Shown here piece after piece: positions 1-64,000 of a stretch of 64,000 nucleotides of DNA; position 1 is the stretch's first letter, and every line of letters starts with the position of its first letter. The position numbers and the translations under genes were made by a program. The stretch comes from a virus. Where the stretch lies: IMG/VR virus record IMGVR_UViG_3300017971_000294, positions 1 to 64,000 of that record, one strand, 5' to 3'. The notes beneath the pieces are model-generated. The model ran no database searches and had not been told where the DNA came from. It saw only the letters and a program-made list of their open reading frames with translations.

Positions 1-96
1 AACGCTCTGCTTATGCTGGCCTTGTCCAGCAGCAATTCTCCTTCTGTACTCTTCAGTTGCCTGAAGCTGAGAATACTCCCATACCAACAGCGCCAT
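1..96 (-). CDS. Possible N-terminal part of a small protein, cut by the window edge
   Basis: An open frame starting with ATG at 96 reads MALLVWEYSQLQATEEYRRR and runs off the window. The composition looks protein-like and the end is rich in Arg and Gln. No good Shine-Dalgarno site precedes the ATG; instead a tRNA-Leu-like hairpin lies directly upstream. Function is not recognised and the coding status is uncertain because only 32 codons are visible. Confidence 0.3.
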   Translation of the reverse strand, partial: MALLVWEYSQLQATEEYRRRIAAGQGQHKQSV

Positions 97-101
97 GTAA
101 C

Positions 102-173
102 CGCGTCTACCAATGGCAAGCCTGTTTTTATCAAAACAGGGTGGGCCTCACCAATACTTGCCAATTCCGCCAC
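102..173 (-). other. tRNA-Leu-like hairpin element
   Basis: Read on the minus strand this carries GTGGCGGAATTGG and, about 60 nt later, GGTAGACGCG, the two halves of a bacterial tRNA-Leu D-arm, but separated by a hairpin. The hairpin has an outer TGGCAAG/CTTGCCA stem and an inner CCTGTTTT/AAAACAGG stem. No complete cloverleaf can be drawn from the visible bases, so it is not annotated as a tRNA. Confidence 0.35.
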
Positions 174-222
174 TCCGCACATAATTATTCATTCCAACCC
201 ACTTTAAATTTCTTTGTTATAT

Positions 223-417
223 CTATTCACGCTCTCTTTGTTCTCTTTGATATGACAGATCATTTTCTCTCGCAAACAATAAACCTCTTGTTACTGCTGC
301 GAGCATTTGAATCTCAGGATCTTTATGTCCCTGACCTATTTTAATTAAAATTTCATTTAGATCTATTCCGCGCTCATCTATTGATGATGCAATTTTGTTC
401 ATCTTCTCTATATTCAT
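223..417 (-). CDS. Small hypothetical protein
   Basis: This gene encodes 64 residues, mainly helical and charged, ending in an Arg/Glu-rich tail (YQREQREREstop). A clear TGGAGGTAG ribosome site stands before ATG 417. It follows the HIRAN gene by about 30 bp in the same direction, so it is probably the next gene of the same operon. The family is not recognised. Confidence 0.55.
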   Translation of the reverse strand: MNIEKMNKIASSIDERGIDLNEILIKIGQGHKDPEIQMLAAVTRGLLFARENDLSYQREQRERE

Positions 418-446
418 TTTTCTACCTCCATAGATATAAGTCCACT

Positions 447-770
447 TTAAATTTCTTTAACTCTGATAGTGATCCCGACATTCCTCACATACTCCGATGA
501 CGGAACATTCCAAGCGATAAATTCAAGTTCCAAAACACGGCCATTGTCCATTTTATCTGCAAAGGTCTTTGAATACAGTTTTGGTATGTAACCAAGTTTT
601 TCATCACCATATACGACTTGTATTGCGTTTTTGTCGAATGGATTTGTAGGTTCGCGTACAAGTTTTAATTTTTGAGGATTGAATTCCTTATTACTTTTGT
701 AGAGTTTTAAAATGGCATCTTGATAGAAACTGACACCGGCTACTTTCAAAGTGTAATCGATTTTACTCAT
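447..770 (-). CDS. HIRAN domain protein
   Basis: This 107-residue protein is a stand-alone HIRAN domain. It shows the family core VAGVSFYQDAI, then REPTNPFDKNAIQV and KLGYIPK. HIRAN domains bind DNA ends or 3' ssDNA ends, usually fused to SNF2 helicases, so a DNA-end recognition role in replication or repair is likely. The start is ATG 770, chosen for the AAAGGAGA site upstream; an earlier in-frame ATG at 890 lies inside the preceding gene. The two genes overlap by 8 bp (ATGAGTAA), implying coupled translation. Confidence 0.75.
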   Translation of the reverse strand: MSKIDYTLKVAGVSFYQDAILKLYKSNKEFNPQKLKLVREPTNPFDKNAIQVVYGDEKLGYIPKLYSKTFADKMDNGRVLELEFIAWNVPSSEYVRNVGITIRVKEI

Positions 771-1272
771 TTCTTTTTCTCCTTTGATTGTACCCCTCTT
801 GCAATTGTTGTAGATGATCCGATTCTGCCAATTTTGTTCTAGCTTTATCCAACTTGTGTTGTTCAATGAAATCAGGCACAGACCAAACATTTTTCGATAT
901 TAATTCAGTCATGTATTTGAGCATCGATCTTCTATGATCGCATCCGCTTAATGCTTGAGTCCAAACATTAAGCTCCTTCTGCACCTTTTCCATTTCATCA
1001 CCAAGTTCAATCAATTGTCTGTCTGATTGGATGGTTGCTTTAATTGCGGCTTCTTTGACATCTTCAATACCGTAATCACTCGGATTTTGTCTTATTTTCA
1101 GTTCTACATCACTTTCAAGGAGTTTTATTTTTCTTTGGAGTGATAACTTTTTTGACTGACAATCGGCATATTTCTTTGCGTATTTCGCAAATATATCGGT
1201 TTGTTCCCACATACTCTTTAGAATGTTGTTTGGATTGATTCTTATATCTTTTGTCCAATCATATTCATTCAT
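763..1272 (-). CDS. UvsY-like recombination mediator (putative)
   Basis: This protein of 169 residues is mostly helical with coiled-coil character. It resembles T4 UvsY in size and layout: an N-terminal helical region, a Lys-rich middle, and a C-terminal stretch with Leu-x-x-Trp followed by a Cys (LNVWTQALSGCDHRRSMLKY) that matches the UvsY oligomerisation region. UvsY loads the UvsX recombinase on ssDNA. Position between the clamp loader and a DNA-binding HIRAN gene fits recombination or repair. The assignment is by eye only, and no UvsX/RecA is visible in the window. Confidence 0.4.
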   Translation of the reverse strand: MNEYDWTKDIRINPNNILKSMWEQTDIFAKYAKKYADCQSKKLSLQRKIKLLESDVELKIRQNPSDYGIEDVKEAAIKATIQSDRQLIELGDEMEKVQKELNVWTQALSGCDHRRSMLKYMTELISKNVWSVPDFIEQHKLDKARTKLAESDHLQQLQEGYNQRRKRNE

Positions 1273-1316
1273 GAAAGCCCCTCTCTTGTTCGAGTATATC
1301 AGATATAGAATTATCC

Positions 1317-2285
1317 TTAGAATGGAGTATCGTTTTCAACACCATCGTAAACAGCAAGCCAACACGCCATCGACAATCCGAATTTGCCTGCATCATAAAA
1401 ATGATCAGTGAAAAATTTCATCATTTCAGTGATATCGGATGCAGTATTGTATTGAGTGTTTTCATTCAAAAGCACCTTATCGAAGTAGGCAAGAATCATT
1501 CGCCTTACCCCTTCAGCATCACCGCTGAATCCGCTCAAGATAGGTCTTAGTTCATTCCATTTATCGTTTGCATTTCTTTTCGTTTTTACAAGTATTCTGC
1601 AAATTTCGATCACTGCCGTTTCGCCGTATGATGCCGATTCGATGCCTTTTATAATTGCATCGTAGTCGTCAAGATCTATGATGGAGTCGAGAATCTTCAG
1701 TGCGATACCTGGAGCACCATTGCTGACTTTGGCGATCTTTTGTATTGCTTCTTCTGGGTATTCATCGAAACCTTCAGCTTCTATGATACCACCTAAAAAC
1801 TCTACCATCGTTTCATCGTCAATCGGTTCAAGATTGACAATGTGGCATCTTCTTTTGATTGTGGGCTTTAATTTCTCTGCTTCAGTCGTGCAAAGGATGA
1901 TTGCGGAGTCTGGTGGCGGGTTTTCAAGCATCTTCAGCATTGCTTCTTGTGCGGGACCTGTTACCCCGTGCACCTCATCGAACAACACTGCTTTGATATC
2001 GCCGTTTGGCACAAGACCAAGCATCTCTTTAACATCTCTTATGTTCTGAATGCCTCTTTCGCTTGAGGCGTCGAGTTCAATAAAGTCGAGATCGGAACAT
2101 CCCAACTTTTTCCTTATGATGTATGCAAGTGTTGTTTTCCCGCATCCTGCAGGTCCAACAATCAAGTATGCGAACGGTCTTTTTTCTTTGTGTCTGTTCA
2201 GTTGCGCTTGCAGTTTTCGAATTTCGTTATCATTGCCAAAGAATGAGTCAAGGTCGTCTGGTCTATAATCGTGTTGCAGCGGCAT
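1317..2285 (-). CDS. Clamp loader ATPase subunit (RFC/DnaX type)
   Basis: This is a AAA+ clamp loader of 322 residues. It begins MPLQHDYRPDDLDSFFGN, has Walker A GPAGCGKTT near residue 45, Walker B LFDEVHG, an SRC-like KRRCHIV sensor region, and a helical C-terminal collar. It would open and load the sliding clamp encoded at 4946-6001, like T4 gp44. ATG 2285 has a CTGGAGGG site and lies one base after the polymerase stop. An upstream in-frame ATG (2351) overlaps the polymerase gene and is disfavoured. No separate small clamp-loader subunit was recognised. Confidence 0.88.
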   Translation of the reverse strand: MPLQHDYRPDDLDSFFGNDNEIRKLQAQLNRHKEKRPFAYLIVGPAGCGKTTLAYIIRKKLGCSDLDFIELDASSERGIQNIRDVKEMLGLVPNGDIKAVLFDEVHGVTGPAQEAMLKMLENPPPDSAIILCTTEAEKLKPTIKRRCHIVNLEPIDDETMVEFLGGIIEAEGFDEYPEEAIQKIAKVSNGAPGIALKILDSIIDLDDYDAIIKGIESASYGETAVIEICRILVKTKRNANDKWNELRPILSGFSGDAEGVRRMILAYFDKVLLNENTQYNTASDITEMMKFFTDHFYDAGKFGLSMACWLAVYDGVENDTPF

Positions 2286-2286
2286 T

Positions 2287-4935
2287 TCATCCCTCCAGTA
2301 TCTTTGAAATTTTATGATCGTCAATCGGTTTTTTCGTAGACCATGCAGCATCTATTTCCGTATCTTCAAAATCGATCACAAGTGGTACATTGATGAAATC
2401 GAATCTTTCCCTTATCTGTTTCGTTCCAATGTCATTGATCGTTTTTATGATATGGGATTGTTCATCTGGTACTTGATCCTCAAGCCCGCTGTCATGAATT
2501 TGTGCAATCGACTTTGTTTTCCACCCCTCTTCTCGCCTTACATCTGCTACTCTCAATTTCGTCCATAACAAAATATGAAAAGCAGTACCTTGTATCTGAT
2601 GATTCGTACAATCATTTTTACCGAGTATGCCGCAATGTTCGAATCCAAGCAAAGACTCGATATACCCTTTTTTTCTGAATTCTCGATTGACTTCCTGTTT
2701 CCATTCATTGTAAACACCAAACCGCTCTTGCCAAAACTTCTGTTCAACCTTTTTGCAGTGTTCAGTAAAATCCTCAAGCGTTTTCAATCCTACCTTTGTA
2801 AAATGCTCCTTGAGATGTTTGCCTGATTTTGTTTCGATCACTTTTTTCCTCAGTTCTCTCCACATTGCCAATGCACAATTCCCGTAATAATCTCCATAAA
2901 ATTGAGGAAACACCCAACCATTTTTCCCAAATATGAATCTTATTTCTTTTGTGATTTCTTCAGGGGGCAGCATTGTGATATCGACAGCGGAATCCCTGTG
3001 CATGTCGGTTGATTTGTCGGTGACGTATTTGATCATCTGTGGATCTTTGTGATAAAAGCACCCCGCACACACTTCAATTCCGCTGAAATCCCACTCCATC
3101 AGCTTGTTGCCGCGCGACGGTACGATGCCCGATTTGCATATTTTTTTCGCATCTTCATCATGTTCAGGTATGTTCTGCCAATTTGGGTCTGAACTGGAAG
3201 ATCTATAACTCCTCACTCTATGCAAATGGTAGAAGGGATGAATTTTGCCGTATGTGACTTCCCTTAAGAATTGAGCGATATATTTATTGTCGATGTCAAG
3301 CCAAGAATTCATCTTCTGGTAGAGTCTTATGTAGTTTGAATCTTTGGTTCCAAGTGCTTTTTTGCTGATCGACACGTTTCCCTTCTGCGTCTCCTGTTTT
3401 TCGATTCCTATTATTTCGAAAAACAGTTTCTTCTTGTCGTCATCTTTTTTCAAACTCAATGTGTAGCCGTACCTCTCCTTGAACTGCTTCGCATATTGAT
3501 GCTCTACCTCAAGCTCCCTTCTCCTTTCTTCGATTTTCTTTCTCAAATCTTGCCTCGACTCCGCATACAGATCTTCCTCGATATGTATGCCGTTTATCGT
3601 CATCTCTGAAAAATCAACAGCACCTTCCATCAACAATTCAAGTGCTTCGATTATTTTTGGATTTCTCTCTGATCGCCTTTCAAATTCAAGATCTTGCTTG
3701 TGATAGTTTTTGAGTGCCCATTTAGAATCAAGTCCACCATATACCAGCAATTTATCAATCGGACATCTTGTCATGTTATTGAATGCGTTTGAATTTTCCG
3801 CTTTCTTGTACTGTTCGATCTCACTGCCGTATGGGTATATTCCAAAATTCTTGTAATTTTGAAAGTCGAGTGAAGTAATCCCGCTTCTTGAATCGAGTAC
3901 ATGGGCTCCAAGCATTGTGCAGTGGTACCAATTGGAGACTGGTGTGTTCATAATGACGCTTGACCATATCTCCTCGAACTGTATATTCTGCGCCACTTTA
4001 TAAATATCGCTTTTGAGGAATCGTTTCCACTTCTTTCTGATCTCTGAAATTTCCGACTCTGAAAAGTGGTTTGGATATTCGAATGGAAAAGAATAGGATG
4101 CTCCGTTGTCTATCGCAAATGATATCGAAACAATCTTATGCCCCTTAACAAATGGTTTTATCCCTGTCGTTTCGTAGTCGAATGCAGCAAGCGATACGTA
4201 CCCGTTGTTCAGAAGATCGAGTGCATCATTCACATCACCGAATTTGTAAAGGCAATGCACATCTTGTTTTGAATCGATAGGGTCGAAATCTTTTTTGTCA
4301 AGGCACTTTACTGCATTCTTCAAATCTCTTTTCCATACCGCCAATTCATTCGCTTTCCTCTCATTTTCACATCTCATTGCGAAACTTGGATGGTGCATCG
4401 GCAAGATATAGGCATTGTAGCGGGTGTCTGGAATGCACCATCCCCTCCAAGTAGACATTTTGATATGTGAAAAGTAGTCCATAAAAAAGGACTTCAATGC
4501 TGCCCTGCCAAGAAGCCATATGAATTTTGGCTTTGTTTCTTGAATGGCTTTTTCAACGAAAGGTCTACAGTATTTTATTTCATCGTCTTTGGGTTCTCTG
4601 AAGCTGTTGAGGTCTGGGGTATAGGGGCAACAGTTTACGGCATTGATTTTGAAGAAGTCTCTGTCAAGCTCAACCCCTTCATCCTTCAACTTCGATCTGA
4701 AATAATTACCGACATCACCAACGAGCTGGTATCCAACTTCATCTTCCTTTCTCCCGTTCGCCTCTGCGACAATCAAACACCCCCTTTTCCCCTCCCCCGT
4801 ATAAGACAGCTTCGGATTCTTGTTTGTCTTGAACATGCCGCACTGCATACAAGACACATCCGCTTCCATCCTCGTGTAATCATAATGACATTGCTTGTCG
4901 AATTCCTCTTCATCAATTCCAAAAAATCCAGGCAA
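2287..4935 (-). CDS. DNA polymerase, family A, with N-terminal uracil-DNA-glycosylase-like domain
   Basis: This 882-residue replicative polymerase is a fusion. Residues about 25-215 resemble a family 4/5 UDG: CxxC at the start, VAEANGRKEDE in place of the GEAPG motif, an LGRAA strand and the HHPSFA motif. A 3'-5' exonuclease follows (FDYETTG near 250). The Pol I palm has motif A WDFSGIEVC, motif B around KEIRFIFGKNG, and motif C QIHDSGLED. The start codon is TTG 4935 behind GAGGAGGTAAAG, overlapping the end of the clamp gene. Polymerase identity is firm; whether the UDG-like domain is catalytic is open. Confidence 0.92.
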   Translation of the reverse strand: MPGFFGIDEEEFDKQCHYDYTRMEADVSCMQCGMFKTNKNPKLSYTGEGKRGCLIVAEANGRKEDEVGYQLVGDVGNYFRSKLKDEGVELDRDFFKINAVNCCPYTPDLNSFREPKDDEIKYCRPFVEKAIQETKPKFIWLLGRAALKSFFMDYFSHIKMSTWRGWCIPDTRYNAYILPMHHPSFAMRCENERKANELAVWKRDLKNAVKCLDKKDFDPIDSKQDVHCLYKFGDVNDALDLLNNGYVSLAAFDYETTGIKPFVKGHKIVSISFAIDNGASYSFPFEYPNHFSESEISEIRKKWKRFLKSDIYKVAQNIQFEEIWSSVIMNTPVSNWYHCTMLGAHVLDSRSGITSLDFQNYKNFGIYPYGSEIEQYKKAENSNAFNNMTRCPIDKLLVYGGLDSKWALKNYHKQDLEFERRSERNPKIIEALELLMEGAVDFSEMTINGIHIEEDLYAESRQDLRKKIEERRRELEVEHQYAKQFKERYGYTLSLKKDDDKKKLFFEIIGIEKQETQKGNVSISKKALGTKDSNYIRLYQKMNSWLDIDNKYIAQFLREVTYGKIHPFYHLHRVRSYRSSSSDPNWQNIPEHDEDAKKICKSGIVPSRGNKLMEWDFSGIEVCAGCFYHKDPQMIKYVTDKSTDMHRDSAVDITMLPPEEITKEIRFIFGKNGWVFPQFYGDYYGNCALAMWRELRKKVIETKSGKHLKEHFTKVGLKTLEDFTEHCKKVEQKFWQERFGVYNEWKQEVNREFRKKGYIESLLGFEHCGILGKNDCTNHQIQGTAFHILLWTKLRVADVRREEGWKTKSIAQIHDSGLEDQVPDEQSHIIKTINDIGTKQIRERFDFINVPLVIDFEDTEIDAAWSTKKPIDDHKISKILEG

Positions 4936-4945
4936 CTTTACCTCC

Positions 4946-6001
4946 TCACTCCAACACCCTTACAGGCATAACATACCAGAAGTTACCAGCATTGAAAACT
5001 GCCTTTCTATGTTCTTTGTCGATTTCCATTTCATTCGTCACACCAAGTATGTACTTGATTAGAGTGGAATTGATGCGGAAGCTGAATTTATCCCCTTCAT
5101 ATTCGATGATCGATTCATATTCTCCCTCTCCCATTTCAGACTTCGCCTCGAATTGCATGAGGTTGTTGCTGACGGTGATAAGGATCGGGAAATCTTCATC
5201 GTCCGCAAAGATACCAGTCGTCTCGATTGCTTCTGAAATGTCTGGCGGCATCTTTATGGAAATAAGATCTGGAGAAGTATCTTCCAATTGCTTGAAAATT
5301 GCATCGTAAGGAAACGCGCCTTCTATCTTCCTTATACTGAAGATGACTCCATCTTCAGTTGCGAAGTGGATCCATGCTTTGGTGATGAACATCAACTCCA
5401 CTTTCGCATTGATAATTGACAGTGCATCTTTCGCTATGATCATGAACTCTGGAAATATAGATTCATCATCCAAAAAATGAAATCCTACTTTGCCCATGTG
5501 GATGTCGGCAGCTATGATGTATCCGTATTTCGAATGGATGCAGCATTGTGTTTGTTTCGTTTTGTCGGTACTTGCCGCAAACGCCACATTCGCTACCGCT
5601 TTGGTGAAAACTTCAGGAACTTCTACCCATTCATCTTTCGCTGATCCCTCCTCTATCTCCTTCATTATTTGTTCGATTATATCACTCACTATTTTAATAT
5701 CGGCATCAATGTTGAACTTCGTTCTGATGCGTCCAGATTTTAAGACCAACTGATTACCCTCGATTTCCAAATGGACGTCTGGTTTCTTCAATCTGTCAAT
5801 GGTTTTGATGAATTCAGATGCGTTTATAGAACATGAGAAGTCTGTTTGGAGCGGGTAGTGAATGCATTCTTGCCCGTTATACGTTACGATAAACTCACCC
5901 GTCAGAATAAGCCGCGTCATTCCAGGCACCAAATGCTTCTGCGATAAGCCAGGCTTTACGACATTGATAATCTTTTTCAATTCCTTCGTTTGAAGAATCA
6001 T
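4946..6001 (-). CDS. DNA polymerase sliding clamp (beta/DnaN-like)
   Basis: This encodes a 351-residue clamp protein with the alternating strand pattern of DnaN, beginning MILQTKELKKIINVVKPGLS and ending in the short MPVRVLE tail that resembles the bacterial beta clamp C-terminus (MPMRL). It gives processivity to the adjacent PolA fusion. ATG 6001 follows GGAGGGTTGAGAGG; an earlier in-frame ATG at 6040 would overlap the dpdA-like gene. Clamp, polymerase and clamp loader are consecutive with gaps of a few bases, forming a replisome operon. Confidence 0.87.
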   Translation of the reverse strand: MILQTKELKKIINVVKPGLSQKHLVPGMTRLILTGEFIVTYNGQECIHYPLQTDFSCSINASEFIKTIDRLKKPDVHLEIEGNQLVLKSGRIRTKFNIDADIKIVSDIIEQIMKEIEEGSAKDEWVEVPEVFTKAVANVAFAASTDKTKQTQCCIHSKYGYIIAADIHMGKVGFHFLDDESIFPEFMIIAKDALSIINAKVELMFITKAWIHFATEDGVIFSIRKIEGAFPYDAIFKQLEDTSPDLISIKMPPDISEAIETTGIFADDEDFPILITVSNNLMQFEAKSEMGEGEYESIIEYEGDKFSFRINSTLIKYILGVTNEMEIDKEHRKAVFNAGNFWYVMPVRVLE

Positions 6002-6005
6002 CCTC

Positions 6006-7010
6006 TCAACCCTCCACTTTGTATATTGTCCTTTTGACATCGATTACCGATTCACAATCATCTTTGAACCAAAACGATGCAAGTCGATTGTAAATGTTGT
6101 TGTTGTGGTTGCAAACGATGATGAAGCATTCTGTTTCAAGATATGGATCTTTCATCTGCGGGAAATTACCAGACACATAGAAGTGACACTCTGCTTCTTT
6201 ACATGCATCCACATAAAACATCAGATTTAAAAGATCTCTCATTCTATGATTCGTCATGACACCATCACGGACCACGACTTCTTCACCATCTTGAATATAG
6301 GATTTGCCCATTTTGAAGCCCCTGCTATGGACATATCTCGCAATCGCTTCTTTCATCTCTTTTGGCATATTGTCGAAATGATTCAGGGAACTCGTTTTCC
6401 TCGATGCAGCCCTTTTTGTCGATTGGATTTCATGGGGTGGTTTTGTGTAAATAAAGTCACCATTCGTATTTATTTTTGGTATCAACATCGTTCCATGTCT
6501 GCTGAACGTCACCCAACTTGAACTGTCTATCGAGTAGAAGGGATATCTTTTCATGATCTCTGTCGATGTGATACCAAAACCGTGAAACTTGAGATCTGGT
6601 TCGCCATTCGTACAAACATAGTTCATGCATTCATCCAAGAATCTTATCTTGGATTTGGTGGGGCAATCGTTTGCAGGGGATAGACCTATGTAATCCATTT
6701 TGCTGATCGCTTTTTTAAGCCATTTGAAACTTTCGCCTTGATGGAATACATGAATAACCTTATCAGCAGCCACACCCCTTTCAATTGTTGCGAGATAGTT
6801 ATGCCATCCTTTTCGAGCCGCTTCCTCTTGCTCCAACGATGTGACACTTTCAGCGCCGTAGGTCGAGGGAATAACATCCAGACCAACAACATAATCAATA
6901 TCATCATCGTGTTTAAGAATGAATTCGATATATGTTTCAAGATCGACCTCCTTCTTCCTCATCCAAGCAGAAAACGCCCCGCTGTCAAGCATCAGATTGA
7001 ATTCTCTCAT
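6006..7010 (-). CDS. dpdA: DpdA-like DNA guanine transglycosylase (TGT superfamily)
   Basis: This 334-residue protein resembles phage DpdA enzymes, which swap guanine in DNA for a 7-deazaguanine base. It has the early LDSGAFSAW motif with the catalytic-type Asp, a VGLDVIP strand, and HGFGIT followed by the SIDSSSW strand typical of the family. It sits in one run with folE, queF, queC, queE and queD, which would supply the base. A GGAGAT site precedes ATG 7010. It is far from housekeeping tRNA TGT in length and motifs, which supports DNA as substrate. Confidence 0.8.
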   Translation of the reverse strand: MREFNLMLDSGAFSAWMRKKEVDLETYIEFILKHDDDIDYVVGLDVIPSTYGAESVTSLEQEEAARKGWHNYLATIERGVAADKVIHVFHQGESFKWLKKAISKMDYIGLSPANDCPTKSKIRFLDECMNYVCTNGEPDLKFHGFGITSTEIMKRYPFYSIDSSSWVTFSRHGTMLIPKINTNGDFIYTKPPHEIQSTKRAASRKTSSLNHFDNMPKEMKEAIARYVHSRGFKMGKSYIQDGEEVVVRDGVMTNHRMRDLLNLMFYVDACKEAECHFYVSGNFPQMKDPYLETECFIIVCNHNNNIYNRLASFWFKDDCESVIDVKRTIYKVEG

Positions 7011-7020
7011 TCGATCTCCG

Positions 7021-7227
7021 TCACAGAATAAGACTCAAGGCAATGTCTACGAATACTTTACCATCTTTCCACATCTTCTTTGTGTTCTTATTCAAGGCTT
7101 TTATTTCTCTTTTTCTCCAAGCTATTCTTCCTCTTTCGCCTAAAAGAGGTTCATCTGCACAAAGCGTTTTCTTCACTTCACCAAACAGCAGTACATAGAG
7201 AAAATTGACAATGCGTAAATCGATCAT
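7021..7227 (-). CDS. Small basic protein between folE and dpdA
   Basis: This gene encodes 68 residues with a hydrophobic start (MIDLRIVNFLYVLLFG) and a Lys/Arg-rich middle. It overlaps the end of folE by 4 bp (ATGA), so its translation is probably coupled to it. No family is recognised. The position inside the modification operon suggests an accessory role there, but nothing in the sequence shows it. Confidence 0.5.
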   Translation of the reverse strand: MIDLRIVNFLYVLLFGEVKKTLCADEPLLGERGRIAWRKREIKALNKNTKKMWKDGKVFVDIALSLIL

Positions 7228-7811
7228 AGCATCCCTTTACTTATTTTGATTAATTCGTATCCTTTCAATTCAAGTTCTTTTTCAGTCGCAAATGCACCAC
7301 GCACCGCACTCGTGCCCATACCCGATTGATATTGCTTCACCCCTCTGCATCCCATACACTCATGCCTTGCATACATCACAAGCATTGTACCTGTCGGACC
7401 AACATTAGAATCGAAAAAATCCACAATCTCATTGCAAAGTGTTTCTTGGAGTTGCGGTTTTCTGCTGAAAAAGTCTATGATCCTGCTTGGCTTGCTTGCA
7501 CCGATCAAATAATGTTTTGGAATATAAAGCAAATGTGCGTACCCTGAAAAAGGCAGCATATGGTGGGCACAGCATGAAACAAATCTGATGTTTGGAAAAT
7601 GGATAATACCACTTGCTATGTCTTTGTTTTTACTGAGAAATATATCATCGCATATTTTATCGACGCTTCTGAAAAATTCCCTGCTCCACATTTTCACTAT
7701 TCTTTGTGGTGTATTTTCTGTTTCTGGAAATTTCTCGGTTGTGATCGACAACTGCTCAAGGGCCAATTGAATTAATTTTACGGCTTTTGCTTCAGATGCT
7801 TTGAATTTCAT
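7224..7811 (-). CDS. folE: GTP cyclohydrolase I
   Basis: This 195-residue enzyme converts GTP to dihydroneopterin triphosphate, the first step toward preQ0. Zinc and active-site motifs are intact: CAHHMLPFSG near residue 80, ASKPSRIIDFFSRKPQLQE, and the late ARHECMGCRG with its Cys ligand, followed by TSAVRGAF. Length matches the family. It lies one base from queF and overlaps the next small gene. A phage copy here most simply feeds the DNA 7-deazaguanine pathway rather than folate synthesis. Confidence 0.95.
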   Translation of the reverse strand: MKFKASEAKAVKLIQLALEQLSITTEKFPETENTPQRIVKMWSREFFRSVDKICDDIFLSKNKDIASGIIHFPNIRFVSCCAHHMLPFSGYAHLLYIPKHYLIGASKPSRIIDFFSRKPQLQETLCNEIVDFFDSNVGPTGTMLVMYARHECMGCRGVKQYQSGMGTSAVRGAFATEKELELKGYELIKISKGML

Positions 7812-7812
7812 T

Positions 7813-8241
7813 TTATCCTCTATTGTCGGAACTACAAAAATATTTCTTGTTTACAGTAATATCTATTCCACCTCTCGCATTGAATATCCCGACCACCTGC
7901 ATGTAACTTGGATCACATTTAGCAATCAAATCATCTGCTATTTTATTCACTATCGATTCCATAAACGATTTATAATTCCTGAATGCGAACATGTACAATT
8001 TGAAACTTTTGCTTTCGATGCATAATCTTTTTGGTGCGTAGTCTATGATTATTTGTCCAAAATCGGGTTGACCCGTCTTTGGACACAGTGATGTGAACTC
8101 TTTCGTTTCAAGTTTAACAAGGTATTCAGAATCTGGATAATTGTTTGGGAATACTTCGATGATGTCTCTGTCTGGCAAATCGTACTTGTAAATTGTTTTA
8201 CTTCCAAGTGCTTTCAGATCTTTTGCTTGATCTTCCATCAT
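7813..8241 (-). CDS. queF: QueF-type preQ0 reductase (unimodular)
   Basis: This 142-residue protein has the QueF catalytic loop EFTSLCPKTGQPDFG, with the Cys that forms the thioimide and the Asp, and the NADPH motif ESKSFKLY. QueF reduces preQ0 to preQ1, so preQ1 would be the base offered to DpdA. The region that usually reads FHE (active-site His then Glu) here reads FME, so the His appears to be Met. The Glu is kept. Whether reduction is normal, slow or replaced by another reaction is therefore open. Confidence 0.88.
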   Translation of the reverse strand: MMEDQAKDLKALGSKTIYKYDLPDRDIIEVFPNNYPDSEYLVKLETKEFTSLCPKTGQPDFGQIIIDYAPKRLCIESKSFKLYMFAFRNYKSFMESIVNKIADDLIAKCDPSYMQVVGIFNARGGIDITVNKKYFCSSDNRG

Positions 8242-8275
8242 TGCTCCTTATCGATTTTGGAAATTGTCCAGACAT

Positions 8276-8983
8276 TCAAAACTCCGCCGCCTCATTCTTG
8301 TATCGTTGCAGGAGAGGATCTACGACACCTGCCTCCTCAAAACCTTTGGCTCTGAGTTTGCAGGCTGGACATTTTTCACAGGGCGGGTATTCACCCTCAT
8401 AGCATGTGTGGGAAAAAGACAAAGCATAAAAACATTTCTTTGCTAATTCAGTTGGAAATCCCCTTACCATTTCAATCGACTCTTTCTTGTTGAGATACAT
8501 TAGAGGTGTTATTATCGAAAATTGATAATCCATTCCATAAGATAATGTATCTTCCAAAGACTTTATTGTTCTGTGTCTGCAATCTGGATACCCTGAATAG
8601 TCCGTCTCACAAACACCGGTAATCATATAATGCGCTTTGTATTTGTATGCATTGATCGCTGCTACAGTCAGAAATAAAATGTTTCTACCTGGAACAAAAG
8701 AAGCAGGCAAATTCTTTGCGCTGTGGTGCTTTACATTGATATCACCGTTCCCTACCAATGCAGAATCCTTTGCAATTTTGAAAATATCGATTGGTATTAT
8801 GTGAATATCGATATCAGCTATCGATGCTATTCTCTTTGCTGATTGTATCTCGATTGAATGCCTCTGCCCGTAATCGAAAGTGACGGCATGGATAACATCG
8901 TAACCCTCCGCCATTGCAGAAAACATCGATATCGTGCTATCCATGCCGCCGCTCAATACGACAATCGCTCTTTTCAACTCCAT
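8276..8983 (-). CDS. queC: 7-cyano-7-deazaguanine (preQ0) synthase
   Basis: This 235-residue ATP pyrophosphatase carries the PP-loop VVLSGGMDSTISM at the start, FDYGQRHSIE, and the C-terminal zinc cluster CYEGEYPPCEKCPACKLRAKGF. It converts 7-carboxy-7-deazaguanine to preQ0. Length and motifs are complete. It overlaps the preceding acidic gene by 10 bp. Its own ribosome site is weak (AAAGGC), so translation is probably coupled to that gene. Confidence 0.94.
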   Translation of the reverse strand: MELKRAIVVLSGGMDSTISMFSAMAEGYDVIHAVTFDYGQRHSIEIQSAKRIASIADIDIHIIPIDIFKIAKDSALVGNGDINVKHHSAKNLPASFVPGRNILFLTVAAINAYKYKAHYMITGVCETDYSGYPDCRHRTIKSLEDTLSYGMDYQFSIITPLMYLNKKESIEMVRGFPTELAKKCFYALSFSHTCYEGEYPPCEKCPACKLRAKGFEEAGVVDPLLQRYKNEAAEF

Positions 8984-9609
8984 GATATGATGCCTTTTTC
9001 ATTAACCTTCGCACGTTTGCCAAATATTTTTACACCATATTTTTCACTCAATGCGTCAGTGATATAAGTCCGTGCAGTGGATTTCGCTTTTTTGGGAAAT
9101 TTCGCAACCGCTTTGTCAAGGACTTGCTTTCTTGTCCATTTCCCCTGATCGATCAGTTTGATGATATATTCCTTCATCTCCGATTTTCTTGAACTCTTTC
9201 TTGGCTTTTTGATTTCAGGTTCAGGTTCAGCTTCTTCAGGTTCTTCCTCTTCTTCATCTTCTTCATCAATCTCATCATCGGCTTCTTCCGCTTCAGCTTC
9301 TTCAGCTTCTTCTTCATATTCAGCTTCAGCTTCAGCAGCTTCTTCCTCTTCGCCGCCCTCCAATTCATCCTTAAACAGCATAGTGTAGAAATTGACGACA
9401 TGTTCTGGAAATTCAAGTTCTTCAGCATCGGTTCTGTTCGCAAATGCTTCATACGCTTCCACGAATGTTTTGACTCTATCCTCTTTCGTCACACCAATAT
9501 ACCGCAAATTCTTTTCGAGAAGTTTGTTTCCCGCCGCATCACACATGTCATTCAAACCCCTGATTGCAACATTCAAATGCCCATTCTCTAATTCTGCAAC
9601 TTCTTTCAT
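8974..9609 (-). CDS. Acidic linker protein with C-terminal TYITD domain (paralogue 1)
   Basis: This 211-residue protein has an N-terminal helical part, a long Glu/Asp/Ala-rich segment (about residues 75-135), and a basic C-terminal domain of about 70 residues containing GKWTRKQVLDKAVAKFP and KSTARTYITDALS. The same C-terminal domain occurs in the genes at 25448 and 30367. It looks like a small helical DNA-binding fold; that is inference. The acidic segment might mimic DNA or act as a spacer. It has a GGAGGAAC site and a possible promoter just upstream, and sits between queE and queC. Confidence 0.65.
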   Translation of the reverse strand: MKEVAELENGHLNVAIRGLNDMCDAAGNKLLEKNLRYIGVTKEDRVKTFVEAYEAFANRTDAEELEFPEHVVNFYTMLFKDELEGGEEEEAAEAEAEYEEEAEEAEAEEADDEIDEEDEEEEEPEEAEPEPEIKKPRKSSRKSEMKEYIIKLIDQGKWTRKQVLDKAVAKFPKKAKSTARTYITDALSEKYGVKIFGKRAKVNEKGIISWS

Positions 9610-9658
9610 TTTGTTCCTCCTATTGAATTGATTTGAAAATTTCTCACCGTCTGCTTGT

Positions 9659-9687
9659 ATGATAGCACCGCATTAAAATTCCATAAA
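9659..9687 (-). promoter_or_regulatory. Possible promoter before the acidic/queC genes
   Basis: On the minus strand TTTATG and TATCAT are separated by 17 bp, in the 85-bp gap between queE and the acidic gene. The -35 box is weak. It could give the downstream genes a start independent of queD-queE. Confidence 0.3.
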
Positions 9688-9694
9688 AATGAAT

Positions 9695-10354
9695 TCAAGG
9701 CAATTCGATAAATTTGTGGATTTGGATATTCATCACAACATCATGCAATGAATCTTTGATCATCTTGTCGAAAAGTATTGCAGTATTGCAATGTGGAAAG
9801 ACAGGTGAAAAGGCGATTCTCGATTTGAATCCTAAGTCCTTGATCAATCTGTAGCACTCTACTGCCTTTTTATAATCTTCATCGTCGCACAAAACAAATT
9901 TGAACCAATCATTCGAGTTCAAATCTTCTGGTAATTTTTTTACCCACATCGGATCATAATGCCCCGATCTTGGCATCTTCACATCAATTACCCATCCAAT
10001 TCTATTCCTCATCTTTGGAAGTTCTGGTATTTCTATTGATCCGTTCGTCTCGATAGAGATCTTTACATTTCGATTTCTGTACAAGTTTTCAAGCAAGGGG
10101 ATAAGATAGTGTTTTTGAAGCAGAGGCTCTCCTCCAGTCACGACAATATTCGTAAGCCCTTTACTTTTCACTCTTTCAGCAACGACAGGGACGGGCATCA
10201 ATATTCCCGACTTGGATGAAATATAATTTTTCGTATCGCAATAGCCACATTGGTAATTACATCCCGCAAGTCTTAAAAAAGTGCAGGGAATACCTTGGGG
10301 AAACAAGCCCACTTCCCCGCTTATACTGTTGAATATTTCGCCAACTAAAAGCAT
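9695..10354 (-). CDS. queE: 7-carboxy-7-deazaguanine synthase (radical SAM)
   Basis: This 219-residue enzyme has the QueE start VGEIFNSISGEVGLFPQG and the radical SAM cluster CNYQCGYCDTKN (CX3CX2C near residue 33), then TGGEPLLQ. It rearranges carboxy-tetrahydropterin, the QueD product, to 7-carboxy-7-deazaguanine. Length is normal. It starts 5 bp after queD ends, so both are read from the queD leader promoter. Confidence 0.94.
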   Translation of the reverse strand: MLLVGEIFNSISGEVGLFPQGIPCTFLRLAGCNYQCGYCDTKNYISSKSGILMPVPVVAERVKSKGLTNIVVTGGEPLLQKHYLIPLLENLYRNRNVKISIETNGSIEIPELPKMRNRIGWVIDVKMPRSGHYDPMWVKKLPEDLNSNDWFKFVLCDDEDYKKAVECYRLIKDLGFKSRIAFSPVFPHCNTAILFDKMIKDSLHDVVMNIQIHKFIELP

Positions 10355-10359
10355 CTTTT

Positions 10360-10749
10360 CTACCTCACTACCTGAGCGAATGCACCGTCTGTTTCATAGA
10401 TTGTTATTTCCTCAAGGACAAGAGGATTGTATCTCTGATACGTTTTATTCAATTCCTGCAATCTATTGTCGATCTTCTCAAAGGCGAATTCACAAAGATT
10501 CTCTACGGTGGGAGGCTTTTTGATTTCATCGATGTCATTGAGGTTGTTGTGATCGACAGTGCAGAGGACTTCTTGATGGACGATTTCTTTCAAATGTGCA
10601 AAGTCGATTATCATTCCATGATCACCTATCTTACCGCTCACCTTCACAAGCATTCTCGCATTGTGCCCATGTTGGTTCTGACATGTGGGGTGGCCAGGCA
10701 AAAAATGGCCATAAGAGAACTTGAATTCTTTGCATACGCTCAGTTTCAT
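10360..10749 (-). CDS. queD: 6-carboxy-5,6,7,8-tetrahydropterin synthase
   Basis: This 129-residue QueD has the family zinc and catalytic residues: FSYGHFLPGH, then C-x4-HGHN (CQNQHGHN), MIIDFAHLK, a DHNNLND motif and PTVENLCEF. It converts dihydroneopterin triphosphate, the FolE product, to carboxy-tetrahydropterin. It is the first gene of the deazaguanine block and starts directly after a leader with a strong terminator, with CGAGGAGGTAAA before the ATG. Confidence 0.93.
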   Translation of the reverse strand: MKLSVCKEFKFSYGHFLPGHPTCQNQHGHNARMLVKVSGKIGDHGMIIDFAHLKEIVHQEVLCTVDHNNLNDIDEIKKPPTVENLCEFAFEKIDNRLQELNKTYQRYNPLVLEEITIYETDGAFAQVVR

Positions 10750-10763
10750 TTTACCTCCTCGGG

Positions 10764-10802
10764 AAAAAAGATGAGGGGGCGACTTTTAAGGGCCGCCCCC
10801 TC
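10764..10802 (-). terminator. Strong intrinsic terminator directly before queD
   Basis: On the minus strand a GAGGGGGCG/CGCCCCCTC stem (11 bp if a G-U and a C-G pair are added, loop CCTTAAAA) is followed by ATC and six T. The T run ends only a few bases before the queD ribosome site. Such a placement means either read-through control of queD or an attenuator. Confidence 0.8.
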
Positions 10803-10860
10803 GCAAGGCTTAGGGGGGAAACACTGTGAAAGGAGACGCCTTGCTGAATGAGAATCGGTC
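10803..10860 (-). promoter_or_regulatory. Structured queD leader, probable attenuator
   Basis: The 110-nt leader downstream of the promoter at 10867-10895 contains a GCAAGGC/GCCTTGC stem (10838-10844 with 10803-10809) and a C6 run (10813-10818). The C6 run could pair with the G5 of the terminator 5' arm and so prevent the terminator. The two folds exclude each other. It does not match the preQ1-I core that I know. The regulator or ligand is unknown. Confidence 0.55.
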
Positions 10861-10866
10861 ATTATC

Positions 10867-10895
10867 AATATAACACTTATTTTAAGATCCTTCAA
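10867..10895 (-). promoter_or_regulatory. Promoter of the deazaguanine operon
   Basis: TTGAAG and TATATT are separated by exactly 17 bp on the minus strand, in AT-rich DNA just downstream of the small Gly-Lys gene. Transcription would start near 10860 and run through the leader into queD. Confidence 0.65.
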
Positions 10896-10903
10896 CATTT
10901 TTT

Positions 10904-11008
10904 TTATTTACTCGGTTTTCCAATGGGCCCTTTTCCTTTGCCCCTGCCTTTACCTTTTCCTTTACCTCCCGATCTGATCTTGCCTCCTGGACACTTCGCC
11001 AACACCAT
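10904..11008 (-). CDS. Tiny Gly-Lys-rich protein
   Basis: A 34-residue gene begins ATG GTG TTG behind an excellent GAGGAGGTGATG site. The protein starts MVLAKCPGGKIRSGGKGKGK, continues with further Gly-Lys and Gly-Arg pairs and ends PIGKPSK. It is strongly basic with one Cys and no predicted fold. The strong ribosome site and clean stop argue that it is expressed. A nucleic-acid binding role is suggested by composition only. Phage genomes often carry similar unnamed Gly-Lys peptides. Confidence 0.6.
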   Translation of the reverse strand: MVLAKCPGGKIRSGGKGKGKGRGKGKGPIGKPSK

Positions 11009-11025
11009 CACCTCCTCTCTCTGAT

Positions 11026-11130
11026 GGAATAGCGATTTTAAGCGCATGGACTTTAAATATCCTACTACCCCACCGACCCTACAAATCCATGCGCTCTCTG
11101 TTGAAATGAGCTGTGAAATTTTCGATTTTT
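11026..11130. repeat. Stem-loop repeat, copy A (inverted partner at 27112-27217)
   Basis: A 105-bp element with outer flanks and a 10-bp stem AGCGCATGGA/TCCATGCGCT around a loop of about 33 nt. The flanks match copy B in inverted orientation, while the left half of the loop (CTTTAAATATCCTA) matches copy B in direct orientation. The loop is therefore flipped relative to the flanks between the copies. Confidence 0.75.
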
Positions 11131-11326
11131 AAACGTCATCATTGACCAAAAATCTTTCAGAAGTTGGAATATCGAAAAATGGAAACATTAATTTAAAATT
11201 TTCGTATGATGCAAAATGAATCTTTCCGCTTTCATCATACCACTGCACCGCTCTATATCCCACTCTCGAATCATATCGATTTTTCTTTTTGCGGAACTCA
11301 AGATATTTCACGTTATGAGGTTTCAT
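11129..11326 (-). CDS. Small hypothetical protein after the helicase
   Basis: This 65-residue basic protein has a Lys/Arg-rich start (EFRKKKNRYDSRVGYRAVQW) and an aromatic-rich end. It begins 2 bp after the helicase stop, so it is co-transcribed with replication genes. The stop codon lies within repeat copy A. The family is not recognised. Confidence 0.5.
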   Translation of the reverse strand: MKPHNVKYLEFRKKKNRYDSRVGYRAVQWYDESGKIHFASYENFKLMFPFFDIPTSERFLVNDDV

Positions 11327-11328
11327 AG

Positions 11329-12852
11329 TCAGTTTACCCAGCTATCCAAATGGAATTGTCCTAAATTCAAATTTTGCGTAAGATAGCACCGCCTCTCCTC
11401 ATCGAAGTCGAGATGGCGATGATCAATACACCCTATCCTCGTAAATCCTATCCTCTTCTCATGAGGTGTTTGGTTGATCGTGAACATTGCATCGACATGC
11501 CCCAACTTGCCTACCCATCTTGCCGTATGCTTCGTGCCAAGATCCGAGGCGTCCTGCGCTTCCTTATTCACCTGTGTCGGAGTCACAACAACACAATGCC
11601 TTTCAGATGCCATTTTCGCAAGCGCCATCCACGCCTCATCCTCTTTCTCTACTCCATGCAGTCCTTTGCGCTCTGGTGCCGTGATGTCTACCATATCAAC
11701 GACAATGAGTTGAGGGACAAAGTTTTCTCGCTTCTCGAGGATGTCCAAATCTCTTTGCATATCTTGTATGTTGGCAGTGAAGCGGGGATAGCATCTGAGT
11801 CGGTAATAATCGTGGTACAACTGTTCATACGCTTTCAGTTTGCTTTTTACGCTGTAGCGATCAAACCAGTCGTCGTATTCGATACTTACATACCATATCG
11901 CAAATTGATAATTGTTTCTTCTGTTGGTTCTGCATACGGAGCAGGGCTTGTAGAGTTTGCACAATTTCGAATGTGGATTGAATTCAGGTAGCGCACCTCC
12001 TTCCTCTTCCACCAGTCCCACACTACTTTTCCTTTCCTGTAAATCACACCTGTTGTATTGATTGTGGGCACAGTCGAAGACAGGTATTATTACATCTTTC
12101 CCTTTGTCTGGCAGGGCGGTGAGTCTTCTGAAAAGGCGATTGAGGTTTTGAGGCCTATTCATCTCAAGGGAGAACTTTGCGACTTTTTTAAAATCGATCA
12201 ACGCTGAAAATCCCCATTCATCCGCAAACCATGTCTTCCCTCTTTTGAACGGTCCCATAATGCCTATCAACCACCCTGGGACCGCTTTGACGACAAACTC
12301 ACCAAGCCCTTTGCCAAAAGTGAAAAGAGTGCCAGTCTCATCGAATGCCTCATCTGCTCTTTTGCTGTCGAGTGGATTGATCCATTCAGATGCGACGCGG
12401 CTGACTTTGTGGAAATCGAGAACTTCTTTTTCTGCGGCATCTACATCTCCCTTTTCAAGGAGTATCTGGATGTTGCTTGAGGTTATCTCAAGCTCCCTCT
12501 TTTTGAAATAGAAAAGAGTCTGGTCAAGAAGGTAGTCAACATTGATAGACTCGGTTGTGGCATATCTGTCGGAAATTGTTTTAAGCAAAGTTGATAGTAT
12601 ATCAATTTCTTCCTGTTCGAGGTCACCTTTTCTTGCGTCAAAGATATTTTCGATATCTTTAAACGGAGCTTTTTCATAGTTATCGAAGTATTCAGCGCAC
12701 CAGATGGCGACAGTTTTAGCATATTGGTTCTGGAAATAATCAGTGTTAAAAGAATTCTGGATCTCTGTGAGGTATTCATCGGATACGATCATTCCTGTTA
12801 TGATTCGATTTTCAATTGTGGAATCAATCTTTTTGATTTTTATTTCAGGCAT
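11329..12852 (-). CDS. DnaB-type replicative helicase with Cys-rich insert
   Basis: This is a RecA-fold hexameric helicase of 507 residues. An N-terminal helical domain of about 150 residues precedes Walker A GPFKRGKTWFADEW and Walker B LIVVDMVDI, with VVTPTQVNKEA and TKHTARWVGKL further on. Between them is an unusual insert with CAHNQYNRC and CKLYKPCSVC, likely a zinc-binding knuckle. It would unwind the fork ahead of the PolA fusion. ATG 12852 (MPEIKIKK) follows GGGATTGACG, 2 bp after the initiator stop; upstream in-frame ATGs lack a ribosome site. Confidence 0.85.
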   Translation of the reverse strand: MPEIKIKKIDSTIENRIITGMIVSDEYLTEIQNSFNTDYFQNQYAKTVAIWCAEYFDNYEKAPFKDIENIFDARKGDLEQEEIDILSTLLKTISDRYATTESINVDYLLDQTLFYFKKRELEITSSNIQILLEKGDVDAAEKEVLDFHKVSRVASEWINPLDSKRADEAFDETGTLFTFGKGLGEFVVKAVPGWLIGIMGPFKRGKTWFADEWGFSALIDFKKVAKFSLEMNRPQNLNRLFRRLTALPDKGKDVIIPVFDCAHNQYNRCDLQERKSSVGLVEEEGGALPEFNPHSKLCKLYKPCSVCRTNRRNNYQFAIWYVSIEYDDWFDRYSVKSKLKAYEQLYHDYYRLRCYPRFTANIQDMQRDLDILEKRENFVPQLIVVDMVDITAPERKGLHGVEKEDEAWMALAKMASERHCVVVTPTQVNKEAQDASDLGTKHTARWVGKLGHVDAMFTINQTPHEKRIGFTRIGCIDHRHLDFDEERRCYLTQNLNLGQFHLDSWVN

Positions 12853-12854
12853 CG

Positions 12855-14252
12855 TCAATCCCATTTGTATTGCAAAATGAACCCGCACTTGTCGAGATAT
12901 GTGGGAACTCTCTCTTTAAGCGTTTTGTTGGACAAGAAGAAGCCAGGTGTTATCCTCATCGTGCCGTTCACATCCTCCTTTATCGCATTGTAAAATATTT
13001 CAGCCATCTCCTTGTATGAAAAATGAAATATGCCTCTATTCCAATACCTGTCCTTTTTTGGATCTTTGAAAAAGGCATAGATCGCATAACTCGCCATTAT
13101 GAGCTTATCCATCTCAGGTTGCGTCTTTGGCTTTTCAATGTGTTTCAGTATTTCTGCAAGGATTTCAGGCTTACCTCTATTGCCGGCAACAGGTTGTCCA
13201 GGTTTCTTCTTTGGCTCACTGTGAAGGCATTTAATGAAACTGCTTTGATTGACTTTCGAATAAGGGCAAAAGAGGAATCGTTCAAGGTAAATGCTTAGAT
13301 TGTTTTTATTGGCAGGATAGTATTCTGGGTCGAATTGCAACGCATACCGGCTAATCGCTAATTTGATTTCATCAACGGAATATTTTCTAACGTGATCTTC
13401 AAATCCAGAATGCCCTTTGAATAGTGAACCGTTCAACGCCATTTTGATTCGTTCAACATCTTTCGTATATTGTTTTGTTCCTTCCGCAGGGCATTTCTTA
13501 ATGTAATAATCTTCATAATAAAAATCCAGGATTTCTTTTACGGCAAAAGGTAGTTTAATTTCTTTTGTTTCAGGTCGATGCTTTTTGTTGAGCAAGAGAT
13601 GATCGTTTTGGTGGGGATTTTTAGAACCCATACGGGATCGAAACGAAGTTTCGTTAATAGTTTTATTTATAAAACTATTATCAGAAAATGTATTATATTT
13701 ATTATATACTTTAATCTCAGAGTGATCCAGGTTCACCCGGGGGGTGAACCTTGAACACTCCCCATCCCCATTATTGGGTAATTCTGGTTTACCCGGGGGG
13801 TGAACCACATTCACCCCCCTATCACCTTGGTTTTCTTCTTGCGGGGTATGAGATTTATCTAATTGGGGTGACATTTTGTCTGGTGTCTGGGATTCACTGG
13901 GTTTATCAGTGTTTTTTTCTTCATTTGAAAATTCATTATAATATTCGATTATCCATCTCTTTTTAATTGTATAAGTGTTACTGCTATTCCACTTCCTTTC
14001 TTCAGGTGACGAATGTACTTGTTTTGATATATACCCCTTTTCTACGAGTTCATTGATTCTATTTATTACCGCTCTTTTTGATATTCCGAGATAGTCTGCA
14101 ATGTAATTATGACTTGGGAAGCAAGTTCCATTTTTCTTTGATAATGACCCCAATAAACAGTAAATGTGTCTTGCAAAGTGTGATAAATCTGAACATGTTT
14201 TGTTTATTTTTTTTGGAATTATTAATGCTCTAAATGTATCTTTTGGTTTCAT
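12855..14252 (-). CDS. Replication initiator with N-terminal winged helix
   Basis: This protein of 465 residues has an N-terminal winged-helix domain (HIYCLLGSLSKKNGTCFPSH through GISKRAVINRINELVEKGYI). A polar linker follows (about residues 110-220), then a C-terminal helical part that may contact the helicase. The layout is like O-type or DnaD-type initiators and the helicase gene follows 2 bp later. The linker DNA carries two 21-bp dyads beside an AT-rich block, an origin-like arrangement. ATG 14252 has GAGGTG at good spacing; a GTG at 14261 is less likely. Confidence 0.72.
   Translation of the reverse strand: MKPKDTFRALIIPKKINKTCSDLSHFARHIYCLLGSLSKKNGTCFPSHNYIADYLGISKRAVINRINELVEKGYISKQVHSSPEERKWNSSNTYTIKKRWIIEYYNEFSNEEKNTDKPSESQTPDKMSPQLDKSHTPQEENQGDRGVNVVHPPGKPELPNNGDGECSRFTPRVNLDHSEIKVYNKYNTFSDNSFINKTINETSFRSRMGSKNPHQNDHLLLNKKHRPETKEIKLPFAVKEILDFYYEDYYIKKCPAEGTKQYTKDVERIKMALNGSLFKGHSGFEDHVRKYSVDEIKLAISRYALQFDPEYYPANKNNLSIYLERFLFCPYSKVNQSSFIKCLHSEPKKKPGQPVAGNRGKPEILAEILKHIEKPKTQPEMDKLIMASYAIYAFFKDPKKDRYWNRGIFHFSYKEMAEIFYNAIKEDVNGTMRITPGFFLSNKTLKERVPTYLDKCGFILQYKWD
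13660..13811. other. Candidate replication origin inside the initiator gene
   Basis: Two near-identical dyads lie at 13730-13750 and 13786-13806, each with arms GGTT(C/T)ACCC and GGGTGAACC around GGG, and a partial third site at about 13808. Next to them, 13660-13725 is almost pure AT and contains the inverted repeat AATAGTTTTA/TAAAACTATT. Iterons plus an AT block inside an initiator gene is the lambda ori layout. Confidence 0.55.
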
Positions 14253-14264
14253 ATCCCGCACCTC

Positions 14265-14567
14265 TTATCTTGGTTCAAAATCAATCAATGGTTTGTCCAA
14301 AAACCTGTAATGATGCATTCCCTCCAATCTTTCCATATATTTATTTTTTAACAAACTCCTTATTGCATTTGTAACCAATTTTTCAGGTATGTTCAGTTCT
14401 TCCAAAATATAATCCATATCAATCTGGATTGTATCATCATCGTTTGAATAACGACCTAAATAGCTGTAAATGAAACGGGTGGGTAAATCCAAGTCTGAAC
14501 AAGTATGGTGGATGTCGTCGGGTATCCAAGTAAAACGAAACAATCCACATACCCTCATTGCTTCCAT
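14265..14567 (-). CDS. Winged-helix protein, paralogue of the initiator N-terminus
   Basis: This 100-residue protein aligns over its length with residues about 8-90 of the next gene: FTWIPDDIHHTCSDLDLPTRFIYSYLG against FRALIIPKKINKTCSDLSHFARHIYCLLG, then the recognition-helix region IPEKLVTNAIRSLLKNKYME. It is therefore a tandem duplicate of the DNA-binding module without the C-terminal part. It may bind the same origin dyads as a helper or regulator of initiation; that is inference. Confidence 0.65.
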   Translation of the reverse strand: MEAMRVCGLFRFTWIPDDIHHTCSDLDLPTRFIYSYLGRYSNDDDTIQIDMDYILEELNIPEKLVTNAIRSLLKNKYMERLEGMHHYRFLDKPLIDFEPR

Positions 14568-14621
14568 GTCTCACTCTCCTCTCAAGTAAAAATTGAACCA
14601 AATTCTAACATAGATGTCAAT

Positions 14622-14786
14622 CTAAAATTTCAAGCTCAACATGAGTTCTTTTTCTTCATCATCGATACAACTGTCTTTTTCAGATTCTTGTTCTTTTTTC
14701 TCATTCGACATCTCCTTTAAAATTTCTGAAGTTCTTTCGATTAAGAATTCTGTGATTTTCTCCTTTTCAGATTTTTGTTTTTTCAC
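14622..14786 (-). CDS. Small charged helical protein (GTG start)
   Basis: This 54-residue gene starts with GTG 14786 behind GAAAGG. The protein (MKKQKSEKEKITEFLIERTS, then ILKEMSNEKKEQ and an acidic DDEEKE segment) is a charged helix of coiled-coil type. It fills what would otherwise be a 225-bp gap between coupled replication genes. No family is recognised. Confidence 0.45.
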   Translation of the reverse strand: MKKQKSEKEKITEFLIERTSEILKEMSNEKKEQESEKDSCIDDEEKELMLSLKF

Positions 14787-14793
14787 TCAAGCA

Positions 14794-15039
14794 TTACCTT
14801 TCGTTTTTGGTATGTCCTTTTTGCTCCAACTTATCCGCGCATTCTCTTACCGCTTGATTGATTAAACATTCAAGAATATTATCCACCCTTTCCGCATTCG
14901 ATATGTAAGATTCATAACGGGATCCTCCAAATTCAAAAACGGTAAGAAAGAATCCCATTCTTTTGTTGTACAACTCTCCCAAAGCCCGATCAATGTTTCT
15001 GGCCAAAATTTCAAGTTTTGGCCTCAATTCCGTAGTCAT
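14794..15039 (-). CDS. Small hypothetical protein behind the primase
   Basis: This 81-residue helical protein begins MTTELRPKLEILARNIDRAL and ends ADKLEQKGHTKNER. Its ATG overlaps the primase stop (TGATG), so it is translated with the primase. A TTG one codon earlier is also possible. Conserved placement suggests a replication accessory role, but no motif shows it. Confidence 0.5.
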   Translation of the reverse strand: MTTELRPKLEILARNIDRALGELYNKRMGFFLTVFEFGGSRYESYISNAERVDNILECLINQAVRECADKLEQKGHTKNER

Positions 15040-15971
15040 CAATATTTCCTTCCAAAAATTTCTCGTCTAAAATTTCTGACGGTTGTTTCGTCAAGGTCTC
15101 CTGGGTCCCCCTCATCGATCTCGATGAATCTGACATCAGGAACGATAGTCGATAGAGAATAAGCGAGTTCACTCCAAATGAGCTTCTCTTTGTTCCCAAA
15201 ATCTGGCCATACAAACACTTGTTTGCATTGTTTCAATAATATCAATCTTTTAGAATTCCATACAAGTGATCCCATTGCTACGAAATGATCCCCCATCCGC
15301 CACACATCCGTAGGTCCCTCAACGATAACTGCAATATCTCGTATGGTTTGGATATTGTAAAGGATGTGATCGACATTGATGATCGCCGTATCCTTTGGAC
15401 AAGTCCGATACCGCTCTCTATCACTGTCGGTTATATCCCTTGCCGTATATGTGACGATCTGATTGCCATAGAAGTATGGAATGAGAATTCTATTCGCAAA
15501 TCCTCTGCTTGATATCGGACCTACGGCTTTGATCCCATATTTTTGTTGAATAAGGACTGGATCGAAATCCCGATTTATGAGATAGTCTTTGTGGTGATCT
15601 GTTAATTCATCGGATGTGCCAAGAGGCAAATGGAATTCATGTTTCTCTTTTGGTGTATCGTGACGCCGTTCAAGCTGACCCCGTTTTGAGAACGTATTGA
15701 TAACGGATACAGCATCGTCATAGGAAAGGTGCTGGAGCTTCATGACCAGCTTTATTATGGAACCTCCCATCCCGCATCTCCAGCACTTTATCGATCTGGT
15801 CCATAAATTAATTCCGCAATGCTGGGAGGGATCTGGCGAAGCACAGAAAGGGCAAGATATACCTATCCAGTCCTTTGACTTTGATATATTCTTGCCCTCA
15901 TGTACGTATGGGTATTGAATCGATTGGAGCCATTTTAAGACTTGAAAATGGGACAAGTTTATATCACTCAT
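15039..15971 (-). CDS. DNA primase (DnaG type, zinc finger plus Toprim)
   Basis: This 310-residue primase has an N-terminal zinc finger (CPFC near residue 40, CWRCG near 66) and a Toprim core (VIVEGPTDVWRMG) followed by WPDFGN in place of the usual metal-binding Asp motif. It is shorter than bacterial DnaG and lacks an obvious helicase-binding tail. It makes primers for the fork with the DnaB-type helicase downstream. ATG 15971 overlaps the preceding helicase stop by 8 bp. Confidence 0.85.
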   Translation of the reverse strand: MSDINLSHFQVLKWLQSIQYPYVHEGKNISKSKDWIGISCPFCASPDPSQHCGINLWTRSIKCWRCGMGGSIIKLVMKLQHLSYDDAVSVINTFSKRGQLERRHDTPKEKHEFHLPLGTSDELTDHHKDYLINRDFDPVLIQQKYGIKAVGPISSRGFANRILIPYFYGNQIVTYTARDITDSDRERYRTCPKDTAIINVDHILYNIQTIRDIAVIVEGPTDVWRMGDHFVAMGSLVWNSKRLILLKQCKQVFVWPDFGNKEKLIWSELAYSLSTIVPDVRFIEIDEGDPGDLDETTVRNFRREIFGRKY

Positions 15972-17577
15972 AAACGAATTCCCATCTCCTTTCAAGATAC
16001 TCGCACATCCTCAATCCAAAATGTTCGATCAGGTATCTATTGCTTGGATTGAAAAAGTCGATGATTTTAAAGTGCGATTTCCCCTCCGCCATCCTGTGAC
16101 CTCTCCCTATTTCTTGCAATACCTTTTGTGCTTCTTTCCCGCCTGCTGCAAGCACGACTGTATCAAGGTTGGGAATATCAACCCCCTCCCTCCACGTGCT
16201 TGTTGCAATCACACCGTTTATTTTCCTTTCGATAAGCCACTGCTTGTACTGATTCTGCTTTTTGGCGTTCTGCTGAAGATTCCTTGCAGCGGTTTTCCAT
16301 TTATAGATTTCATCTTTTATTTGGGATAACCTGTCGAATTTTTGACTATCCCTTGCATTTTTCAATTCATGTTTCAATGCGGTTTCCAATGTGTTGAGCT
16401 TGTTCTGGATCTCCCGTCCAACACTTGAATGCACTTTTTTGACAGTAAGATCAGGAGCCGTCTCAACGATGATATCATACAAGTTGAGCATGTGGTCTAC
16501 TGTGTTGACGAATATCAAAACAGTTTTCCCCTCATCCATCTCGTCTATTGCTGCATCTGCTACTGCCGCATTGTGCTCCTCTCCGTTCACTACAGCTTGT
16601 TGATTTGTCTGCTGCCAGTTCAGATTTTTCAGTCTTTGATTGCGCTCCTCTTTTATTATCCTTACCTTGGCTGTTGCAATCAGATCGAGTTCCTCAGCCT
16701 TTTGCGGGGAAATCTCCGACATTACAGGACCGATGTAAGATTCAACCGACAGTACCTGCTCTTTTTTATCTTCATCTGGGTAAGTGCCAGTGAATCCAAA
16801 TCTCCAAGGCGTCTGAATGTGGGAAAGGATTTCAGCGTATTGCCCTTTAAAAGAGCTAACGTGATGCACTTCATCTACAATCACCATATCGAATTCTTTT
16901 TGATGCAATTCACCCTTTTTGATCATATTGGAAATCGATTGTTTTGTGGCGATTGTTATTCTGCCTTTTTTGCTTGGCTTTGAAAGACCGTGTATCTTGA
17001 CGACATTTTCAAACTCCTCATTGAACCGATCAAATGTTTGATCGACAATCGCCTTCTTATCGACCATGATCAGGACTCTATGTTTGGGAAAGCAAGAAAC
17101 CATACCCATCATCACGACTGTTTTGCCATAAGCCGTAGGCGCCACACAGCACCCTCTTTTCGCTTCGATCAAATCATGGATGATCTTTATTTGATCATCC
17201 CTCAACGTAAGCCCCTTGACTTTTGGCTCCGCAACGATCTCTTTATCCAGATGCTGAAAAGGTATATTCTCATTTAGGATGTTAAGTTTGATATCACCTT
17301 CCCCGCACGATCTTTTGATTCTTGGCAGCAATCCTGTATAGAATCGCCACACATCCCCTTTCTTATGTGAAAAGGCCGATGCTGTAGTTACCATTCTTTG
17401 TTTTCCAAACGGCCCTTGTTTGTACCACACATAAGGGAATTCCAATTCATGTTGGAACCATATCGCATCTTCAGCTTTTACCGCACACTCTACAGCATTG
17501 AGTACGGCAATGGTGGTTTCAGGTTCCACCATATCGATGATGTCATCATCTGGGTCTTTGTTTCGATTCAAGAACAT
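15964..17577 (-). CDS. SF2 DNA helicase, UvsW-like
   Basis: This 537-residue helicase shows motif I APTAYGKTV, motif II VDEVHH, motif III GFTGTYP, a VLIFVNTVDH strand, motif V IATSTWREGVDIP and motif VI QEIGRGHR. Domain order and size resemble T4 UvsW and RadD-type enzymes that remodel branched DNA. In this phage it opens the replication block and is coupled to the primase. ATG 17577 follows AAGGGAGGTG; an in-frame start at 17628 lies within the preceding gene. Confidence 0.85.
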   Translation of the reverse strand: MFLNRNKDPDDDIIDMVEPETTIAVLNAVECAVKAEDAIWFQHELEFPYVWYKQGPFGKQRMVTTASAFSHKKGDVWRFYTGLLPRIKRSCGEGDIKLNILNENIPFQHLDKEIVAEPKVKGLTLRDDQIKIIHDLIEAKRGCCVAPTAYGKTVVMMGMVSCFPKHRVLIMVDKKAIVDQTFDRFNEEFENVVKIHGLSKPSKKGRITIATKQSISNMIKKGELHQKEFDMVIVDEVHHVSSFKGQYAEILSHIQTPWRFGFTGTYPDEDKKEQVLSVESYIGPVMSEISPQKAEELDLIATAKVRIIKEERNQRLKNLNWQQTNQQAVVNGEEHNAAVADAAIDEMDEGKTVLIFVNTVDHMLNLYDIIVETAPDLTVKKVHSSVGREIQNKLNTLETALKHELKNARDSQKFDRLSQIKDEIYKWKTAARNLQQNAKKQNQYKQWLIERKINGVIATSTWREGVDIPNLDTVVLAAGGKEAQKVLQEIGRGHRMAEGKSHFKIIDFFNPSNRYLIEHFGLRMCEYLERRWEFVYE

Positions 17578-17912
17578 AACACCTCCCTTATCGTTTCGAA
17601 TGCGCTCCTTATTGTTGAATGCTTCCAACGTATGGGATCAACTTCCCGCAGGAATTCCGACAATTTTCCGAGGGTCAGCTTTTTGCTGTTCTTCATCTGG
17701 AGTCTTTTCGATAATTTCTCAGGTGGATTCATTATCAACTCCACCACATCAATCGCGTCTTTTGACAAAGACCTGATGCTTTGCACCAAAAGGACCCAGT
17801 TTTCTTCCGATTCGACATAAGGCAAAAAGTGTTGATCCTGATCATCGATGTGGACATACGTTGAAGGATCCATTAACATTGCTGCTCTTTCAAGTAAATC
17901 CATATCATTCAT
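17568..17912 (-). CDS. Hypothetical helical protein upstream of the helicase
   Basis: This 114-residue protein has an acidic N-terminal half and a C-terminal region (LSKDAIDVVELIMNPPEKL through HSTIRSAFETIREVL) that looks like a small helical DNA-binding fold. It overlaps the preceding Cys-rich gene by 4 bp and the helicase by 10 bp, so all three are coupled. No family assignment can be made. Confidence 0.5.
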   Translation of the reverse strand: MNDMDLLERAAMLMDPSTYVHIDDQDQHFLPYVESEENWVLLVQSIRSLSKDAIDVVELIMNPPEKLSKRLQMKNSKKLTLGKLSEFLREVDPIRWKHSTIRSAFETIREVLCS

Positions 17913-18277
17913 GGTTGTACCTCTACTCGTTTCACGTATCCGTGCTCCATGGATAAATTTCTACCTCTTGTCAATTCCCGTACTTCCTTGGACTGATGGC
18001 AAGTGAAAGATCTGCATTTTTGAGGTACGAATTTTGGACTTTTTTTCAACAGCCCTTGCCGTGCGAGGCAAAGAAGAACGGGCACCCTTTCTTGGAAATG
18101 ATGGCAATAGAAATATTTCGCTACGACAATTTCCAAGCAAGCTGGATGGTTGCTTGCGACTCGATCATTCGCCTTTGGGCAAAATCTCAAAGTGACTGGT
18201 TTGTTTTTTGAATCCATTTGAGATGTTATCAACTTTGGATTCGCCTCTTGCCATCTTTTGCAATAGAGACATTTCAT
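17909..18277 (-). CDS. Cys-rich zinc-binding-type protein
   Basis: This 122-residue protein has CLYC at the start and further Cys/His pairs (FCPKA, HPACLE, YFYCHHF, KCRSFTCHQ). Spacing suggests one or two metal sites. It overlaps both neighbours by 4 bp (ATGA). It may bind nucleic acid or another replication protein, but no known family is evident. Confidence 0.5.
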   Translation of the reverse strand: MKCLYCKRWQEANPKLITSQMDSKNKPVTLRFCPKANDRVASNHPACLEIVVAKYFYCHHFQERVPVLLCLARQGLLKKSPKFVPQKCRSFTCHQSKEVRELTRGRNLSMEHGYVKRVEVQP

Positions 18278-18438
18278 ACTTCCACAACCCCCTTCTCCTC
18301 ATCATCTTGTTTCATAATTGATTGCACTCTGAAATGCTCATTGACATAATTCGATACGGATCTACCGTTATCCGCAGATTGTCTTTTGAGGTAAATTATG
18401 ATTTCCTCATCGAGACTCAGAGACAGGATTTGTTTCAC
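18274..18438 (-). CDS. Ribbon-helix-helix (CopG/Arc-like) regulator
   Basis: This 54-residue gene starts with GTG 18438 behind a perfect AAAGGAGGTGATT site. The N-terminus KQILSLSLDEEIIIYLKRQS followed by ADNGRSVSNYVNEHFR is the beta-strand, helix, Gly turn and helix of the RHH fold, with the typical D-N-G-R-S-x-S turn. It probably represses or tunes early genes as a dimer binding an inverted repeat. It overlaps the Cys-rich gene by 4 bp. Confidence 0.65.
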   Translation of the reverse strand: MKQILSLSLDEEIIIYLKRQSADNGRSVSNYVNEHFRVQSIMKQDDEEKGVVEV

Positions 18439-18464
18439 GGCAATCACCTCCTTTCACTTCACTA

Positions 18465-18731
18465 TTAATATTTCATAAGATTTTTGTCAAGCAAAATATC
18501 ATTCCTTATTGTTTTTAAAATATCGATAATATAAGTTCTTGCAATGCGGCTATCCGCACCGTCAATGACTTCCAATTTTTCATCGATGTAGGATATGGTA
18601 TTTGATATGCGCCTTAACGCATCCACATTCCTTTGATGGAAACTTTCTTCGCTCTTATCTTGCAACAAGGCTTTGATTGTACCAAGGTGATAATTTGTCA
18701 CCTTCAATTGATCCACTATCTCTTTCATCAT
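18465..18731 (-). CDS. Small helical hypothetical protein
   Basis: About 88 residues, all-helical with heptad-like spacing (EIVDQLKVTNYHLGTIKALL, then SYIDEKLEVIDG). ATG 18731 or 18728 is used, behind AGAGGAGTGAA; a more upstream ATG lies in the preceding gene. The two genes are adjacent and probably coupled. Family unknown. Confidence 0.5.
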   Translation of the reverse strand: MMKEIVDQLKVTNYHLGTIKALLQDKSEESFHQRNVDALRRISNTISYIDEKLEVIDGADSRIARTYIIDILKTIRNDILLDKNLMKY

Positions 18732-18732
18732 T

Positions 18733-18918
18733 TCACTCCTCTCCATAAAAGAATTCAAGAGCTATTTCCCATACGGGATGGGTTTCATCGTCAATCCATT
18801 CCTCACTTGCAAAATGCCACGCAGTAAGTTCCGCAAGCTCTGTTGCGGTTTCTGGTGGATCTTCGCTTTCCATGATCATGATCATTCGCTTTTTGATTTC
18901 TGGATTGGTAATTTTCAT
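18733..18918 (-). CDS. Small acidic hypothetical protein
   Basis: This 61-residue gene encodes an acidic, Trp-containing protein (PPETATELAELTAWHFASEE). It starts directly at the end of the glycosylase-like gene, with a GAGGGAGAATG context, consistent with an operon. Nothing indicates its function. Confidence 0.45.
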   Translation of the reverse strand: MKITNPEIKKRMIMIMESEDPPETATELAELTAWHFASEEWIDDETHPVWEIALEFFYGEE

Positions 18919-19296
18919 TCATTCTCCCTCAATTATGCTTTTGCTTATGTTTGCATTCCTGCCCATCAGCCTACGGCACTCAGGGCACCTCAACCAAAGA
19001 TCCCAGAAGTTGTACCGCAGATCTACATTTATCCAGAAGTATTGCGGATACAATTTTTCCAACTGTTTCAACGTGTTTTGAGGATCTTCGATTGGGGATT
19101 TGTGAATATTAAAATTTCTCGCCAGAATATCATGCCTCTCCACAATCGACCACATCTGTATTTGTGGAAAGGTTCGATACCTGCCATCTACCTTTACTCC
19201 AGACAACAAAGAAGGCAAGTGTTTATGGATTTCATAATGCTCTCCCATTTTATGTCCGAGACACATTATGTCCATCGGCAGCATCCACATTCTCAT
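18919..19296 (-). CDS. Putative pyrimidine-dimer DNA glycosylase (DenV/Pyr_excise type)
   Basis: This 125-residue protein begins MRMWMLPMDIMCLGHKMGEH, followed by YEIHKHLPSLLSG, and has VERHDILARNFNIHKSP in the middle. This is the pattern of the T4 DenV/Pyr_excise family, where the N-terminal region is catalytic and LxxRxxEL then GFN-like segments follow. The enzyme nicks DNA at UV dimers. A CPEC near the C-terminus is extra. It overlaps the previous gene by 4 bp. The match is by eye. Confidence 0.55.
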   Translation of the reverse strand: MRMWMLPMDIMCLGHKMGEHYEIHKHLPSLLSGVKVDGRYRTFPQIQMWSIVERHDILARNFNIHKSPIEDPQNTLKQLEKLYPQYFWINVDLRYNFWDLWLRCPECRRLMGRNANISKSIIEGE

Positions 19297-19535
19297 TGCT
19301 TTTCCTCTACTCCTTTCTCCTTATACCACTTCTCGAATGCAGTGGTATAGAGATTGCATTTTTGCCCATTCCTCATGAAATAATCCCCATCCTCATCTTG
19401 GAAGGAATGGATTATTCCATGATATTCATGTGCCGCTTTCACTTTCCGATCCGCAACACCGCAAACTCCTTCCATAGCTTGAGGGTCTGAAAATGGTAAA
19501 GTTATTAGAATATATATTAGTAATATATATTCCAT
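19293..19535 (-). CDS. Small protein with hydrophobic N-terminus
   Basis: An 80-residue gene behind AAAGGAGGTGAG. The start MEYILLIYILITLPFS is a hydrophobic segment without preceding positive charge, so a membrane anchor is possible. An internal ATG at 19475 (MEGVCGV) would give a soluble 60-residue form. The rest is polar (HSFQDEDGDYFMRNGQKC). Family unknown. Confidence 0.45.
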   Translation of the reverse strand: MEYILLIYILITLPFSDPQAMEGVCGVADRKVKAAHEYHGIIHSFQDEDGDYFMRNGQKCNLYTTAFEKWYKEKGVEEKQ

Positions 19536-19537
19536 TA

Positions 19538-19888
19538 TTATTTTCTCACCTCCTTTCCGTTGCTGTCAGAGACTCGAACTCCCATACATCGCAGCCAATT
19601 TTTTGCCCATAGGAAGGCCCATTTATTATCGGCTCCAATGCTCAATTGATCTTTAGGATTCCACCAATAGTCCCGGACCTCTGCAATACCCCTTGGGGTA
19701 TCTATTGTCCATATCGCATGAACTTTACCCGCACCATCGACCCCATCCTCAGAAAAATCCTGAACATGAGGATCACCAAACTTACGGCCCATTGCCTCAA
19801 GTGTCAGAAATGCTGTCCCGAATCGTCCACTTTTGGCTGGCGTGTACTCGCTTGCCAGACATACATTGTTGATGAATGGTCTATACAT
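19538..19888 (-). CDS. Hypothetical protein
   Basis: This 116-residue protein is rich in Gly, Trp and Asp (IDTPRGIAEVRDYWWNPKDQ). The start MYRPFINN at 19888 has AAAGGAGGTGAGAAA upstream, better than a TTG 57 bp earlier. No family is recognised. It sits at the start of the small-gene zone. Confidence 0.5.
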   Translation of the reverse strand: MYRPFINNVCLASEYTPAKSGRFGTAFLTLEAMGRKFGDPHVQDFSEDGVDGAGKVHAIWTIDTPRGIAEVRDYWWNPKDQLSIGADNKWAFLWAKNWLRCMGVRVSDSNGKEVRK

Positions 19889-19918
19889 TTTCTCACCTCC
19901 TTTCTGATAGATTTCTAA

Positions 19919-19940
19919 GTGCCATAAAAGTTTATGGCAC
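19919..19940 (-). other. Intergenic hairpin
   Basis: A 9-bp stem GTGCCATAA/TTATGGCAC with a 4-nt loop lies between two minus-strand genes. No T run follows on either strand, so it is not a typical terminator. Confidence 0.6.
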
Positions 19941-19951
19941 TTCAAAATATA

Positions 19952-20218
19952 TCAGATCAATTGTGTCGGGCCATTTATTTTAAGAGCCCACATCGGAACC
20001 CAATCCTCATACAAATCCCCAAACTCATCCTCATAAGACACAGCGAATTTTGTGTTCTCATCAGGCCATCCTTCTGTAATCAATCTGTCGATCACATGAG
20101 GAGCATAGATTGTCCCTGTATAACCATCTTCAGTCAATACGGGAATCACATATAGCCCCATCATACGATCTCCATCGGAAGCTACTTTAACAGCTTCCAG
20201 AAGCTCTATAGCGTCCAT
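19952..20218 (-). CDS. Small acidic hypothetical protein
   Basis: An 88-residue acidic protein (DAIELLEAVKVASDGDRMMG, later YEDEFGDLYEDWVPMW). The ATG follows TTTGAAAGGAGACATAT, the ribosome-site type used across the small-gene zone. Unknown function. Confidence 0.5.
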   Translation of the reverse strand: MDAIELLEAVKVASDGDRMMGLYVIPVLTEDGYTGTIYAPHVIDRLITEGWPDENTKFAVSYEDEFGDLYEDWVPMWALKINGPTQLI

Positions 20219-20238
20219 ATATGTCTCCTTTCAAAATT

Positions 20239-20457
20239 CTATCCCTCATACACTTCGAGGGATTCCCATGAAGGGGTTTCGTACCGATTTTCCTTTGATA
20301 GATGGTAGAACGTGTTCATGTAATGTCTATGCATCATCTCCCATCTATAGCACTCGTAGCAGAGTATCGCATTACCACCAGCGCCCGTCGGCAGCCTTCT
20401 AACCTCACCTTCTTTGCGACGGCATCTTGCGCCGTCGCAGTTTGGATTTATAACCAT
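20239..20457 (-). CDS. Small CxxC protein
   Basis: A 72-residue protein starting MVINPNCDGARCRRKEGEVR, with LPTGAGGNAILCYECYRWEM. The two Cys pairs suggest a zinc site. Unnamed proteins of this pattern are common in phage genomes; function is unknown. It has an AGGAGGTGATAATAA site before the ATG. Confidence 0.55.
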   Translation of the reverse strand: MVINPNCDGARCRRKEGEVRRLPTGAGGNAILCYECYRWEMMHRHYMNTFYHLSKENRYETPSWESLEVYEG

Positions 20458-20470
20458 TTATTATCACCTC

Positions 20471-20680
20471 CTATCCAATATCCATAAATACTTTGCGAGT
20501 GGGTTTATAATTGTCATAAAGCACTTTGCACAACAAAGTACCATCATCCAATACAAACTCAATCACCATGTCCGTTGATGGTACTTTGTTCACTTTGTTC
20601 ACTTTGCCTTTCCACCCTTTTCGCCTCAACCACTGACTGAAATCACAATCCGATATTTTGACTTCATACAGGGTTTTCAT
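20471..20680 (-). CDS. Small hypothetical protein
   Basis: A 69-residue protein with a basic helix (SQWLRRKGWKGKVNKVNKV) and a beta-rich end (MVIEFVLDDGTLLCKVLYDN). GGGAGGTGAGGAGAA precedes the ATG. Family unknown. Confidence 0.45.
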   Translation of the reverse strand: MKTLYEVKISDCDFSQWLRRKGWKGKVNKVNKVPSTDMVIEFVLDDGTLLCKVLYDNYKPTRKVFMDIG

Positions 20681-20686
20681 TTCTCC

Positions 20687-20878
20687 TCACCTCCCTTTGA
20701 TTCTGTGATAACTGGTTACTGCATCGGACAAAAAAGCAAACGGCTGGAAAGAATGTGTTTTCAGCCATTCGACATAATCTGCCCAAAAGTCATAAGTTCC
20801 ATACTCATCGATCTGTTCTACCATTTGTTTTCTCTGACCATTCAGTAATGATTCATGAATGGATTTGATATTTTTCAT
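20687..20878 (-). CDS. Small hypothetical protein
   Basis: A 63-residue protein beginning MKNIKSIHESLLNGQRKQMV, then EQIDEYGTYDFW and a short C-terminal VTSYHRIKGR. Unnamed phage proteins of this type are frequent in low-GC genomes. It overlaps the upstream gene by 4 bp (ATGA). Confidence 0.5.
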   Translation of the reverse strand: MKNIKSIHESLLNGQRKQMVEQIDEYGTYDFWADYVEWLKTHSFQPFAFLSDAVTSYHRIKGR

Positions 20879-21156
20879 ATCTCCTCCTTTATTATATTCT
20901 CAAAAGGCAATTGCCCGCATGGTTCCCATTCTCCAAGCGAATCCAATAACTTCTTTTTGCACTCCCAGCATGTTGACGGCTCTGCTTTATTTTTGCCACA
21001 AATTCTGCACATTTTCACCTCCTTTCGCTTGTACTCCTCACCATTTAAGCATCTATAATTGCAATTTTTCTCACAATAACGTGCCCGTTCTTTTTGTGGA
21101 TTATTTGCATCCACGAAATATGTATGAATAATGCAATCCTGTTTGACCTCTTTCAT
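20875..21156 (-). CDS. Double CxxC protein with an internal in-frame start
   Basis: From ATG 21156 (after GAAAGGAGGTGGAAT) the protein has 93 residues: a first Cys module (CEKNCNYRCLNGEEYK) and a second (MCRICGKNKAEPSTCWECKK). The second begins at ATG 21012, itself preceded in frame by CGAAAGGAGGTGAAA, a perfect ribosome site. So a 45-residue form is probably made too, or the gene is a fusion of two small zinc-type genes that lost a stop between them. An ATG-less extension to 21207 is unlikely. Confidence 0.6.
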   Translation of the reverse strand: MKEVKQDCIIHTYFVDANNPQKERARYCEKNCNYRCLNGEEYKRKEVKMCRICGKNKAEPSTCWECKKKLLDSLGEWEPCGQLPFENIIKEEI

Positions 21157-21185
21157 ATTCCACCTCCTTTCAATCAGAATTTCTC

Positions 21186-21213
21186 GACACCACAAGAAAT
21201 TTCTCATGGTGTC
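21186..21213 (-). other. Intergenic hairpin with AATTTCT loop
   Basis: A GACACCA/TGGTGTC stem encloses a loop containing GAAATTTC. It stands between the DUF2786 gene stop and the next ribosome site on the minus strand. Member of the hairpin family described in the findings. Confidence 0.6.
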
Positions 21214-21221
21214 TGAAAATG

Positions 21222-21932
21222 CTAATTGATATGTCTCATCGGCTGGCCGTTATGGTCTATAGGTCTGCTGATGGGAATCTTTTGCCCGTCATTCATTCCG
21301 ACATTGAAAGCGTGCCTGTCAACCTTCTGCGGTCCCTTTCTTTGTTTTCGATTCGGAAATGCCTCATTCATCGCCTTTTCAGCAAGATCTTTTTTGAAAA
21401 TGACAAGGTCCTTTGTTTCCACATTTGACTTCAGTATTTCCTCCTTTCTCTTGTACATGTCCCTCAACCTTGTATTAATCGTAGTCATAACGCCGCTTGC
21501 GTAAAAATACGATTGTTTCTTATTCATTTTCTCAGACCTTTGCTTGTTCATGATCCTCATTCTCAGATACCTGAAGAAATGAGCGATCATCTCCAGGTCC
21601 TGCTCCGTTCCAAAAACTACAAATTGACGTTTTAGAGAATACTCCGCGTAGGACCTTACAGTTGAACATTCAAAGACACCGCATAAGGTAACAAGCACCA
21701 TCCCCTCCCACGTATAGTTGCCCTCAACATACTCATCGAACAAGGCCTTATTGACGATATCCATGATAGTGCCGTCTTTCTTTTTCTTTGCAATGACATC
21801 CATCATGGACATATCGTGAAGTGCGAGCAGTTCAGCGGCTTTTTGTTTTGCAAGTTCAGCCTCATGTGGGTTTGGAGATTCTCCCAACGCCATCAGTTTT
21901 TGGACCTTTGCAATGATTTCCTCTTTTGACAT
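21222..21932 (-). CDS. DUF2786-type protein
   Basis: This 236-residue protein starts with the DUF2786 signature: EEIIAKVQKLMALGESPNPH, then EAELAKQKAAELLALHDMSM. A second half has RQFVVFGTEQDLEMIAHFF and a basic MNKQRSEKMNKKQSY region ending in a Gly-Asn tail. Such proteins are common in phages; the function is not known. AAGGAGAAAATC precedes the ATG. Confidence 0.72.
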   Translation of the reverse strand: MSKEEIIAKVQKLMALGESPNPHEAELAKQKAAELLALHDMSMMDVIAKKKKDGTIMDIVNKALFDEYVEGNYTWEGMVLVTLCGVFECSTVRSYAEYSLKRQFVVFGTEQDLEMIAHFFRYLRMRIMNKQRSEKMNKKQSYFYASGVMTTINTRLRDMYKRKEEILKSNVETKDLVIFKKDLAEKAMNEAFPNRKQRKGPQKVDRHAFNVGMNDGQKIPISRPIDHNGQPMRHIN

Positions 21933-21974
21933 GATTTTCTCCTTTCACAAATAGTTTTGAGGATAACCCTCCCA

Positions 21975-22001
21975 CATGGCACAAGAATTTCTCATGCCAT
22001 G
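21975..22001 (-). other. Intergenic hairpin with AATTTCT loop
   Basis: A CATGGCA/TGCCATG stem around CAAGAATTTCTCA. The same stem and loop recur almost exactly at 26906-26932. Confidence 0.6.
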
Positions 22002-22020
22002 GTGGAGAATTACACTCATG

Positions 22021-22236
22021 TCACCTCATCACGGGAAACGACACGTCCCTCACATAATCATTTCCCTCATTTGTTATGATCTGCACAAAATGATCCACAT
22101 CCTGTGCAGGACATAAAAATCTCCCACTCCCACACCTCACAAGCAAAAGCTCCAATCTATTTTCCTTTATAATGTGCGGAAGATCATCCTTTGCGATAAA
22201 ACCAAAATTCTTTCTCCTCAATTCTTTAATCGTCAT
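22021..22236 (-). CDS. Small hypothetical protein
   Basis: A 71-residue protein from ATG 22236 (AAAGGAGGGATA upstream): MTIKELRRKNFGFIAKDDLP, then a Gly-Ser-Gly-Arg-Phe turn and DVDHFVQIITNEGN. Earlier in-frame codons to 22281 belong to the preceding gene. Family unknown. Confidence 0.45.
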   Translation of the reverse strand: MTIKELRRKNFGFIAKDDLPHIIKENRLELLLVRCGSGRFLCPAQDVDHFVQIITNEGNDYVRDVSFPVMR

Positions 22237-22247
22237 TATCCCTCCTT

Positions 22248-22775
22248 TCAGATAGACTCCACATCGTTTTGATATTCGCAAAAAAGATTTGTCATATACC
22301 GTTTAAACATTGAACACATGATACGGTGACAATACCTAACCATTGGTGAACAACCAGAAACGTCGAGTCTGGCCCAATGCGCGAATAGTTGAGCCACAAG
22401 TCGGTCGTCGGCTTTCACGTAAAATGAACTGCATTTAAGTGGCCACGCGGAAAAATCAAGATCCGCCCATCGGAGATTCGCCCCTCGGAGATCCGCCCCT
22501 CGGAGATCCGCCCATCGGAGATTCGCCCATCGGAGATTCGCCCCTCGGAGATCCGCCCCTCGGAGATTCGCCCCTCGGAGATCCGCCTCTCGGAGATTCG
22601 CCCATCGGAGATCCGCCTCTTGGAGATCCGCCCATCGGAGATTCGCCCATCGGAGATTCGCCCCTCGGAGATTCGCCTCTGCATCGATTGCAATTTCCAC
22701 AGCGACTTTTAACGATTCCGCCTCGGCCTCGAAAATTATGTTTCTGGTATAACGATTTTTAATCTCAAATTTCAC
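22248..22775 (-). CDS. Pentapeptide-repeat protein
   Basis: From GTG 22775 (GAGGAGGTCAAT upstream, overlapping the previous stop) this 175-residue protein has a beta-like start, about 15 pentapeptide repeats of the A(N/D)LR(G/W/E) form, and a Cys-containing C-terminal part (LDVSGCSPMVRYCHR). Repeats of this class fold as a right-handed quadrilateral helix, which can mimic DNA and protect gyrase, as in MfpA and Qnr. A DNA-mimic or anti-defence role is possible. An in-frame ATG at 22847 lies in the neighbouring gene. Confidence 0.7.
   Translation of the reverse strand: MKFEIKNRYTRNIIFEAEAESLKVAVEIAIDAEANLRGANLRWANLRWADLQEADLRWANLREADLRGANLRGADLRGANLRWANLRWADLRGADLRGANLRWADLDFSAWPLKCSSFYVKADDRLVAQLFAHWARLDVSGCSPMVRYCHRIMCSMFKRYMTNLFCEYQNDVESI
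22455..22682. repeat. 15-bp tandem repeat array coding for pentapeptides
   Basis: About 15 units of GATCCGCC(C/T)(A/C)T(C/T)GGA type (GGAGATTCGCCC variants) follow without gaps, with only a few alternating bases. The near-identity at DNA level, with all three minus frames open, points to recent expansion or gene conversion rather than ancient protein repeats. Confidence 0.8.
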
Positions 22776-22785
22776 ATTGACCTCC

Positions 22786-23094
22786 TCATTGCATTGTGCC
22801 GTTGAAGCTCTTGAGGAAGCTGATTGTGTTGTCTGGTAAAGGTTCAATATATTCGATGATTATGCTTTTCCCGCTATCATCGACTACCCTTTTCCTGAAC
22901 AACGCACTCCCTTCCTCACTGTCGATGGTGATTGTCAAGTCCCACTCATCATTTTCACTGACAATGACTTTGTTAATGTTGTACCTGTTCCCATCAATCT
23001 CCTCTTTGATGAGTTCAGATATGGAATTTGGATCAACTACTTCCATATCCGTCTCGATTTCCACATTAATCGAATACACAATTTTTCTCCTCAT
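22786..23094 (-). CDS. Hypothetical protein
   Basis: A 102-residue beta-rich protein from ATG 23094 (GAAAGGAGAGTGT upstream): MRRKIVYSINVEIETDMEVV, then a DLTITIDSEEGS strand pair and KSIIIEYIEPLPDN. It overlaps the ribosome site of the pentapeptide gene. No family recognised. Confidence 0.5.
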   Translation of the reverse strand: MRRKIVYSINVEIETDMEVVDPNSISELIKEEIDGNRYNINKVIVSENDEWDLTITIDSEEGSALFRKRVVDDSGKSIIIEYIEPLPDNTISFLKSFNGTMQ

Positions 23095-23142
23095 ACACTC
23101 TCCTTTCACTTTTGGATTTGATTGCTTAAGCGATCAAGGATT

Positions 23143-23164
23143 GAGGTGAGAAATTTCTCACCTC
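23143..23164 (-). other. Perfect intergenic palindrome with AAATTT centre
   Basis: A perfect 22-bp palindrome with half-site GAGGTGAGAAA. It has the same AGAAATTTCT core as neighbouring hairpins but no loop of its own, so it could equally be a protein-binding site. Confidence 0.6.
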
Positions 23165-23177
23165 GCACCTTCATAGC

Positions 23178-24116
23178 TTACGCCGCCCTTCTGAAATGTC
23201 CCTGAATAATAGAAGGGACTCTTTCAGAAAGCTCCGTTCTGACCATCTCCGATTCAACCTGATGTGTCAAGAACTGTGTGATGGCGCTGTTGAGGTCCCA
23301 GTACGTCGGAGTCTTGATGGATTTCAGATTTTCTTGCCCTCTCCCCATAAGGGGCAATTGAACGATCTCCGCTGCCCTTTTCTCGGAAAACCCGATTTCA
23401 TCCATGATCTCTTGCACTCCAGTATCAGCCAATTTCTTGTGTGCCCACTTGTCCCACAATCCGATTTGTTCACTGAATTTGCCCATATAGTCTGTGATCT
23501 CTTGAACAACAGCCTCAGTGTTGAGGTTCTTCCTGTGCTTTTTGGACAACTTCTGCATGGTCTTGAATGCGTACAGCCCGTTTGAACAGACCATTTGATG
23601 GGCACCAAACTTCACCTGAAATTCACTTGACAAGTCATAGCTATTCCTCAATTCGACAGCAGGATTGATGCTTTCTTTGTGCGGTCCCACTTCGAATTTC
23701 ACATCAGGAAACTTGACAGAGATCTTCAGCCTGGCACCTTCTTTGTAGATGACAGGCTTTACTGTAGGCGTTCCATATTCAGGCAGTTCTGTCAATATGT
23801 TCTCCATCTGGGTCAATGCTTCCTCATGGGGCACGATCTTGTACTGTTTGGAAGCAAAGGAATAGAATGCGGTGTGCGGTACTGTCTCAAACGATTGAGT
23901 TTCCTTATTGAACTCGTCTACCACTGTATCACCCAACACCGCAACCCTGTCCTCGATGTGGACAGTGCTTGCCCCATCGACGTAGGCTGCGGGCCTGCTG
24001 TAGACATTGGGCCATCTGACATCGGGGAATCTTTCCCTGACCTTCTGCACTTTTTCCTGTGCAAGTCGATGTCCCTCAATTCTCTCCTCAGCCATTTTTC
24101 TGATTTTCTCGTTCAT
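23178..24116 (-). CDS. DUF932-like protein
   Basis: This 312-residue protein resembles the DUF932 (phage/plasmid-like) family: an N-terminal region with TVVDEFNKETQSFE, a central PVIYKEGARLKISVKFP, VKFGAHQMVCSNGLYAF (compare the family R-VCTNGL) and a helical end. Members are widespread on plasmids and phages and are often found with defence or maintenance genes; the biochemical role is not established. It is the largest gene of the small-gene zone. Confidence 0.72.
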   Translation of the reverse strand: MNEKIRKMAEERIEGHRLAQEKVQKVRERFPDVRWPNVYSRPAAYVDGASTVHIEDRVAVLGDTVVDEFNKETQSFETVPHTAFYSFASKQYKIVPHEEALTQMENILTELPEYGTPTVKPVIYKEGARLKISVKFPDVKFEVGPHKESINPAVELRNSYDLSSEFQVKFGAHQMVCSNGLYAFKTMQKLSKKHRKNLNTEAVVQEITDYMGKFSEQIGLWDKWAHKKLADTGVQEIMDEIGFSEKRAAEIVQLPLMGRGQENLKSIKTPTYWDLNSAITQFLTHQVESEMVRTELSERVPSIIQGHFRRAA

Positions 24117-24161
24117 TTTTCTCTCCTTTCACAAAAGGTTATTTGATTGAGGCAATGCCTC

Positions 24162-24189
24162 GCATTGCGTATGATCGAAACCATACGCA
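24162..24189 (-). other. Intergenic hairpin
   Basis: A 10-bp perfect stem ATTGCGTATG/CATACGCAAT with loop ATCGAAAC, between two minus-strand genes. No T run follows. Confidence 0.65.
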
Positions 24190-24202
24190 ATACGCGAAAT
24201 TG

Positions 24203-24583
24203 TCAATCAGGAGATACAAAGAAAGGCTTGTCAGTTCCCTTCCAATAATGACCTTTCTTTGTTCCCTTCTCATGCAATTCCCGCGGAGAAACGAACTTTT
24301 CATAATACCTATCGGAACCTCTGTTGACAGAATACAACTTGCCGTCTACCTCATTGCAGAATTCCAAATGGTTTTTATACAAATCATCGGTAAGCGCATC
24401 CTGCACCCCATGCAAATACGATCTTACCCAAGACGGCGTTCCTTTTGGCATTCTTTCCAGAATTTTTAGTAATTTTTCATTCCTTTCCTCAGAAGTCATT
24501 TTGAAGATTTTACAGGAACTGTGGAGATCGTACAATCTTCCTTTGCCCTCAATTTTAATTTGGACCGCTCTTTTGATTCTCAT
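24203..24583 (-). CDS. Hypothetical protein
   Basis: A 126-residue basic protein from ATG 24583 (GAAAGGAGAAAAAA upstream): MRIKRAVQIKIEGKGRLYDL, a helical TSEERNEKLLKILERMPKG and a C-terminal HEKGTKKGHYWKGTDKPF. The ribosome site is partly paired in a CCTTTGCGAAAGG hairpin. Unknown family. Confidence 0.5.
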   Translation of the reverse strand: MRIKRAVQIKIEGKGRLYDLHSSCKIFKMTSEERNEKLLKILERMPKGTPSWVRSYLHGVQDALTDDLYKNHLEFCNEVDGKLYSVNRGSDRYYEKFVSPRELHEKGTKKGHYWKGTDKPFFVSPD

Positions 24584-24630
24584 TTTTTTCTCCTTTCGCA
24601 AAGGGTTATTTGATTGAGGCAATGCCCCAC

Positions 24631-24658
24631 ACTATGCATGACTTTCGCCATGCATAGT
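24631..24658 (-). other. Intergenic hairpin
   Basis: A 10-bp stem ACTATGCATG/CATGCATAGT with loop ACTTTCGC. The design copies the hairpin at 24162 with a different stem sequence, which suggests that the fold rather than the stem sequence is conserved. Confidence 0.65.
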
Positions 24659-24671
24659 ATGTGAAATTAAT

Positions 24672-25109
24672 TCAATCACAATCTGGAGCTACAAACGAAC
24701 CATCCGACACTCGGTAGACAGGGTAAGGGGCTTTCCCACTATCGAACCAATCGTGGTCGAAACAATATGCTTTGGCACCAACTCCTTCCTCCGTCCAGTT
24801 TACCAAATACCCCGCTCCTGGAGCACAAGGTGAACAATACTGACACCAAGTGTAATATGGGGACTTTGTGATAAAAATATCACCATAATCGTCGGAACAT
24901 TCCGCTTGTAGATCTTCATAATCTATATACCAAGATATGGGGTCAATGTAATCTTCATCTTCATGGTCGAATTCTCCATAATTTGGTTGTGCTTCTTCGT
25001 ACCATGCACTTCCGACTACATTATAGTTAATTACTCCATAATGAAACCCTTTGCCGTCCACATTGCTTTTGCCATGGGAATAATCAATTCCCGCATAGTC
25101 TGTTTTCAT
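24672..25109 (-). CDS. Hypothetical Tyr/Asp-rich protein
   Basis: A 145-residue acidic protein starting MKTDYAGIDYSHGKSNVDGK, with many Tyr and Asp, and WCQYCSPCAPGAGYLVNW, a Cys-rich turn that may bind metal. Similar unnamed proteins with an AGIDY start occur on phages and plasmids. Function unknown. Confidence 0.5.
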   Translation of the reverse strand: MKTDYAGIDYSHGKSNVDGKGFHYGVINYNVVGSAWYEEAQPNYGEFDHEDEDYIDPISWYIDYEDLQAECSDDYGDIFITKSPYYTWCQYCSPCAPGAGYLVNWTEEGVGAKAYCFDHDWFDSGKAPYPVYRVSDGSFVAPDCD

Positions 25110-25121
25110 TTTCCTCTCCTT

Positions 25122-25361
25122 TCACATTGCATGTACCTCTTCCATTTTCTTTTCGAAGCACCTTTCACAATACCCGTGGCTCGGTTTATCTATCAAAGAG
25201 TGCCTCTTGTCGTACACAACTCCACATTCGCAACATACCACATCGATGCTATAGAAATCCACAGCATCACACACAGGGCAATGCCATTTCTTTCCGTAAT
25301 ACATCGACGTACCACATTTTTTGCAAATATTTCTACCATTTTCGATATCATCTATTACCAT
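25122..25361 (-). CDS. Zinc-ribbon small protein
   Basis: A 79-residue protein with four Cys pairs: CKKCG, CPVC, CCECG and CERCF. This spacing fits two zinc ribbons. It may bind nucleic acid or a host protein; no closer match is seen. It starts with ATG 25361 and lies 12 bp from the next gene. Confidence 0.55.
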   Translation of the reverse strand: MVIDDIENGRNICKKCGTSMYYGKKWHCPVCDAVDFYSIDVVCCECGVVYDKRHSLIDKPSHGYCERCFEKKMEEVHAM

Positions 25362-25399
25362 ACTATTTTCCTTTCCATTTTATTTTAACACCCAAATGC

Positions 25400-25430
25400 G
25401 GGCATGAGGAAAATTTCTCACCTCATGCCC
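25400..25430 (-). other. Intergenic hairpin with AATTTCT loop
   Basis: A 10-bp perfect stem GGGCATGAGG/CCTCATGCCC around AAAATTTCTCA, between minus-strand genes. Family member with strong GC stem; no T run on the minus strand. Confidence 0.65.
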
Positions 25431-25447
25431 TTTTTCGATGTTAAAAT

Positions 25448-26167
25448 TTAATTTTGTGTGGATGCCCACAGCTCCTCACTCTTTTTCCTTGAGCCAGGAG
25501 CCTTCTCATCTGAGAACTTGACAATTCTGGTCTCCTTGTCGATCACAACATAGTAATCGAAAGGACAATACTTACGACTTATACCATCACTGATATAAGT
25601 CGTAGCGGTACTTTTCGCACCTTCAGGAAAAGCTGTCATGTACATATCGACAAGCTGTTCCTTCGTGTACCTGCCCTCTTGGATCGCATTAGCGATCCAT
25701 TGCTTCATACCGCTTTTCTTGCCACCACCAGATTTCTTTTTGCTCTGCCTCTTTTTTTCTGCTTCCTTTTGTGCCGCAAGCGCATTGCACAAAAGGAACC
25801 TTTCCTCATACATCTCCTTGCAATCCTTGTTGCAGATTGGAGAGTTGAGGTCAGGATTTGCAAACACACCGCAAAACAGTTCATTTTCCTCATCCCTGTA
25901 TGCAGCGCACATCTCGTCCGTGATCTCTACCTCTGACTCTGAATTTTCTGCACTTTCCGATGGTTCAGGATCGGAAATTTCCGATGGTTCAGGATCCTGA
26001 GTGAACAAATGTGCAAATGCATCCTTTTTGAGGATCGGAGCATTATCGGATTTGAGCTTGAGCCTCAACTCCGCAATCTCCTTTTTGGTCATTTTCTCCA
26101 ACTCATCCGTCTTGATCGACGGATTCTCCTTGACCACTCGATTAATGATTTCTTGCTTTGTACTCAT
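25448..26167 (-). CDS. TYISD-domain protein with acidic linker (paralogue 2)
   Basis: This 239-residue protein begins with a SAP-like helical segment (KTDELEKMTKKEIAELRLKL), has an acidic Ser/Pro/Glu linker, a Cys-containing middle (CGVFANPDLNSPICNKDCKE), and the C-terminal domain GRYTKEQLVDMYMTAFPEG plus KSTATTYISDGISRKY shared with genes 8974 and 30367. Start is ATG 26167; codons upstream to 26227 lie in the leader. The ribosome site is inside a CCTTTTGTGAAAGG hairpin. Confidence 0.62.
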   Translation of the reverse strand: MSTKQEIINRVVKENPSIKTDELEKMTKKEIAELRLKLKSDNAPILKKDAFAHLFTQDPEPSEISDPEPSESAENSESEVEITDEMCAAYRDEENELFCGVFANPDLNSPICNKDCKEMYEERFLLCNALAAQKEAEKKRQSKKKSGGGKKSGMKQWIANAIQEGRYTKEQLVDMYMTAFPEGAKSTATTYISDGISRKYCPFDYYVVIDKETRIVKFSDEKAPGSRKKSEELWASTQN

Positions 26168-26219
26168 GATTTCTCTCCTTTCACAAAAGGTTATTGATTT
26201 GGAGCATAACCGCTCCACA

Positions 26220-26246
26220 CATAGCATGAAAATTTCTCATGCTATG
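26220..26246 (-). other. Intergenic hairpin with AATTTCT loop
   Basis: A 10-bp stem CATAGCATGA/TCATGCTATG with loop AAATTTC. The same stem sequence recurs at 27907, 28196 and 29638, which marks these four as copies. Confidence 0.7.
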
Positions 26247-26256
26247 GTTGCAACAG

Positions 26257-26529
26257 TTACCATCCATAGTTTTTGTACGGAAAGGCCTCTTTCATCAAAC
26301 TATTCCTGTCTTTTCGAGACAGTTTGTAAAATTCTTCCGCATCTGCTTTTGAAAGTCCACCGTGAAATTTAATTCTATCCGCATCTGTTACCATTTGGAT
26401 GACTTCCTCTCTGGACATTGTTGCAGACTCATCGAGTTCACCATCCTCATCGATGAGGCAATCAGCCCCGATTGCGGCCCATGTTCGATAAGCCGCCCGA
26501 ATGACTCTTTCTTTAAATTCCTTATCCAT
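26257..26529 (-). CDS. Small acidic hypothetical protein
   Basis: A 90-residue helical protein from ATG 26529 (GAAAGGAGAGAAA upstream): DKEFKERVIRAAYRTWAAIG, then MSREEVIQMVTDADRIKFHG. Family unknown. Confidence 0.45.
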   Translation of the reverse strand: MDKEFKERVIRAAYRTWAAIGADCLIDEDGELDESATMSREEVIQMVTDADRIKFHGGLSKADAEEFYKLSRKDRNSLMKEAFPYKNYGW

Positions 26530-26545
26530 TTTCTCTCCTTTCACT

Positions 26546-26857
26546 TTAATTTTTGATCGGATCTGTTTGGCTTACATGAAACACCGTAGCCATCCACGGC
26601 AAAGAGCGAGTGCGCTCAGGATCCTTTTTATCTTTTACAGTCCTGATCGTCCGCACCTTAACCCCATGTTCGCCGCGTCGCACTTGCCTTCCCTTCGCCT
26701 TCCAGGCATTGTAAGTAAAGACATTTTCACGTGGCGAAATTTCCGACTCTGGAATTCCCTTTCGAATGAATCCCTCATAGATCAGGGGATAATTCGAAAG
26801 TGTCTGTTGACTTTCCGCCCTTCTCAGAGCTTCCCTTTGGATTTCCTGTTGTGTCAT
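26546..26857 (-). CDS. ArdC N-terminal-like protein (putative antirestriction)
   Basis: A 103-residue protein with NVFTYNAWKAKGRQVRRGEH, GVKVRTIRTV and ATVFHVSQT. This follows the ArdC-N layout (small-residue Trp-x-x-x-G-x-x-V-x-x-G-E-x-G, then a V-F-N/H-V strand). ArdC N-terminal domains bind ssDNA and occur in antirestriction proteins and plasmid primases. Here the metallopeptidase half is absent, as in many short phage forms. Function is inferred from resemblance. Confidence 0.55.
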   Translation of the reverse strand: MTQQEIQREALRRAESQQTLSNYPLIYEGFIRKGIPESEISPRENVFTYNAWKAKGRQVRRGEHGVKVRTIRTVKDKKDPERTRSLPWMATVFHVSQTDPIKN

Positions 26858-26905
26858 TTTTCATCTCCTTTCACTTTTTGTTACTGACAGCTAATGCCAT
26901 CAACA

Positions 26906-26932
26906 CATGGCACAAGAATTTCTCATGCCATG
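26906..26932 (-). other. Intergenic hairpin with AATTTCT loop
   Basis: CATGGCA/TGCCATG around CAAGAATTTCTCA, a near copy of 21975-22001 five kilobases away. Confidence 0.6.
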
Positions 26933-26940
26933 CATTGATA

Positions 26941-27066
26941 TCATTTTTTGCGAGGTGAACAATACAATACCTTTCCTACCATACGGAAGTTATAAGTCTT
27001 TCGCATGAGCATGGAAAGGTGATTGCATCTATACCAGATTTTCCCACCAAGATTCAGCTTTTCCAT
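26941..27066 (-). CDS. Very small basic protein
   Basis: A 41-residue gene from ATG 27066 (AAGGGAGAAATTGTC upstream): MEKLNLGGKIWYRCNHLSML, ending in VGKVLYCSPRKK. It follows the stem-loop repeat copy B. An upstream in-frame ATG lies within the repeat and lacks a ribosome site. Confidence 0.4.
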   Translation of the reverse strand: MEKLNLGGKIWYRCNHLSMLMRKTYNFRMVGKVLYCSPRKK

Positions 27067-27111
27067 GACAATTTCTCCCTTCTTAAGAATTTCTGACCAG
27101 TGATGCTTCTC

Positions 27112-27217
27112 AAAAATCGAAAATTTCACAGCTAATTTTAACAGAGAGCGCATGGACTTTAGATATCCTATCCTACCCATTAACATTATGCGTCCATGCG
27201 CTTAAAATCGCTATTCC
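27112..27217. repeat. Stem-loop repeat, copy B (inverted partner of 11026-11130)
   Basis: A 106-bp element whose flanks are the reverse complement of copy A with few changes. The stem is AGCGCATGGAC/GTCCATGCGCT. The loop half CTTTAGATATCCTA reads in the same direction as in copy A, so the loop is inverted relative to the flanks. Confidence 0.75.
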
Positions 27218-27219
27218 AT

Positions 27220-27603
27220 TCAGATTATCGCTTGCTTGTTAAAGCAAGTATCCACAACCTTTCCGCAACTCGAACAAACAATCAATGTTTCTCCAGGAAA
27301 TCCTGGAATATCTTCCAATCTGGGACCGCAACACCTTCGATATTTCCTTTCATATAGGTCCACAAAATCATTCGGATCTATACCAGTCATGTTTTTGAAC
27401 ATGAGATAAGGGAGAACCCCAAACCTTTTGCCATACAATCTTGGAATTTCTCGTCCGTTGATCGACAGCCAGCAGTCAAGACCACTATGGAAAACGATCA
27501 TTTTGTCATTGATCTCCACAACGTATTCCTCATAACTGTATGGATCATGACGGGGACCCTCGACTCCAGACTCAAGATCGATTGTCCTTTTTGTGATTTT
27601 CAT
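27220..27603 (-). CDS. Hypothetical protein with C-terminal CxxC
   Basis: A 127-residue protein from ATG 27603: KITKRTIDLESGVEGPRHDP, a beta-rich middle with KMIVFHSGLDCWLSING, and a Cys-rich end (RRCCGPRLED, VCSSCGKVVDTCF) that fits a zinc ribbon. It overlaps the upstream gene by 4 bp. Family unknown. Confidence 0.5.
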   Translation of the reverse strand: MKITKRTIDLESGVEGPRHDPYSYEEYVVEINDKMIVFHSGLDCWLSINGREIPRLYGKRFGVLPYLMFKNMTGIDPNDFVDLYERKYRRCCGPRLEDIPGFPGETLIVCSSCGKVVDTCFNKQAII

Positions 27604-27869
27604 TGCACACCATCCGCTTTTTTGTGCATGGGGATTATTTTGATCCTCTGCACCTGTCCGCATTCCTGACAGACATCCTTGCACTGATTTTTCCCATGCC
27701 AATTTAGCCACAGAGCTTGACTCGTGCATTTCAGGCACTTGTGAGTCATGGTGTCCTTATCGAAATAGACACCTTGCGTTTTTTCAACATAATTCGTGCT
27801 TTCCCTTTCCGAGTCAAGCACTACTCTCCATTCATCTTTGCCATGTCTGGCAATATTCATGAGTCTCAT
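27600..27869 (-). CDS. Small CxxC protein
   Basis: An 89-residue protein with CLKC, CKDVCQEC and a basic C-terminal KIIPMHKKADG. The first 30 residues look like a modified-strand pair (RHGKDEWRVVLDSERES). Coupled to the next gene. A zinc site is likely; function unknown. Confidence 0.5.
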   Translation of the reverse strand: MRLMNIARHGKDEWRVVLDSERESTNYVEKTQGVYFDKDTMTHKCLKCTSQALWLNWHGKNQCKDVCQECGQVQRIKIIPMHKKADGVQ

Positions 27870-27906
27870 TTTTCTCTCCTTTCACTTTGGATTTGATAAC
27901 TCCACA

Positions 27907-27933
27907 CATAGCATGAGAAATTCTCATGCTATG
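27907..27933 (-). other. Intergenic palindromic hairpin
   Basis: CATAGCATGAGAA and its exact complement flank a single central A, a 13-bp-arm palindrome. It shares the stem of 26220-26246. Confidence 0.65.
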
Positions 27934-27943
27934 GTTGTAGCCA

Positions 27944-28150
27944 TCAAAGAATATTTCCAAAAACGAAAGTACGATGGAATGCCTTGACTTTGCCAGTGGT
28001 AAACAAAGTCATAGCATCTTTAGGGGTTAACTTGAATCCGGTTGCTTTAAGGACTTTCAACCGGATATCAAATAAATCTCTTGCCGGAATCAATTGGCGA
28101 TTGTGAAAAATTACATCGCCTTTTCGGGTGAAAATTCTATTTCGATGCAT
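27944..28150 (-). CDS. Small basic hypothetical protein
   Basis: A 68-residue protein: MHRNRIFTRKGDVIFHNRQL, then DIRLKVLKATGFKLTPKDAM. Strong positive charge. The ATG follows GTGAAAGGAGATTACC. Family unknown. Confidence 0.45.
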   Translation of the reverse strand: MHRNRIFTRKGDVIFHNRQLIPARDLFDIRLKVLKATGFKLTPKDAMTLFTTGKVKAFHRTFVFGNIL

Positions 28151-28195
28151 GGTAATCTCCTTTCACATTTGGATTACAGAGCTAACTGCTCCACA

Positions 28196-28220
28196 CATAG
28201 CATGAGATTCTCATGCTATG
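28196..28220 (-). other. Intergenic palindromic hairpin
   Basis: CATAGCATGAGA and its complement flank one T. Same stem family as 26220, 27907 and 29638. Confidence 0.65.
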
Positions 28221-28230
28221 GTTGCAACAG

Positions 28231-28593
28231 TTATATCCTGATCGATACTATCTTGCCTTTCGATTCTCTTTCCAGAATAAGAACCCTTGCATGATGATTT
28301 ACAAACTGGTCGTTGTATGTTCTGTACCTGTACAAAACTACAGATTTCACAGGGCAAGGCGTTTCAATGTATGGATGGTAATCTCTGTATCTTACCCATC
28401 TGCCGTTTGGACTTTTGATTAACTCAATTTCCTGATCGGTTTTCAATTTCATTTTACTTTCGTCCACAGTCAAAGAGCGGAATCTTTTTGACTGTTGACC
28501 ATTCATTAAATTTGCCACATATGGATTTCTCATGAATTGGTAAAGATCCTTTTTCCTTATTTCTTTTATATCCATTACTTTTTGTTCCATCAT
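28231..28593 (-). CDS. Hypothetical basic protein
   Basis: A 120-residue protein from ATG 28593: MMEQKVMDIKEIRKKDLYQF, then SLTVDESKMKLKTDQEIELI and a VVLYRYRTYNDQFVNHH end. GAAAGGAGAGGA precedes the ATG. The leader is duplicated almost exactly in front of the Csx3-like gene. Family unknown. Confidence 0.5.
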   Translation of the reverse strand: MMEQKVMDIKEIRKKDLYQFMRNPYVANLMNGQQSKRFRSLTVDESKMKLKTDQEIELIKSPNGRWVRYRDYHPYIETPCPVKSVVLYRYRTYNDQFVNHHARVLILERESKGKIVSIRI

Positions 28594-28667
28594 TCCTCTC
28601 CTTTCACGTTTAATTTCTTCCATCCTACACTTCATGATCAAAAATTTCTGACCATCAAGTGAAAGAT

Positions 28668-28730
28668 GGAAAGAGTTGAACAAGCACACGGAGAAAGTGA
28701 GCGAAACCCATATGCAATCCAACTCTTTCC
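28668..28730 (-). other. Long intergenic stem-loop, copy 1
   Basis: An 11-bp stem GGAAAGAGTTG/CAACTCTTTCC closes about 41 nt. The same stem closes a second element at 29341-29409, so this is a repeated RNA or DNA structure. Confidence 0.6.
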
Positions 28731-28740
28731 ACTTCCTGCA

Positions 28741-28911
28741 TTATCTCTCACAATTGAGATAATGCTCCTCTTCCGCACAGGTTGCCTCAACTGGACAACC
28801 AGTACATCTTTCCTCTAGGTTGTTTTTGATCTCCTCCATACATTCCCAACAAGTAGGAGGGACCAACTCATGAATAGTCCCAGCTCCACACCGATGGCAT
28901 CTTACTTTCAT
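28741..28911 (-). CDS. Small Cys-rich protein
   Basis: A 56-residue gene from ATG 28911 (AAAAGGAGATTGAG upstream). The protein has CHRCG, CWECM, CTGC and two more Cys (VEATCAEEEHYLNCER), nine Cys in total. The pattern suggests two zinc sites. It is one of several very small CxxC proteins in this zone. Confidence 0.5.
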   Translation of the reverse strand: MKVRCHRCGAGTIHELVPPTCWECMEEIKNNLEERCTGCPVEATCAEEEHYLNCER

Positions 28912-28930
28912 CTCAATCTCCTTTTACTTT

Positions 28931-29227
28931 TTAGTGTTGGGCGACGAGGACGCGCCCGCCGCGCCCATCGTCGTACCAAACCTTGTTGAATTTATGAACT
29001 ACCTGATGAAACACAATCAGATAGCTCCACACCGCCATTGGACCAGTCAACACGACTTCGGTCCTTTCATCGGCTGGAGTCGCATCAATGATCGATGCGA
29101 CATTCCTGCCGACGATATTAGCAGCGTCGGCAGGAGAGGTGGTCAATGTCAATCGACCACCTACTTCTGTTACTTCGCATCCCTCGTAAAGGGATGCATT
29201 GCTCAATGCCATGTTAATCTCCATCAT
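28931..29227 (-). CDS. Csx3-like protein, candidate anti-CRISPR ring nuclease
   Basis: This 98-residue protein resembles Csx3/Crn3: a beta-rich first half, then VVLTGPMAVWSYLIVFHQVV followed by HKFNKVWYDDGRGGRVLVAQH. The Csx3 pattern is V-I-S-G-x-G-P-I-W-L, a His-bearing helix, V-x-x-Y-D-P-R-x-G and a V-V-x-x-H end. Csx3 cleaves cyclic tetra-adenylate, the messenger of type III CRISPR. The 3' part of the gene is much richer in GC than its neighbours, a sign of recent transfer. ATG 29227 or 29224 follows GAAAGGAGAGGA. No cas gene is nearby. Confidence 0.6.
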   Translation of the reverse strand: MMEINMALSNASLYEGCEVTEVGGRLTLTTSPADAANIVGRNVASIIDATPADERTEVVLTGPMAVWSYLIVFHQVVHKFNKVWYDDGRGGRVLVAQH

Positions 29228-29340
29228 TCCTCTCCTTTCACGTTTAATTTCTTCCATCCTACACTTCATGATCAAAAATTTCTCACCATCGAAAATTTCT
29301 CAAGGAATTTCTGACGAAAATTTCTGACCATCAAGTGAAA

Positions 29341-29409
29341 GATGGAAAGAGTTGAATTATCACATGGGAAAGCGAGTATAAACCCATGTGTTGTCATTCA
29401 ACTCTTTCC
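29341..29409 (-). other. Long intergenic stem-loop, copy 2
   Basis: An outer stem TGGAAAGAGTTGAA/TTCAACTCTTTCCA and an inner CACATGGG/CCCATGTG stem form one long rod. Outer stem as in copy 1 at 28668-28730. The inner stem is far better formed here. Confidence 0.65.
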
Positions 29410-29415
29410 ACATCT

Positions 29416-29589
29416 TTACTTCCACTGCATAAATCCTCTATCGTCAATAAAAATCATTGACGATAGTTGATTCATTGCTTCTTCCATAGAGGTGAAACAC
29501 CCAATAAATATACTGTCTTGTGTATACCAGGGTGTAACAACTCCCGTTGGCCTTCCACTGCTGCTATAACACTCTGCAAACCATTCCAT
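29416..29589 (-). CDS. Small hypothetical protein
   Basis: A 57-residue gene from ATG 29589 (GAAAGGAGACTAAA upstream): MEWFAECYSSSGRPTGVVTP, then SIFIGCFTSMEEAMNQLSSM and a final GFMQWK. Compact alpha/beta pattern. Family unknown. Confidence 0.45.
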   Translation of the reverse strand: MEWFAECYSSSGRPTGVVTPWYTQDSIFIGCFTSMEEAMNQLSSMIFIDDRGFMQWK

Positions 29590-29637
29590 TTTAGTCTCCT
29601 TTCACTTTTTGTGTTTGATGATAAAATACCATCAACA

Positions 29638-29664
29638 CATAGCATGAGAATATCCCATGCTATG
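29638..29664 (-). other. Intergenic hairpin
   Basis: CATAGCATG/CATGCTATG stem with a mismatch-containing top (AGAATATCC). Last copy of the CATAGCATG hairpin group toward the small-gene promoter side. Confidence 0.55.
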
Positions 29665-29682
29665 TATTTATGCTATTCTATT

Positions 29683-29910
29683 TCATTCCACTTCATTCCA
29701 CTCAAGTCTCACTACCTGCCATCCATCTCGAAGATGAACAGCGTTCCATTCTTCACTCATTTCATTATACATTCTGCTAAGTTCAAATGGAGAATCCTCT
29801 AGATCAATTGCACTGTTTGGTTGATCCAGTGCAACGAATGATTCCCATTCCTCGTCCCACCAGACACCAAGACATTCAACTACTCTACCGTCCTTCTCTA
29901 CTGTCACCAT
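29683..29910 (-). CDS. Small acidic hypothetical protein
   Basis: A 75-residue acidic, Trp-rich protein (MVTVEKDGRVVECLGVWWDE, ending WQVVRLEWNEVE). GAAAGGAGAGAATT precedes the ATG. The acidic surface would suit a DNA mimic or a host-protein binder, but nothing specific is seen. Confidence 0.45.
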   Translation of the reverse strand: MVTVEKDGRVVECLGVWWDEEWESFVALDQPNSAIDLEDSPFELSRMYNEMSEEWNAVHLRDGWQVVRLEWNEVE

Positions 29911-29934
29911 AATTCTCTCCTTTCACATATTCGG

Positions 29935-29985
29935 CATATCACATATCACATATCATGCATCATGCATCATGCATCATATTGATAT
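29935..29985. repeat. Short tandem microrepeats
   Basis: Three CACATAT-type units followed by three to four GCATCAT units upstream of the small-gene zone. They look like slippage products and mark the edge of the repeat region. Confidence 0.6.
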
Positions 29986-30010
29986 GCCTATTGTTTCGCA
30001 ATTTGCGTTC

Positions 30011-30109
30011 CGAATCATATTCACTAAATGAATCGTATTCACTAAATGAATCATATTCACTAAATGAATCATATTCAGTGAATCATATTCAGAAAATGAA
30101 TTGCATTCA
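30011..30109. repeat. Array of TGAATCATATTCA palindromic sites
   Basis: Six 13-bp sites at 30011, 30029, 30047, 30065, 30079 and 30097, consensus TGAATCATATTCA, mostly 18 bp apart. Half-sites TGAAT and ATTCA are complementary. A second cluster lies at 32103-32275. The regular spacing near two helical turns suits a multi-dimer protein-binding site (iteron or operator). Confidence 0.7.
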
Positions 30110-30114
30110 TTGCA

Positions 30115-30149
30115 TACAAAAAAGCGCATTACAATTGTAATGCGCTTTT
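30115..30149 (-). terminator. Intrinsic terminator behind the small membrane gene
   Basis: A perfect AAAGCGCATTACAA palindrome is followed by six T on the minus strand. It ends the transcript of the 26-residue gene. On the plus strand it is followed by only four T. Confidence 0.75.
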
Positions 30150-30166
30150 CAATCTGAAATGAATTT

Positions 30167-30247
30167 TTATACAAATAGTGCGCTGAGCTGATACGAAACA
30201 ATTATTGTGATCATAATTACCGAATAGTAAAACATTGCTTTTTTCAT
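30167..30247 (-). CDS. Tiny single-pass membrane protein
   Basis: A 26-residue gene: MKKAMFYYSVIMITIIVSYQ, then LSALFV. Two Lys then a hydrophobic stretch make one membrane span. AAAAGGAGATTATTAAA precedes the ATG, and it is bracketed by two hairpins, which makes it a stand-alone unit. It may be a toxin-like or superinfection-type peptide; function unknown. Confidence 0.5.
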   Translation of the reverse strand: MKKAMFYYSVIMITIIVSYQLSALFV

Positions 30248-30279
30248 TTTAATAATCTCCTTTTTTTATTTTATATATC

Positions 30280-30319
30280 GCACTATTTCACCAAAAATTT
30301 AATGAAATAGTGCTTTTTT
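30280..30319 (+). terminator. Hairpin with T run on the plus strand
   Basis: GCACTATTTCA/TGAAATAGTGC is followed by TTTTTT on the plus strand. No plus-strand gene ends here, so it may block antisense transcription or act as a leader hairpin on the minus transcript. Confidence 0.5.
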
Positions 30320-30366
30320 CACAATTATTCCAATAACAGTATGCTTCGCCAATTAATTGTTAGGAA

Positions 30367-30867
30367 CTAAGACATATTGAATTGATTAATTCTTTCTTGT
30401 CTCAGTTCTTGCGCTAATTGTACTTTCGATTTTGGAATGACATCTTCAAAATGCAAAATGTCATTTGTTTTGTGTACTTTTCGTCCAAAAACATTTTTAT
30501 AATATCGATCATTTTGACTATCGGCAAGATATGTGCTGATAGTCGAAACAGCGTATTGACTATCAAATATAAATAGCGATTGGTCGATTAGACTTTTGCG
30601 TGTATAACGTGCTTCAGCTATCTTTTGTTCTAAAAAGATGAGTAAAGCACTTCGTTTTTTGCGCTTTGATCTGTTATGCCTAGTTCGCATGTTTTCTTTT
30701 TCAGAAACATGCTTTTTAGACACAACGTACCTACGATTTTCGTTCTTTAAACGTGCATTATCAAGTGCGATGTTTTTATAATGTTGAATAATTTCACTTT
30801 TGGTCATTGACTCAAAGTCTATGACAATCTGATTTAACTCTTGAATATCTTTAATTCTATTATTCAT
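30367..30867 (-). CDS. Basic TYLAD-domain protein (paralogue 3)
   Basis: This protein of 166 residues has a helical N-terminus, a very basic linker (RTRHNRSKRKKRSA) and a C-terminal domain ARYTRKSLIDQSLFIF plus VSTISTYLADSQNDRYY that matches the C-terminal domains of genes 8974 and 25448. ATG 30867 has only a weak GTGAG site; ATG 30885 is an alternative. It lies alone behind its own promoter near the repeat region and may be a DNA-binding regulator or origin-associated factor; that is inference. Confidence 0.55.
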   Translation of the reverse strand: MNNRIKDIQELNQIVIDFESMTKSEIIQHYKNIALDNARLKNENRRYVVSKKHVSEKENMRTRHNRSKRKKRSALLIFLEQKIAEARYTRKSLIDQSLFIFDSQYAVSTISTYLADSQNDRYYKNVFGRKVHKTNDILHFEDVIPKSKVQLAQELRQERINQFNMS

Positions 30868-30921
30868 TTGTATGCTCACTTTCATTTTATAAGCGAAGCA
30901 TACTGTTATTGGAACAATGAT

Positions 30922-30964
30922 GATGCAATAGGCATTCAATTGAATGCCTATTGCATCTTTTTTT
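30922..30964 (+). terminator. 36-bp perfect palindrome with T run on the plus strand
   Basis: The half-site GATGCAATAGGCATTCAA is followed by its exact complement and then seven T on the plus strand. On the minus strand it stands in the 5' leader of gene 30367. Plus-strand terminator or minus-strand leader hairpin are both possible. Confidence 0.55.
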
Positions 30965-30988
30965 GTGAAAAGAGTGAAAAGAGTGAAC

Positions 30989-31018
30989 GTTATAATCTGA
31001 TATCAACTCTTATGTCAT
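30989..31018 (-). promoter_or_regulatory. Promoter for gene 30367
   Basis: ATGACA and TATAAC are separated by 18 bp on the minus strand. Start would be near 30982, placing the long palindrome at 30922 in the leader. Confidence 0.45.
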
Positions 31019-31024
31019 ACTCGA

Positions 31025-31635
31025 AGTGTATTTATTGAATCGATTGAAGTCGTTTTTCGTTCGTGCTTCAGTATAATGCATTATACTTTGAACAAAATGC
31101 GCATTGCATCGGATCTAAAGATCGACTTAGCATGTCATATCGCATGATCAAACTATGTCAATGATCATTTTCATTCCTATTTGAATGAGCTATGCATCAC
31201 TCATTCTTTAGGAATGATCGGACGATATCGCTTTTAAGTCATCGACGCCAAAAAATAAGTATCGACTTTTCAACTTGTTTTTGACATAAGCACAATTGGC
31301 TATATAGCCAATTTAATGATATCGATTATTATGCTACTCGACGCAATCAATGTTTAGATCACTGCTAAAGTACTGATTAAATCAGTTTTCTACTTGAAAC
31401 TAGCTTCGATGCCCAAAGTCGTTGACATCTTAAAATTGACCTAGACACCGATTGTGTCTCATAACAACGTTTTATATGCGATACATTGATTAATAAGAGT
31501 CAAGACATACTCAGTCTATTAGGACTTTCACCTAATAGACATGTCTCATGAAGTATCGGTATTAAGACTTCTATCTTGACTATCTGAATAGACATAGTGC
31601 CTATATACGTAGCAATGATAATGCCAATATTAATA
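31025..31635 (-). ncRNA. Candidate large structured RNA (about 600 nt)
   Basis: No open frame over 60 codons is convincing here, yet helix follows helix: GTCTATTAGG/CCTAATAGAC (31514-31540) with loop TGAAAGT, AGACAC/GTGTCT (31443-31459), ACTGAT/ATCAGT (31372-31386), AATTGGCTA/TAGCCAATT (31294-31313), CATTCCTA/TAGGAATG plus AATGAG/CTCATT (31172-31216), AGTATAATG/CATTATACT (31070-31087) and an enclosing AGTCA/TGACT pair at 31498-31581. An extended -10 promoter reads into it on the minus strand. Size and density recall GOLLD and ROOL phage RNAs. No sequence match can be claimed without a search; an origin with many palindromes is the alternative. Confidence 0.5.
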
Positions 31636-31641
31636 AGTTTT

Positions 31642-31650
31642 ATTATATCA
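31642..31650 (-). promoter_or_regulatory. Extended -10 promoter for the structured RNA
   Basis: TGATATAAT on the minus strand is a perfect TGn-TATAAT. An ATATTG box stands 15 bp upstream of the -10. Start would be near 31635. Confidence 0.55.
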
Positions 31651-31755
31651 GCCCTAAAAAGACAATATATCCAATTATATCAACATGTTATATTCCAAAA
31701 AAATATTTTTTAAAAATAAAACACCAAAAGTAGCCTATTAAATCTTAATAAAGAA

Positions 31756-31868
31756 TGACAAAAAATGTCATAATGATATCAATAGCTTACACAATTACTA
31801 AAATAAACTATTGATATCATTGAATAATTCATTGACAAAAAATGTCACTATACTGACAAAAATTGTCA
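31756..31868. repeat. Three TGACA-N5-TGTCA dyads with a larger inverted repeat
   Basis: 15-bp dyads at 31756-31770, 31833-31847 and 31854-31868; the last two are 21 bp apart, two helical turns. Between the first and second, AATGATATCAATAG and CTATTGATATCATT form a 14-bp inverted repeat. This is an operator or origin pattern rather than coding DNA. Confidence 0.65.
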
Positions 31869-32102
31869 CTATCAATAGAATAGAGAATAAGAGAATAATC
31901 CCAAGACAAAGATTGTGTATAGCATTTACTGAAGTCGCATCACATAGGATTATAGGTGTAGAATCAATGCAATGAATAGCAATCATCAGTGATCATTCAA
32001 TTGTAGGCTCATGTGTAGCAATGTAATAAATGAATGTGCTGTAGTTCTTATGTGTCTTGATGAGTCATGCATTATGCAATGGTACACTATTGCATTATGC
32101 AA

Positions 32103-32275
32103 TGATTCATATTCATAAACTAAATGGCATTCATTAAATCAATCAAATAAAATGAATCATATTCAGTATTTAAATGGCGTTCATTTATCTGTGCAGACTA
32201 TAAAGTTGACATAAGATATATTATCAGACACTCGATGAGATAGGTGAATCGCATTCAAAAAATGAATCGCATTCA
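32103..32275. repeat. Second cluster of TGAATC-type palindromic sites
   Basis: Sites at 32103 (TGATTCATATTCA), 32153 (TGAATCATATTCA), 32245 and 32263 (TGAATCGCATTCA), plus half sites GGCATTCA and GGCGTTCA. The last two are again 18 bp apart, like the array at 30011-30109. Confidence 0.65.
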
Positions 32276-32333
32276 TTTAATGACCCCTCTTCAAATCTTG
32301 AATCGGATTTTCGATGCAGCGCGTATGGGACCC

Positions 32334-32540
32334 CATCACAAAATATTTTCTGCATTTTGCCTCGGAATTTATTCCATTCCATATTAGCCTTTAGCCTTTA
32401 GCTCATCACAAAATATTTTTCATATTTTACCGTGAAATGTTTTTCCATCAATTCCATATTAGCCTTTGGCCTTTAGCCTTTAGCCTTTAGCTCATCACAA
32501 AATATTTTCTGCATTTTGCCTCGGAATTTATTCCATTCCG
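32334..32540. repeat. Three imperfect direct repeats
   Basis: Units starting CATCACAAAATATTTT at 32334, 32404 and 32493 contain TGCCTCGGAATTTATTCC-like segments and variable numbers of TAGCCTT microrepeats. Units one and three are nearly identical. From 32541 to 32766 I see only AT-rich sequence without a clear feature. Confidence 0.65.
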
Positions 32541-32766
32541 CATGTGGTAATAGAATTACATTGGTGTTTTAGGTTTTTATAGGGTCTGACTGACTCTAAA
32601 TTACATTGCGGAAAGAGGTAATCAGAGAAAATCAATGGTTATTGATGAAATTACATTGCTTTTATTTTAAATTTTCATTGGATTGGTTGTAATCATGTTT
32701 TATTGTCTTTATTTGATGTTTTAGTTTCAGTGTATGGAATGGGAGAATGTATTGATTTTTTAGTTT

Positions 32767-33141
32767 TTATTCTATTTCCTCCAACAGTTCTATCGGATAC
32801 CAACCGCCCTCTACCGTATCTACTATTCTTTTGGTATGGTATTTGTTGTGTACCGTGTTGAACATTCTTTGATCTCTTGCGGTGTATTTCAGTATCATTA
32901 TTTCTTTTGGAATTGTCGTTTCATCTTTCAATTCGATCAAGCCGTCGTCTGTTCTTCTTTTGACGACTTTCATTTTCTTGGTTTCTTTCATATAATCGTA
33001 TCCTCCTATCACTTTTATTTCTTCAATCATGCACTCTGCTATATTGCACATTTTAAGGCACTCGATGCATGGTAGATTGTCTGTGCAATCTGGATTGTCG
33101 TCGCAGTAGGAGCATAGTAAAAGGACTTTTCGTTTTTTCAT
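32767..33141 (-). CDS. Cys-rich protein with an internal in-frame start
   Basis: This 124-residue gene codes for an N-terminal Cys cluster (CSYCDDNPDC, CIECLKMC, C) and a basic beta-rich second half (KMKVVKRRTDDGLIELKDET). The second half can start at ATG 32991, which has an in-frame GATAGGAGGATACG site, so a shorter product of 74 residues is likely. The same arrangement occurs at 20875. The start at 33141 stands in an 8-bp ATGAAAAA repeat, far from the AAGGA site. Confidence 0.5.
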   Translation of the reverse strand: MKKRKVLLLCSYCDDNPDCTDNLPCIECLKMCNIAECMIEEIKVIGGYDYMKETKKMKVVKRRTDDGLIELKDETTIPKEIMILKYTARDQRMFNTVHNKYHTKRIVDTVEGGWYPIELLEEIE

Positions 33142-33177
33142 TTTTTCATTTTTTCATTCCTTATCTATTGTAGAGGT

Positions 33178-33525
33178 TCATTCTTTGATCGAAGGATTTT
33201 CATAGATATTGCCGATGACTTCAACATCGTTGAAAAAGTCGCTCAGATGTTCTGTTATCAATGGTCTTTCAGAATGCATGTCCCAGTGTCCTAAATTCCA
33301 CCTGACTTCCATTAATGCCCATTCAGATGTTCCTATTTGAAATTTGACTACATCCCCCTCGTATATTTCTTGCCCTTTGGAGTCTTTCATCCCTGTGTAT
33401 TGCATGATAGGATTTTTTGAAAATGTGATTTTTGGAGGCCCTAACCAATGTCCGTCTTTGACAATACCGATTCCATAATACATTCCGTATTTTCCAAGGA
33501 ATTGTCTAAATTTTATCTCTCTCAT
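33178..33525 (-). CDS. YopX family protein
   Basis: A 115-residue protein with the YopX pattern: MREIKFRQFLGKYGMYYGIG, IMQYTGMKDSKGQEIYEGD, and the closing VEVIGNIYENP. YopX proteins are widespread in phages and prophages of low-GC bacteria, with no known biochemical role. ATG 33525 follows AAAGGGGGTAAAAG; in-frame codons to 33570 are extra. Confidence 0.85.
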   Translation of the reverse strand: MREIKFRQFLGKYGMYYGIGIVKDGHWLGPPKITFSKNPIMQYTGMKDSKGQEIYEGDVVKFQIGTSEWALMEVRWNLGHWDMHSERPLITEHLSDFFNDVEVIGNIYENPSIKE

Positions 33526-33566
33526 TCTTTTACCCCCTTTCGTTGCTATATATAATAGGTATAGAT

Positions 33567-33764
33567 TCACAAGTCGAATCTTTTGTTGTTTTCTGTTTTC
33601 ATGTATAGCGGAATTTCATCGATCAAGGCTTTTATGATCGAATGTGTTGACAAGAGCGGTTCATCTGTTTCTGTTTTGAAGTATTTGGTGTTTTTTGCGA
33701 GGGAATATTCTATTGAGATGATGAGTTGTCTTAATAAATGTGCTGTTTCTTCTTTTTCTGCCAT
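33567..33764 (-). CDS. First gene of the minus-strand arm, hypothetical
   Basis: A 65-residue helical protein (MAEKEETAHLLRQLIISIEY, then DEPLLSTHSIIKALIDEIPL). AAAGGACAAAACA precedes the ATG. It is nearest to the divergent promoter region and would be expressed first. Family unknown. Confidence 0.5.
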   Translation of the reverse strand: MAEKEETAHLLRQLIISIEYSLAKNTKYFKTETDEPLLSTHSIIKALIDEIPLYMKTENNKRFDL

Positions 33765-33842
33765 TGTTTTGTCCTTTTTTTGTTGATAAATGACTGATTT
33801 TGTTGCGTTTTTTATGTTTTTACGTGCAATATTGCTGTTTTT

Positions 33843-33871
33843 ATCTTATCATATTGTATGTAATCCTTGAA
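33843..33871 (-). promoter_or_regulatory. Minus-arm promoter at the divergence point
   Basis: TTCAAG and TAAGAT are separated by 17 bp on the minus strand. The -35 lies 8 bp from the plus-strand -35, so the two promoters are back to back. Confidence 0.5.
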
Positions 33872-33878
33872 TTTTTTG

Positions 33879-33906
33879 TTGACAGGGTGTGGTTTTGTAT
33901 TATATC
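33879..33906 (+). promoter_or_regulatory. Promoter of the virion operon
   Basis: A consensus TTGACA is followed after 16 bp by TATATC. Start would be just upstream of the small terminase ribosome site GGAGGTGAT. No other good promoter is seen before the first virion gene. Confidence 0.6.
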
Positions 33907-33929
33907 CTTAAATTATGGAGGTGATGCGA

Positions 33930-34655
33930 ATGGCTGTTCCAGTTAGAAAAAACAACGGTAATGTGAAGATGGCGGATCTGATTGTGGAGTCGAAGCCAAA
34001 GGAGAAAAAGAAGAGGAAGGTAAAACCGAAGCAGAGAAAGGGGATTGGAAGGCCCCATCAGCATTTGGAGGAGGGGAACAGGAAAAGCGATAAGCGGTCT
34101 GTGTACGGATTGCGGGGGACGTATGCGGAGCGGTTTGGGCAGATGCAGATCACAAAAGGCACCAAGAACGGGATGAAGCTCGTTTCTTGGGATGCTATAC
34201 CAGAATGCAGAGAATCGTGTCCTATTGCGGAGAAGTGCCCCTACACTGGCAAAAAGAAATGTACAGTGATGAAATCGTATGTTGGAAGTGCAGCGAGTAT
34301 CATACAGAACAACTACGATCTGGATGAGGCGGATATGTTGAGGGTGGGGCTTCATCTGTTGCCGTTGTACAGGAATCTTTGTCGTCTTCAGATTGAGGAA
34401 TTCGCGTTGGAGGGGATCACGAGAGTCAATAAGGCTGGGAGTACGGTGTTGCATCCTATCTACGATTCGATCAAAGCGCATGTTTCAGCGATAGAGAGTT
34501 TGTGGAAGGCGCTGGGGCTGCTTAATAACGCGAAGAAAAAGAGAAAGACGGATATTGAAAAGTATCACCATGACAGGTACGTACCGACGGAGGTGCCTAC
34601 GGTGGGTGATATCGTCAACGGGAACCCAGACTACTACGACACTTTGAGTGAGTGA
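33930..34655 (+). CDS. Putative terminase small subunit
   Basis: This 241-residue protein lies directly upstream of the large terminase. It has a basic N-terminus (EKKKRKVKPKQRKGIGRP), a Cys cluster (CRESCPIAEKCPYTG, KKC) and a helical middle (LYRNLCRLQIEEFALEGITR, AHVSAIESLWKALGLL) like P27-type small terminases. It would recognise the packaging site. ATG 33930 (MAVPVRKN) is preceded by GGAGGTGATGCGA, which overrules ATG 33915. Confidence 0.65.
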   Translation: MAVPVRKNNGNVKMADLIVESKPKEKKKRKVKPKQRKGIGRPHQHLEEGNRKSDKRSVYGLRGTYAERFGQMQITKGTKNGMKLVSWDAIPECRESCPIAEKCPYTGKKKCTVMKSYVGSAASIIQNNYDLDEADMLRVGLHLLPLYRNLCRLQIEEFALEGITRVNKAGSTVLHPIYDSIKAHVSAIESLWKALGLLNNAKKKRKTDIEKYHHDRYVPTEVPTVGDIVNGNPDYYDTLSE

Positions 34656-34659
34656 TGCG

Positions 34660-36549
34660 ATGGTACCTTTACGTGCCTCGGCCCGCTTGAAAGCCGATAG
34701 AGTCAAGTCGATGCAAGATTACAGGAATGGGGCGGAGGGCTTCATTCTTTGGTGTGAAGATAAAGTCAGAATTCCCATCTACCCACCAGGCTCCGACATA
34801 CCTGAATATCATTCGATGGGCAAATTGCCCGATTCCCCGCATCCAGACACCGGAAGAAGCTACAAGACGATTTGGGATGGACAAAAGAAGATGATCCGCA
34901 AAGCGTTGGTGATGAATCAGGGGAAATTCGTTTATCGTTTGATTATTTTGTGCTGGATGCGGGGGGAAGGGAAGTCTTTGCTGGCGTGTTTGATTCAATT
35001 GTGGAAATTCTTTTGCTGGCCAAGGCAACAGATCATGCTTGGGGCGAACAGCAAGGACCAAGTGAAGTTCGTGCATTATGATATTATGCGGGATATCGTG
35101 ATAAACTCGCCGCAGCTCTTGAGTGTTGTAGGGAAAAGGAATATTCAAGAGAAAGAGATTCGTTTGAAGGATTCAAGCGGCAATATCAGGTCGATTATCA
35201 GATCGATATCGAGTTTTTCAGGTATCGTGTCGAATATCACTGGTTTCACTTTTTCAGAGATATTCGAAATGAAAAATCCCAAGTTCTTTGTTCAGCTTTA
35301 TGGATCTATAAGGAACATACCGAATGCAATCGGTGTGATCGACAGTACTGTTAGCAGCAAACAGCACATCCTCTACCAACAATATCAGAATTGGTTGACT
35401 GGAAAGAGCGGGGGGTTGTTTTTCGATTATCGTTATTCGAAGTCGGGGGATCATAGAGATTACTGGAACCCGATGATGACGCAATCCCAACTCGAAGACT
35501 ACCGCGCATCCTTCCCCTTTGGTGAATTCGAAAGATACTTCCTGAATTTGTGGGAAGCTGGGCACATGCAGATATTCTCTGATGAGATGGTAGAGGAAAT
35601 GGGGTATATGGGGATTGACGGTGAACTGCTGAACCACACAGATGTGATCGAGAACGTGAACAAGAAAAATGAATTGATCAAAAGACTTTCGATTGCGACG
35701 AAGAAGGAATGGGATGATGGAGTAAGAGAAACGGAAGATTTGATAACAGGTATCGATCACAGAATAATCCCAGTCACAAATTACTACAGCTTGCATGACA
35801 ACTTTGGATTTCATAGACCTGTATCGATGGAGTCACTTGCCAATCTTGGTCGTGTTTTGGATACGGATTGGCTTATATTGGCTGGTGCTGATATGGGAGA
35901 TCCGATGGCGTTAAGGGGCAATGCAAGATCGATATTCACTTGTGTGGCGAAGGGGTTGCCGGGGTCCAAGTCCAATCCTCATGTCGTGTCTATGGAGACA
36001 GCGGTTTTGAAATTCGTTTATATCGTGTTGCATATTTTCAATATTGAAAACCATGCCGTGAACACGTTGAAGGAACAGGCGGATATGTGCAATGATGAAT
36101 ATGATGGAATCGATGTGTTTTGCGGTGAGCGTTACGGATTGTGGGATATGCAGGAATGGTGCAAAGATAGAGATATCGAGTTCATTCCTATATTCCCGAA
36201 TTATGCGAGGCAGAAAGAGGCGTTCAAAGAATTCTACGATTCTTTGAAAGAGGGAAGATTCAAGTGTCCAGATGTCAAAATTCCAGGCTCCAAGAAAGAG
36301 GATATATTGAGGGAGGAGCTTGAGAAATTCGATCATGAAACGAGAATAGGACCGACGGGACAGGAGAGTGGGTGGTTTGGAAGTCCTGAAAAACTTGAAA
36401 AATATGGTGCCCAAGATGACTCGGTGTTCAGTATAGGATGGACTTTGTATGGGGGCAAAGACAAGGGACCATCTGATTTCAGAGTAAGAAAATCCGCCAT
36501 GAGCTTTGGCGTTTTCATTGAAAACAAGGCTTTAATGGGTCAATATTGA
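34660..36549 (+). CDS. Terminase large subunit
   Basis: This 629-residue packaging motor has a Walker A-like CWMRGEGKS, adenine-motif context after LIQLWKF, and the nuclease start LILAGADMGDP with further acidic residues (IDVFCGERYG). The Walker B position reads TFSEIFEM, so Ser-Glu stands where Asp-Glu is usual. It drives DNA into the head through the portal. ATG 34660 is preferred because the portal start has the same MVPLR; GTG 34648 would give four more residues. Confidence 0.87.
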   Translation: MVPLRASARLKADRVKSMQDYRNGAEGFILWCEDKVRIPIYPPGSDIPEYHSMGKLPDSPHPDTGRSYKTIWDGQKKMIRKALVMNQGKFVYRLIILCWMRGEGKSLLACLIQLWKFFCWPRQQIMLGANSKDQVKFVHYDIMRDIVINSPQLLSVVGKRNIQEKEIRLKDSSGNIRSIIRSISSFSGIVSNITGFTFSEIFEMKNPKFFVQLYGSIRNIPNAIGVIDSTVSSKQHILYQQYQNWLTGKSGGLFFDYRYSKSGDHRDYWNPMMTQSQLEDYRASFPFGEFERYFLNLWEAGHMQIFSDEMVEEMGYMGIDGELLNHTDVIENVNKKNELIKRLSIATKKEWDDGVRETEDLITGIDHRIIPVTNYYSLHDNFGFHRPVSMESLANLGRVLDTDWLILAGADMGDPMALRGNARSIFTCVAKGLPGSKSNPHVVSMETAVLKFVYIVLHIFNIENHAVNTLKEQADMCNDEYDGIDVFCGERYGLWDMQEWCKDRDIEFIPIFPNYARQKEAFKEFYDSLKEGRFKCPDVKIPGSKKEDILREELEKFDHETRIGPTGQESGWFGSPEKLEKYGAQDDSVFSIGWTLYGGKDKGPSDFRVRKSAMSFGVFIENKALMGQY

Positions 36550-36557
36550 TTTTTTTA

Positions 36558-36586
36558 TTGACAAATGGAATTTGATATATTATCGG
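36558..36586 (+). promoter_or_regulatory. Possible internal promoter after the terminase
   Basis: TTGACA stands 14 to 17 bp before TATTAT/TATCGG in AT-rich DNA directly after the terminase stop. It could raise expression of the two small genes and the portal. Confidence 0.4.
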
Positions 36587-36661
36587 TTATGCAGACCAGT
36601 ATAAGGTGTACGGACGGAGGGTTCGTCATGGCACTAAAAAAATCAAGAAAGGAGGGACATT

Positions 36662-36937
36662 ATGGCACTAAATCCGGACATTATCGAAGCTGTTGCTAAT
36701 TCCAATTTCAAAACGAATGCGGAAATGGCGACACAGAACAGCGTGAATCATCAGCACAGACTCCAGATCCTTGCTGAAAAAGCTCTGTCGAAGTCTCTGG
36801 AATCGATGGATACGACTTCTGTTCCTGAGGGTCTGGGCCTTGCCGCTGCTCAACGGAGCGACTTGGCGAAGGTAATTGATGATCTGGCCGCGGCGATTGC
36901 GACAATGAAGGCTTTTGTTCCGACTCCAGGCGGCTAA
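36662..36937 (+). CDS. RebB-like small protein
   Basis: A 91-residue helical protein beginning MALNPDIIEAVANSNFKTNA, EMATQNSVNHQHRLQILAEK and ALSKSLESMDTTS. The NPxIxxAVxxxNxK start and the Gln-rich helix recall RebB (R-body/killing-trait) proteins. That resemblance is by eye. It sits behind its own GAAAGGAGGGACATT site between terminase and portal, an unusual place, and may be an abundant virion or maturation helper. Confidence 0.45.
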   Translation: MALNPDIIEAVANSNFKTNAEMATQNSVNHQHRLQILAEKALSKSLESMDTTSVPEGLGLAAAQRSDLAKVIDDLAAAIATMKAFVPTPGG

Positions 36938-36979
36938 TGAACTGATCTTTTAAACAGCATCCTCGAGGTGGAGGATCTC

Positions 36980-37015
36980 TTGCGATTACCAGTTCAACCC
37001 TCCGCCAAATCGCAA
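36980..37015 (+). other. Leader hairpin before gene 37056
   Basis: TTGCGATT/AATCGCAA encloses 20 nt; a smaller ATCCTC/GAGGAT hairpin precedes it. Both lie in the 118-bp gap and may set expression of the next gene. No T run. Confidence 0.5.
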
Positions 37016-37055
37016 CAGTGAATCCACCTTGGGGATATAGAGAGCGGAGGGGACG

Positions 37056-37373
37056 ATGGCAACGACACAACCCAAAGTGGATTTCAATGTAAATCCAGGG
37101 ACTATATTTCAGAAGGCTTTGGATGATTATAAAAAGACACTTGAAAATGCAACGATGCAATATCAAAAGATTTTGGCAGACTCGCAAGCACATATGGAAA
37201 AGATGCTTGAGGAGGCTTCTGCACTTACCAAAATTCCAGAACCTGAACCTGAACAACCTCAATTGCCTCCTGAAATCGTCATTACAGGAGATGATGTGAA
37301 AACTTTTATTCAAGCTCTTGATTCACTGCTGAACGGCATCATGCACCTTAAAGATTCTTTTGGAATAAAATAA
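37056..37373 (+). CDS. Small helical protein before the portal
   Basis: A 105-residue protein: a coiled-coil-like first half (ALDDYKKTLENATMQYQKIL), a Pro/Glu linker (EPEPEQPQLPPEIV) and a short helical end. It ends one base before the portal start. It is probably expressed with the previous gene as a pair. Family unknown. Confidence 0.5.
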   Translation: MATTQPKVDFNVNPGTIFQKALDDYKKTLENATMQYQKILADSQAHMEKMLEEASALTKIPEPEPEQPQLPPEIVITGDDVKTFIQALDSLLNGIMHLKDSFGIK

Positions 37374-37374
37374 A

Positions 37375-39045
37375 ATGGTACCTTTGAGGCCCACAGCGAG
37401 AAAAAATTTTAGACCAAGGTTGGTATCTCAGAATTCGATGTCTCTTGATGATGTCAATGATTACATCATGGAGATTCCAGATGAGGTGCTATCGCGTTTG
37501 CAGTTTTCAGTTCCTTGGCAATATGATACGGATGAGGATGATTATAAGGATCCAGATGACTTCAAACTTTATTACAAAACAGAAAAGGAAGATGCAAAGG
37601 CTACACGGGATGTTCTGCAATTAGAGTGCTGGGACAAATTCAGTAAAAATCCCCAGATAAACACTTCCGTCAGAGGTACAGTAGGTCGCATGACAGGGAT
37701 GGATTTTGGTTCTTCATGCGAAATATGGGAAATACAGAAGGTAATTGACGAAATTGAACTTGATCCAAGAAATAGGCTTTACAACTTCTGGCCCAAATGG
37801 GTTGGTCGATATCTGGTGGAAGGTGAGCTTTTTATTGTTCTCACCCTTCATCCTGATGGATTCGTTGAGGCTGATTTCACGGACCCTTCTGTATTATATT
37901 CTGGGGGCGATAACAATACAGGTATTATTTTCCATCCTGACAAACCATCTATGCCTCTTTTTTATGTGATATCCGATCAATCGTATTCGATCAAGGAGTT
38001 GATTCCTTCAGTCTATCTTGCCAGGTATCCAGAACTCCTCGGTGCCGTATCGGATACATCGGAGTTCAAGCAAAGGAAGAAATACGCTAAAAAGAGCAAA
38101 AAGAGCATATACAAAAAGTTCAACGGTTTTTACAGGTTCATGGTCTCTTGGGATCGCGGTTTTATGGTGAGGCGTACGATTGGACATCTTAGAACTGTCA
38201 TCCAATGGTGCAATCATTATGAGAAACTTAAAAAATACGAGATAGATTATAAAAAATCTGCGGGTGCTTATATATGGGCATTTAAAATCGAGAACCCAAG
38301 AGACTTTAAACTCTGGCTTTCCTTGTCGGATGAAGATAAACGCAAAACTGCACCAATGGCAAAGAAGACACCTGGATCCTCACTTGTCCTACCACCTGGT
38401 ATGTCTGTTGAGGCTGTTGCTCCAAAACTTCCTCAAATCAGAGAGGAAGACACCGATATTCTGCATATGGTCGGAAGCGGTTTGAATGAGCCTGAAGACA
38501 TCATGACTGGGGTATCGAGGGGTACGTTTGCATCTGTGAAAGAATCCCGCGGTCCAATGTCTGACAGAATATCGGATGAGATTGCGTATTTCAGTAGATT
38601 CCTCAGATATGATTTCTGGGGAAACATTTTCTTTTTGCGTTCTTCCATCAACAAAATGGACAAAGAATTTTCAGTGAAGAAAGCTGTTGGATGGAAGAAT
38701 CAAGAACCTGTATTCAAGAAAGTAAAACTTCCACCTGAACGCCTTATCGACTTTTCATTCCCGACTTCTGAAGTCATTGACTATGAATCGAGAGCTAAAG
38801 GCATGCTTGGAGTCAAACACGGTCCTATGTCTGAGACTGTCGGTATTCCAATGTCTGTTATTGCAAAGAAACTCGGTATCGGTAGTTACGGACAGATGAG
38901 ATTGCGGAAAGCGGAAGAAGACGACCAGTACCCTGAACTCATCTACACGCTTGATGCGGAGTCTTTGCAGGAACAGGCTGAATCAGAGCCAAAGAAAGAA
39001 GAAACCAAAAAGCCAACTGAAGGAAACAACAATGGCAATGAATGA
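37375..39045 (+). CDS. Portal protein
   Basis: This 556-residue protein is the portal by position and by content: an N-terminal polar arm, FWPKWVGRYLVEGELFIVLT, DPSVLYSGGDNNTG, the stem region (DFKLWLSLSDEDKRKT) and GSGLNEPEDIMTGVSRG in the wing. The C-terminal 30 residues are charged and disordered-looking. It forms the packaging ring with the large terminase. Confidence 0.8.
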   Translation: MVPLRPTARKNFRPRLVSQNSMSLDDVNDYIMEIPDEVLSRLQFSVPWQYDTDEDDYKDPDDFKLYYKTEKEDAKATRDVLQLECWDKFSKNPQINTSVRGTVGRMTGMDFGSSCEIWEIQKVIDEIELDPRNRLYNFWPKWVGRYLVEGELFIVLTLHPDGFVEADFTDPSVLYSGGDNNTGIIFHPDKPSMPLFYVISDQSYSIKELIPSVYLARYPELLGAVSDTSEFKQRKKYAKKSKKSIYKKFNGFYRFMVSWDRGFMVRRTIGHLRTVIQWCNHYEKLKKYEIDYKKSAGAYIWAFKIENPRDFKLWLSLSDEDKRKTAPMAKKTPGSSLVLPPGMSVEAVAPKLPQIREEDTDILHMVGSGLNEPEDIMTGVSRGTFASVKESRGPMSDRISDEIAYFSRFLRYDFWGNIFFLRSSINKMDKEFSVKKAVGWKNQEPVFKKVKLPPERLIDFSFPTSEVIDYESRAKGMLGVKHGPMSETVGIPMSVIAKKLGIGSYGQMRLRKAEEDDQYPELIYTLDAESLQEQAESEPKKEETKKPTEGNNNGNE

Positions 39046-39304
39046 TAAAGATGAGAATTTTGAAAGTAATAGCAGCACAATATATTATAATACGGAACCC
39101 AAAGAGCCTGCTGTTGAAGTACCAAACGGTACCGCGCAACAAGATTGGACAGAGGAATTGAGTATTGTCGTGATTGGTGTTGTCGCTATAGTTGCTATGA
39201 TCATGTTGAAAAATGAATCGATTCCTATTGTGACTGGACTTGGTGGTGGTCTTGTGGGGTATTTGACGCGGGGCTTCAAGCAAAGATTGTCCAAGGAGTT
39301 TTAG
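39032..39304 (+). CDS. Small membrane protein overlapping the portal end
   Basis: A 90-residue protein from ATG 39032 (GAAGGAAACAACA upstream): a polar N-terminal half, then a hydrophobic span (ELSIVVIGVVAIVAMIML) and a Gly-rich second segment (IPIVTGLGGGLVGYL). One or two spans are possible. It overlaps the portal by 14 bp. A holin-like or head-associated role is possible; neither can be shown. Confidence 0.5.
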   Translation: MAMNDKDENFESNSSTIYYNTEPKEPAVEVPNGTAQQDWTEELSIVVIGVVAIVAMIMLKNESIPIVTGLGGGLVGYLTRGFKQRLSKEF

Positions 39305-39306
39305 CC

Positions 39307-40674
39307 ATGCCATGGACTACAAAGGATGTTGATAAGCATAAAAAAGGATTGACCCCGGCACAGAAAAAGAAATGGGTCAGTATCGCAAACTCTATTCTTG
39401 CATCTTGCAAAAAGGAGGGCGGATCTGATTGCGAAGGCAAAGCGATCAGAGTGGCGAATAGTAAATTTTCAGAAAACGGAGTTGCTATGAAGATACCAAA
39501 GGGAGCGTTTCGACTTATTGAGACTGGTCAAGATTGTCATGCGTTTGCAGAAGATGGCGACGATCAGAAGTCACCAGTTCTTAGAATCAAAGTGTATTCG
39601 GGAAAACCGATCAAGAGTCACTGGTATTGGGATGATCTTGTGATTGATACGTCAGGTATGTCATTTCCAAAAAAGACATATCCTGTTCTTGAAGATCACA
39701 TGACATCGAGGAAAATAGCTTATTCCAAGAAGCCAATAGTCGGAGAAGATTACAGTTTGAGTCTTGATCCTGAAACGACAAAGTTCGTATCAACTCCAGA
39801 GAGCGAGGAGTTTCAAAGATTATCTTCAGAGGGCTTCCCCTATCAAGCAAGTGTGTATGCGATTCCATCAGTAATTGAGAGAGTGGAGGATGGGGAGTCT
39901 GTTGAGGTGAATGGATACAAGTTTAAAGGCCCTGGTACAGTGTGGAGAAAATCCGAGTACAGAGAAGGGTCTGTATGTGTTTTTGGTTATGATTCAAATA
40001 CACAATCTTCCGCATTCGCTGATAAGGAAGAGGAAGAAATATTTGTTGAGGAAATCAACAAGAGGGACCCGGCCCTCTTGAACGGAACCGATGATGTGGC
40101 GGTGGAAAAAACAGAAGAGGAGGTGAGTGAAGAAATGACATTGGAAGAACTGAGAGAGAAACACCCTGAACTTGTGAAGTCTATCGAGGATGCTGCTATT
40201 TCGACCTTTAAAGCTGAAATCAACAAGCAGAAAGAGTCTGATGAAGCGAAGATGTCAGCTTTGAAGACAGAGAACGAGCAATTAAGTGAAAAGATCGTAT
40301 CTCTTGAAAAGAAAGACGCCATCCGTACCGAGAAAGAACTGAAGATGCAAGCTGAGGCAATATGGGATAAGAAACTTTCCCAGAGTGATGTCTCCGAGCG
40401 CCTTTACGACAAGATCAAGGGAATGGTGCGGTACTCGAAATTCGTTGAAGATGATGTGCTTGATGTGGAGAAATTCACTGAGGCAGTCGATGCGGAAATT
40501 GAGGACTGGGTAGGCAGGGGAGCCACTGGGACTGTACTTGGTGGCGGTTTTCAATCAAAGAATGATCTTGATTCAAAAACCGAGAAGGAGCAGCAGACGT
40601 TGAAAGAAAATGACGATGTTGCAAATAAACTTCTCAAACTGGCAGGTCAGAAGGTTGAGGAGGACGCTGCCTGA
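39307..40674 (+). CDS. Head maturation protease with N-terminal ChaB-like and C-terminal scaffold regions
   Basis: This 455-residue protein joins three parts: a ChaB-like start (PWTTKDVDKHKKGLTPAQKK), a protease-like middle (YPVLEDHMTSRKIAYSK, EGFPYQASVYAIP), and a coiled, Glu/Lys-rich scaffold end from about residue 280 (EEVSEEMTLEELREKHPELV). Fusion of protease and scaffold is known in Mu-like phages. It would direct and then trim head assembly before the capsid gene product matures. Confidence 0.75.
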   Translation: MPWTTKDVDKHKKGLTPAQKKKWVSIANSILASCKKEGGSDCEGKAIRVANSKFSENGVAMKIPKGAFRLIETGQDCHAFAEDGDDQKSPVLRIKVYSGKPIKSHWYWDDLVIDTSGMSFPKKTYPVLEDHMTSRKIAYSKKPIVGEDYSLSLDPETTKFVSTPESEEFQRLSSEGFPYQASVYAIPSVIERVEDGESVEVNGYKFKGPGTVWRKSEYREGSVCVFGYDSNTQSSAFADKEEEEIFVEEINKRDPALLNGTDDVAVEKTEEEVSEEMTLEELREKHPELVKSIEDAAISTFKAEINKQKESDEAKMSALKTENEQLSEKIVSLEKKDAIRTEKELKMQAEAIWDKKLSQSDVSERLYDKIKGMVRYSKFVEDDVLDVEKFTEAVDAEIEDWVGRGATGTVLGGGFQSKNDLDSKTEKEQQTLKENDDVANKLLKLAGQKVEEDAA

Positions 40675-40702
40675 AATCCACTAAGATTGGAGGTGAGTAT
40701 TA

Positions 40703-41386
40703 ATGCCAAGTGATATTCCTCATGTTTTGTACGGAGCGCAGATTGATTACAAGCGTTTATATTATTCAGATGAACTTGCGGCGCTGAAGGTTCCCATCAC
40801 CCTTCAAGCGGGCTACGGGAAGTTGGAAGCGGGTATGGCGATTGCGATCAATAAATCTGCTGCTGGGAATTACGGTAAACATCTTCCCTACAACCCCACT
40901 TCGTTTACTGGGGCGGAGGATCATCCAGGCCGTGCGTATCTTGTTACCGACTCCGGGACAACGGCGACAGAATTATACGTCAATATGGATGATTCTTATA
41001 AATTTGCAGTTGGTGACGATGTTATCATCAATGATAATACGACATCTGCTGAAAACCTTGGTGCGATCACGGCGATTGACCGCACGACTGAAACTCATCG
41101 TGCCAAGATCACCGTGACAACTGCAACAGGTGGGACTTCGTTTACCACAGCGCGATATGCGTATATCTGCGTAGAGGCTGGAACGAGCGGCAACAACTAC
41201 TCAGATGGGGTCGGTATCCTTGAAAAGACTGTGGATACTGGAACCGGGTCGGATGCAAAGGGAGCAGTTTCAACACTGATTCTTGGTAATTGTGTCCTTT
41301 ACACCGGGATGCTAACGAATGTCGATGCGGCATTCAGGACTGATGTAAGTGCCTCCACGTACGGCAATTACACATATATTCGATGA
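40703..41386 (+). CDS. Capsid decoration-like protein
   Basis: This 227-residue beta-rich protein has a decoration-type core (ITLQAGYGKLEAGMAIAINK, later VLYTGMLTNVDAAF) with a central beta insert of about 80 residues (TATELYVNMDDSYKFAVGDD). Position just before the major capsid protein supports a head stabilisation role like lambda gpD. ATG follows GGAGGTGAGTATTA. Confidence 0.65.
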   Translation: MPSDIPHVLYGAQIDYKRLYYSDELAALKVPITLQAGYGKLEAGMAIAINKSAAGNYGKHLPYNPTSFTGAEDHPGRAYLVTDSGTTATELYVNMDDSYKFAVGDDVIINDNTTSAENLGAITAIDRTTETHRAKITVTTATGGTSFTTARYAYICVEAGTSGNNYSDGVGILEKTVDTGTGSDAKGAVSTLILGNCVLYTGMLTNVDAAFRTDVSASTYGNYTYIR

Positions 41387-41405
41387 GGAAGGAGGTGAGT
41401 GATTA

Positions 41406-42653
41406 ATGCCAAGAGGTATAGCAGATATTCCTGAATTAAGGCTTGAGGTTCTTCAGAAATTCGTCACAAAGTTTACGGTTGATCCTGACCTTCTTCTGAT
41501 GAATCTCTTTTCATCTTCCAATTCACCCTCGGACTTGATCAAGTGGGAATCTCATGAAGGATCAAGGGGAATGACTCCCTTTGTGCCGCCTGGAGCACCC
41601 GCACCAAGAACTGCACCGTTGGGTATCGCGGAACATTCAGCACGTGCCGCGTATTGGAAGGAAAAAATTTACTATGACGAGGAATTCCTCAATAACCTTC
41701 GAAAAGAAGGAACGGAATCCGAGTATATGGATTCAGCAATGCGTCTCGCAAGAGATATGGCAATGTTGAGAAACCGTTCCAATCGAAGAAAAGAGTGGAT
41801 GTTTGCTCAAATGCTGTTCAGCGGATCCTTTGACTACGATGTAAGGGATGGGTATAAAGCAACTGTTGACTACAGCATTCGTTCAGATCACAATGTATCA
41901 CTTGCAGCCGCTTCACAATGGGATGACGGAACTTCCCGTGACATCCTTGGAGATATCATCGACGGTAAGAAGAAAATCGCTGATGATTGCGGTGGCAGGG
42001 TAGATTATGCAGTGATGAACAGCACCGTGTTGAAATACGTTGCGCGTGATCCTGATATCCAGGCTCTCCTGCAAAAGACCACATTTGGTCGAGGTGATCT
42101 GTTCAGCGGCAATCGTGACAGTATTGTTGGTGTCAATCCGAGAGTGATCGGACAATTGCTTGACATTGATAATTTTGTCGTCTACGATGAAAAATATGAA
42201 GTCAGAGCATATCTCACATCAGCAGTTACGGCGGATTCCACAACTTCAATTTCTGTTGAAGATGCCGCTGATTTCGTTGCGGGTGGTACTTTGAAGTTTG
42301 TTGATACTTCAGAGGACACTTGGGAAGAGGAAACAATTTCGAGTGTTGATGTACAAGGTGGCACTGTCACTGTGTCCACCGCCCCGTCAACGAGTTACAA
42401 AGCGGGTGAAGATTATGTCTCGATGATCAGGGACTTTGCTCCGAATGATAAGTTCCTCATGATGGCTTCAAGAGTTGAGGGGCAGCAGATCGCGGAGTAC
42501 AAGCAAGCTCCATTTGGCAAGGGCAGACACTACGGACAATATACGGATTCCGATTGGAACTGGGATCCTGAAGGTGTCTTTATTCGCGTACAAGATAAGG
42601 GACTCCCGGTGTTATACCAGAGGGATGGTATGTACATTCTGGATGTCGCTTAA
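41406..42653 (+). CDS. Major capsid protein
   Basis: This 415-residue HK97-fold capsid protein has a lambda-E-like start (DIPELRLEVLQKFVTKFTVD), a Pro-rich loop with APRTAPLG, a spine-helix region (MRLARDMAMLRNRSNRRKEW) and a late YKQAPFGKGRHYGQY. Residues about 265-335 are a Thr/Ser/Val-rich beta insert that may project on the surface. It is placed as usual after decoration and protease. GGAGGTGAGTGATTA precedes the ATG. Confidence 0.82.
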   Translation: MPRGIADIPELRLEVLQKFVTKFTVDPDLLLMNLFSSSNSPSDLIKWESHEGSRGMTPFVPPGAPAPRTAPLGIAEHSARAAYWKEKIYYDEEFLNNLRKEGTESEYMDSAMRLARDMAMLRNRSNRRKEWMFAQMLFSGSFDYDVRDGYKATVDYSIRSDHNVSLAAASQWDDGTSRDILGDIIDGKKKIADDCGGRVDYAVMNSTVLKYVARDPDIQALLQKTTFGRGDLFSGNRDSIVGVNPRVIGQLLDIDNFVVYDEKYEVRAYLTSAVTADSTTSISVEDAADFVAGGTLKFVDTSEDTWEEETISSVDVQGGTVTVSTAPSTSYKAGEDYVSMIRDFAPNDKFLMMASRVEGQQIAEYKQAPFGKGRHYGQYTDSDWNWDPEGVFIRVQDKGLPVLYQRDGMYILDVA

Positions 42654-42671
42654 AGGAAAGGAGGTGACCTA

Positions 42672-43166
42672 ATGTCCGGAAGAAGCAAAACTCCTTTCCC
42701 ATATCCGCAAATGGAGATTCTGGGTGATTCCAGAATTCAACCCCCGTTGCAGTATGCATATAGTGGGGAAATAACAGGCCTGACGGGGCATAATCCTTTA
42801 GGCGCGGTTCGAAAGGCAGGTCGAGTTATCGATGTCTCTTTGAGTGTCGGGGCGTCTGGTAAAGATGACACCAATCCTTTGCAGATCAGCGGGGATGTGT
42901 ACATCAATGGAACAACTTGTCTTTCAACTAAACCTTCCATCGCTCATGTAAGCGGGGAAGCCTCGCAGCAGAAAACCACGAAGGTTACTGGCGATACAGG
43001 AATTGCTCAAGCTGTAATCAATGCTTCTGCAAACACAGTGGCCCCAGGTGATGTGATCACTTGTTCTTTCTCTGTTGAAAGAACATCAACACCTACCACT
43101 GAAATTTCGAATCCTGTTATTGTTGTGGAGTTTGAGCCAGTGAGTGGTACTCCACACGCTCATTAA
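42672..43166 (+). CDS. Hypothetical head-associated protein
   Basis: This 164-residue beta-rich protein (GRVIDVSLSVGASGKDDTNP, later PGDVITCSFSVERTS) ends in HAH. It resembles fibre or head-decoration beta domains in composition. GGAGGTGACCTA precedes the ATG. It is encoded right behind the capsid protein, so a capsid-surface role is likely; no family is recognised. Confidence 0.55.
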   Translation: MSGRSKTPFPYPQMEILGDSRIQPPLQYAYSGEITGLTGHNPLGAVRKAGRVIDVSLSVGASGKDDTNPLQISGDVYINGTTCLSTKPSIAHVSGEASQQKTTKVTGDTGIAQAVINASANTVAPGDVITCSFSVERTSTPTTEISNPVIVVEFEPVSGTPHAH

Positions 43167-43177
43167 AAATAATTGAA

Positions 43178-43202
43178 TAAGGGGCGGTAGTACCACGCCC
43201 CT
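43178..43202 (+). other. Intergenic hairpin after the capsid genes
   Basis: AAGGGGCG/CGCCCCTT stem with 9-nt loop. There is no T run, so partial termination, mRNA end protection or processing are possible. Confidence 0.6.
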
Positions 43203-43231
43203 TAGTCAAAGCTGAAAGGAAGACAACAATC

Positions 43232-43561
43232 ATGGACGCAAGAAAAATTCGTTTTTTGGTTGAATTAAAGGCGGGGAGCCAAACATGGAGAAAAGACTCT
43301 ACAATGGAGGCTCCCTTCCCCGCTGTAATAATGACAGAGTTGAGGGCAAATGCATCTGGGAAAGTATGGCCTGCCACAATTGAAGTAATTGAAAGGGAAG
43401 TGTCACAGCAAAAAGCAAAAAAGGAGGAACGTAAAGAGGATATATCTGTTGATTTAAAAGTTGAAAAAGAGGCAGAGGGGACCAGTAGTAGCGAGGATAC
43501 ATCTACTGCTGAAAACAAAACAGAGAAACCAAAGAAGAAACCACCTATAAGAAAGCAATAA
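43232..43561 (+). CDS. Hypothetical protein with charged tail
   Basis: A 109-residue protein: a folded first half (MDARKIRFLVELKAGSQTWR) and a Lys/Glu-rich low-complexity tail (EKEAEGTSSSEDTSTAENK). Probably a small head protein. GAAAGGAAGACAACA precedes the ATG. Confidence 0.5.
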   Translation: MDARKIRFLVELKAGSQTWRKDSTMEAPFPAVIMTELRANASGKVWPATIEVIEREVSQQKAKKEERKEDISVDLKVEKEAEGTSSSEDTSTAENKTEKPKKKPPIRKQ

Positions 43562-43583
43562 AGGCATTCACGGGTGATACACT

Positions 43584-44051
43584 ATGACCAGAGATGAAAC
43601 CATTGCTCAGATAAAGGAAGAGGTAAAGAATTTAACGAGCTACCTCACAGATCCAACTGATTATGAGAATGCTGTTGATGAAGCAGCGAGAGAGACAGGT
43701 TGGAGTTATCCTATATCTGGCAATACAAGGACGAAGTGGCAACTTTTCAGATCGAAGCGCCATTTGTTCTTTTATCTGTGGTCTGAATCAGCACACAAAT
43801 TCAAGTACAAACAAATCAACCTTCAACATAGATTCGATCATTACGAAAGATTGATCAAGTATATGGATGAAGTTTGGGAAAAAGCATTGATGGAAGACGC
43901 GGATTTGAATGCGGAACTTTCAGGTGCTGATCAGTTCGAATTGTTTGGTACTAAGATTGATGCTGGTTTCGCGTATGAATCACAGACTGGTAGAGATATC
44001 ACCTACGATGAGGACCAGATTGTTATACACCATCCCAATGAGAGTTCCTAA
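43584..44051 (+). CDS. Head-tail connector-like protein
   Basis: A 155-residue helical protein (ETIAQIKEEVKNLTSYLTDP, DYENAVDEAARETGW, RFDHYERLIKYMDEVW) in the place of the gp6-type connector. It overlaps the next gene by one base (TAATG). The helical build supports a connector role; similarity cannot be shown by eye. Confidence 0.5.
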   Translation: MTRDETIAQIKEEVKNLTSYLTDPTDYENAVDEAARETGWSYPISGNTRTKWQLFRSKRHLFFYLWSESAHKFKYKQINLQHRFDHYERLIKYMDEVWEKALMEDADLNAELSGADQFELFGTKIDAGFAYESQTGRDITYDEDQIVIHHPNESS

Positions 44052-44695
44052 TGACATCTGGGCTTGGTCGAGATATTAGAGAGGTATTCGAGGAAGTTGG
44101 TGTCCATTATAGCATCAGCAGATCAGGAGAGGTAACGACTTCCGGAGAATATCTTGACTGGGAACCCAATTCACAAGTAACAAAGCCCTTCATTAGAGAA
44201 TACTTCCTTGAGTGTTATTTCGTTTACAATACAAATGTACAAAATGGCGATGTAGTACAGTTCTTGCCTTCTGGCGAGTTGGAAGGTGGGGACAAGTATC
44301 TGGTAATGAACAAAACACCAAGCATTTTCGAAAATGAGATAATCGATTATGCAGGTGTCTTGTACAAAGTGAATGTCTCAGGAGAATTGCACCGTCCATC
44401 TGGAGAGGCAGCGTGGCCTACTCAAACTTACCACAAAGAAGTTACTTTCCAGAAGATCGCTGATGAAGTGCCTGCCCTTCAAACGGAACCTTTGTTTGGA
44501 GGTGAGCTTGAATTCGAAGAGGAGCTTGCTTTGCTTGGAATTGAAAAGCAAGATCTTTATGTTCCTTCAGAATACAACGTACAAGCTCTTGATAGGTACT
44601 ATACGGCTTCTGGTGAGTATTACATGGTAGAGTCTGTCAAACAGCGAAGATTTATTGGTGTCGATGTTGTCATTTTGAGTGAAGATACAAGATAG
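44051..44695 (+). CDS. Head-completion-like hypothetical protein
   Basis: A 214-residue beta-rich protein (SISRSGEVTTSGEYLDWEPN, GDVVQFLPSGELEGGDKYLV). Its order after the connector matches head-completion or stopper genes. It is the last virion gene before the carbohydrate cassette. Confidence 0.5.
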   Translation: MTSGLGRDIREVFEEVGVHYSISRSGEVTTSGEYLDWEPNSQVTKPFIREYFLECYFVYNTNVQNGDVVQFLPSGELEGGDKYLVMNKTPSIFENEIIDYAGVLYKVNVSGELHRPSGEAAWPTQTYHKEVTFQKIADEVPALQTEPLFGGELEFEEELALLGIEKQDLYVPSEYNVQALDRYYTASGEYYMVESVKQRRFIGVDVVILSEDTR

Positions 44696-44723
44696 AACAA
44701 TCTAAAATTAGAAGGAGCAATCA

Positions 44724-46880
44724 ATGGAAAAACCCAAGGTTTTACTTGTGGGTGAACATCCACTTGGTACGACAGGTAATTGCGGCATGATGGCGACGAT
44801 ATTGACCGATATCGATCAAAGCAAATTCGATGTTTCATGTGCCGTTGTAGGTTTTCCAAATAACACGAGTTCAATATTATTCAAACACTTCAACGTACCT
44901 ATCATACCCATATCGAGAGAGAACGATTTCTGGGGAGGCGGTCCAATTACGGACATCGTTAATCGAGGGAAATTGGACATTCTTTGTTTTGTTGGAATTG
45001 ATTTGTGGCGATATGCAACGATGTTCGACCACATTAGAATGCAAAGAGATGCGAGAGGTTTCAAATGGGGTGCTATATTTCCGTATGACTTTATAAGCGT
45101 AAGAGATGATTTTGTCGAAATGGCGAATGTTTTGGATTTTCCATGCGTTTACAGTCAGTATGGATTTGATATGCTGCATAGCCATGTGCCCAATTTGAGG
45201 TACTTTAGACCAAGATTGCATTTTGAGGAAATATGGAAGCCAAAGACGAAAGAAGAAATTGAAAAGATCAGGCGTTATCTTTTTTATGGTACTGATATAT
45301 CAATCGAGTCTTTCATGATTGGTTTTGTTGGAATCAATCAGTATAGGAAAGATCCCCAAAAGACGATAAAGGCATTCAGTTATTTTTCGAGGAAACATGA
45401 AAATAGTATATTCTATATGCATACTGAGAAGACATATGGAGTATATAACATAGCGCAATTCGCCATAGATTGCGGATTGGAAACGGGTAAACTATTAACG
45501 AAGCCCGACAATGTTAAATATCCAGTCCATCAAATGCCAGATGTGTTCAACTGCTTCGATCTATACAGTAATTGTTCGATACAGGAGGGGTTGAGTTGGA
45601 CTGTTATTGAATCGATGCTTTGTGGTACTCCTGCTGTCATATCGGATTCTACGGCACATAAGGAACTGATCGTAGACAAGAATCTGATGGTGAAATGTCA
45701 GACCCCATGTTATTTGCCTATACAAACACCCCAAGGTCAGAACTGGATCGATGCGTTTTGCTGTCAGCCTGAAGATATTTCAAGATCTTTTGAATGGTAT
45801 TACAATCTTTCAGAAAAAGACAAGGAAGAAATCAAGCAATTGTCTTTGAAAAAAGGCAACGAATGGATTGAAGGATGTCATGATCCTAATGCGCTTTTCA
45901 GAGAGATTATCGTAAAGAAGAAAACAGTTGTGAGGAAGGAGGTCAAAGAGGCAGTTCTATTTGCACAACATAGCGCCGCAGGGGATGTGTTCATGACGAC
46001 TCGATGTTTTAAGGGATTAAAGGAAAGACATCCAGATATTCCATTCCATTACATGACACAGGAGAAATATCATGGCATCATCAGGAACAACCCATTCATT
46101 GATAAAATTATCGCTTGGGACCCACAGATTATTAATCAAAAATTATACAAATACATCTACAATCCACACGGTGATACTATTTTACCTGGTCACTGGGGGC
46201 GAAATTGCAATTCGATATTATCAGATTTTTACTGGAAAATCCTACGTGTTGAACCGTCTGATTTTTACATTGAACAGATTCCTCCATCGATTGAAAACCT
46301 GATAAAAGCTGAAACGAAGCTGTACAATTCGTTGAATGAATGGATAGAGGCATTTGAAGCATATCCAGTTGCCGTTGTGCATACGACAGGTGGTGATCCT
46401 CATTTTCGAACCTACAAATACATGCATGAAGTTTCCGAGCATTTGAGAAATATGGGGTTTCATGTGATTCAGCTTGGAGGGAAAAATGATTACACTGCAA
46501 AAGCTGACACAGACTTTCGCGGTATTCTTTCGTATGGCGAATCTGCTTGGATTATGAGCAGAGCGAGAATAGCAATAACAGTTGATTCCTTCATGAGCCA
46601 TTTGGCTGGTGCACTAGGGATTGATCAAGTTTGTTTATTTGGAAGTGGTAATTATGTTGTCGTGCGTCCTTGGCAAAAGGAAGGATCTCGATTGATCTGC
46701 ATGGTGCCTGATTATGTCTACGATTGTAAAGGACTTGGACCTTGTTCCGCAAGTGTGAAAGATTGTGCTGTTCCATGTACAGGAAGACACGATCCAAAGG
46801 ATATTAATAAAGCAGTAGATCAACTTTTATTGAGTGGTGCAAAAGATGAGGTAACAATCATGAGGGAGGAAATTGCATGA
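44724..46880 (+). CDS. Glycosyltransferase fusion, GT4-like plus GT9-like
   Basis: This 718-residue protein joins two GT-B enzymes. Residues 1-395 are GT4-like: VLLVGEHPLGTTGNCG, FMIGFVGINQYRKDPQ, and QEGLSWTVIESMLCGTPAVI. From about 400, GDVFMTTRCFKGLKERHPDI, NPFIDKIIAWDP, HTTGGDP and VDSFMSHLAGALG match GT9 (heptosyltransferase-like). It could add two sugars in sequence. It opens the cassette behind AGAAGGAGCAATCA and overlaps the next gene by 4 bp. Confidence 0.82.
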   Translation: MEKPKVLLVGEHPLGTTGNCGMMATILTDIDQSKFDVSCAVVGFPNNTSSILFKHFNVPIIPISRENDFWGGGPITDIVNRGKLDILCFVGIDLWRYATMFDHIRMQRDARGFKWGAIFPYDFISVRDDFVEMANVLDFPCVYSQYGFDMLHSHVPNLRYFRPRLHFEEIWKPKTKEEIEKIRRYLFYGTDISIESFMIGFVGINQYRKDPQKTIKAFSYFSRKHENSIFYMHTEKTYGVYNIAQFAIDCGLETGKLLTKPDNVKYPVHQMPDVFNCFDLYSNCSIQEGLSWTVIESMLCGTPAVISDSTAHKELIVDKNLMVKCQTPCYLPIQTPQGQNWIDAFCCQPEDISRSFEWYYNLSEKDKEEIKQLSLKKGNEWIEGCHDPNALFREIIVKKKTVVRKEVKEAVLFAQHSAAGDVFMTTRCFKGLKERHPDIPFHYMTQEKYHGIIRNNPFIDKIIAWDPQIINQKLYKYIYNPHGDTILPGHWGRNCNSILSDFYWKILRVEPSDFYIEQIPPSIENLIKAETKLYNSLNEWIEAFEAYPVAVVHTTGGDPHFRTYKYMHEVSEHLRNMGFHVIQLGGKNDYTAKADTDFRGILSYGESAWIMSRARIAITVDSFMSHLAGALGIDQVCLFGSGNYVVVRPWQKEGSRLICMVPDYVYDCKGLGPCSASVKDCAVPCTGRHDPKDINKAVDQLLLSGAKDEVTIMREEIA

Positions 46881-47581
46881 AGCCTTTAGTTGTCGCAAGT
46901 AACATGTACAATGAGATCGATCAATTGGAGGGATGGTGGAATCATGCTTCATTGATAGCGGATTCCGGCATCTTGATAGTTGATAGTGGCTCTACTGATG
47001 GTACAATCCAATTTTTCGAAGATAAAAAGAAACTGGGTTATAAAGTTGTTGTCATCCATGATGAAATAATCCAAAGGGATGGATATGGACCTGCAAGGAA
47101 TCATTTGAGGCATGAATCTTCAGTTCATTTCAAAGATGCTCATTGGATGATATATCTTGATGCAGATGAAAGAATATTCCCGGAAGACTTCCACAGACTC
47201 AGATGGATAAAGGATTATCTTGATTTTGAATATGATGTTGTTGCTTTACCGAGAATTGATTGGATGGATGATGATATGCAGAAAATGGCGAAGGATTGGA
47301 GGGTGAATCCTGATTGGCAAGCAAGAATGACAAGATTAGGAAGTCCTCTACGCTATGTGCGTCGTCTGCATGAGCAGATCACAGATTTTAGGAAAGTTTA
47401 TAATAGTCTGTCATCTCCAAAAATAAATCATTTTCACAGAACAGCGGGGCAGAAGAAAAGGGATTTGGTAGGGAAATTATGTGCTAAATTGCACCATGAG
47501 GATGATGAGTGGGGCCATACATATCCAAAGCACCACAAAGAAGATCATTATCTTGAATTGTATCAGAAAGAGGGACTATGA
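46877..47581 (+). CDS. Family 2 glycosyltransferase
   Basis: This 234-residue GT-A enzyme has VDSGSTDGTIQFFED near residue 38, YLDADERIFPEDF as the DxD region, and a C-terminal helical tail with HHEDDEWGH. Length is short but complete for the core. It would transfer a sugar from a nucleotide donor. ATG overlaps both neighbours by 4 bp. Confidence 0.82.
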   Translation: MKPLVVASNMYNEIDQLEGWWNHASLIADSGILIVDSGSTDGTIQFFEDKKKLGYKVVVIHDEIIQRDGYGPARNHLRHESSVHFKDAHWMIYLDADERIFPEDFHRLRWIKDYLDFEYDVVALPRIDWMDDDMQKMAKDWRVNPDWQARMTRLGSPLRYVRRLHEQITDFRKVYNSLSSPKINHFHRTAGQKKRDLVGKLCAKLHHEDDEWGHTYPKHHKEDHYLELYQKEGL

Positions 47582-48273
47582 ATAAAGGTATCGTCATATT
47601 TACACCGCATCATTCAGGTTCTTCATTTTTAATGCATACGTTGAGGATGTGCGGTATGTATTACGGGGAGCATACATTTGGATGGAATGAAAAACTTTAT
47701 CATCATCTTGAACGAAATGATATTATGGAAAGAATTTCAAATATAAAATATAAGGATGGTGATAGAGGTGATGATTATGATTATATAAGAAAGGTATTGG
47801 AATCTTATAAACACAAATCCCATTTTTATGGTATGAAAATGACCAATTTCAGTACTTGGAGTTGGGCGATACTTAAACCTATTTTTGAGGAAATATGGGG
47901 TGACGAATTAATTTGTTGTACAATTATCAGAGATCCTTTCAGAAATTATGATGACAATAAAACAATGGAAAATAGATACAAATCGATGAAGTTCCAACGG
48001 TACCTTTTGAAAAGTTATAGATTCAAGTGTTTATTATTTCCTGATTACTGGGATGATGGACGAATAATTCAATTTGTGAATAAACTTGGTATGGAATGGA
48101 ATGATGAAATATATCTAAAAGAGAAACCTGAAATGAATCCCACTCTTTCAGTTTTTACCAAAGGGTATGCACCAGACAAACCGAGTAGATCACTTATTGA
48201 TGAGGGATTGGAAAGTAAATATCCAAAAACCTTGGATTTGTATAATGAAATGTTGGGATATTTGCAAGAATGA
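47578..48273 (+). CDS. Sulfotransferase-like P-loop protein 1
   Basis: This 231-residue protein starts TPHHSGSSFLMHTLRMCG, a 5'-phosphosulfate-binding type P-loop, and has CTIIRDPFRNYDDN as the 3' phosphate-binding strand. It would move sulfate from PAPS to a sugar or peptide. AT-rich codon use marks it off from virion genes. It is coupled to both neighbours by 4-bp overlaps. Confidence 0.65.
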   Translation: MNKGIVIFTPHHSGSSFLMHTLRMCGMYYGEHTFGWNEKLYHHLERNDIMERISNIKYKDGDRGDDYDYIRKVLESYKHKSHFYGMKMTNFSTWSWAILKPIFEEIWGDELICCTIIRDPFRNYDDNKTMENRYKSMKFQRYLLKSYRFKCLLFPDYWDDGRIIQFVNKLGMEWNDEIYLKEKPEMNPTLSVFTKGYAPDKPSRSLIDEGLESKYPKTLDLYNEMLGYLQE

Positions 48274-49088
48274 AGACTTATTTTCAAGAAAGAAAATCGA
48301 AGTGGAATCCACCTGAATGCAAACAGACTCCAGGTGAATCGAGGTACCCTTTTGATTATTGTCTGATCATGCTTGATGGTATGTTGCCATTTTTGCGACT
48401 TCATTTTTTGAGTCTTGAACAGCGTTTGAAATTAACAGATTTCAACTCTATCCATGTGATTTGCAAGAATACGAAAAGTGATGTCAAGGAATTTTGCAGT
48501 AAATACGAATATATTAATATCCATGAACTTGATATGTACACACCAAAAAATATTGATAATCCTTGGCAATGGGATATGGCATACAATTATGAATATATAG
48601 TAGAGTGTTGCGGTGATTCAGATTTTGTTATTATGATTCATCCCGATGTTGATTATTACAATGCCGATGTTTACTGGGATGGTATTTACAATTCAATAAG
48701 AGATAATGTAGGTGTTGTTTACGAAGGAGCAATGAGTGTTGTAAGGAGAGAAGCATATATATCAAGTCATTTAGGATTTTGGCCTCTTATGAATGCTAGA
48801 TATATGAGGCCTGAAGATGATAGTAATGGAGTTTACATTGTTGGTAATCTTTCACCTCAAAAGATATTCTCCAAAGGTAAATTGTTTAACATCTTGGGCA
48901 TAGAAATGTTCGAATTGTTTTGCATCGATATTCAGCAATATGGATGGCATAGTATTGTGATTCCTGAAATTTCTTATTTCGCAAGAAACCATATATCGGA
49001 TAGCAGCAATCATGATCCAGAAAACGTAGAAATGAGAAAACGAAAATTGGATCATGTCAATTCGAGGATACGAAAATTAGGAGGATAG
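48270..49088 (+). CDS. Putative glycosyltransferase, GT-A type
   Basis: This 272-residue protein has IHVICKNTKSDVKEFCSKYE, then a DFVIMIHPDVDYYNADVYWD segment that looks like a metal-binding GT-A region, and HDPENVEMRKRKLDHVNSRI at the end. It resembles no family precisely. Position among glycosyltransferases supports the call. AT-rich. Coupled to the sulfotransferase-like gene by a 4-bp overlap. Confidence 0.5.
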   Translation: MKTYFQERKSKWNPPECKQTPGESRYPFDYCLIMLDGMLPFLRLHFLSLEQRLKLTDFNSIHVICKNTKSDVKEFCSKYEYINIHELDMYTPKNIDNPWQWDMAYNYEYIVECCGDSDFVIMIHPDVDYYNADVYWDGIYNSIRDNVGVVYEGAMSVVRREAYISSHLGFWPLMNARYMRPEDDSNGVYIVGNLSPQKIFSKGKLFNILGIEMFELFCIDIQQYGWHSIVIPEISYFARNHISDSSNHDPENVEMRKRKLDHVNSRIRKLGG

Positions 49089-49089
49089 T

Positions 49090-49758
49090 ATGGGGAAGGA
49101 AGCATTCACAATTGTTGACAAATTTGAACAATGTCTTTGCGATTACACCGGTGCTCCTTACGCTATCGCTTTAGACAATTGCAGTAATGCAATATTCCTT
49201 GCACTGGTATATTCCGATATCAAAGACACAGTGATCACCATACCATCACATACATATCCTTCCGTTCCTTGCGAGATCATACATGCGGGTGGTATTGTTG
49301 AATTCCAAGAATCGTCAAAGTTTTTAGAAGGCCCCTACAGGCTGAAGCCAACAAGTGTAATCGATAGTTCTTTGCGGTTCACATATGGAATGTATGAAAA
49401 CGGCCGTATAATGTGTCTTTCGTTCACTGGTCCATATAAGCATTTGAAGCTGGGAAAAGGTGGGGCGATTCTTACCGATGATGCTTGGGCTTGCAATTGG
49501 TTCAAAAGAGCGAGATTTAGTGGAAGACGGGAAATGTCATACCACGATGATTATTTGGATATGCTTGGATGGAATTTTTATATGCTTCCTGAAATTGCAG
49601 CAAGAGGATGTCATTTGATACGACAATTCTATGACACGAAAGATATGCCGATTCACAATAAAGATCTTCGCATTGAATATCCAGATTTATCTCAATTTCC
49701 TGTTTACAAAAATCACCATAGTATATGGAACTACAATTTGGAGGGAGAATCATTATGA
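49090..49758 (+). CDS. DegT/DnrJ-like PLP protein, short form
   Basis: This 222-residue protein has the DegT start (GAPYAIALDNCSNAIFLALV, HTYPSVPCEIIHAGG) and SFTGPYKHLKLGKGGAILTD, with the Lys at the place of the PLP Schiff base. The family is normally about 370 residues; the C-terminal small domain is largely missing. It may act as a sugar aminotransferase on its own, as a heteromer, or be a pseudoenzyme. The acetyltransferase next door would acetylate an amino-sugar product. Confidence 0.7.
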   Translation: MGKEAFTIVDKFEQCLCDYTGAPYAIALDNCSNAIFLALVYSDIKDTVITIPSHTYPSVPCEIIHAGGIVEFQESSKFLEGPYRLKPTSVIDSSLRFTYGMYENGRIMCLSFTGPYKHLKLGKGGAILTDDAWACNWFKRARFSGRREMSYHDDYLDMLGWNFYMLPEIAARGCHLIRQFYDTKDMPIHNKDLRIEYPDLSQFPVYKNHHSIWNYNLEGESL

Positions 49759-50285
49759 AAGTTGGAAGAAATGTAGTGATAAGTCCAAAAGCGAGTATTT
49801 ACAATCCTGATGCTATAGAAATTGGTGATAATGTGAGAATCGATGATTTTTGCATTTTATCTGGTGGCAGCGGGTTAAAGATCGGAAGTCATATTCATAT
49901 TGGTGCCCATTCATCATTTTACGGAGGATCTGGAATTGAGATTGGTGATTTTTGTTCCTTTGGGGCTTATAATCTGATCCATTCCGATTCTGATAATTTC
50001 GATGGTACCGCGTTTGTTGGTCCTGTTTATCCTGAAAAGTATAAACCAGGGATGAAGCACGGCAAAGTCGTTCTTGAAAAATTTGTAAATTTTGGAGCAA
50101 AAGTCACCGTATTACCAGGAGTCACATTGGGAGAAGGTGCGGCTGTTGGTGCTTGTTCTCTTGTTATGAAAGATCTTGATCCTTGGGTTATTTATGCTGG
50201 ATCTCCGGTGCGTAAGATCAGAGATCGAAAGAAAATGATCGAGAGCTATGTTGATGATTTTTTAAGGGAGTTCGAGGAGAGTTAA
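49755..50285 (+). CDS. Left-handed beta-helix acetyltransferase
   Basis: From ATG 49755 (GGAGGGAGAATCATT upstream) this 176-residue protein shows hexapeptide repeats (IEIGDNVRIDDFCIL, LKIGSHIHIGAHSSF, IEIGDFCSFGA) and the closing KVTVLPGVTLGEGAAVGACS, YAGSPVRKIR. It fits N- or O-acetyltransferases of the WbbJ/FdtC type. It probably acetylates the amino sugar made with the DegT-like protein. Confidence 0.82.
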   Translation: MKVGRNVVISPKASIYNPDAIEIGDNVRIDDFCILSGGSGLKIGSHIHIGAHSSFYGGSGIEIGDFCSFGAYNLIHSDSDNFDGTAFVGPVYPEKYKPGMKHGKVVLEKFVNFGAKVTVLPGVTLGEGAAVGACSLVMKDLDPWVIYAGSPVRKIRDRKKMIESYVDDFLREFEES

Positions 50286-51031
50286 TGAAAAAATTGCTTC
50301 TATTTATTGGTGGAGTTCCCAGATGCGGTACAAATACAATATCATTGTGGTGTTATCTACACGATGATGTTTATATGTATATCACGGAAGGAGGGGCAAG
50401 GCGAAATAAACATTATATTGATGATTTGATTAGAAACAAAAGGAATATGAAGTTTTTAAAGTCGTCAACCAATCCTGAAATGTATGAAAAAACAAAAGAT
50501 TATATTTTTGAAAAAACCAAATTACAAAGAAATGATATATTGAATAAAAGGATAGTTGGTACACGTATTGATAATGCATATAAATCGTTTTGTATCGTGA
50601 GAAATCACAATCCTGATGACAGAGCTTCAAGATTGATATTCACAATGCGGAAAGATATTTATGCCTTGTACTATTCGCATAGGTACATGATTTTTAAGAA
50701 TAGAAAAAAAGTAATGGCAGATCCAGTCAATTATTTTTATAATTATCTTGAAAATATATTTACAGATATGGAACCTGTCATAGGTCAAAATGATGTGTTC
50801 TTTTTTGATATAACATGGCATGGTCCAAATAGGTATAATGATCTTGCTCAATTTTTGGGTATTGAAATAAACGATATTCAAAAAGAATGGATAGAGCAAA
50901 ATATCAATATTTATAGTATGGCGGATGATCCAAGTTATCTTATTGGTATGGAAAAAGAAAGGGAAAGAATAAAGGGTAAGTTCGACAAACTCTACAACCA
51001 CCCTTTGTACAAGAAGTTATACGGGAGCTAA
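50285..51031 (+). CDS. Sulfotransferase-like P-loop protein 2
   Basis: This 248-residue protein has GGVPRCGTNTISLW as a PAPS-type P-loop and FTMRKDIYALYYSHRYMI as the second binding region. It is AT-rich, with many Asn and Lys. Sequence beyond the P-loop differs from the other sulfotransferase-like gene, so they may act on different acceptors. One-base overlap with the acetyltransferase (TAATG). Confidence 0.65.
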   Translation: MKKLLLFIGGVPRCGTNTISLWCYLHDDVYMYITEGGARRNKHYIDDLIRNKRNMKFLKSSTNPEMYEKTKDYIFEKTKLQRNDILNKRIVGTRIDNAYKSFCIVRNHNPDDRASRLIFTMRKDIYALYYSHRYMIFKNRKKVMADPVNYFYNYLENIFTDMEPVIGQNDVFFFDITWHGPNRYNDLAQFLGIEINDIQKEWIEQNINIYSMADDPSYLIGMEKERERIKGKFDKLYNHPLYKKLYGS

Positions 51032-51032
51032 A

Positions 51033-51971
51033 ATGGAAGATTTAATAAAATACACTTCAACTGGAATGAAACTTGCACACCATCCAGAAGTCATCATGAT
51101 GTTGCAGAACAAGAGAGTTGCACCTATTTCATTGCAAATGGCGCCCACTTCGAAATGTAATCTCAATTGTGAATTTTGTTCGAATGTAAACAGAGATAAA
51201 ACAGAAAGTCTTGAGTTCAAAGATGTCCTTGAACTGATCTATAGGCTCAAAGCGTTGGGATTGAAAACTGTCGAATGGACAGGTGGAGGTGATCCTACGT
51301 GCTGGGATAGTCTTGAAGGTGCTGTTGATTATTGCGAAATGTTGGGATTGGAGCAGGGATTGATCACAAACGGTTTAAATCTTCACAAGTATTCAGAGTC
51401 TTTTTTCAATAGACTGATGTGGGTCAGAATATCGATGAATTGTCTTGATTATGTGAATGACATTGAAATACCAGAAATGCCCCATACCGTTTTAGGATTC
51501 AGCTATGTAATGAACAATAGAACGACCACAGATATTCTTGAAAAAATAAAAGAATATGCAAGGGAGCATTACTCCGCGTATGTAAGAATCGTACCTAATT
51601 GCCAGACTTCAATAGAGAAACAAAAAGAGAACAATGAGCTATTGCCGTCCTTAGTCGAGAAATTAGGTGATCCTTTCTTCTATCAGCCAAAGATTTTCGA
51701 TGCCCCTGAATTCTGTTGGTGGTGCTATCTGAAGCCTTTCGTCTTGCATGACGGGTATGTTTATCCGTGCAGTTCTGTTGTGTTGAATGATGATTCTGGA
51801 AGATCTTTTCATTCGAAATATAGATGGTGTACTATGACACAATTGCCTGATATTTATGAAGAAGAAATGGTGCCGTTCAATCCAAAAAATTGTGACCATT
51901 GTGTGTTCAAACCACAAAATGAAATTGTGGATTCAATAATCAATCCAAATGGAATGGAGGATTTTGTCTAA
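51033..51971 (+). CDS. Radical SAM enzyme 1
   Basis: This 312-residue enzyme has CNLNCEFCSN (CX3CX2C) near residue 47, the TGGGDPT strand, and a C-terminal Cys set (CWWCYLKPF, YPCSS, CDHCVF) like SPASM clusters. Such enzymes modify peptides or sugars by hydrogen abstraction. Together with a second copy at 53782 it marks the cassette as more than plain glycosylation. Confidence 0.78.
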   Translation: MEDLIKYTSTGMKLAHHPEVIMMLQNKRVAPISLQMAPTSKCNLNCEFCSNVNRDKTESLEFKDVLELIYRLKALGLKTVEWTGGGDPTCWDSLEGAVDYCEMLGLEQGLITNGLNLHKYSESFFNRLMWVRISMNCLDYVNDIEIPEMPHTVLGFSYVMNNRTTTDILEKIKEYAREHYSAYVRIVPNCQTSIEKQKENNELLPSLVEKLGDPFFYQPKIFDAPEFCWWCYLKPFVLHDGYVYPCSSVVLNDDSGRSFHSKYRWCTMTQLPDIYEEEMVPFNPKNCDHCVFKPQNEIVDSIINPNGMEDFV

Positions 51972-52738
51972 TGGCTTTCATCATGTCGAATAATTGGTTA
52001 ATGGAGTATTATGGAAGTAAATCAAATCAAGTAGAGCAGACAAGGCAATGGCTGTTAAAGTATGGAAAAGATGTGCCTGAAAAAGAAATTGAGTTGTGGA
52101 GTCAATACAAGCACCTTGCGGAATATCAAATAAACACACCTGATATCGTCACTAAAGCCCGTGCTTGCATTGGTCAGTTGTTTGAATCTCAATTGCAGGC
52201 ACATCGGTTTATTAATCTAATGCGCGTTCCAATTGCGGGATTTTATGAGACAGCATTGAATATCGTAAGACCTAAGACGATACTTGAGCTTGGAGTCGGA
52301 GGCGATTCAGCAATTAGCACATCAGTATTCCTTGCGTATCTTGAAAGATGGTCGGATGATCATTACATGCTTTCAGTTGATCGCAATCGACTTGAAACAA
52401 CATTGAAACGATACATGATGGTTTCGTTTTGGGATTTCATTCAAGATGACAGTGTGAAAGTATTGAAAATGGAGAATCAGATGGGTCGTAAATATGATAT
52501 GGTATTCATTGATACGATCCATTCTTATGAGCATACGATGAAAGAGCTTCAAAATGCAATTTTAATAACAAACCATATTCTCCTTGATGATGCTTTGTTC
52601 GAGGGGAATGAATTTGATGAGGAGAAAGGAGGTGTCAAGAAAGCGATTAAAATATTTTTGGACAATTACAATATGTGGAAGAAAGTTGATTTAGGCAATG
52701 ATGGTATTTGTTTATTATCGAAAGAGAGGGAACAATGA
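51971..52738 (+). CDS. Class I SAM methyltransferase 1
   Basis: This 255-residue protein has ILELGVGGDSAIST (motif I), LSVDRNRLETTL, YDMVFIDTIHSYEHTM and a LLDDALFEG strand, like Methyltransf_24 proteins (sugar or cephalosporin hydroxylase-type). A helical N-terminal part of about 90 residues precedes. It probably methylates a sugar of the phage glycan. TAATG overlap upstream. Confidence 0.75.
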   Translation: MAFIMSNNWLMEYYGSKSNQVEQTRQWLLKYGKDVPEKEIELWSQYKHLAEYQINTPDIVTKARACIGQLFESQLQAHRFINLMRVPIAGFYETALNIVRPKTILELGVGGDSAISTSVFLAYLERWSDDHYMLSVDRNRLETTLKRYMMVSFWDFIQDDSVKVLKMENQMGRKYDMVFIDTIHSYEHTMKELQNAILITNHILLDDALFEGNEFDEEKGGVKKAIKIFLDNYNMWKKVDLGNDGICLLSKEREQ

Positions 52739-53772
52739 AAACAGCAATTGCAGTATCACATGGACACGCACCAAAATGGCTGCAAATATTTATGCATTCA
52801 ATGAAACAATTTAAAAATAACACACCATCAAATTTGTTTGTTGCACTGACTTGGCCAGATCACCCAAGCATCAAAGCGATCAGTGAAAATGATCTTGGTG
52901 AGAATGTAACGATGGTTCCGTGTAAAATAAGAAAACACAGCCATGCAACTGGTCTCGATGAAATTCTTGATCTAATATTATCGCACAATGCAAATAATCC
53001 AAATGATTTGTACACCCACATGTTTTGTGCGGAAACAGATGCAATGGCATGTCAAAATAATTGGCTTGATTGGTTTCATGAACAATTTAAAAAAGTTGAA
53101 AATTGCGGAATAGCTGGGTTCTTTTGGCATGAAGGGCAGAATCACTACAATATAAATCCTTCAGGTACTTTGTATTCTGTCGAAATGCTTGCAAGATATC
53201 ACAAAGAATGCAGAGAGAACAATGAGGGAATGTTTTGGCATCCAAACGGCAATCGTCACGACACTGAATCTGGTATGGATCCTTCGATAAAAGATGTCGC
53301 AGGTGTTTTCAGCGAAACGCGGGGCATCAAGAATGCAAATCCAAAACAAGTGGAGGAGATCAAAAAAGGTGTTCCGCAAGCAGCATGGTTCGAGCCAGGT
53401 GCTTGGTTGTACTACAGAAGCCTTGGAGATTACAATCATGTGAGAGTGCCATGTGATCACAAATATACAAAATTTGGTCCTGTCAACAGCCCTGAAGGTA
53501 CTTATTACGGTGGAGTCAATGACACCAAGTACCTCCATTTTTGGGGAGGAACAAGGGCTTACGACTTTCTAAAACACCCGGTGAATGATGGGTTTGTTTC
53601 AGGAGGTGCTCCATATTGGCTTGAAAGAGAAGATACAATATGGAAAAACAATGTGCCGGAGAAATATAGACAGATTATGCCAAAGGTGTATAAAGAAATG
53701 GAATTCAACGCAAAACTTCAAAGCAATCTCCCTGGTGCTGTTGAAAAGATGAAAAAAATGGGATTGCTATAA
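52735..53772 (+). CDS. Putative GT-A type protein
   Basis: From ATG 52735 this 345-residue protein has IAVSHGHAPKWLQIFMHSMK, TWPDHPSIKAIS, CAETDAMACQNNWLDWF (GT-A DxD-like) and a His/Trp-rich end (YLHFWGGTRAYDFLKHPV). A glycosyltransferase fold is likely; the family is not named. Overlaps the methyltransferase by 4 bp. Confidence 0.55.
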   Translation: MKTAIAVSHGHAPKWLQIFMHSMKQFKNNTPSNLFVALTWPDHPSIKAISENDLGENVTMVPCKIRKHSHATGLDEILDLILSHNANNPNDLYTHMFCAETDAMACQNNWLDWFHEQFKKVENCGIAGFFWHEGQNHYNINPSGTLYSVEMLARYHKECRENNEGMFWHPNGNRHDTESGMDPSIKDVAGVFSETRGIKNANPKQVEEIKKGVPQAAWFEPGAWLYYRSLGDYNHVRVPCDHKYTKFGPVNSPEGTYYGGVNDTKYLHFWGGTRAYDFLKHPVNDGFVSGGAPYWLEREDTIWKNNVPEKYRQIMPKVYKEMEFNAKLQSNLPGAVEKMKKMGLL

Positions 53773-53781
53773 GGAGATACA

Positions 53782-54582
53782 ATGAACTTCCAAATCGAAT
53801 TGACAAACATCTGCAATTTGAAATGTGTTGAGTGTCCTCATAGATTCATGAAACGAGAACAGGATACTATGAGTGATGAAGTGTTTTTTGAAATACTCAA
53901 TTACATTGATAAAATGAAACCGCAGACAATTATCCTTCATAAGGACGGTGAACCTCTAATTCATCCCAAACTTTTTGATTACATGAAAAAGATCGATGAA
54001 TTCCACACCACCAAATTCGATATCTACACAAATGGATTATTGCTTAAACCTAAGTTCATTTACGGCTTATCGGAATTGAAAAGTATTGTATCGATTTTGC
54101 TGTCTTATCATTTCTACAGTTACAAAGGCAATAGGGTGGATTATTCCGGTGTTGACGAAAGACTTCTTACTATTTTTGAATATTGTCCAAAGAACGTCAG
54201 ATTCATCCTCGCAACACATGTTACCGATTTAGCGAGTAAGGACGAATTGGATTTATGGAAAGCAGAGTGGGATGATGTGATGCAAGAATATGAGGCATTG
54301 GAGGCTGTACATGTTAATCCTCATATCAATCCTTGGACAGGTCTGATTCAGCAGAAAAACGCGATAACCTTTCCAGCCTGCCCCTATGCGGATGGACAGC
54401 ATCTATTTTTTGGAGTGACTGGGAATGTGATAGCTTGCTGTATGGATCTTGAGGAAGAAATACAATTCGGCAATGTGCTAAAAGAGCCTTTTGATGTTAT
54501 AATGGAAAGAAGGGAACAATTCTATAAGGAATTGAATGAAAAGAAAAACATGAGGGAATTGTGTTTGAGATGTTTGGCTTAG
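53782..54582 (+). CDS. Radical SAM enzyme 2 with SPASM-like end
   Basis: This 266-residue enzyme starts ELTNICNLKCVECPHRFM (CX3CX2C near residue 12), then LHKDGEPLIHP and a Cys-containing end (FPACPY, VIACCMDLEEE, CLRC). It is shorter than copy 1 and close to AlbA/SPASM type enzymes. The substrate is unknown. AAGGAGATACA precedes the ATG. Confidence 0.75.
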   Translation: MNFQIELTNICNLKCVECPHRFMKREQDTMSDEVFFEILNYIDKMKPQTIILHKDGEPLIHPKLFDYMKKIDEFHTTKFDIYTNGLLLKPKFIYGLSELKSIVSILLSYHFYSYKGNRVDYSGVDERLLTIFEYCPKNVRFILATHVTDLASKDELDLWKAEWDDVMQEYEALEAVHVNPHINPWTGLIQQKNAITFPACPYADGQHLFFGVTGNVIACCMDLEEEIQFGNVLKEPFDVIMERREQFYKELNEKKNMRELCLRCLA

Positions 54583-55229
54583 AATACGATAAAGATTACT
54601 TCGAGAGAGGACCTGAAACTGGGAAATCCACGTACAAGAATTACACTTGGATGCCAGAGTTCACAATACCTATGGCAATGACAATCATCGATTATCTTTC
54701 AATCGAGAGAGGAGCAAAGGTTTTAGACTATGGGTGTGCGAAGGGATATCTTGTGAAAGCATTCAGAATGCTTTACAGAGATGCCTGGGGAGTCGATGTC
54801 AGCAAATATGCGATTGATAATATTGATATGGGATCGAAGCCTTATTGTTTTCAAAAGATCAATAATTTGCTGTTGGGTTCTGGTGTTCATAAATTTCCAG
54901 GCTCCTTCGATTTTTGCGTAGCGAAAGATGTATTTGAACATATACCTGAACCTGATTTGAAAAGCACACTTGAATGGATAAACTCCAAGTATCTGTTTGT
55001 GATTGTCCCCTTAGGCAATGGGAAAAAGTACAATGCACCTTTGAACGATTTGGATACCACGCACATTCATAAATGGTCCCTTGATACGTGGGAAGAATTC
55101 ATTGCAGGTGAAGGATGGGACTGTCTTAACAAAAAATTCAAAGTAGATGGAATAAAAGAGTCTTACTATGACACATACCCAAGAGGACATGGGTTCCTCA
55201 CATTCAAAAAAATTGGTTTTGAAATGTAA
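54561..55229 (+). CDS. Class I SAM methyltransferase 2
   Basis: This 222-residue protein has AKVLDYGCAKGYLVKAF (motif I), WGVDVSKYAID and CVAKDVFEHIPEPDL. This is Methyltransf_11/23 type. It may methylate a sugar or a modified peptide of the cassette. Start is GTG 54561 (GAGGG close by) or ATG 54570; it overlaps radical SAM 2 by 13-22 bp. Confidence 0.75.
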   Translation: MFEMFGLEYDKDYFERGPETGKSTYKNYTWMPEFTIPMAMTIIDYLSIERGAKVLDYGCAKGYLVKAFRMLYRDAWGVDVSKYAIDNIDMGSKPYCFQKINNLLLGSGVHKFPGSFDFCVAKDVFEHIPEPDLKSTLEWINSKYLFVIVPLGNGKKYNAPLNDLDTTHIHKWSLDTWEEFIAGEGWDCLNKKFKVDGIKESYYDTYPRGHGFLTFKKIGFEM

Positions 55230-55368
55230 TTGGTGTGATTTTGAATTCACTGTACCAATTCCAACGACAGATGCGAATTCTCAATTCAATTGTCCATCTT
55301 GTGGAGCAGAATTCAAATTGAAGCCACAAGGGGAGAAATACAACATTGACAGGAGGTTTATATGTTAG
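55168..55368 (+). CDS. Zinc-ribbon small protein
   Basis: A 66-residue protein with KCNWCDFEFTVPI and NCPSCGAEFKLKP, a classic four-Cys ribbon. Its start is uncertain: ATG 55168 or 55189 (after AAGAGGAC), both inside the methyltransferase gene. It overlaps the following gene by 7 bp. Confidence 0.55.
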   Translation: MTHTQEDMGSSHSKKLVLKCNWCDFEFTVPIPTTDANSQFNCPSCGAEFKLKPQGEKYNIDRRFIC

Positions 55369-55805
55369 AGGTCACTCTTTACGTATTGCCGTCTGGGTTG
55401 AAGAATGCCGATCTCAAAAGGACGGTTGATTCTTTCACGTATTACAATGAGGACATCGATAAAGAGATCACATTGATCAAAGATTGGAAGAAAGCATCCT
55501 CAATCCGCGATGTCATGTCAAGAAGAAACGGCAATGAAGACGACTGGTACATGATTGTATATGATAACGAGCATATAACGACTGGACTTGCGTATGCGCT
55601 TCACACGCACATGAACAGCGATTCGGATGTGCTTGTTATAATGAGAAATGCAGGAGGTATTTCTCAGAGTCCGAGAGCTTTTAGAAATTTCATTAAACTG
55701 CCTGCTGAAAGCCTTTTGCCAGACAAAGCAGCAGTGCGTCCTGTTGTTGGAGATCCGATCAAGTATAACAGGGTGCTGGATGGGTGGATAAGAGAGCATG
55801 TTTAA
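55362..55805 (+). CDS. Hypothetical GT-A-like remnant
   Basis: A 147-residue protein with VTLYVLPSGLKNADLKRTVD, DDWYMIVYDNEHITTGLAYA and SDVLVIMRN, which recalls the central part of a GT2 enzyme. Too short for a full enzyme. It ends the cassette and overlaps the first tail-side gene by 8 bp. AGGAGGTTTAT precedes the ATG. Confidence 0.45.
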   Translation: MLEVTLYVLPSGLKNADLKRTVDSFTYYNEDIDKEITLIKDWKKASSIRDVMSRRNGNEDDWYMIVYDNEHITTGLAYALHTHMNSDSDVLVIMRNAGGISQSPRAFRNFIKLPAESLLPDKAAVRPVVGDPIKYNRVLDGWIREHV

Positions 55806-56313
55806 GTTTTTCAAAATCGAAATAGAGCAAAAAGATTTCCGTCGATATATAAATGCTCTATCGAGGATGGAAGAAACCGTCGAAAGAGAAGTCTACGATA
55901 GGCAGCAGATGAGAAGTGCAGTTGATTATCAGCATCGTCTTTCTGCTGCCATTTTAAGTCAGAAATATGCCGCAAGTTATTCCCCATACAGCAGAACCTA
56001 TGCAATGTGGAAAAAACGTAGAACAAGTGTATTCCCAGGATATTGGTTGCTGTCAGGAAGTCTTTTGAGAAGCATCCGCGCTATGAAATTGGATAATGAG
56101 AGTTGGTATGCAGGTGTTCAGCCCGGTGCTACAGGGGAAAGGGGCAGACCTATCGCGGTATACGGTGCTGCCGGCGAATACGCAGATGTCAGGAAAGGTC
56201 AACCCGCACGTCCGGTTTTTAGACCTACGGCAGAGGATTATGCGAAGGATCCTGAAGGTTGGACTAAAAGAGGGATGGAAACATTGAGGAAGGTGAGAAA
56301 TGCATGGCGTTGA
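55798..56313 (+). CDS. Tail-completion (virion morphogenesis) protein
   Basis: This 171-residue protein has MRSAVDYQHRLSAAILSQKY, SPYSRTYAMWKKRRTSVFPG, LLSGSLLRSIRAMK and YAADVRKGQPARPVFRPT-like features (YGAAGEYADVRKGQPARPVF). The S-G-x-L-L-R-S plus R-P-x-R-P-x-F pattern is typical of gpG/HK97 gp10-like and virion morphogenesis proteins that form the head-tail joint. It restarts the virion gene order after the cassette. Confidence 0.65.
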   Translation: MFKFFKIEIEQKDFRRYINALSRMEETVEREVYDRQQMRSAVDYQHRLSAAILSQKYAASYSPYSRTYAMWKKRRTSVFPGYWLLSGSLLRSIRAMKLDNESWYAGVQPGATGERGRPIAVYGAAGEYADVRKGQPARPVFRPTAEDYAKDPEGWTKRGMETLRKVRNAWR

Positions 56314-56710
56314 TATGCACAATTGGACTCCAATTGATTTTGTCAAATACATTGACAAAAAGTATATGGAAGCCAAAAAGGACAGAATAAGCAGATTATC
56401 AGTGCAATGGGGGCAATGGGCAAGAGAGATGAACATCGTTTTGAGAAGTAAAACTGAAGTGCCAGATCACCATGATGAAATGCCTACAAGATTCAAATAC
56501 GTGTTTGCATATTGGATATTAAGAAGTCAATTGCTTGAACTGTATCACAGTTACAGATTCACAAAGAAGAGGAAAATAAAATCGACAACTGAACAATGCG
56601 AAAAAGTAAGGAACATAATCCTTAGTGATGAAGTGCCAAGGAGAATTCAAAGCATTCGAAAAATGGCAGAAGAAACGATAGGGAGACAATTCGATGTGCA
56701 AGATTCTTGA
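56300..56710 (+). CDS. Hypothetical tail-side protein
   Basis: A 136-residue helical basic protein (FVKYIDKKYMEAKKDRISRL, HSYRFTKKRKIKSTTEQCEK). It overlaps both neighbours. Position suggests a tail-joining function; no family recognised. Confidence 0.45.
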   Translation: MHGVDMHNWTPIDFVKYIDKKYMEAKKDRISRLSVQWGQWAREMNIVLRSKTEVPDHHDEMPTRFKYVFAYWILRSQLLELYHSYRFTKKRKIKSTTEQCEKVRNIILSDEVPRRIQSIRKMAEETIGRQFDVQDS

Positions 56711-56909
56711 TGTGTTTTCAAAGGATGTTTATGTGACTCTTGAGTTATCCACGGAGCAAGTGGGATTAATTCTTGATTTTCTTGGTAAATGTACGATAGA
56801 ATATGATGGAGAAAAAGATAAAGATACCAAAGCATCAGTCGAGTATGTTACACAGGTATTTTTTCAGAAGTTGGCAAATGCTGAGGATTGCATGAGGAAT
56901 AGAATATGA
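56694..56909 (+). CDS. Small hypothetical protein
   Basis: A 71-residue protein (VFSKDVYVTLELSTEQVGLI, then TIEYDGEKDKDTKASVEYVT). Its 3' end is part of a local DNA duplication. GGGAGACAATTCG precedes the ATG. Confidence 0.45.
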   Translation: MCKILDVFSKDVYVTLELSTEQVGLILDFLGKCTIEYDGEKDKDTKASVEYVTQVFFQKLANAEDCMRNRI

Positions 56910-56956
56910 TGGAGAAAAAGATAAAAATACCAATGCTGAGGATTACATGAGGAATA
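56798..56956. repeat. Local duplication of the 3' end of gene 56694
   Basis: GAATATGATGGAGAAAAAGA plus AATGCTGAGGATT occur at 56798/56876 and again at 56902/56930 with 45 bp deleted from the second copy. The second copy has no role in an open gene and looks like a recent duplication. Confidence 0.7.
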
Positions 56957-56962
56957 TTAAAA

Positions 56963-57442
56963 ATGGCCCTTGATGCAACTGCAAGAGAGTCGAACCTTAT
57001 CGATTCGATAAAGAAGTATCTTGTCGATAACCTCAACACTACAGAAGATATCTTCTTATCCTTTGATCGATTTGTCAATGCTGATGAAATCGTTAAAACC
57101 GCTCCGCCTGCTATAACAAGATGGGTCAGTGTTGTTTTTGGCGAAATCGACAGAGACATCATGGGATTTATCAATGTTGATTTGTATTGCTGCACGAGGA
57201 GGGATGCGGAGGGATATCGTTTGGCTCAATTGTGCGACACAGTTATGGGCTATCTTACCGACACGGATGAAACGGATACCATGAAAAGAATAACATTGTA
57301 CAGGAGTAGAGCTTCAGGTTCATGGACTGAAATCGGAAAACTTCTTGTACATGAAATAATTGAATCACCAAGGATGGTCGCTCCTGATGAATCAAAATAT
57401 AAGATTTTAACTGCTGTTCTAAGATGGAGTGCGAAAATCTAA
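56963..57442 (+). CDS. Tail terminator-like protein
   Basis: A 159-residue protein (LDATARESNLIDSIKKYLVD, GFINVDLYCCTRRDAEGYRL, AQLCDTVMGYLTD) with the helix then beta order of tail terminators (lambda gpU-like). It precedes the tube gene by one small gene, the usual place. Similarity is by eye. Confidence 0.55.
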   Translation: MALDATARESNLIDSIKKYLVDNLNTTEDIFLSFDRFVNADEIVKTAPPAITRWVSVVFGEIDRDIMGFINVDLYCCTRRDAEGYRLAQLCDTVMGYLTDTDETDTMKRITLYRSRASGSWTEIGKLLVHEIIESPRMVAPDESKYKILTAVLRWSAKI

Positions 57443-57729
57443 TGGATAACTCCAACAAGCGGTTCATGTATTGTGAAAAATGCGGAAAGAGGTTAATTGA
57501 AAGATTGCCGAATGGGATGTTTCGTTTCATGTTTGGTAAGGATAAAGATACGAAAAAAGTCCCTGTTGATATAATAATTTATGGATCTTTGAAAATGAAA
57601 TGCATAAAGGGAACATGTGGGCACTATAATGTGTTTCATTTCTTTCCGCCTCAATTCAAAAGTATGGCGGATGAGTGTTTGCAATCGTATGATGCGAATG
57701 TACAATCTGATACAGAAAATACTCCGTGA
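57442..57729 (+). CDS. Com-like zinc-finger protein
   Basis: From ATG 57442 (TAATG overlap) this 95-residue protein has YCEKCGKRLIERL and CIKGTCGHYNVFHF, the Com pattern of CxxC, then K-x-K-C-x4-C-G and N-x-F. Mu Com binds mRNA and switches on translation of mom. Here no mom is visible, so another target must be assumed. Confidence 0.6.
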   Translation: MDNSNKRFMYCEKCGKRLIERLPNGMFRFMFGKDKDTKKVPVDIIIYGSLKMKCIKGTCGHYNVFHFFPPQFKSMADECLQSYDANVQSDTENTP

Positions 57730-57763
57730 TTTTGATTTTAATAGGGAAGGGAGGTGAGAGTTA

Positions 57764-58351
57764 ATGGCGAGACAAGGTCCGATAGCGAAAGATACAAGTA
57801 CCGTTGCATTAGGTCTTGCTCAAGTCCGCGTTGGTGATTCCTCGGACAATATCAATGATATACATCCCGCATTAAGTTCCAGCGACAGTATTGGTTCATT
57901 GGCGAATACTCGATTTGTTGGTAATACGGATTGGTATCGTCTTGAGGGTGGGTACCCGTTGATTGAGGAATATGTTGCTCCAATCAGGGAAGCAGCACAT
58001 CTTGAATGCGGATTCAGAGAAGTGACGCCGTTCAATATGGCGCTTGCTTATGGTGTTGATCCTACTGATGGTAGTTATAGTGAAGTGCATTCAGGTGAAG
58101 TTGCTCTTGGAAATAGAAGTGCTCCAGACTACGTGCGTATGGAGGCACAGTACACTTTTCCAAATGCAACCAATACAATGACAATTATCTTTCCCCGCGC
58201 ACAAGTCATGGCGTCTGTTGAGGTCGATCTTCAGGCAGAAGATGCTGCTGTTGTTCCTATTACTTTTGAAAGCAAAAATGCTTCAAGTGATGTGACCGGT
58301 GGTTCTTCTGTTTGGGATGCTAAACCTCTTGGCAGAATTGCGTGGGCGTAA
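57764..58351 (+). CDS. Major tail (tube) protein
   Basis: A 195-residue beta-rich protein: VALGLAQVRVGDSSDNINDI, IEEYVAPIREAAHLECGFRE, AEDAAVVPITFESKN. Short Gly-Ser turns and a final KPLGRIAWA fit siphovirus tube proteins. AGGGAGGTGAGAGTTA precedes the ATG and the chaperone gene follows directly. Confidence 0.65.
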   Translation: MARQGPIAKDTSTVALGLAQVRVGDSSDNINDIHPALSSSDSIGSLANTRFVGNTDWYRLEGGYPLIEEYVAPIREAAHLECGFREVTPFNMALAYGVDPTDGSYSEVHSGEVALGNRSAPDYVRMEAQYTFPNATNTMTIIFPRAQVMASVEVDLQAEDAAVVPITFESKNASSDVTGGSSVWDAKPLGRIAWA

Positions 58352-58368
58352 CACAAAAGGAGTAAATA

Positions 58369-58899
58369 ATGGGGACGGAGTATAAAATCAATCCGCAGGC
58401 GGTGGAGGTTACCGTTGGGGTTCGCCGCCTGTGGACAATTACAATTTACCCACTATCTGTTGGTGATCAATTGAAGTTGACGAATGAGGTAGCGGATTCT
58501 ATCGCAAGCTATCTTGATAAGTCGAATGCACTTGCATCCTTCACCGATCCAGATGTCGATATGAATGAGGAGCAAATTGGTTCATTGGTGCTTTTCATTA
58601 CAAATCTGCTGAAGGAAAACTTGGAAAAGGTGTTGGAATTTGTTGTGGATGAAAAATGGCAAGAGGAGTCAACCGATCTTCTTAGCATGATAACGAATGC
58701 CCAAGCGATTGAGATAATCAACTTGGTATTTGATATGAACTTTGGATATAACTTAAAAAACGCAAAACGCCTCTTCGAAAAGGTGAAAAATCTGTTCATG
58801 ACAGACAAGAAGGAATCAACGGAGTTATCACAACAGTCTGTGAACGGTATGGGTACCAAATCGGAGATTTCTTCAGACCCTTCAGAAGAGGCGGCTTAA
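58369..58899 (+). CDS. Tail assembly chaperone (short form)
   Basis: A 176-residue protein: EVTVGVRRLWTITIYPLSVG, LFITNLLKENLEKVLEFVVD and a polar tail. It lies between tube and tape measure genes, the G position of lambda. The reading contains A AAA AAC at 58755-58761, a classic -1 slippery site, and the -1 frame is open from 58752 to 59189. AAGGAGTAAATA precedes the ATG. Confidence 0.7.
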   Translation: MGTEYKINPQAVEVTVGVRRLWTITIYPLSVGDQLKLTNEVADSIASYLDKSNALASFTDPDVDMNEEQIGSLVLFITNLLKENLEKVLEFVVDEKWQEESTDLLSMITNAQAIEIINLVFDMNFGYNLKNAKRLFEKVKNLFMTDKKESTELSQQSVNGMGTKSEISSDPSEEAA

Positions 58900-59189
58900 C
58901 ACTTGATCAGACCCTTATTTTATACAGGGAATCTGAAAAGAGAAGATTGGATGAATTCAAATTTCTTGCACAAATACATGGAGTCGAGGTTAATTGGAAT
59001 GACAGACCTGTAAAACAGAGAAAAGAACCTCAAGCGAAAACAAGAGAGGTGAACGATTTAAAATTCTTATCCCCTGGGGATTACAATCATCTTTCTGAAG
59101 AGGAAAAAGAAGAACTTACCAGAAAAATGATGGGACGTTGGAAGATGTGGGCTCAGACATCTACAATATCGAGAGCAGGGGGTAAGTGA
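58752..59189 (+). CDS. Tail assembly chaperone frameshift extension (-1)
   Basis: The -1 frame is open from just before the slippery site at 58755-58761 and reads into GDFFRPFRRGGLTLDQTLIL and RRLDEFKFLAQIHGVEVNWN. A GT-type fusion protein of about 275 residues would result. It may bind the tape measure while the short form coats it. No good independent start exists (only TTG 58947). Confidence 0.65.
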   Translation, partial: LKKRKTPLRKGEKSVHDRQEGINGVITTVCERYGYQIGDFFRPFRRGGLTLDQTLILYRESEKRRLDEFKFLAQIHGVEVNWNDRPVKQRKEPQAKTREVNDLKFLSPGDYNHLSEEEKEELTRKMMGRWKMWAQTSTISRAGGK

Positions 59190-62100
59190 TGCCAGCAGGA
59201 AAAGAACTACTACTTGGTACCGTATTTAAAGGTAGAGTAGATCCCGCCTTCAAAAAAGCAATCAATGATCTAAAGACGGCTCTGGCTCAGTATAACAATG
59301 TAATGAATCAAGTCGGTTCCAATGCGAGCAAAGCCACGAGTCGAGTCAGAGCCTTTGGCAATGCCGTAAAACAAAGCAAGAACAAGGTAAAAGATGTCAA
59401 CAAAGAAGCACTTGAACCATTCAACAAACAAATAAGCAGAGCAAGAAACGGGTATCAAAGATTCCTCGCCGCTATGAAAGTCACAGCAGCTTATGGTGTT
59501 GCTGCTACTGCTATTTATAAAGTTACACAGGCTTTCAGGGCAGGTATTAAAGAGATTGTTGACTACGATCAAGCATTAAAAAACATCCAAGCAATTACAG
59601 GTGCTACGACTCAAGAAATCCAGGCAATGGATGACACGATTAGAGATGTAGCGCGGAGTACAAAGTTTTCAACGACTGAAATTGCAGAAGGTGTTACATT
59701 GCTTGGTCAGGCAGGTTTCTCCGCTGAAGAATCGATGCAAGCGATTCATGCATCTTCATTGCTTGCGACTGGTACACTTTCCGATTTAAAAACCACAGTC
59801 GATTTAGTCACAACTACTATCAGAGCTTATAACCTTGATGCATCTGAGGCCGCAAGGGTCTCCGATGTTATGGCCAATGCAATCAATAGATCGAAATTGA
59901 CAATCGACAAGTTGAGGGTTTCTTTCAACTTTGTCGGTGCTACTGCGGCGCAGGCAGGTCTTTCGATTGAACAAACAGCAGCGACAATGATGGTGCTTGC
60001 CAACAACGGTTTGAGAGCATCTACAATAGGTACAGGATTCAGGCAAGTGCTGTCGAGATTGATTGCTCCGACACGTAAAATTAGAGAGTTGATGGAAGAA
60101 CATAATGTAGAGTTGGAGAAAATAAATCCATTAACTCAAGGATGGGAAAGTGCGTTAAAAAACTTGACCCAGACTTTGTATGACAGTGAAAGAGGCGCAA
60201 TCGATGTACAGAAGGCATTTGAACTGTTTGGGTTGAGAGGAGCGCAGGCTGTTTCTATCATTGCCAAGAGTTTTGTGTCTGGAGATTTTCAGAGAGCGTT
60301 GGGATACGCATACGAAATCGGTACTGCTGCGGAGATGGCTGGAATCCAAGCGGAAGGCCTTGCTTTGAAATTCAAGAGATTGCAAGACCGTTCAAAATTG
60401 GTTGCTGTTGCGATTGGTGATGCGGGTTTGACTGGGGCAATGAAAGGCATGCTTGATATTTTACTTTCATTGGCTGAAACATTCGAGAGTTTTGTGAGAT
60501 CTGAATTAGGGCAAGCAGCGACCAATTTTGTTTTGTTGACTTCAGCGATTGTCGGCACTTCTCTTGCCTTGAAGGGATTGATTGGTGTTTTGAAGATAGC
60601 GGGTATCGGTGCGTTCCTGACAAATCCTTTGCTTGCTGGTGTTGCTGCTGTTTCAGCATTCACCGCCGCTATGTGGCAGATGAGTGAAGGACAAAAGAAT
60701 GCGGCTAACGAAGCATCGGAACTTGCAATACAGGCGAAAGGTGTTGCGCTATCTGTCAATGTGTACAGGGAGGGTCTGGAGCAGCTTCATGATTCGATGG
60801 CGGAAGAGGCGCCAAGGCAATATGAAGCATTGTTAAAAAGATTGATTCAAGAGCATCCTGAACTTGCTGAAAAAGTTGACCTTACCACTATATCACATGA
60901 GGAATTGATTGCTGTTTTGAGGAAATTCGAATTCGAACAATTCAGCCAGTCATTGAATAAGGTCACCGAGAGTATGGGATATTATTCAGATCAGGTTGAA
61001 AAAGCAAGTATAGAAGTAGATAAACTCCAGGAAGGGGCGTTTTTCAAGATAAAAGAAGGAGCGGCGGAAGTAACTGAAGCCACCGATGATCTTGCTTTTG
61101 CTCAAGCGAAATTGAATGCGAGTTTGAGACAGTTGGAAGAGGGCGGCAGGACGTATGTTGATGTACTCGTATCGATGGTACGGGAAAAACATAGATCGAA
61201 AGAAGCCGCTGAATCAATGCTTGAGTCTTTTATAAAATTGAATGTACAGTCTGGAGAAGTTGCGGATTCATTGAGAAATAGATTTCAACAATCGATTACG
61301 GCGATGAATCAAACGACAATTGAGATGAATCGAAGGATCTCCGAGCTTCTTCAAGATATTCCGATTCAATACCAGAGAATGTATTCGGATCTTGATGCGT
61401 TAAGACAAGCTGATCTTGTGAATACGATTCGATCCGTGAACAGACAAATTGCGGCTTTTGAAAAAGCCGCAGATCAATTAGGAATTGCAGGGGAAAAGAG
61501 AAGGGTCGCTATTGAAGCAATCAGACAAAGAGAATTGATCGATTTTCTTGCACAGAAAGAGGAGGAAATAAAGGGAGAGGAAACAACTGCACAGAGAAGG
61601 ATCGAGATTATACAAGATTTCAGGGATAGACTGAATAAGGAACTTGATAATCAGATAAAAGAATATCAAGCACAACAGGCGAAGCTGATTGCACAGGAAA
61701 ACGCCACAGGTGAACGGCGTACAGAGATTGAGGAAGAAACAGATGAAAGAATTCAAAAAGCGCGGGCAGAGCATACGGAAAGATTGAAGGCGCTTGATAT
61801 TTTGCAAAATGATTTGATGAAAGAGGTAGCGGAGGAAAGACTTGAGATCGAAATTGAAGCGAATGAGCAGCAGCTTGAGGAAAGAAAGCGAAGAAATGAT
61901 AAGTTGAATGCGATGGATGAGTTGGCGGTTGCTCAAGGCAAGAAGACTCAACTCCAGGCATTGAAAGACAAACTTGATCGAGAGATTGAATTCCTCAAAG
62001 AGGTTCTTGCTCTAAGATCGAAAATGGTTGTAGAGTCTGCAAAGTTGTATGGCGAAGATTCTGAGAATTACAAGGAAGCAATTGAAAAGAAGAAAGAAGC

Positions 62101-62776
62101 TGAACATGCACTTGAAATGGCGACAATTGAAAGACAAAAAGCAATTGTCGAAGCGGAGCAGAAAGAACAAGAGGCGTTGAAGAAAACGCAAGAGAGTGCG
62201 GCAAAGACAGTAGAGAAGACAAAGGAAGTGAAGAGGTGGTATGTCAGGGTAAAAAATGATATCAACTCAAGTCCGATAACTGTATCTGCTGATGTGAATC
62301 CCGCAAAAGCGGCGTTGAATCATCTTCTTGAATTTTACAACACGAAAGTTGCTGATGCGATTGTCAAGTACACCAAACAGTTGATGGATCCTTTTGCAAT
62401 AAAAGACTTCACGCTCAAAAGTCAAATCGAGAGTTTGACGGATAAGATTCAGGAAACGAAAGACGTATTTGAAGAGGATCCATTTCTTAGAGATATACAA
62501 AGCACTTTGGGAAATGTATTCGACAACGAAACAACTCCAAGCACTTCAGAGCTTATTGGTGATACGGGTGCGCCTGCTGGTGGTGGAGGGGGCAGTACGG
62601 CATCGGGTTCAATGTCATTGAGTGTACCCAAAACGCAACCTGTTGAAACCGTCAATCTCAATATCAATACAAGGGATCGAAGCTACGAGTTTGAGACAGT
62701 AAACCGCCCCGGTACCAGGGATCAAATATTCGAACTTGGGCGGGAACTTGACAGAATGGATTTAAGCTATGGCTAA
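59189..62776 (+). CDS. Tape measure protein
   Basis: This 1195-residue protein shows the TP901-type core (DYDQALKNIQAITGATTQEI, LGQAGFSAEESMQAIHAS, VGATAAQAGLSIEQTAATMM), two hydrophobic patches (ATNFVLLTSAIVGTSLALKG, LTNPLLAGVAAVSAFTAAMW), then a long Glu/Lys coiled coil from about 740. It sets tail length; about 1200 residues suggest a tail in the normal siphovirus range. The ATG overlaps the frameshift stop (TGATG). Confidence 0.93.
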   Translation: MPAGKELLLGTVFKGRVDPAFKKAINDLKTALAQYNNVMNQVGSNASKATSRVRAFGNAVKQSKNKVKDVNKEALEPFNKQISRARNGYQRFLAAMKVTAAYGVAATAIYKVTQAFRAGIKEIVDYDQALKNIQAITGATTQEIQAMDDTIRDVARSTKFSTTEIAEGVTLLGQAGFSAEESMQAIHASSLLATGTLSDLKTTVDLVTTTIRAYNLDASEAARVSDVMANAINRSKLTIDKLRVSFNFVGATAAQAGLSIEQTAATMMVLANNGLRASTIGTGFRQVLSRLIAPTRKIRELMEEHNVELEKINPLTQGWESALKNLTQTLYDSERGAIDVQKAFELFGLRGAQAVSIIAKSFVSGDFQRALGYAYEIGTAAEMAGIQAEGLALKFKRLQDRSKLVAVAIGDAGLTGAMKGMLDILLSLAETFESFVRSELGQAATNFVLLTSAIVGTSLALKGLIGVLKIAGIGAFLTNPLLAGVAAVSAFTAAMWQMSEGQKNAANEASELAIQAKGVALSVNVYREGLEQLHDSMAEEAPRQYEALLKRLIQEHPELAEKVDLTTISHEELIAVLRKFEFEQFSQSLNKVTESMGYYSDQVEKASIEVDKLQEGAFFKIKEGAAEVTEATDDLAFAQAKLNASLRQLEEGGRTYVDVLVSMVREKHRSKEAAESMLESFIKLNVQSGEVADSLRNRFQQSITAMNQTTIEMNRRISELLQDIPIQYQRMYSDLDALRQADLVNTIRSVNRQIAAFEKAADQLGIAGEKRRVAIEAIRQRELIDFLAQKEEEIKGEETTAQRRIEIIQDFRDRLNKELDNQIKEYQAQQAKLIAQENATGERRTEIEEETDERIQKARAEHTERLKALDILQNDLMKEVAEERLEIEIEANEQQLEERKRRNDKLNAMDELAVAQGKKTQLQALKDKLDREIEFLKEVLALRSKMVVESAKLYGEDSENYKEAIEKKKEAEHALEMATIERQKAIVEAEQKEQEALKKTQESAAKTVEKTKEVKRWYVRVKNDINSSPITVSADVNPAKAALNHLLEFYNTKVADAIVKYTKQLMDPFAIKDFTLKSQIESLTDKIQETKDVFEEDPFLRDIQSTLGNVFDNETTPSTSELIGDTGAPAGGGGGSTASGSMSLSVPKTQPVETVNLNINTRDRSYEFETVNRPGTRDQIFELGRELDRMDLSYG

Positions 62777-63212
62777 ATTTTCTTTTTACTCGACTGAGAT
62801 AGATCCAACCACGGATCCTGAGAATGCGAATCCACAACCTGCAACAATTGTCGTATTGAACAGAGATCCTTTAGTTGGTGAGTACGATCAACAGGCTGGA
62901 TCGAATACGAGAGGAAGTTTCATTCCGACATTGGGCGGCGGTGTGTTGCAGGAATTCACTTCTCAGGAAGAAGATCAGAGAATAAAAATATCAGATCGAG
63001 ATGCCTTGACGCAAGCCAATATCGACACGTTGAAGACGATGGAAAGTAGCGGGGAATGGTATTTCACTGATGGTTATGATGTGTGGAAAACCAAGTTCAT
63101 GAAACCAAGGGGGTTCTCTTACAGGCGAAATGTTTTAATTGCAAACAGCGGTAAAACAATTTACAGTTATGATATAGATTTGATCACGACTTGGAAATCT
63201 GGTGAATCCTGA
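62769..63212 (+). CDS. Distal tail-like small protein
   Basis: A 147-residue beta protein (AKFSFYSTEIDPTTDPENAN, TLGGGVLQEFTSQEEDQRIK, KTIYSYDIDLITTWK). It sits between tape measure and hub, the place of distal tail proteins. Overlaps the tape measure gene by 8 bp. Confidence 0.55.
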   Translation: MAKFSFYSTEIDPTTDPENANPQPATIVVLNRDPLVGEYDQQAGSNTRGSFIPTLGGGVLQEFTSQEEDQRIKISDRDALTQANIDTLKTMESSGEWYFTDGYDVWKTKFMKPRGFSYRRNVLIANSGKTIYSYDIDLITTWKSGES

Positions 63213-64000
63213 TGGGATATGATTTTAAGATAGAATATGAGGGGAAAGGAGATATTACTAGCAAGATATCTCAATTCACCATCACGGATGCTATGGGACA
63301 ATATGCAAGAGAAATGACCATAGCAATTGCCGACTTCGACTTCTGGAATTCTTTCGATTTTTCAGAAATCCCTACAGATCCGACAGTAACGATTTATACG
63401 AAAATAGGGGATTCATGGGTAAGTCAAGGAGAATTTTTTGTTGAACGTCCAACCCTTTCAATAACCCGCAATGAAAGCAGAATACAATCTTTGTGGGGAA
63501 GATCGAAGAACGCGAAGCTGGGACCACCTTTTGCAGGTAGAATCAGCAAGTTGTGGACTTCAGATACTACTTTCTATGATATCATCGATGAAATGGCAGA
63601 TCTTGTAGGTCTTTCATTCAGCGATTCCAATTCCGATGTATCGAATTATAAGATATATGGATATACGTATTCAGTAGAAAACGCCTATCCAATCGATGTC
63701 ATATCAGAGTTGGCAGCATTTGCAGGAGGTATGGTATCGACTGATAAAGATGATGCAATAAGGATTGTGACATACAATTTTTCACCTACTGGTCCATTAT
63801 GGAGTATCACTGATTCAAATATCGAGAATATCAATGAGTCACTTGAATTCCCTGAATTTGGTAACAGAATAAGAATAACACCAGGTGGTTCGATTGGAGG
63901 GTTCTCAATAAATATGTATGTTGAGAATCCATGCTTGCCCGCCGATGGTACAACAAAATCAAGAATACTCGTTCAGATATTCGATTCCGATGGAATTCCT
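63212..64000 (+). CDS. Tail hub/baseplate protein, N-terminal part (cut by the window)
   Basis: An open frame from ATG 63212 (TGATG overlap) runs beyond the window end. It starts MGYDFKIEYEGKGDITSKIS, with SWVSQGEFFVERPTLSITRN, TTFYDIIDEMADLVGLSFSD and VISELAAFAGGMVSTDKDDA. The Q-G-x-F-x-V-E-R strand and the D-I-I-x-E-M-A helix are typical of gpD/gp44-type hub proteins. Only about 263 residues are visible. Confidence 0.7.
   Translation, partial: MGYDFKIEYEGKGDITSKISQFTITDAMGQYAREMTIAIADFDFWNSFDFSEIPTDPTVTIYTKIGDSWVSQGEFFVERPTLSITRNESRIQSLWGRSKNAKLGPPFAGRISKLWTSDTTFYDIIDEMADLVGLSFSDSNSDVSNYKIYGYTYSVENAYPIDVISELAAFAGGMVSTDKDDAIRIVTYNFSPTGPLWSITDSNIENINESLEFPEFGNRIRITPGGSIGGFSINMYVENPCLPADGTTKSRILVQIFDSDGIP

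Follow-up and report, generated by a model that had tools for sequence, protein, structure and literature searches.

The window, the whole stretch of 64,000 nucleotides analysed here, comprises positions 1–64,000 of a 66.5-kb virus record of the IMG/VR database. The genes located to the left of approximately 31 kb are carried by the minus strand and include those for a clamp loader, a UDG-DNA polymerase A fusion, a processivity factor, helicases and a replication initiator. The terminase and later genes, starting at 33.9 kb, are carried by the plus strand. Between a 190-codon ORF (30367–30939, minus strand) and position 32767, approximately 1.8 kb (30940–32766) contain no ORF longer than 65 codons, in agreement with the gene-free region of 1.9 kb described in an earlier sequence-only reading. 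That reading attributed no credible coding capacity to about 600 nt at 31025–31650, and the longest stop-to-stop frame there does not exceed 49 codons. The GC skew turns near 31–33 kb, and no tRNA genes were found in the 64 kb. The DNA polymerase fusion (2287–4935, minus strand) consists of a family A polymerase with an N-terminal domain of the uracil-DNA-glycosylase superfamily. Queuosine-type genes, encoding GTP cyclohydrolase I, QueC, a radical SAM protein and a protein similar to queuine tRNA-ribosyltransferase, are located at 6006–10354 (minus strand), which suggests 7-deazaguanine modification, perhaps of the phage DNA.

Related terminases were found in 226 IMG/VR stretches, the best 80 of which (approximately 51–59% identity) were used for comparison, and none was found in the named-phage collection. 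The 190-codon ORF and the DNA polymerase, used as baits, retrieved no IMG/VR relatives. Many of the relatives possess gene-free gaps of 1–3 kb at the place where the leftward early genes meet the rightward late genes. The shared terminase marks out a large family of uncultured phages, and the region 31025–31650 is its divergent control region. The features of this region are listed in the table.

Table. Features of the divergent control region and its surroundings (positions in the window)
Feature	Position	Strand	Details
26-aa hydrophobic peptide ORF	30167–30247	−	good ribosome-binding site; inverted repeats on flanks
Inverted repeat	30162–30182 / 30279–30299		encloses a gene beside the RNA region
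Inverted repeat around the 172-aa gene	30892–30918 (5' arm) / 30324–30350 (3' arm)	−	27 bp, 20 bp perfect
172-aa gene downstream of the RNA	30367–30885	−	ORF open to 30939
Hairpin past the RNA 3' end	30922–30957		perfect, 16 bp
Candidate structured RNA	30985–31640	−	leftward, ~650 nt; fold z −5.0 to −5.4; 120 high-probability pairs; ORF-free
3' domain	30992–31329	−	closed by long-range helices of 6+7+8 bp (31329+31323+31290 with 30992+30999+31009), p 0.96–0.99; predicted pairs form a palindrome hairpin (31313–31294) and a three-way junction (31240–31124)
Middle domain	31332–31466	−	internally branched; closed by 6+10+7 bp (31466, 31454, 31443 with 31332, 31344, 31355), p 0.87–0.99
5' domain	31498–31581	−	predicted pairs: 10-bp closing helix (31581/31498) and 10-bp hairpin (31540–31514) with TGAAAGT loop
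Extended −10 element TGATATAAT	31642–31650	−	motif match; reads into the candidate RNA
Second, tandem extended −10 element TGATATAAT	31674–31682	−	motif match
Operator-like palindromes TGACAAAAAATGTCA	31756–31770, 31833–31847, 31854–31868	strandless	three copies
Sigma-70-like promoter TTGATA-17-TATAGT	31847–31875	−	consensus match only; over operator-like palindromes
dif-like XerC/XerD site	32204–32231	+	11-6-11; outside the RNA; also in L003, L006–L010, L018, L020, L024, L027, L030, L034–L036, L041, L043, L059, L060, L069, L070, L073, L076

The extended −10 promoter motif that was said to read into the region is present and is accompanied by a second copy not named before. The motif TGNTATAAT occurs seven times in 64 kb against 3.1 expected, and two of these occurrences stand in tandem, in leftward orientation, just upstream of the candidate RNA. 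The putative sigma-70-like promoter overlaps two of the three copies of TGACAAAAAnTGTCA, and the window contains no copies of the operator-like palindrome TGACAAAAAATGTCA beyond the three listed. The hairpin past the 3' end of the RNA has a strong T-run on its plus side only and is therefore predicted to be a terminator for the plus strand and at best a weak one for the minus strand. The predicted fold of the 172-aa protein encoded further downstream consists of a coiled coil and a winged-helix-like C-terminal domain (C-terminal pLDDT about 90). Its matches in the PDB are weak and include many winged helices, and the phage encodes two paralogues (25448–26227 and 8974–9609). Inverted repeats enclose the genes beside the RNA region, and by eye such repeats are also present in relatives L056 and L077; in the mRNA, the two flanks of an enclosed ORF could thus pair with each other. 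Enclosure by inverted repeats was rejected as a general rule for early genes, as other genes of the window fail the test.

As expected of structured noncoding RNA, the segment 31025–31650 folds more stably than its dinucleotide shuffles (n = 100). The folding energy of the minus strand is −167.3 kcal/mol against −132.4 ± 6.9 kcal/mol in shuffles (z = −5.04), and that of the plus strand gives z = −4.14; none of the 100 shuffles reached the native value in either case. Counts of G-U pairs favour neither strand. The minus-strand ensemble of 30985–31640 contains 120 pairs with p > 0.9 (41 ± 25 in shuffles, with 113 in the top of 100), and its 15 stems of at least 7 bp (shuffles: mean 7.6, maximum 13) bear out the seven or more near-perfect helices noticed earlier. 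The pairs are arranged in three tandem domains, each shut by long-range helices. The TGAAAGT loop does top a perfect 10-bp stem (31514–31540); its identity as a T-loop is only possible, and it is weak evidence because the loop pattern is loose.

Excess folding is not confined to this segment. The adjoining noncoding DNA (31650–32280) has a z-score of −5.4, and hairpins between the early genes at 22–30 kb score higher per 200 nt. Since a fold excess is common in noncoding parts of the phage, the z-score alone is no proof of an RNA. The z-scores of similar size in the neighbourhood would fit AT-rich noncoding DNA whose inverted repeats are decayed or due to chance and that contains no functional RNA, as would the failure to find a homologue of the window RNA (see below). 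However, such an origin seems unlikely in view of the number of high-probability pairs, which exceeds that of all 100 shuffles, and of the ordered layout in three domains.

It is also conceivable that the palindromes act at the level of DNA, in a replication origin, a centromere-like region or an Xer-accessory control region, and that the foldability is a by-product of palindromes bound by proteins. This is the main rival to the RNA reading, because TGAATnnnATTCA palindrome arrays and a dif-like site share the gene-free region with the candidate RNA. The arrays are located on both sides of the gene-free region (30029–30109 and 32153–32275), where eight palindromes were found against 0.5 expected. 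They also flank the dif-like site, and their palindromes have a spacer of 3 bp and are mostly repeated every 18 bp. Similar repeats are present in relatives L061, L077, L024, L030, L057, L041 and L040. The palindromes resemble ARG boxes, but the spacer of ARG boxes is 4 bp.

The dif-like site of the window reads AGTTGACATAA-GATATA-TTATCAGACAC. Counting the window and 22 relatives, 23 loci share this 11-6-11 design, in either orientation and with near-invariant arms, a variable centre and the consensus AGTTKACATAA-6-TTATCAGACnn. The site occurs once per record in six of the 13 records searched, in two of the six with two mismatches. The T form of its left arm, AGTTTACATAA, is the reverse complement of the arm TTATGTAAACT of Bacillus subtilis dif (PMC3025954). 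Neither a tyrosine recombinase (PF00589) nor a ParA-type ATPase (PF13614) was detected in ten records, which are possibly incomplete; both models matched 14 of 14 control genomes. The host XerCD may serve these phages in dimer resolution or in integration at dif. The three operator-like palindromes, the turn of the GC skew and the folding of both strands would also agree with a role of the DNA itself. On the other hand, the segment 31025–31650 contains none of these repeats, and its stems are formed by nested, long-range pairing and not by repeated sites. A DNA-level role is regarded as a possible, if rather improbable, explanation of the folding.

The large structured RNA proposed in the sequence-only reading was compared there with GOLLD and ROOL. 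A diverged member of one of these families would agree with the similar length, the phage origin and the dense nested helices of the candidate. Like ROOL (RF03087), which is also phage-encoded, the candidate has a comparable size (~570 nt in ROOL) and no coding capacity, and with GOLLD (RF02032) it shares the character of a large structured phage RNA; the function of both families is unclear. ROOL RNAs assemble into homo-oligomeric nanocages. ROOL and GOLLD RNAs are often located near phage tRNA islands, and many GOLLD RNAs are longer than 800 nt (PMC12286853). In contrast to ROOL, the candidate lies where an early operon begins, with no tRNA island in the window, and it matched neither model. 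The Rfam search of the whole window had no match that reached gathering scores. With all 4227 families, including OLE, HEARO and group I/II introns, nothing was found within 31025–31650 at E-values up to 5. The model search with GOLLD, ROOL and OLE that had been proposed was thus carried out and gave no match in the segment. Run directly, the ROOL and GOLLD models had no matches in this record at E-values up to 10, the negative being weaker for ROOL, which matched no control genome, and the conserved 3' region of GOLLD was not detected. Both models gave no credible match in this record plus seven relatives. Weak Rfam matches at 17–30 kb of the window and in relative L061 fall short of the gathering scores and lack credibility. 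That the candidate is a GOLLD or ROOL RNA, however strongly diverged, is therefore very improbable, and it should not be filed under either name; the proposal of a large structured RNA as such remains plausible, with a new class being possible.

The homologue searches for the window RNA used several approaches. BLASTN comparisons of the region with phage and plasmid records, and with all fetched relatives and ten related records, gave nothing beyond chance. No exact copy of the 20-nt palindrome of the region was found in IMG/VR, and among the matches listed for the 15-mer hairpin TAGGTGAAAGTCCTA none had the full 10-bp stem. A model of the three-way junction found nothing credible in 80 loci and matched only the window itself. 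While no homologue of the window RNA was found in which covariation could appear, covariation was detected in the syntenic RNA of relatives L041 and L021, whose terminases are 55–58% identical to that of the window.

At the syntenic place, L021 and L041 share approximately 69% identity over ~330 nt. The minus strand of this alignment, a single pair of sequences, has a fold score of −37.3 against −15.3 ± 3.5 in column shuffles (z = −6.2) and 17 double-sided compensatory pairs against 5.1; none of the 100 shuffles reached either value. The plus strand is weaker (z = −4.95). In a domain of 97 nt, all 27 pairs are kept, seven of them are changed on both sides and none is broken, and sliding the partners by 1–3 columns reduces the pairing to 28–48%. 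L041 and L021 carry a real structured RNA at the syntenic position. It has no match in Rfam, and the model of its domain matches these two phages only. This RNA shares with that of the window the genomic position and strand, the gene-free surroundings and a branched fold, but the two are not alignable and have no similarity of sequence or model. Preservation of pairing while the sequence changes is unlike the behaviour of a protein-binding palindrome and argues against the DNA-level role, and the covariation of an RNA at this shared position also speaks against the absence of any functional RNA.

Other pairs of relatives show an alignment signal on either strand or a mixed one. L061 and L077 were rejected as a case of minus-strand RNA, since the signal there is on the plus strand, and low-identity stretches of L070 and L076 were rejected as covarying because they do not beat column shuffles.

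Taken together, the fold excess, the lack of genes, the promoter-like motifs, the position and the covarying RNA found at the syntenic site of two relatives make it reasonably probable that the leftward early transcript opens with a structured RNA of ~650 nt, transcribed from positions 31640–30985 of the minus strand, which folds as an independent unit. Either the tandem extended −10 promoters or, a little further upstream, the promoter under operator control would initiate transcription, and the RNA would fold into its three tandem domains. No strong terminator would separate the RNA from the gene of the winged-helix-like protein, towards which the transcript would continue. The RNA may be a cis-acting structured leader through which read-through of the early transcript, its stability or its translation is controlled. 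If there is an RNA at all, such a leader is slightly favoured, with a stand-alone trans-acting RNA a close second, because the RNA would form the first part of a leftward transcript that continues with the hairpin and then the 172-aa gene.

Structured 5' leaders are known in early transcripts of phages, an example being the put antitermination RNA of HK022. The candidate is similar to them in lying downstream of a regulated promoter, where an early transcript begins. It is far larger than the put RNA, and the likeness is one of position.

Judging from position, the simplest reading is that the window RNA and the RNA of L041 and L021 belong to one fast-diverging class. A more far-reaching proposal, which we hold only tentatively and consider rather doubtful, is a new class of ornate phage RNA of about 400–700 nt with which the leftward early transcript begins in this large uncultured phage family, and whose members would diverge so rapidly that they have only position, branching and pairing in common. 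The number of known giant phage RNAs is very small, and what they do is unclear. If the proposal is true, an RNA family at the early control region beside an Xer site would provide a genomic context for testing function, and its many divergent versions would serve comparative structure work.

Some relatives contain other structured elements. A conserved structured block with GGCTAACACCATmAGG is located on the plus strand of L061 (2008–2230) and L077 (about 1990–2180); by eye it is similar to a twister core, and it has no Rfam match. Type-P5 twister ribozymes, to which the hairpins between the early genes of the window are unrelated, are found on the early-gene strand of two relatives: nine of them, a few hundred bases apart, in L071 (770–3847, minus strand), and two in L088 (980–3002, minus strand).
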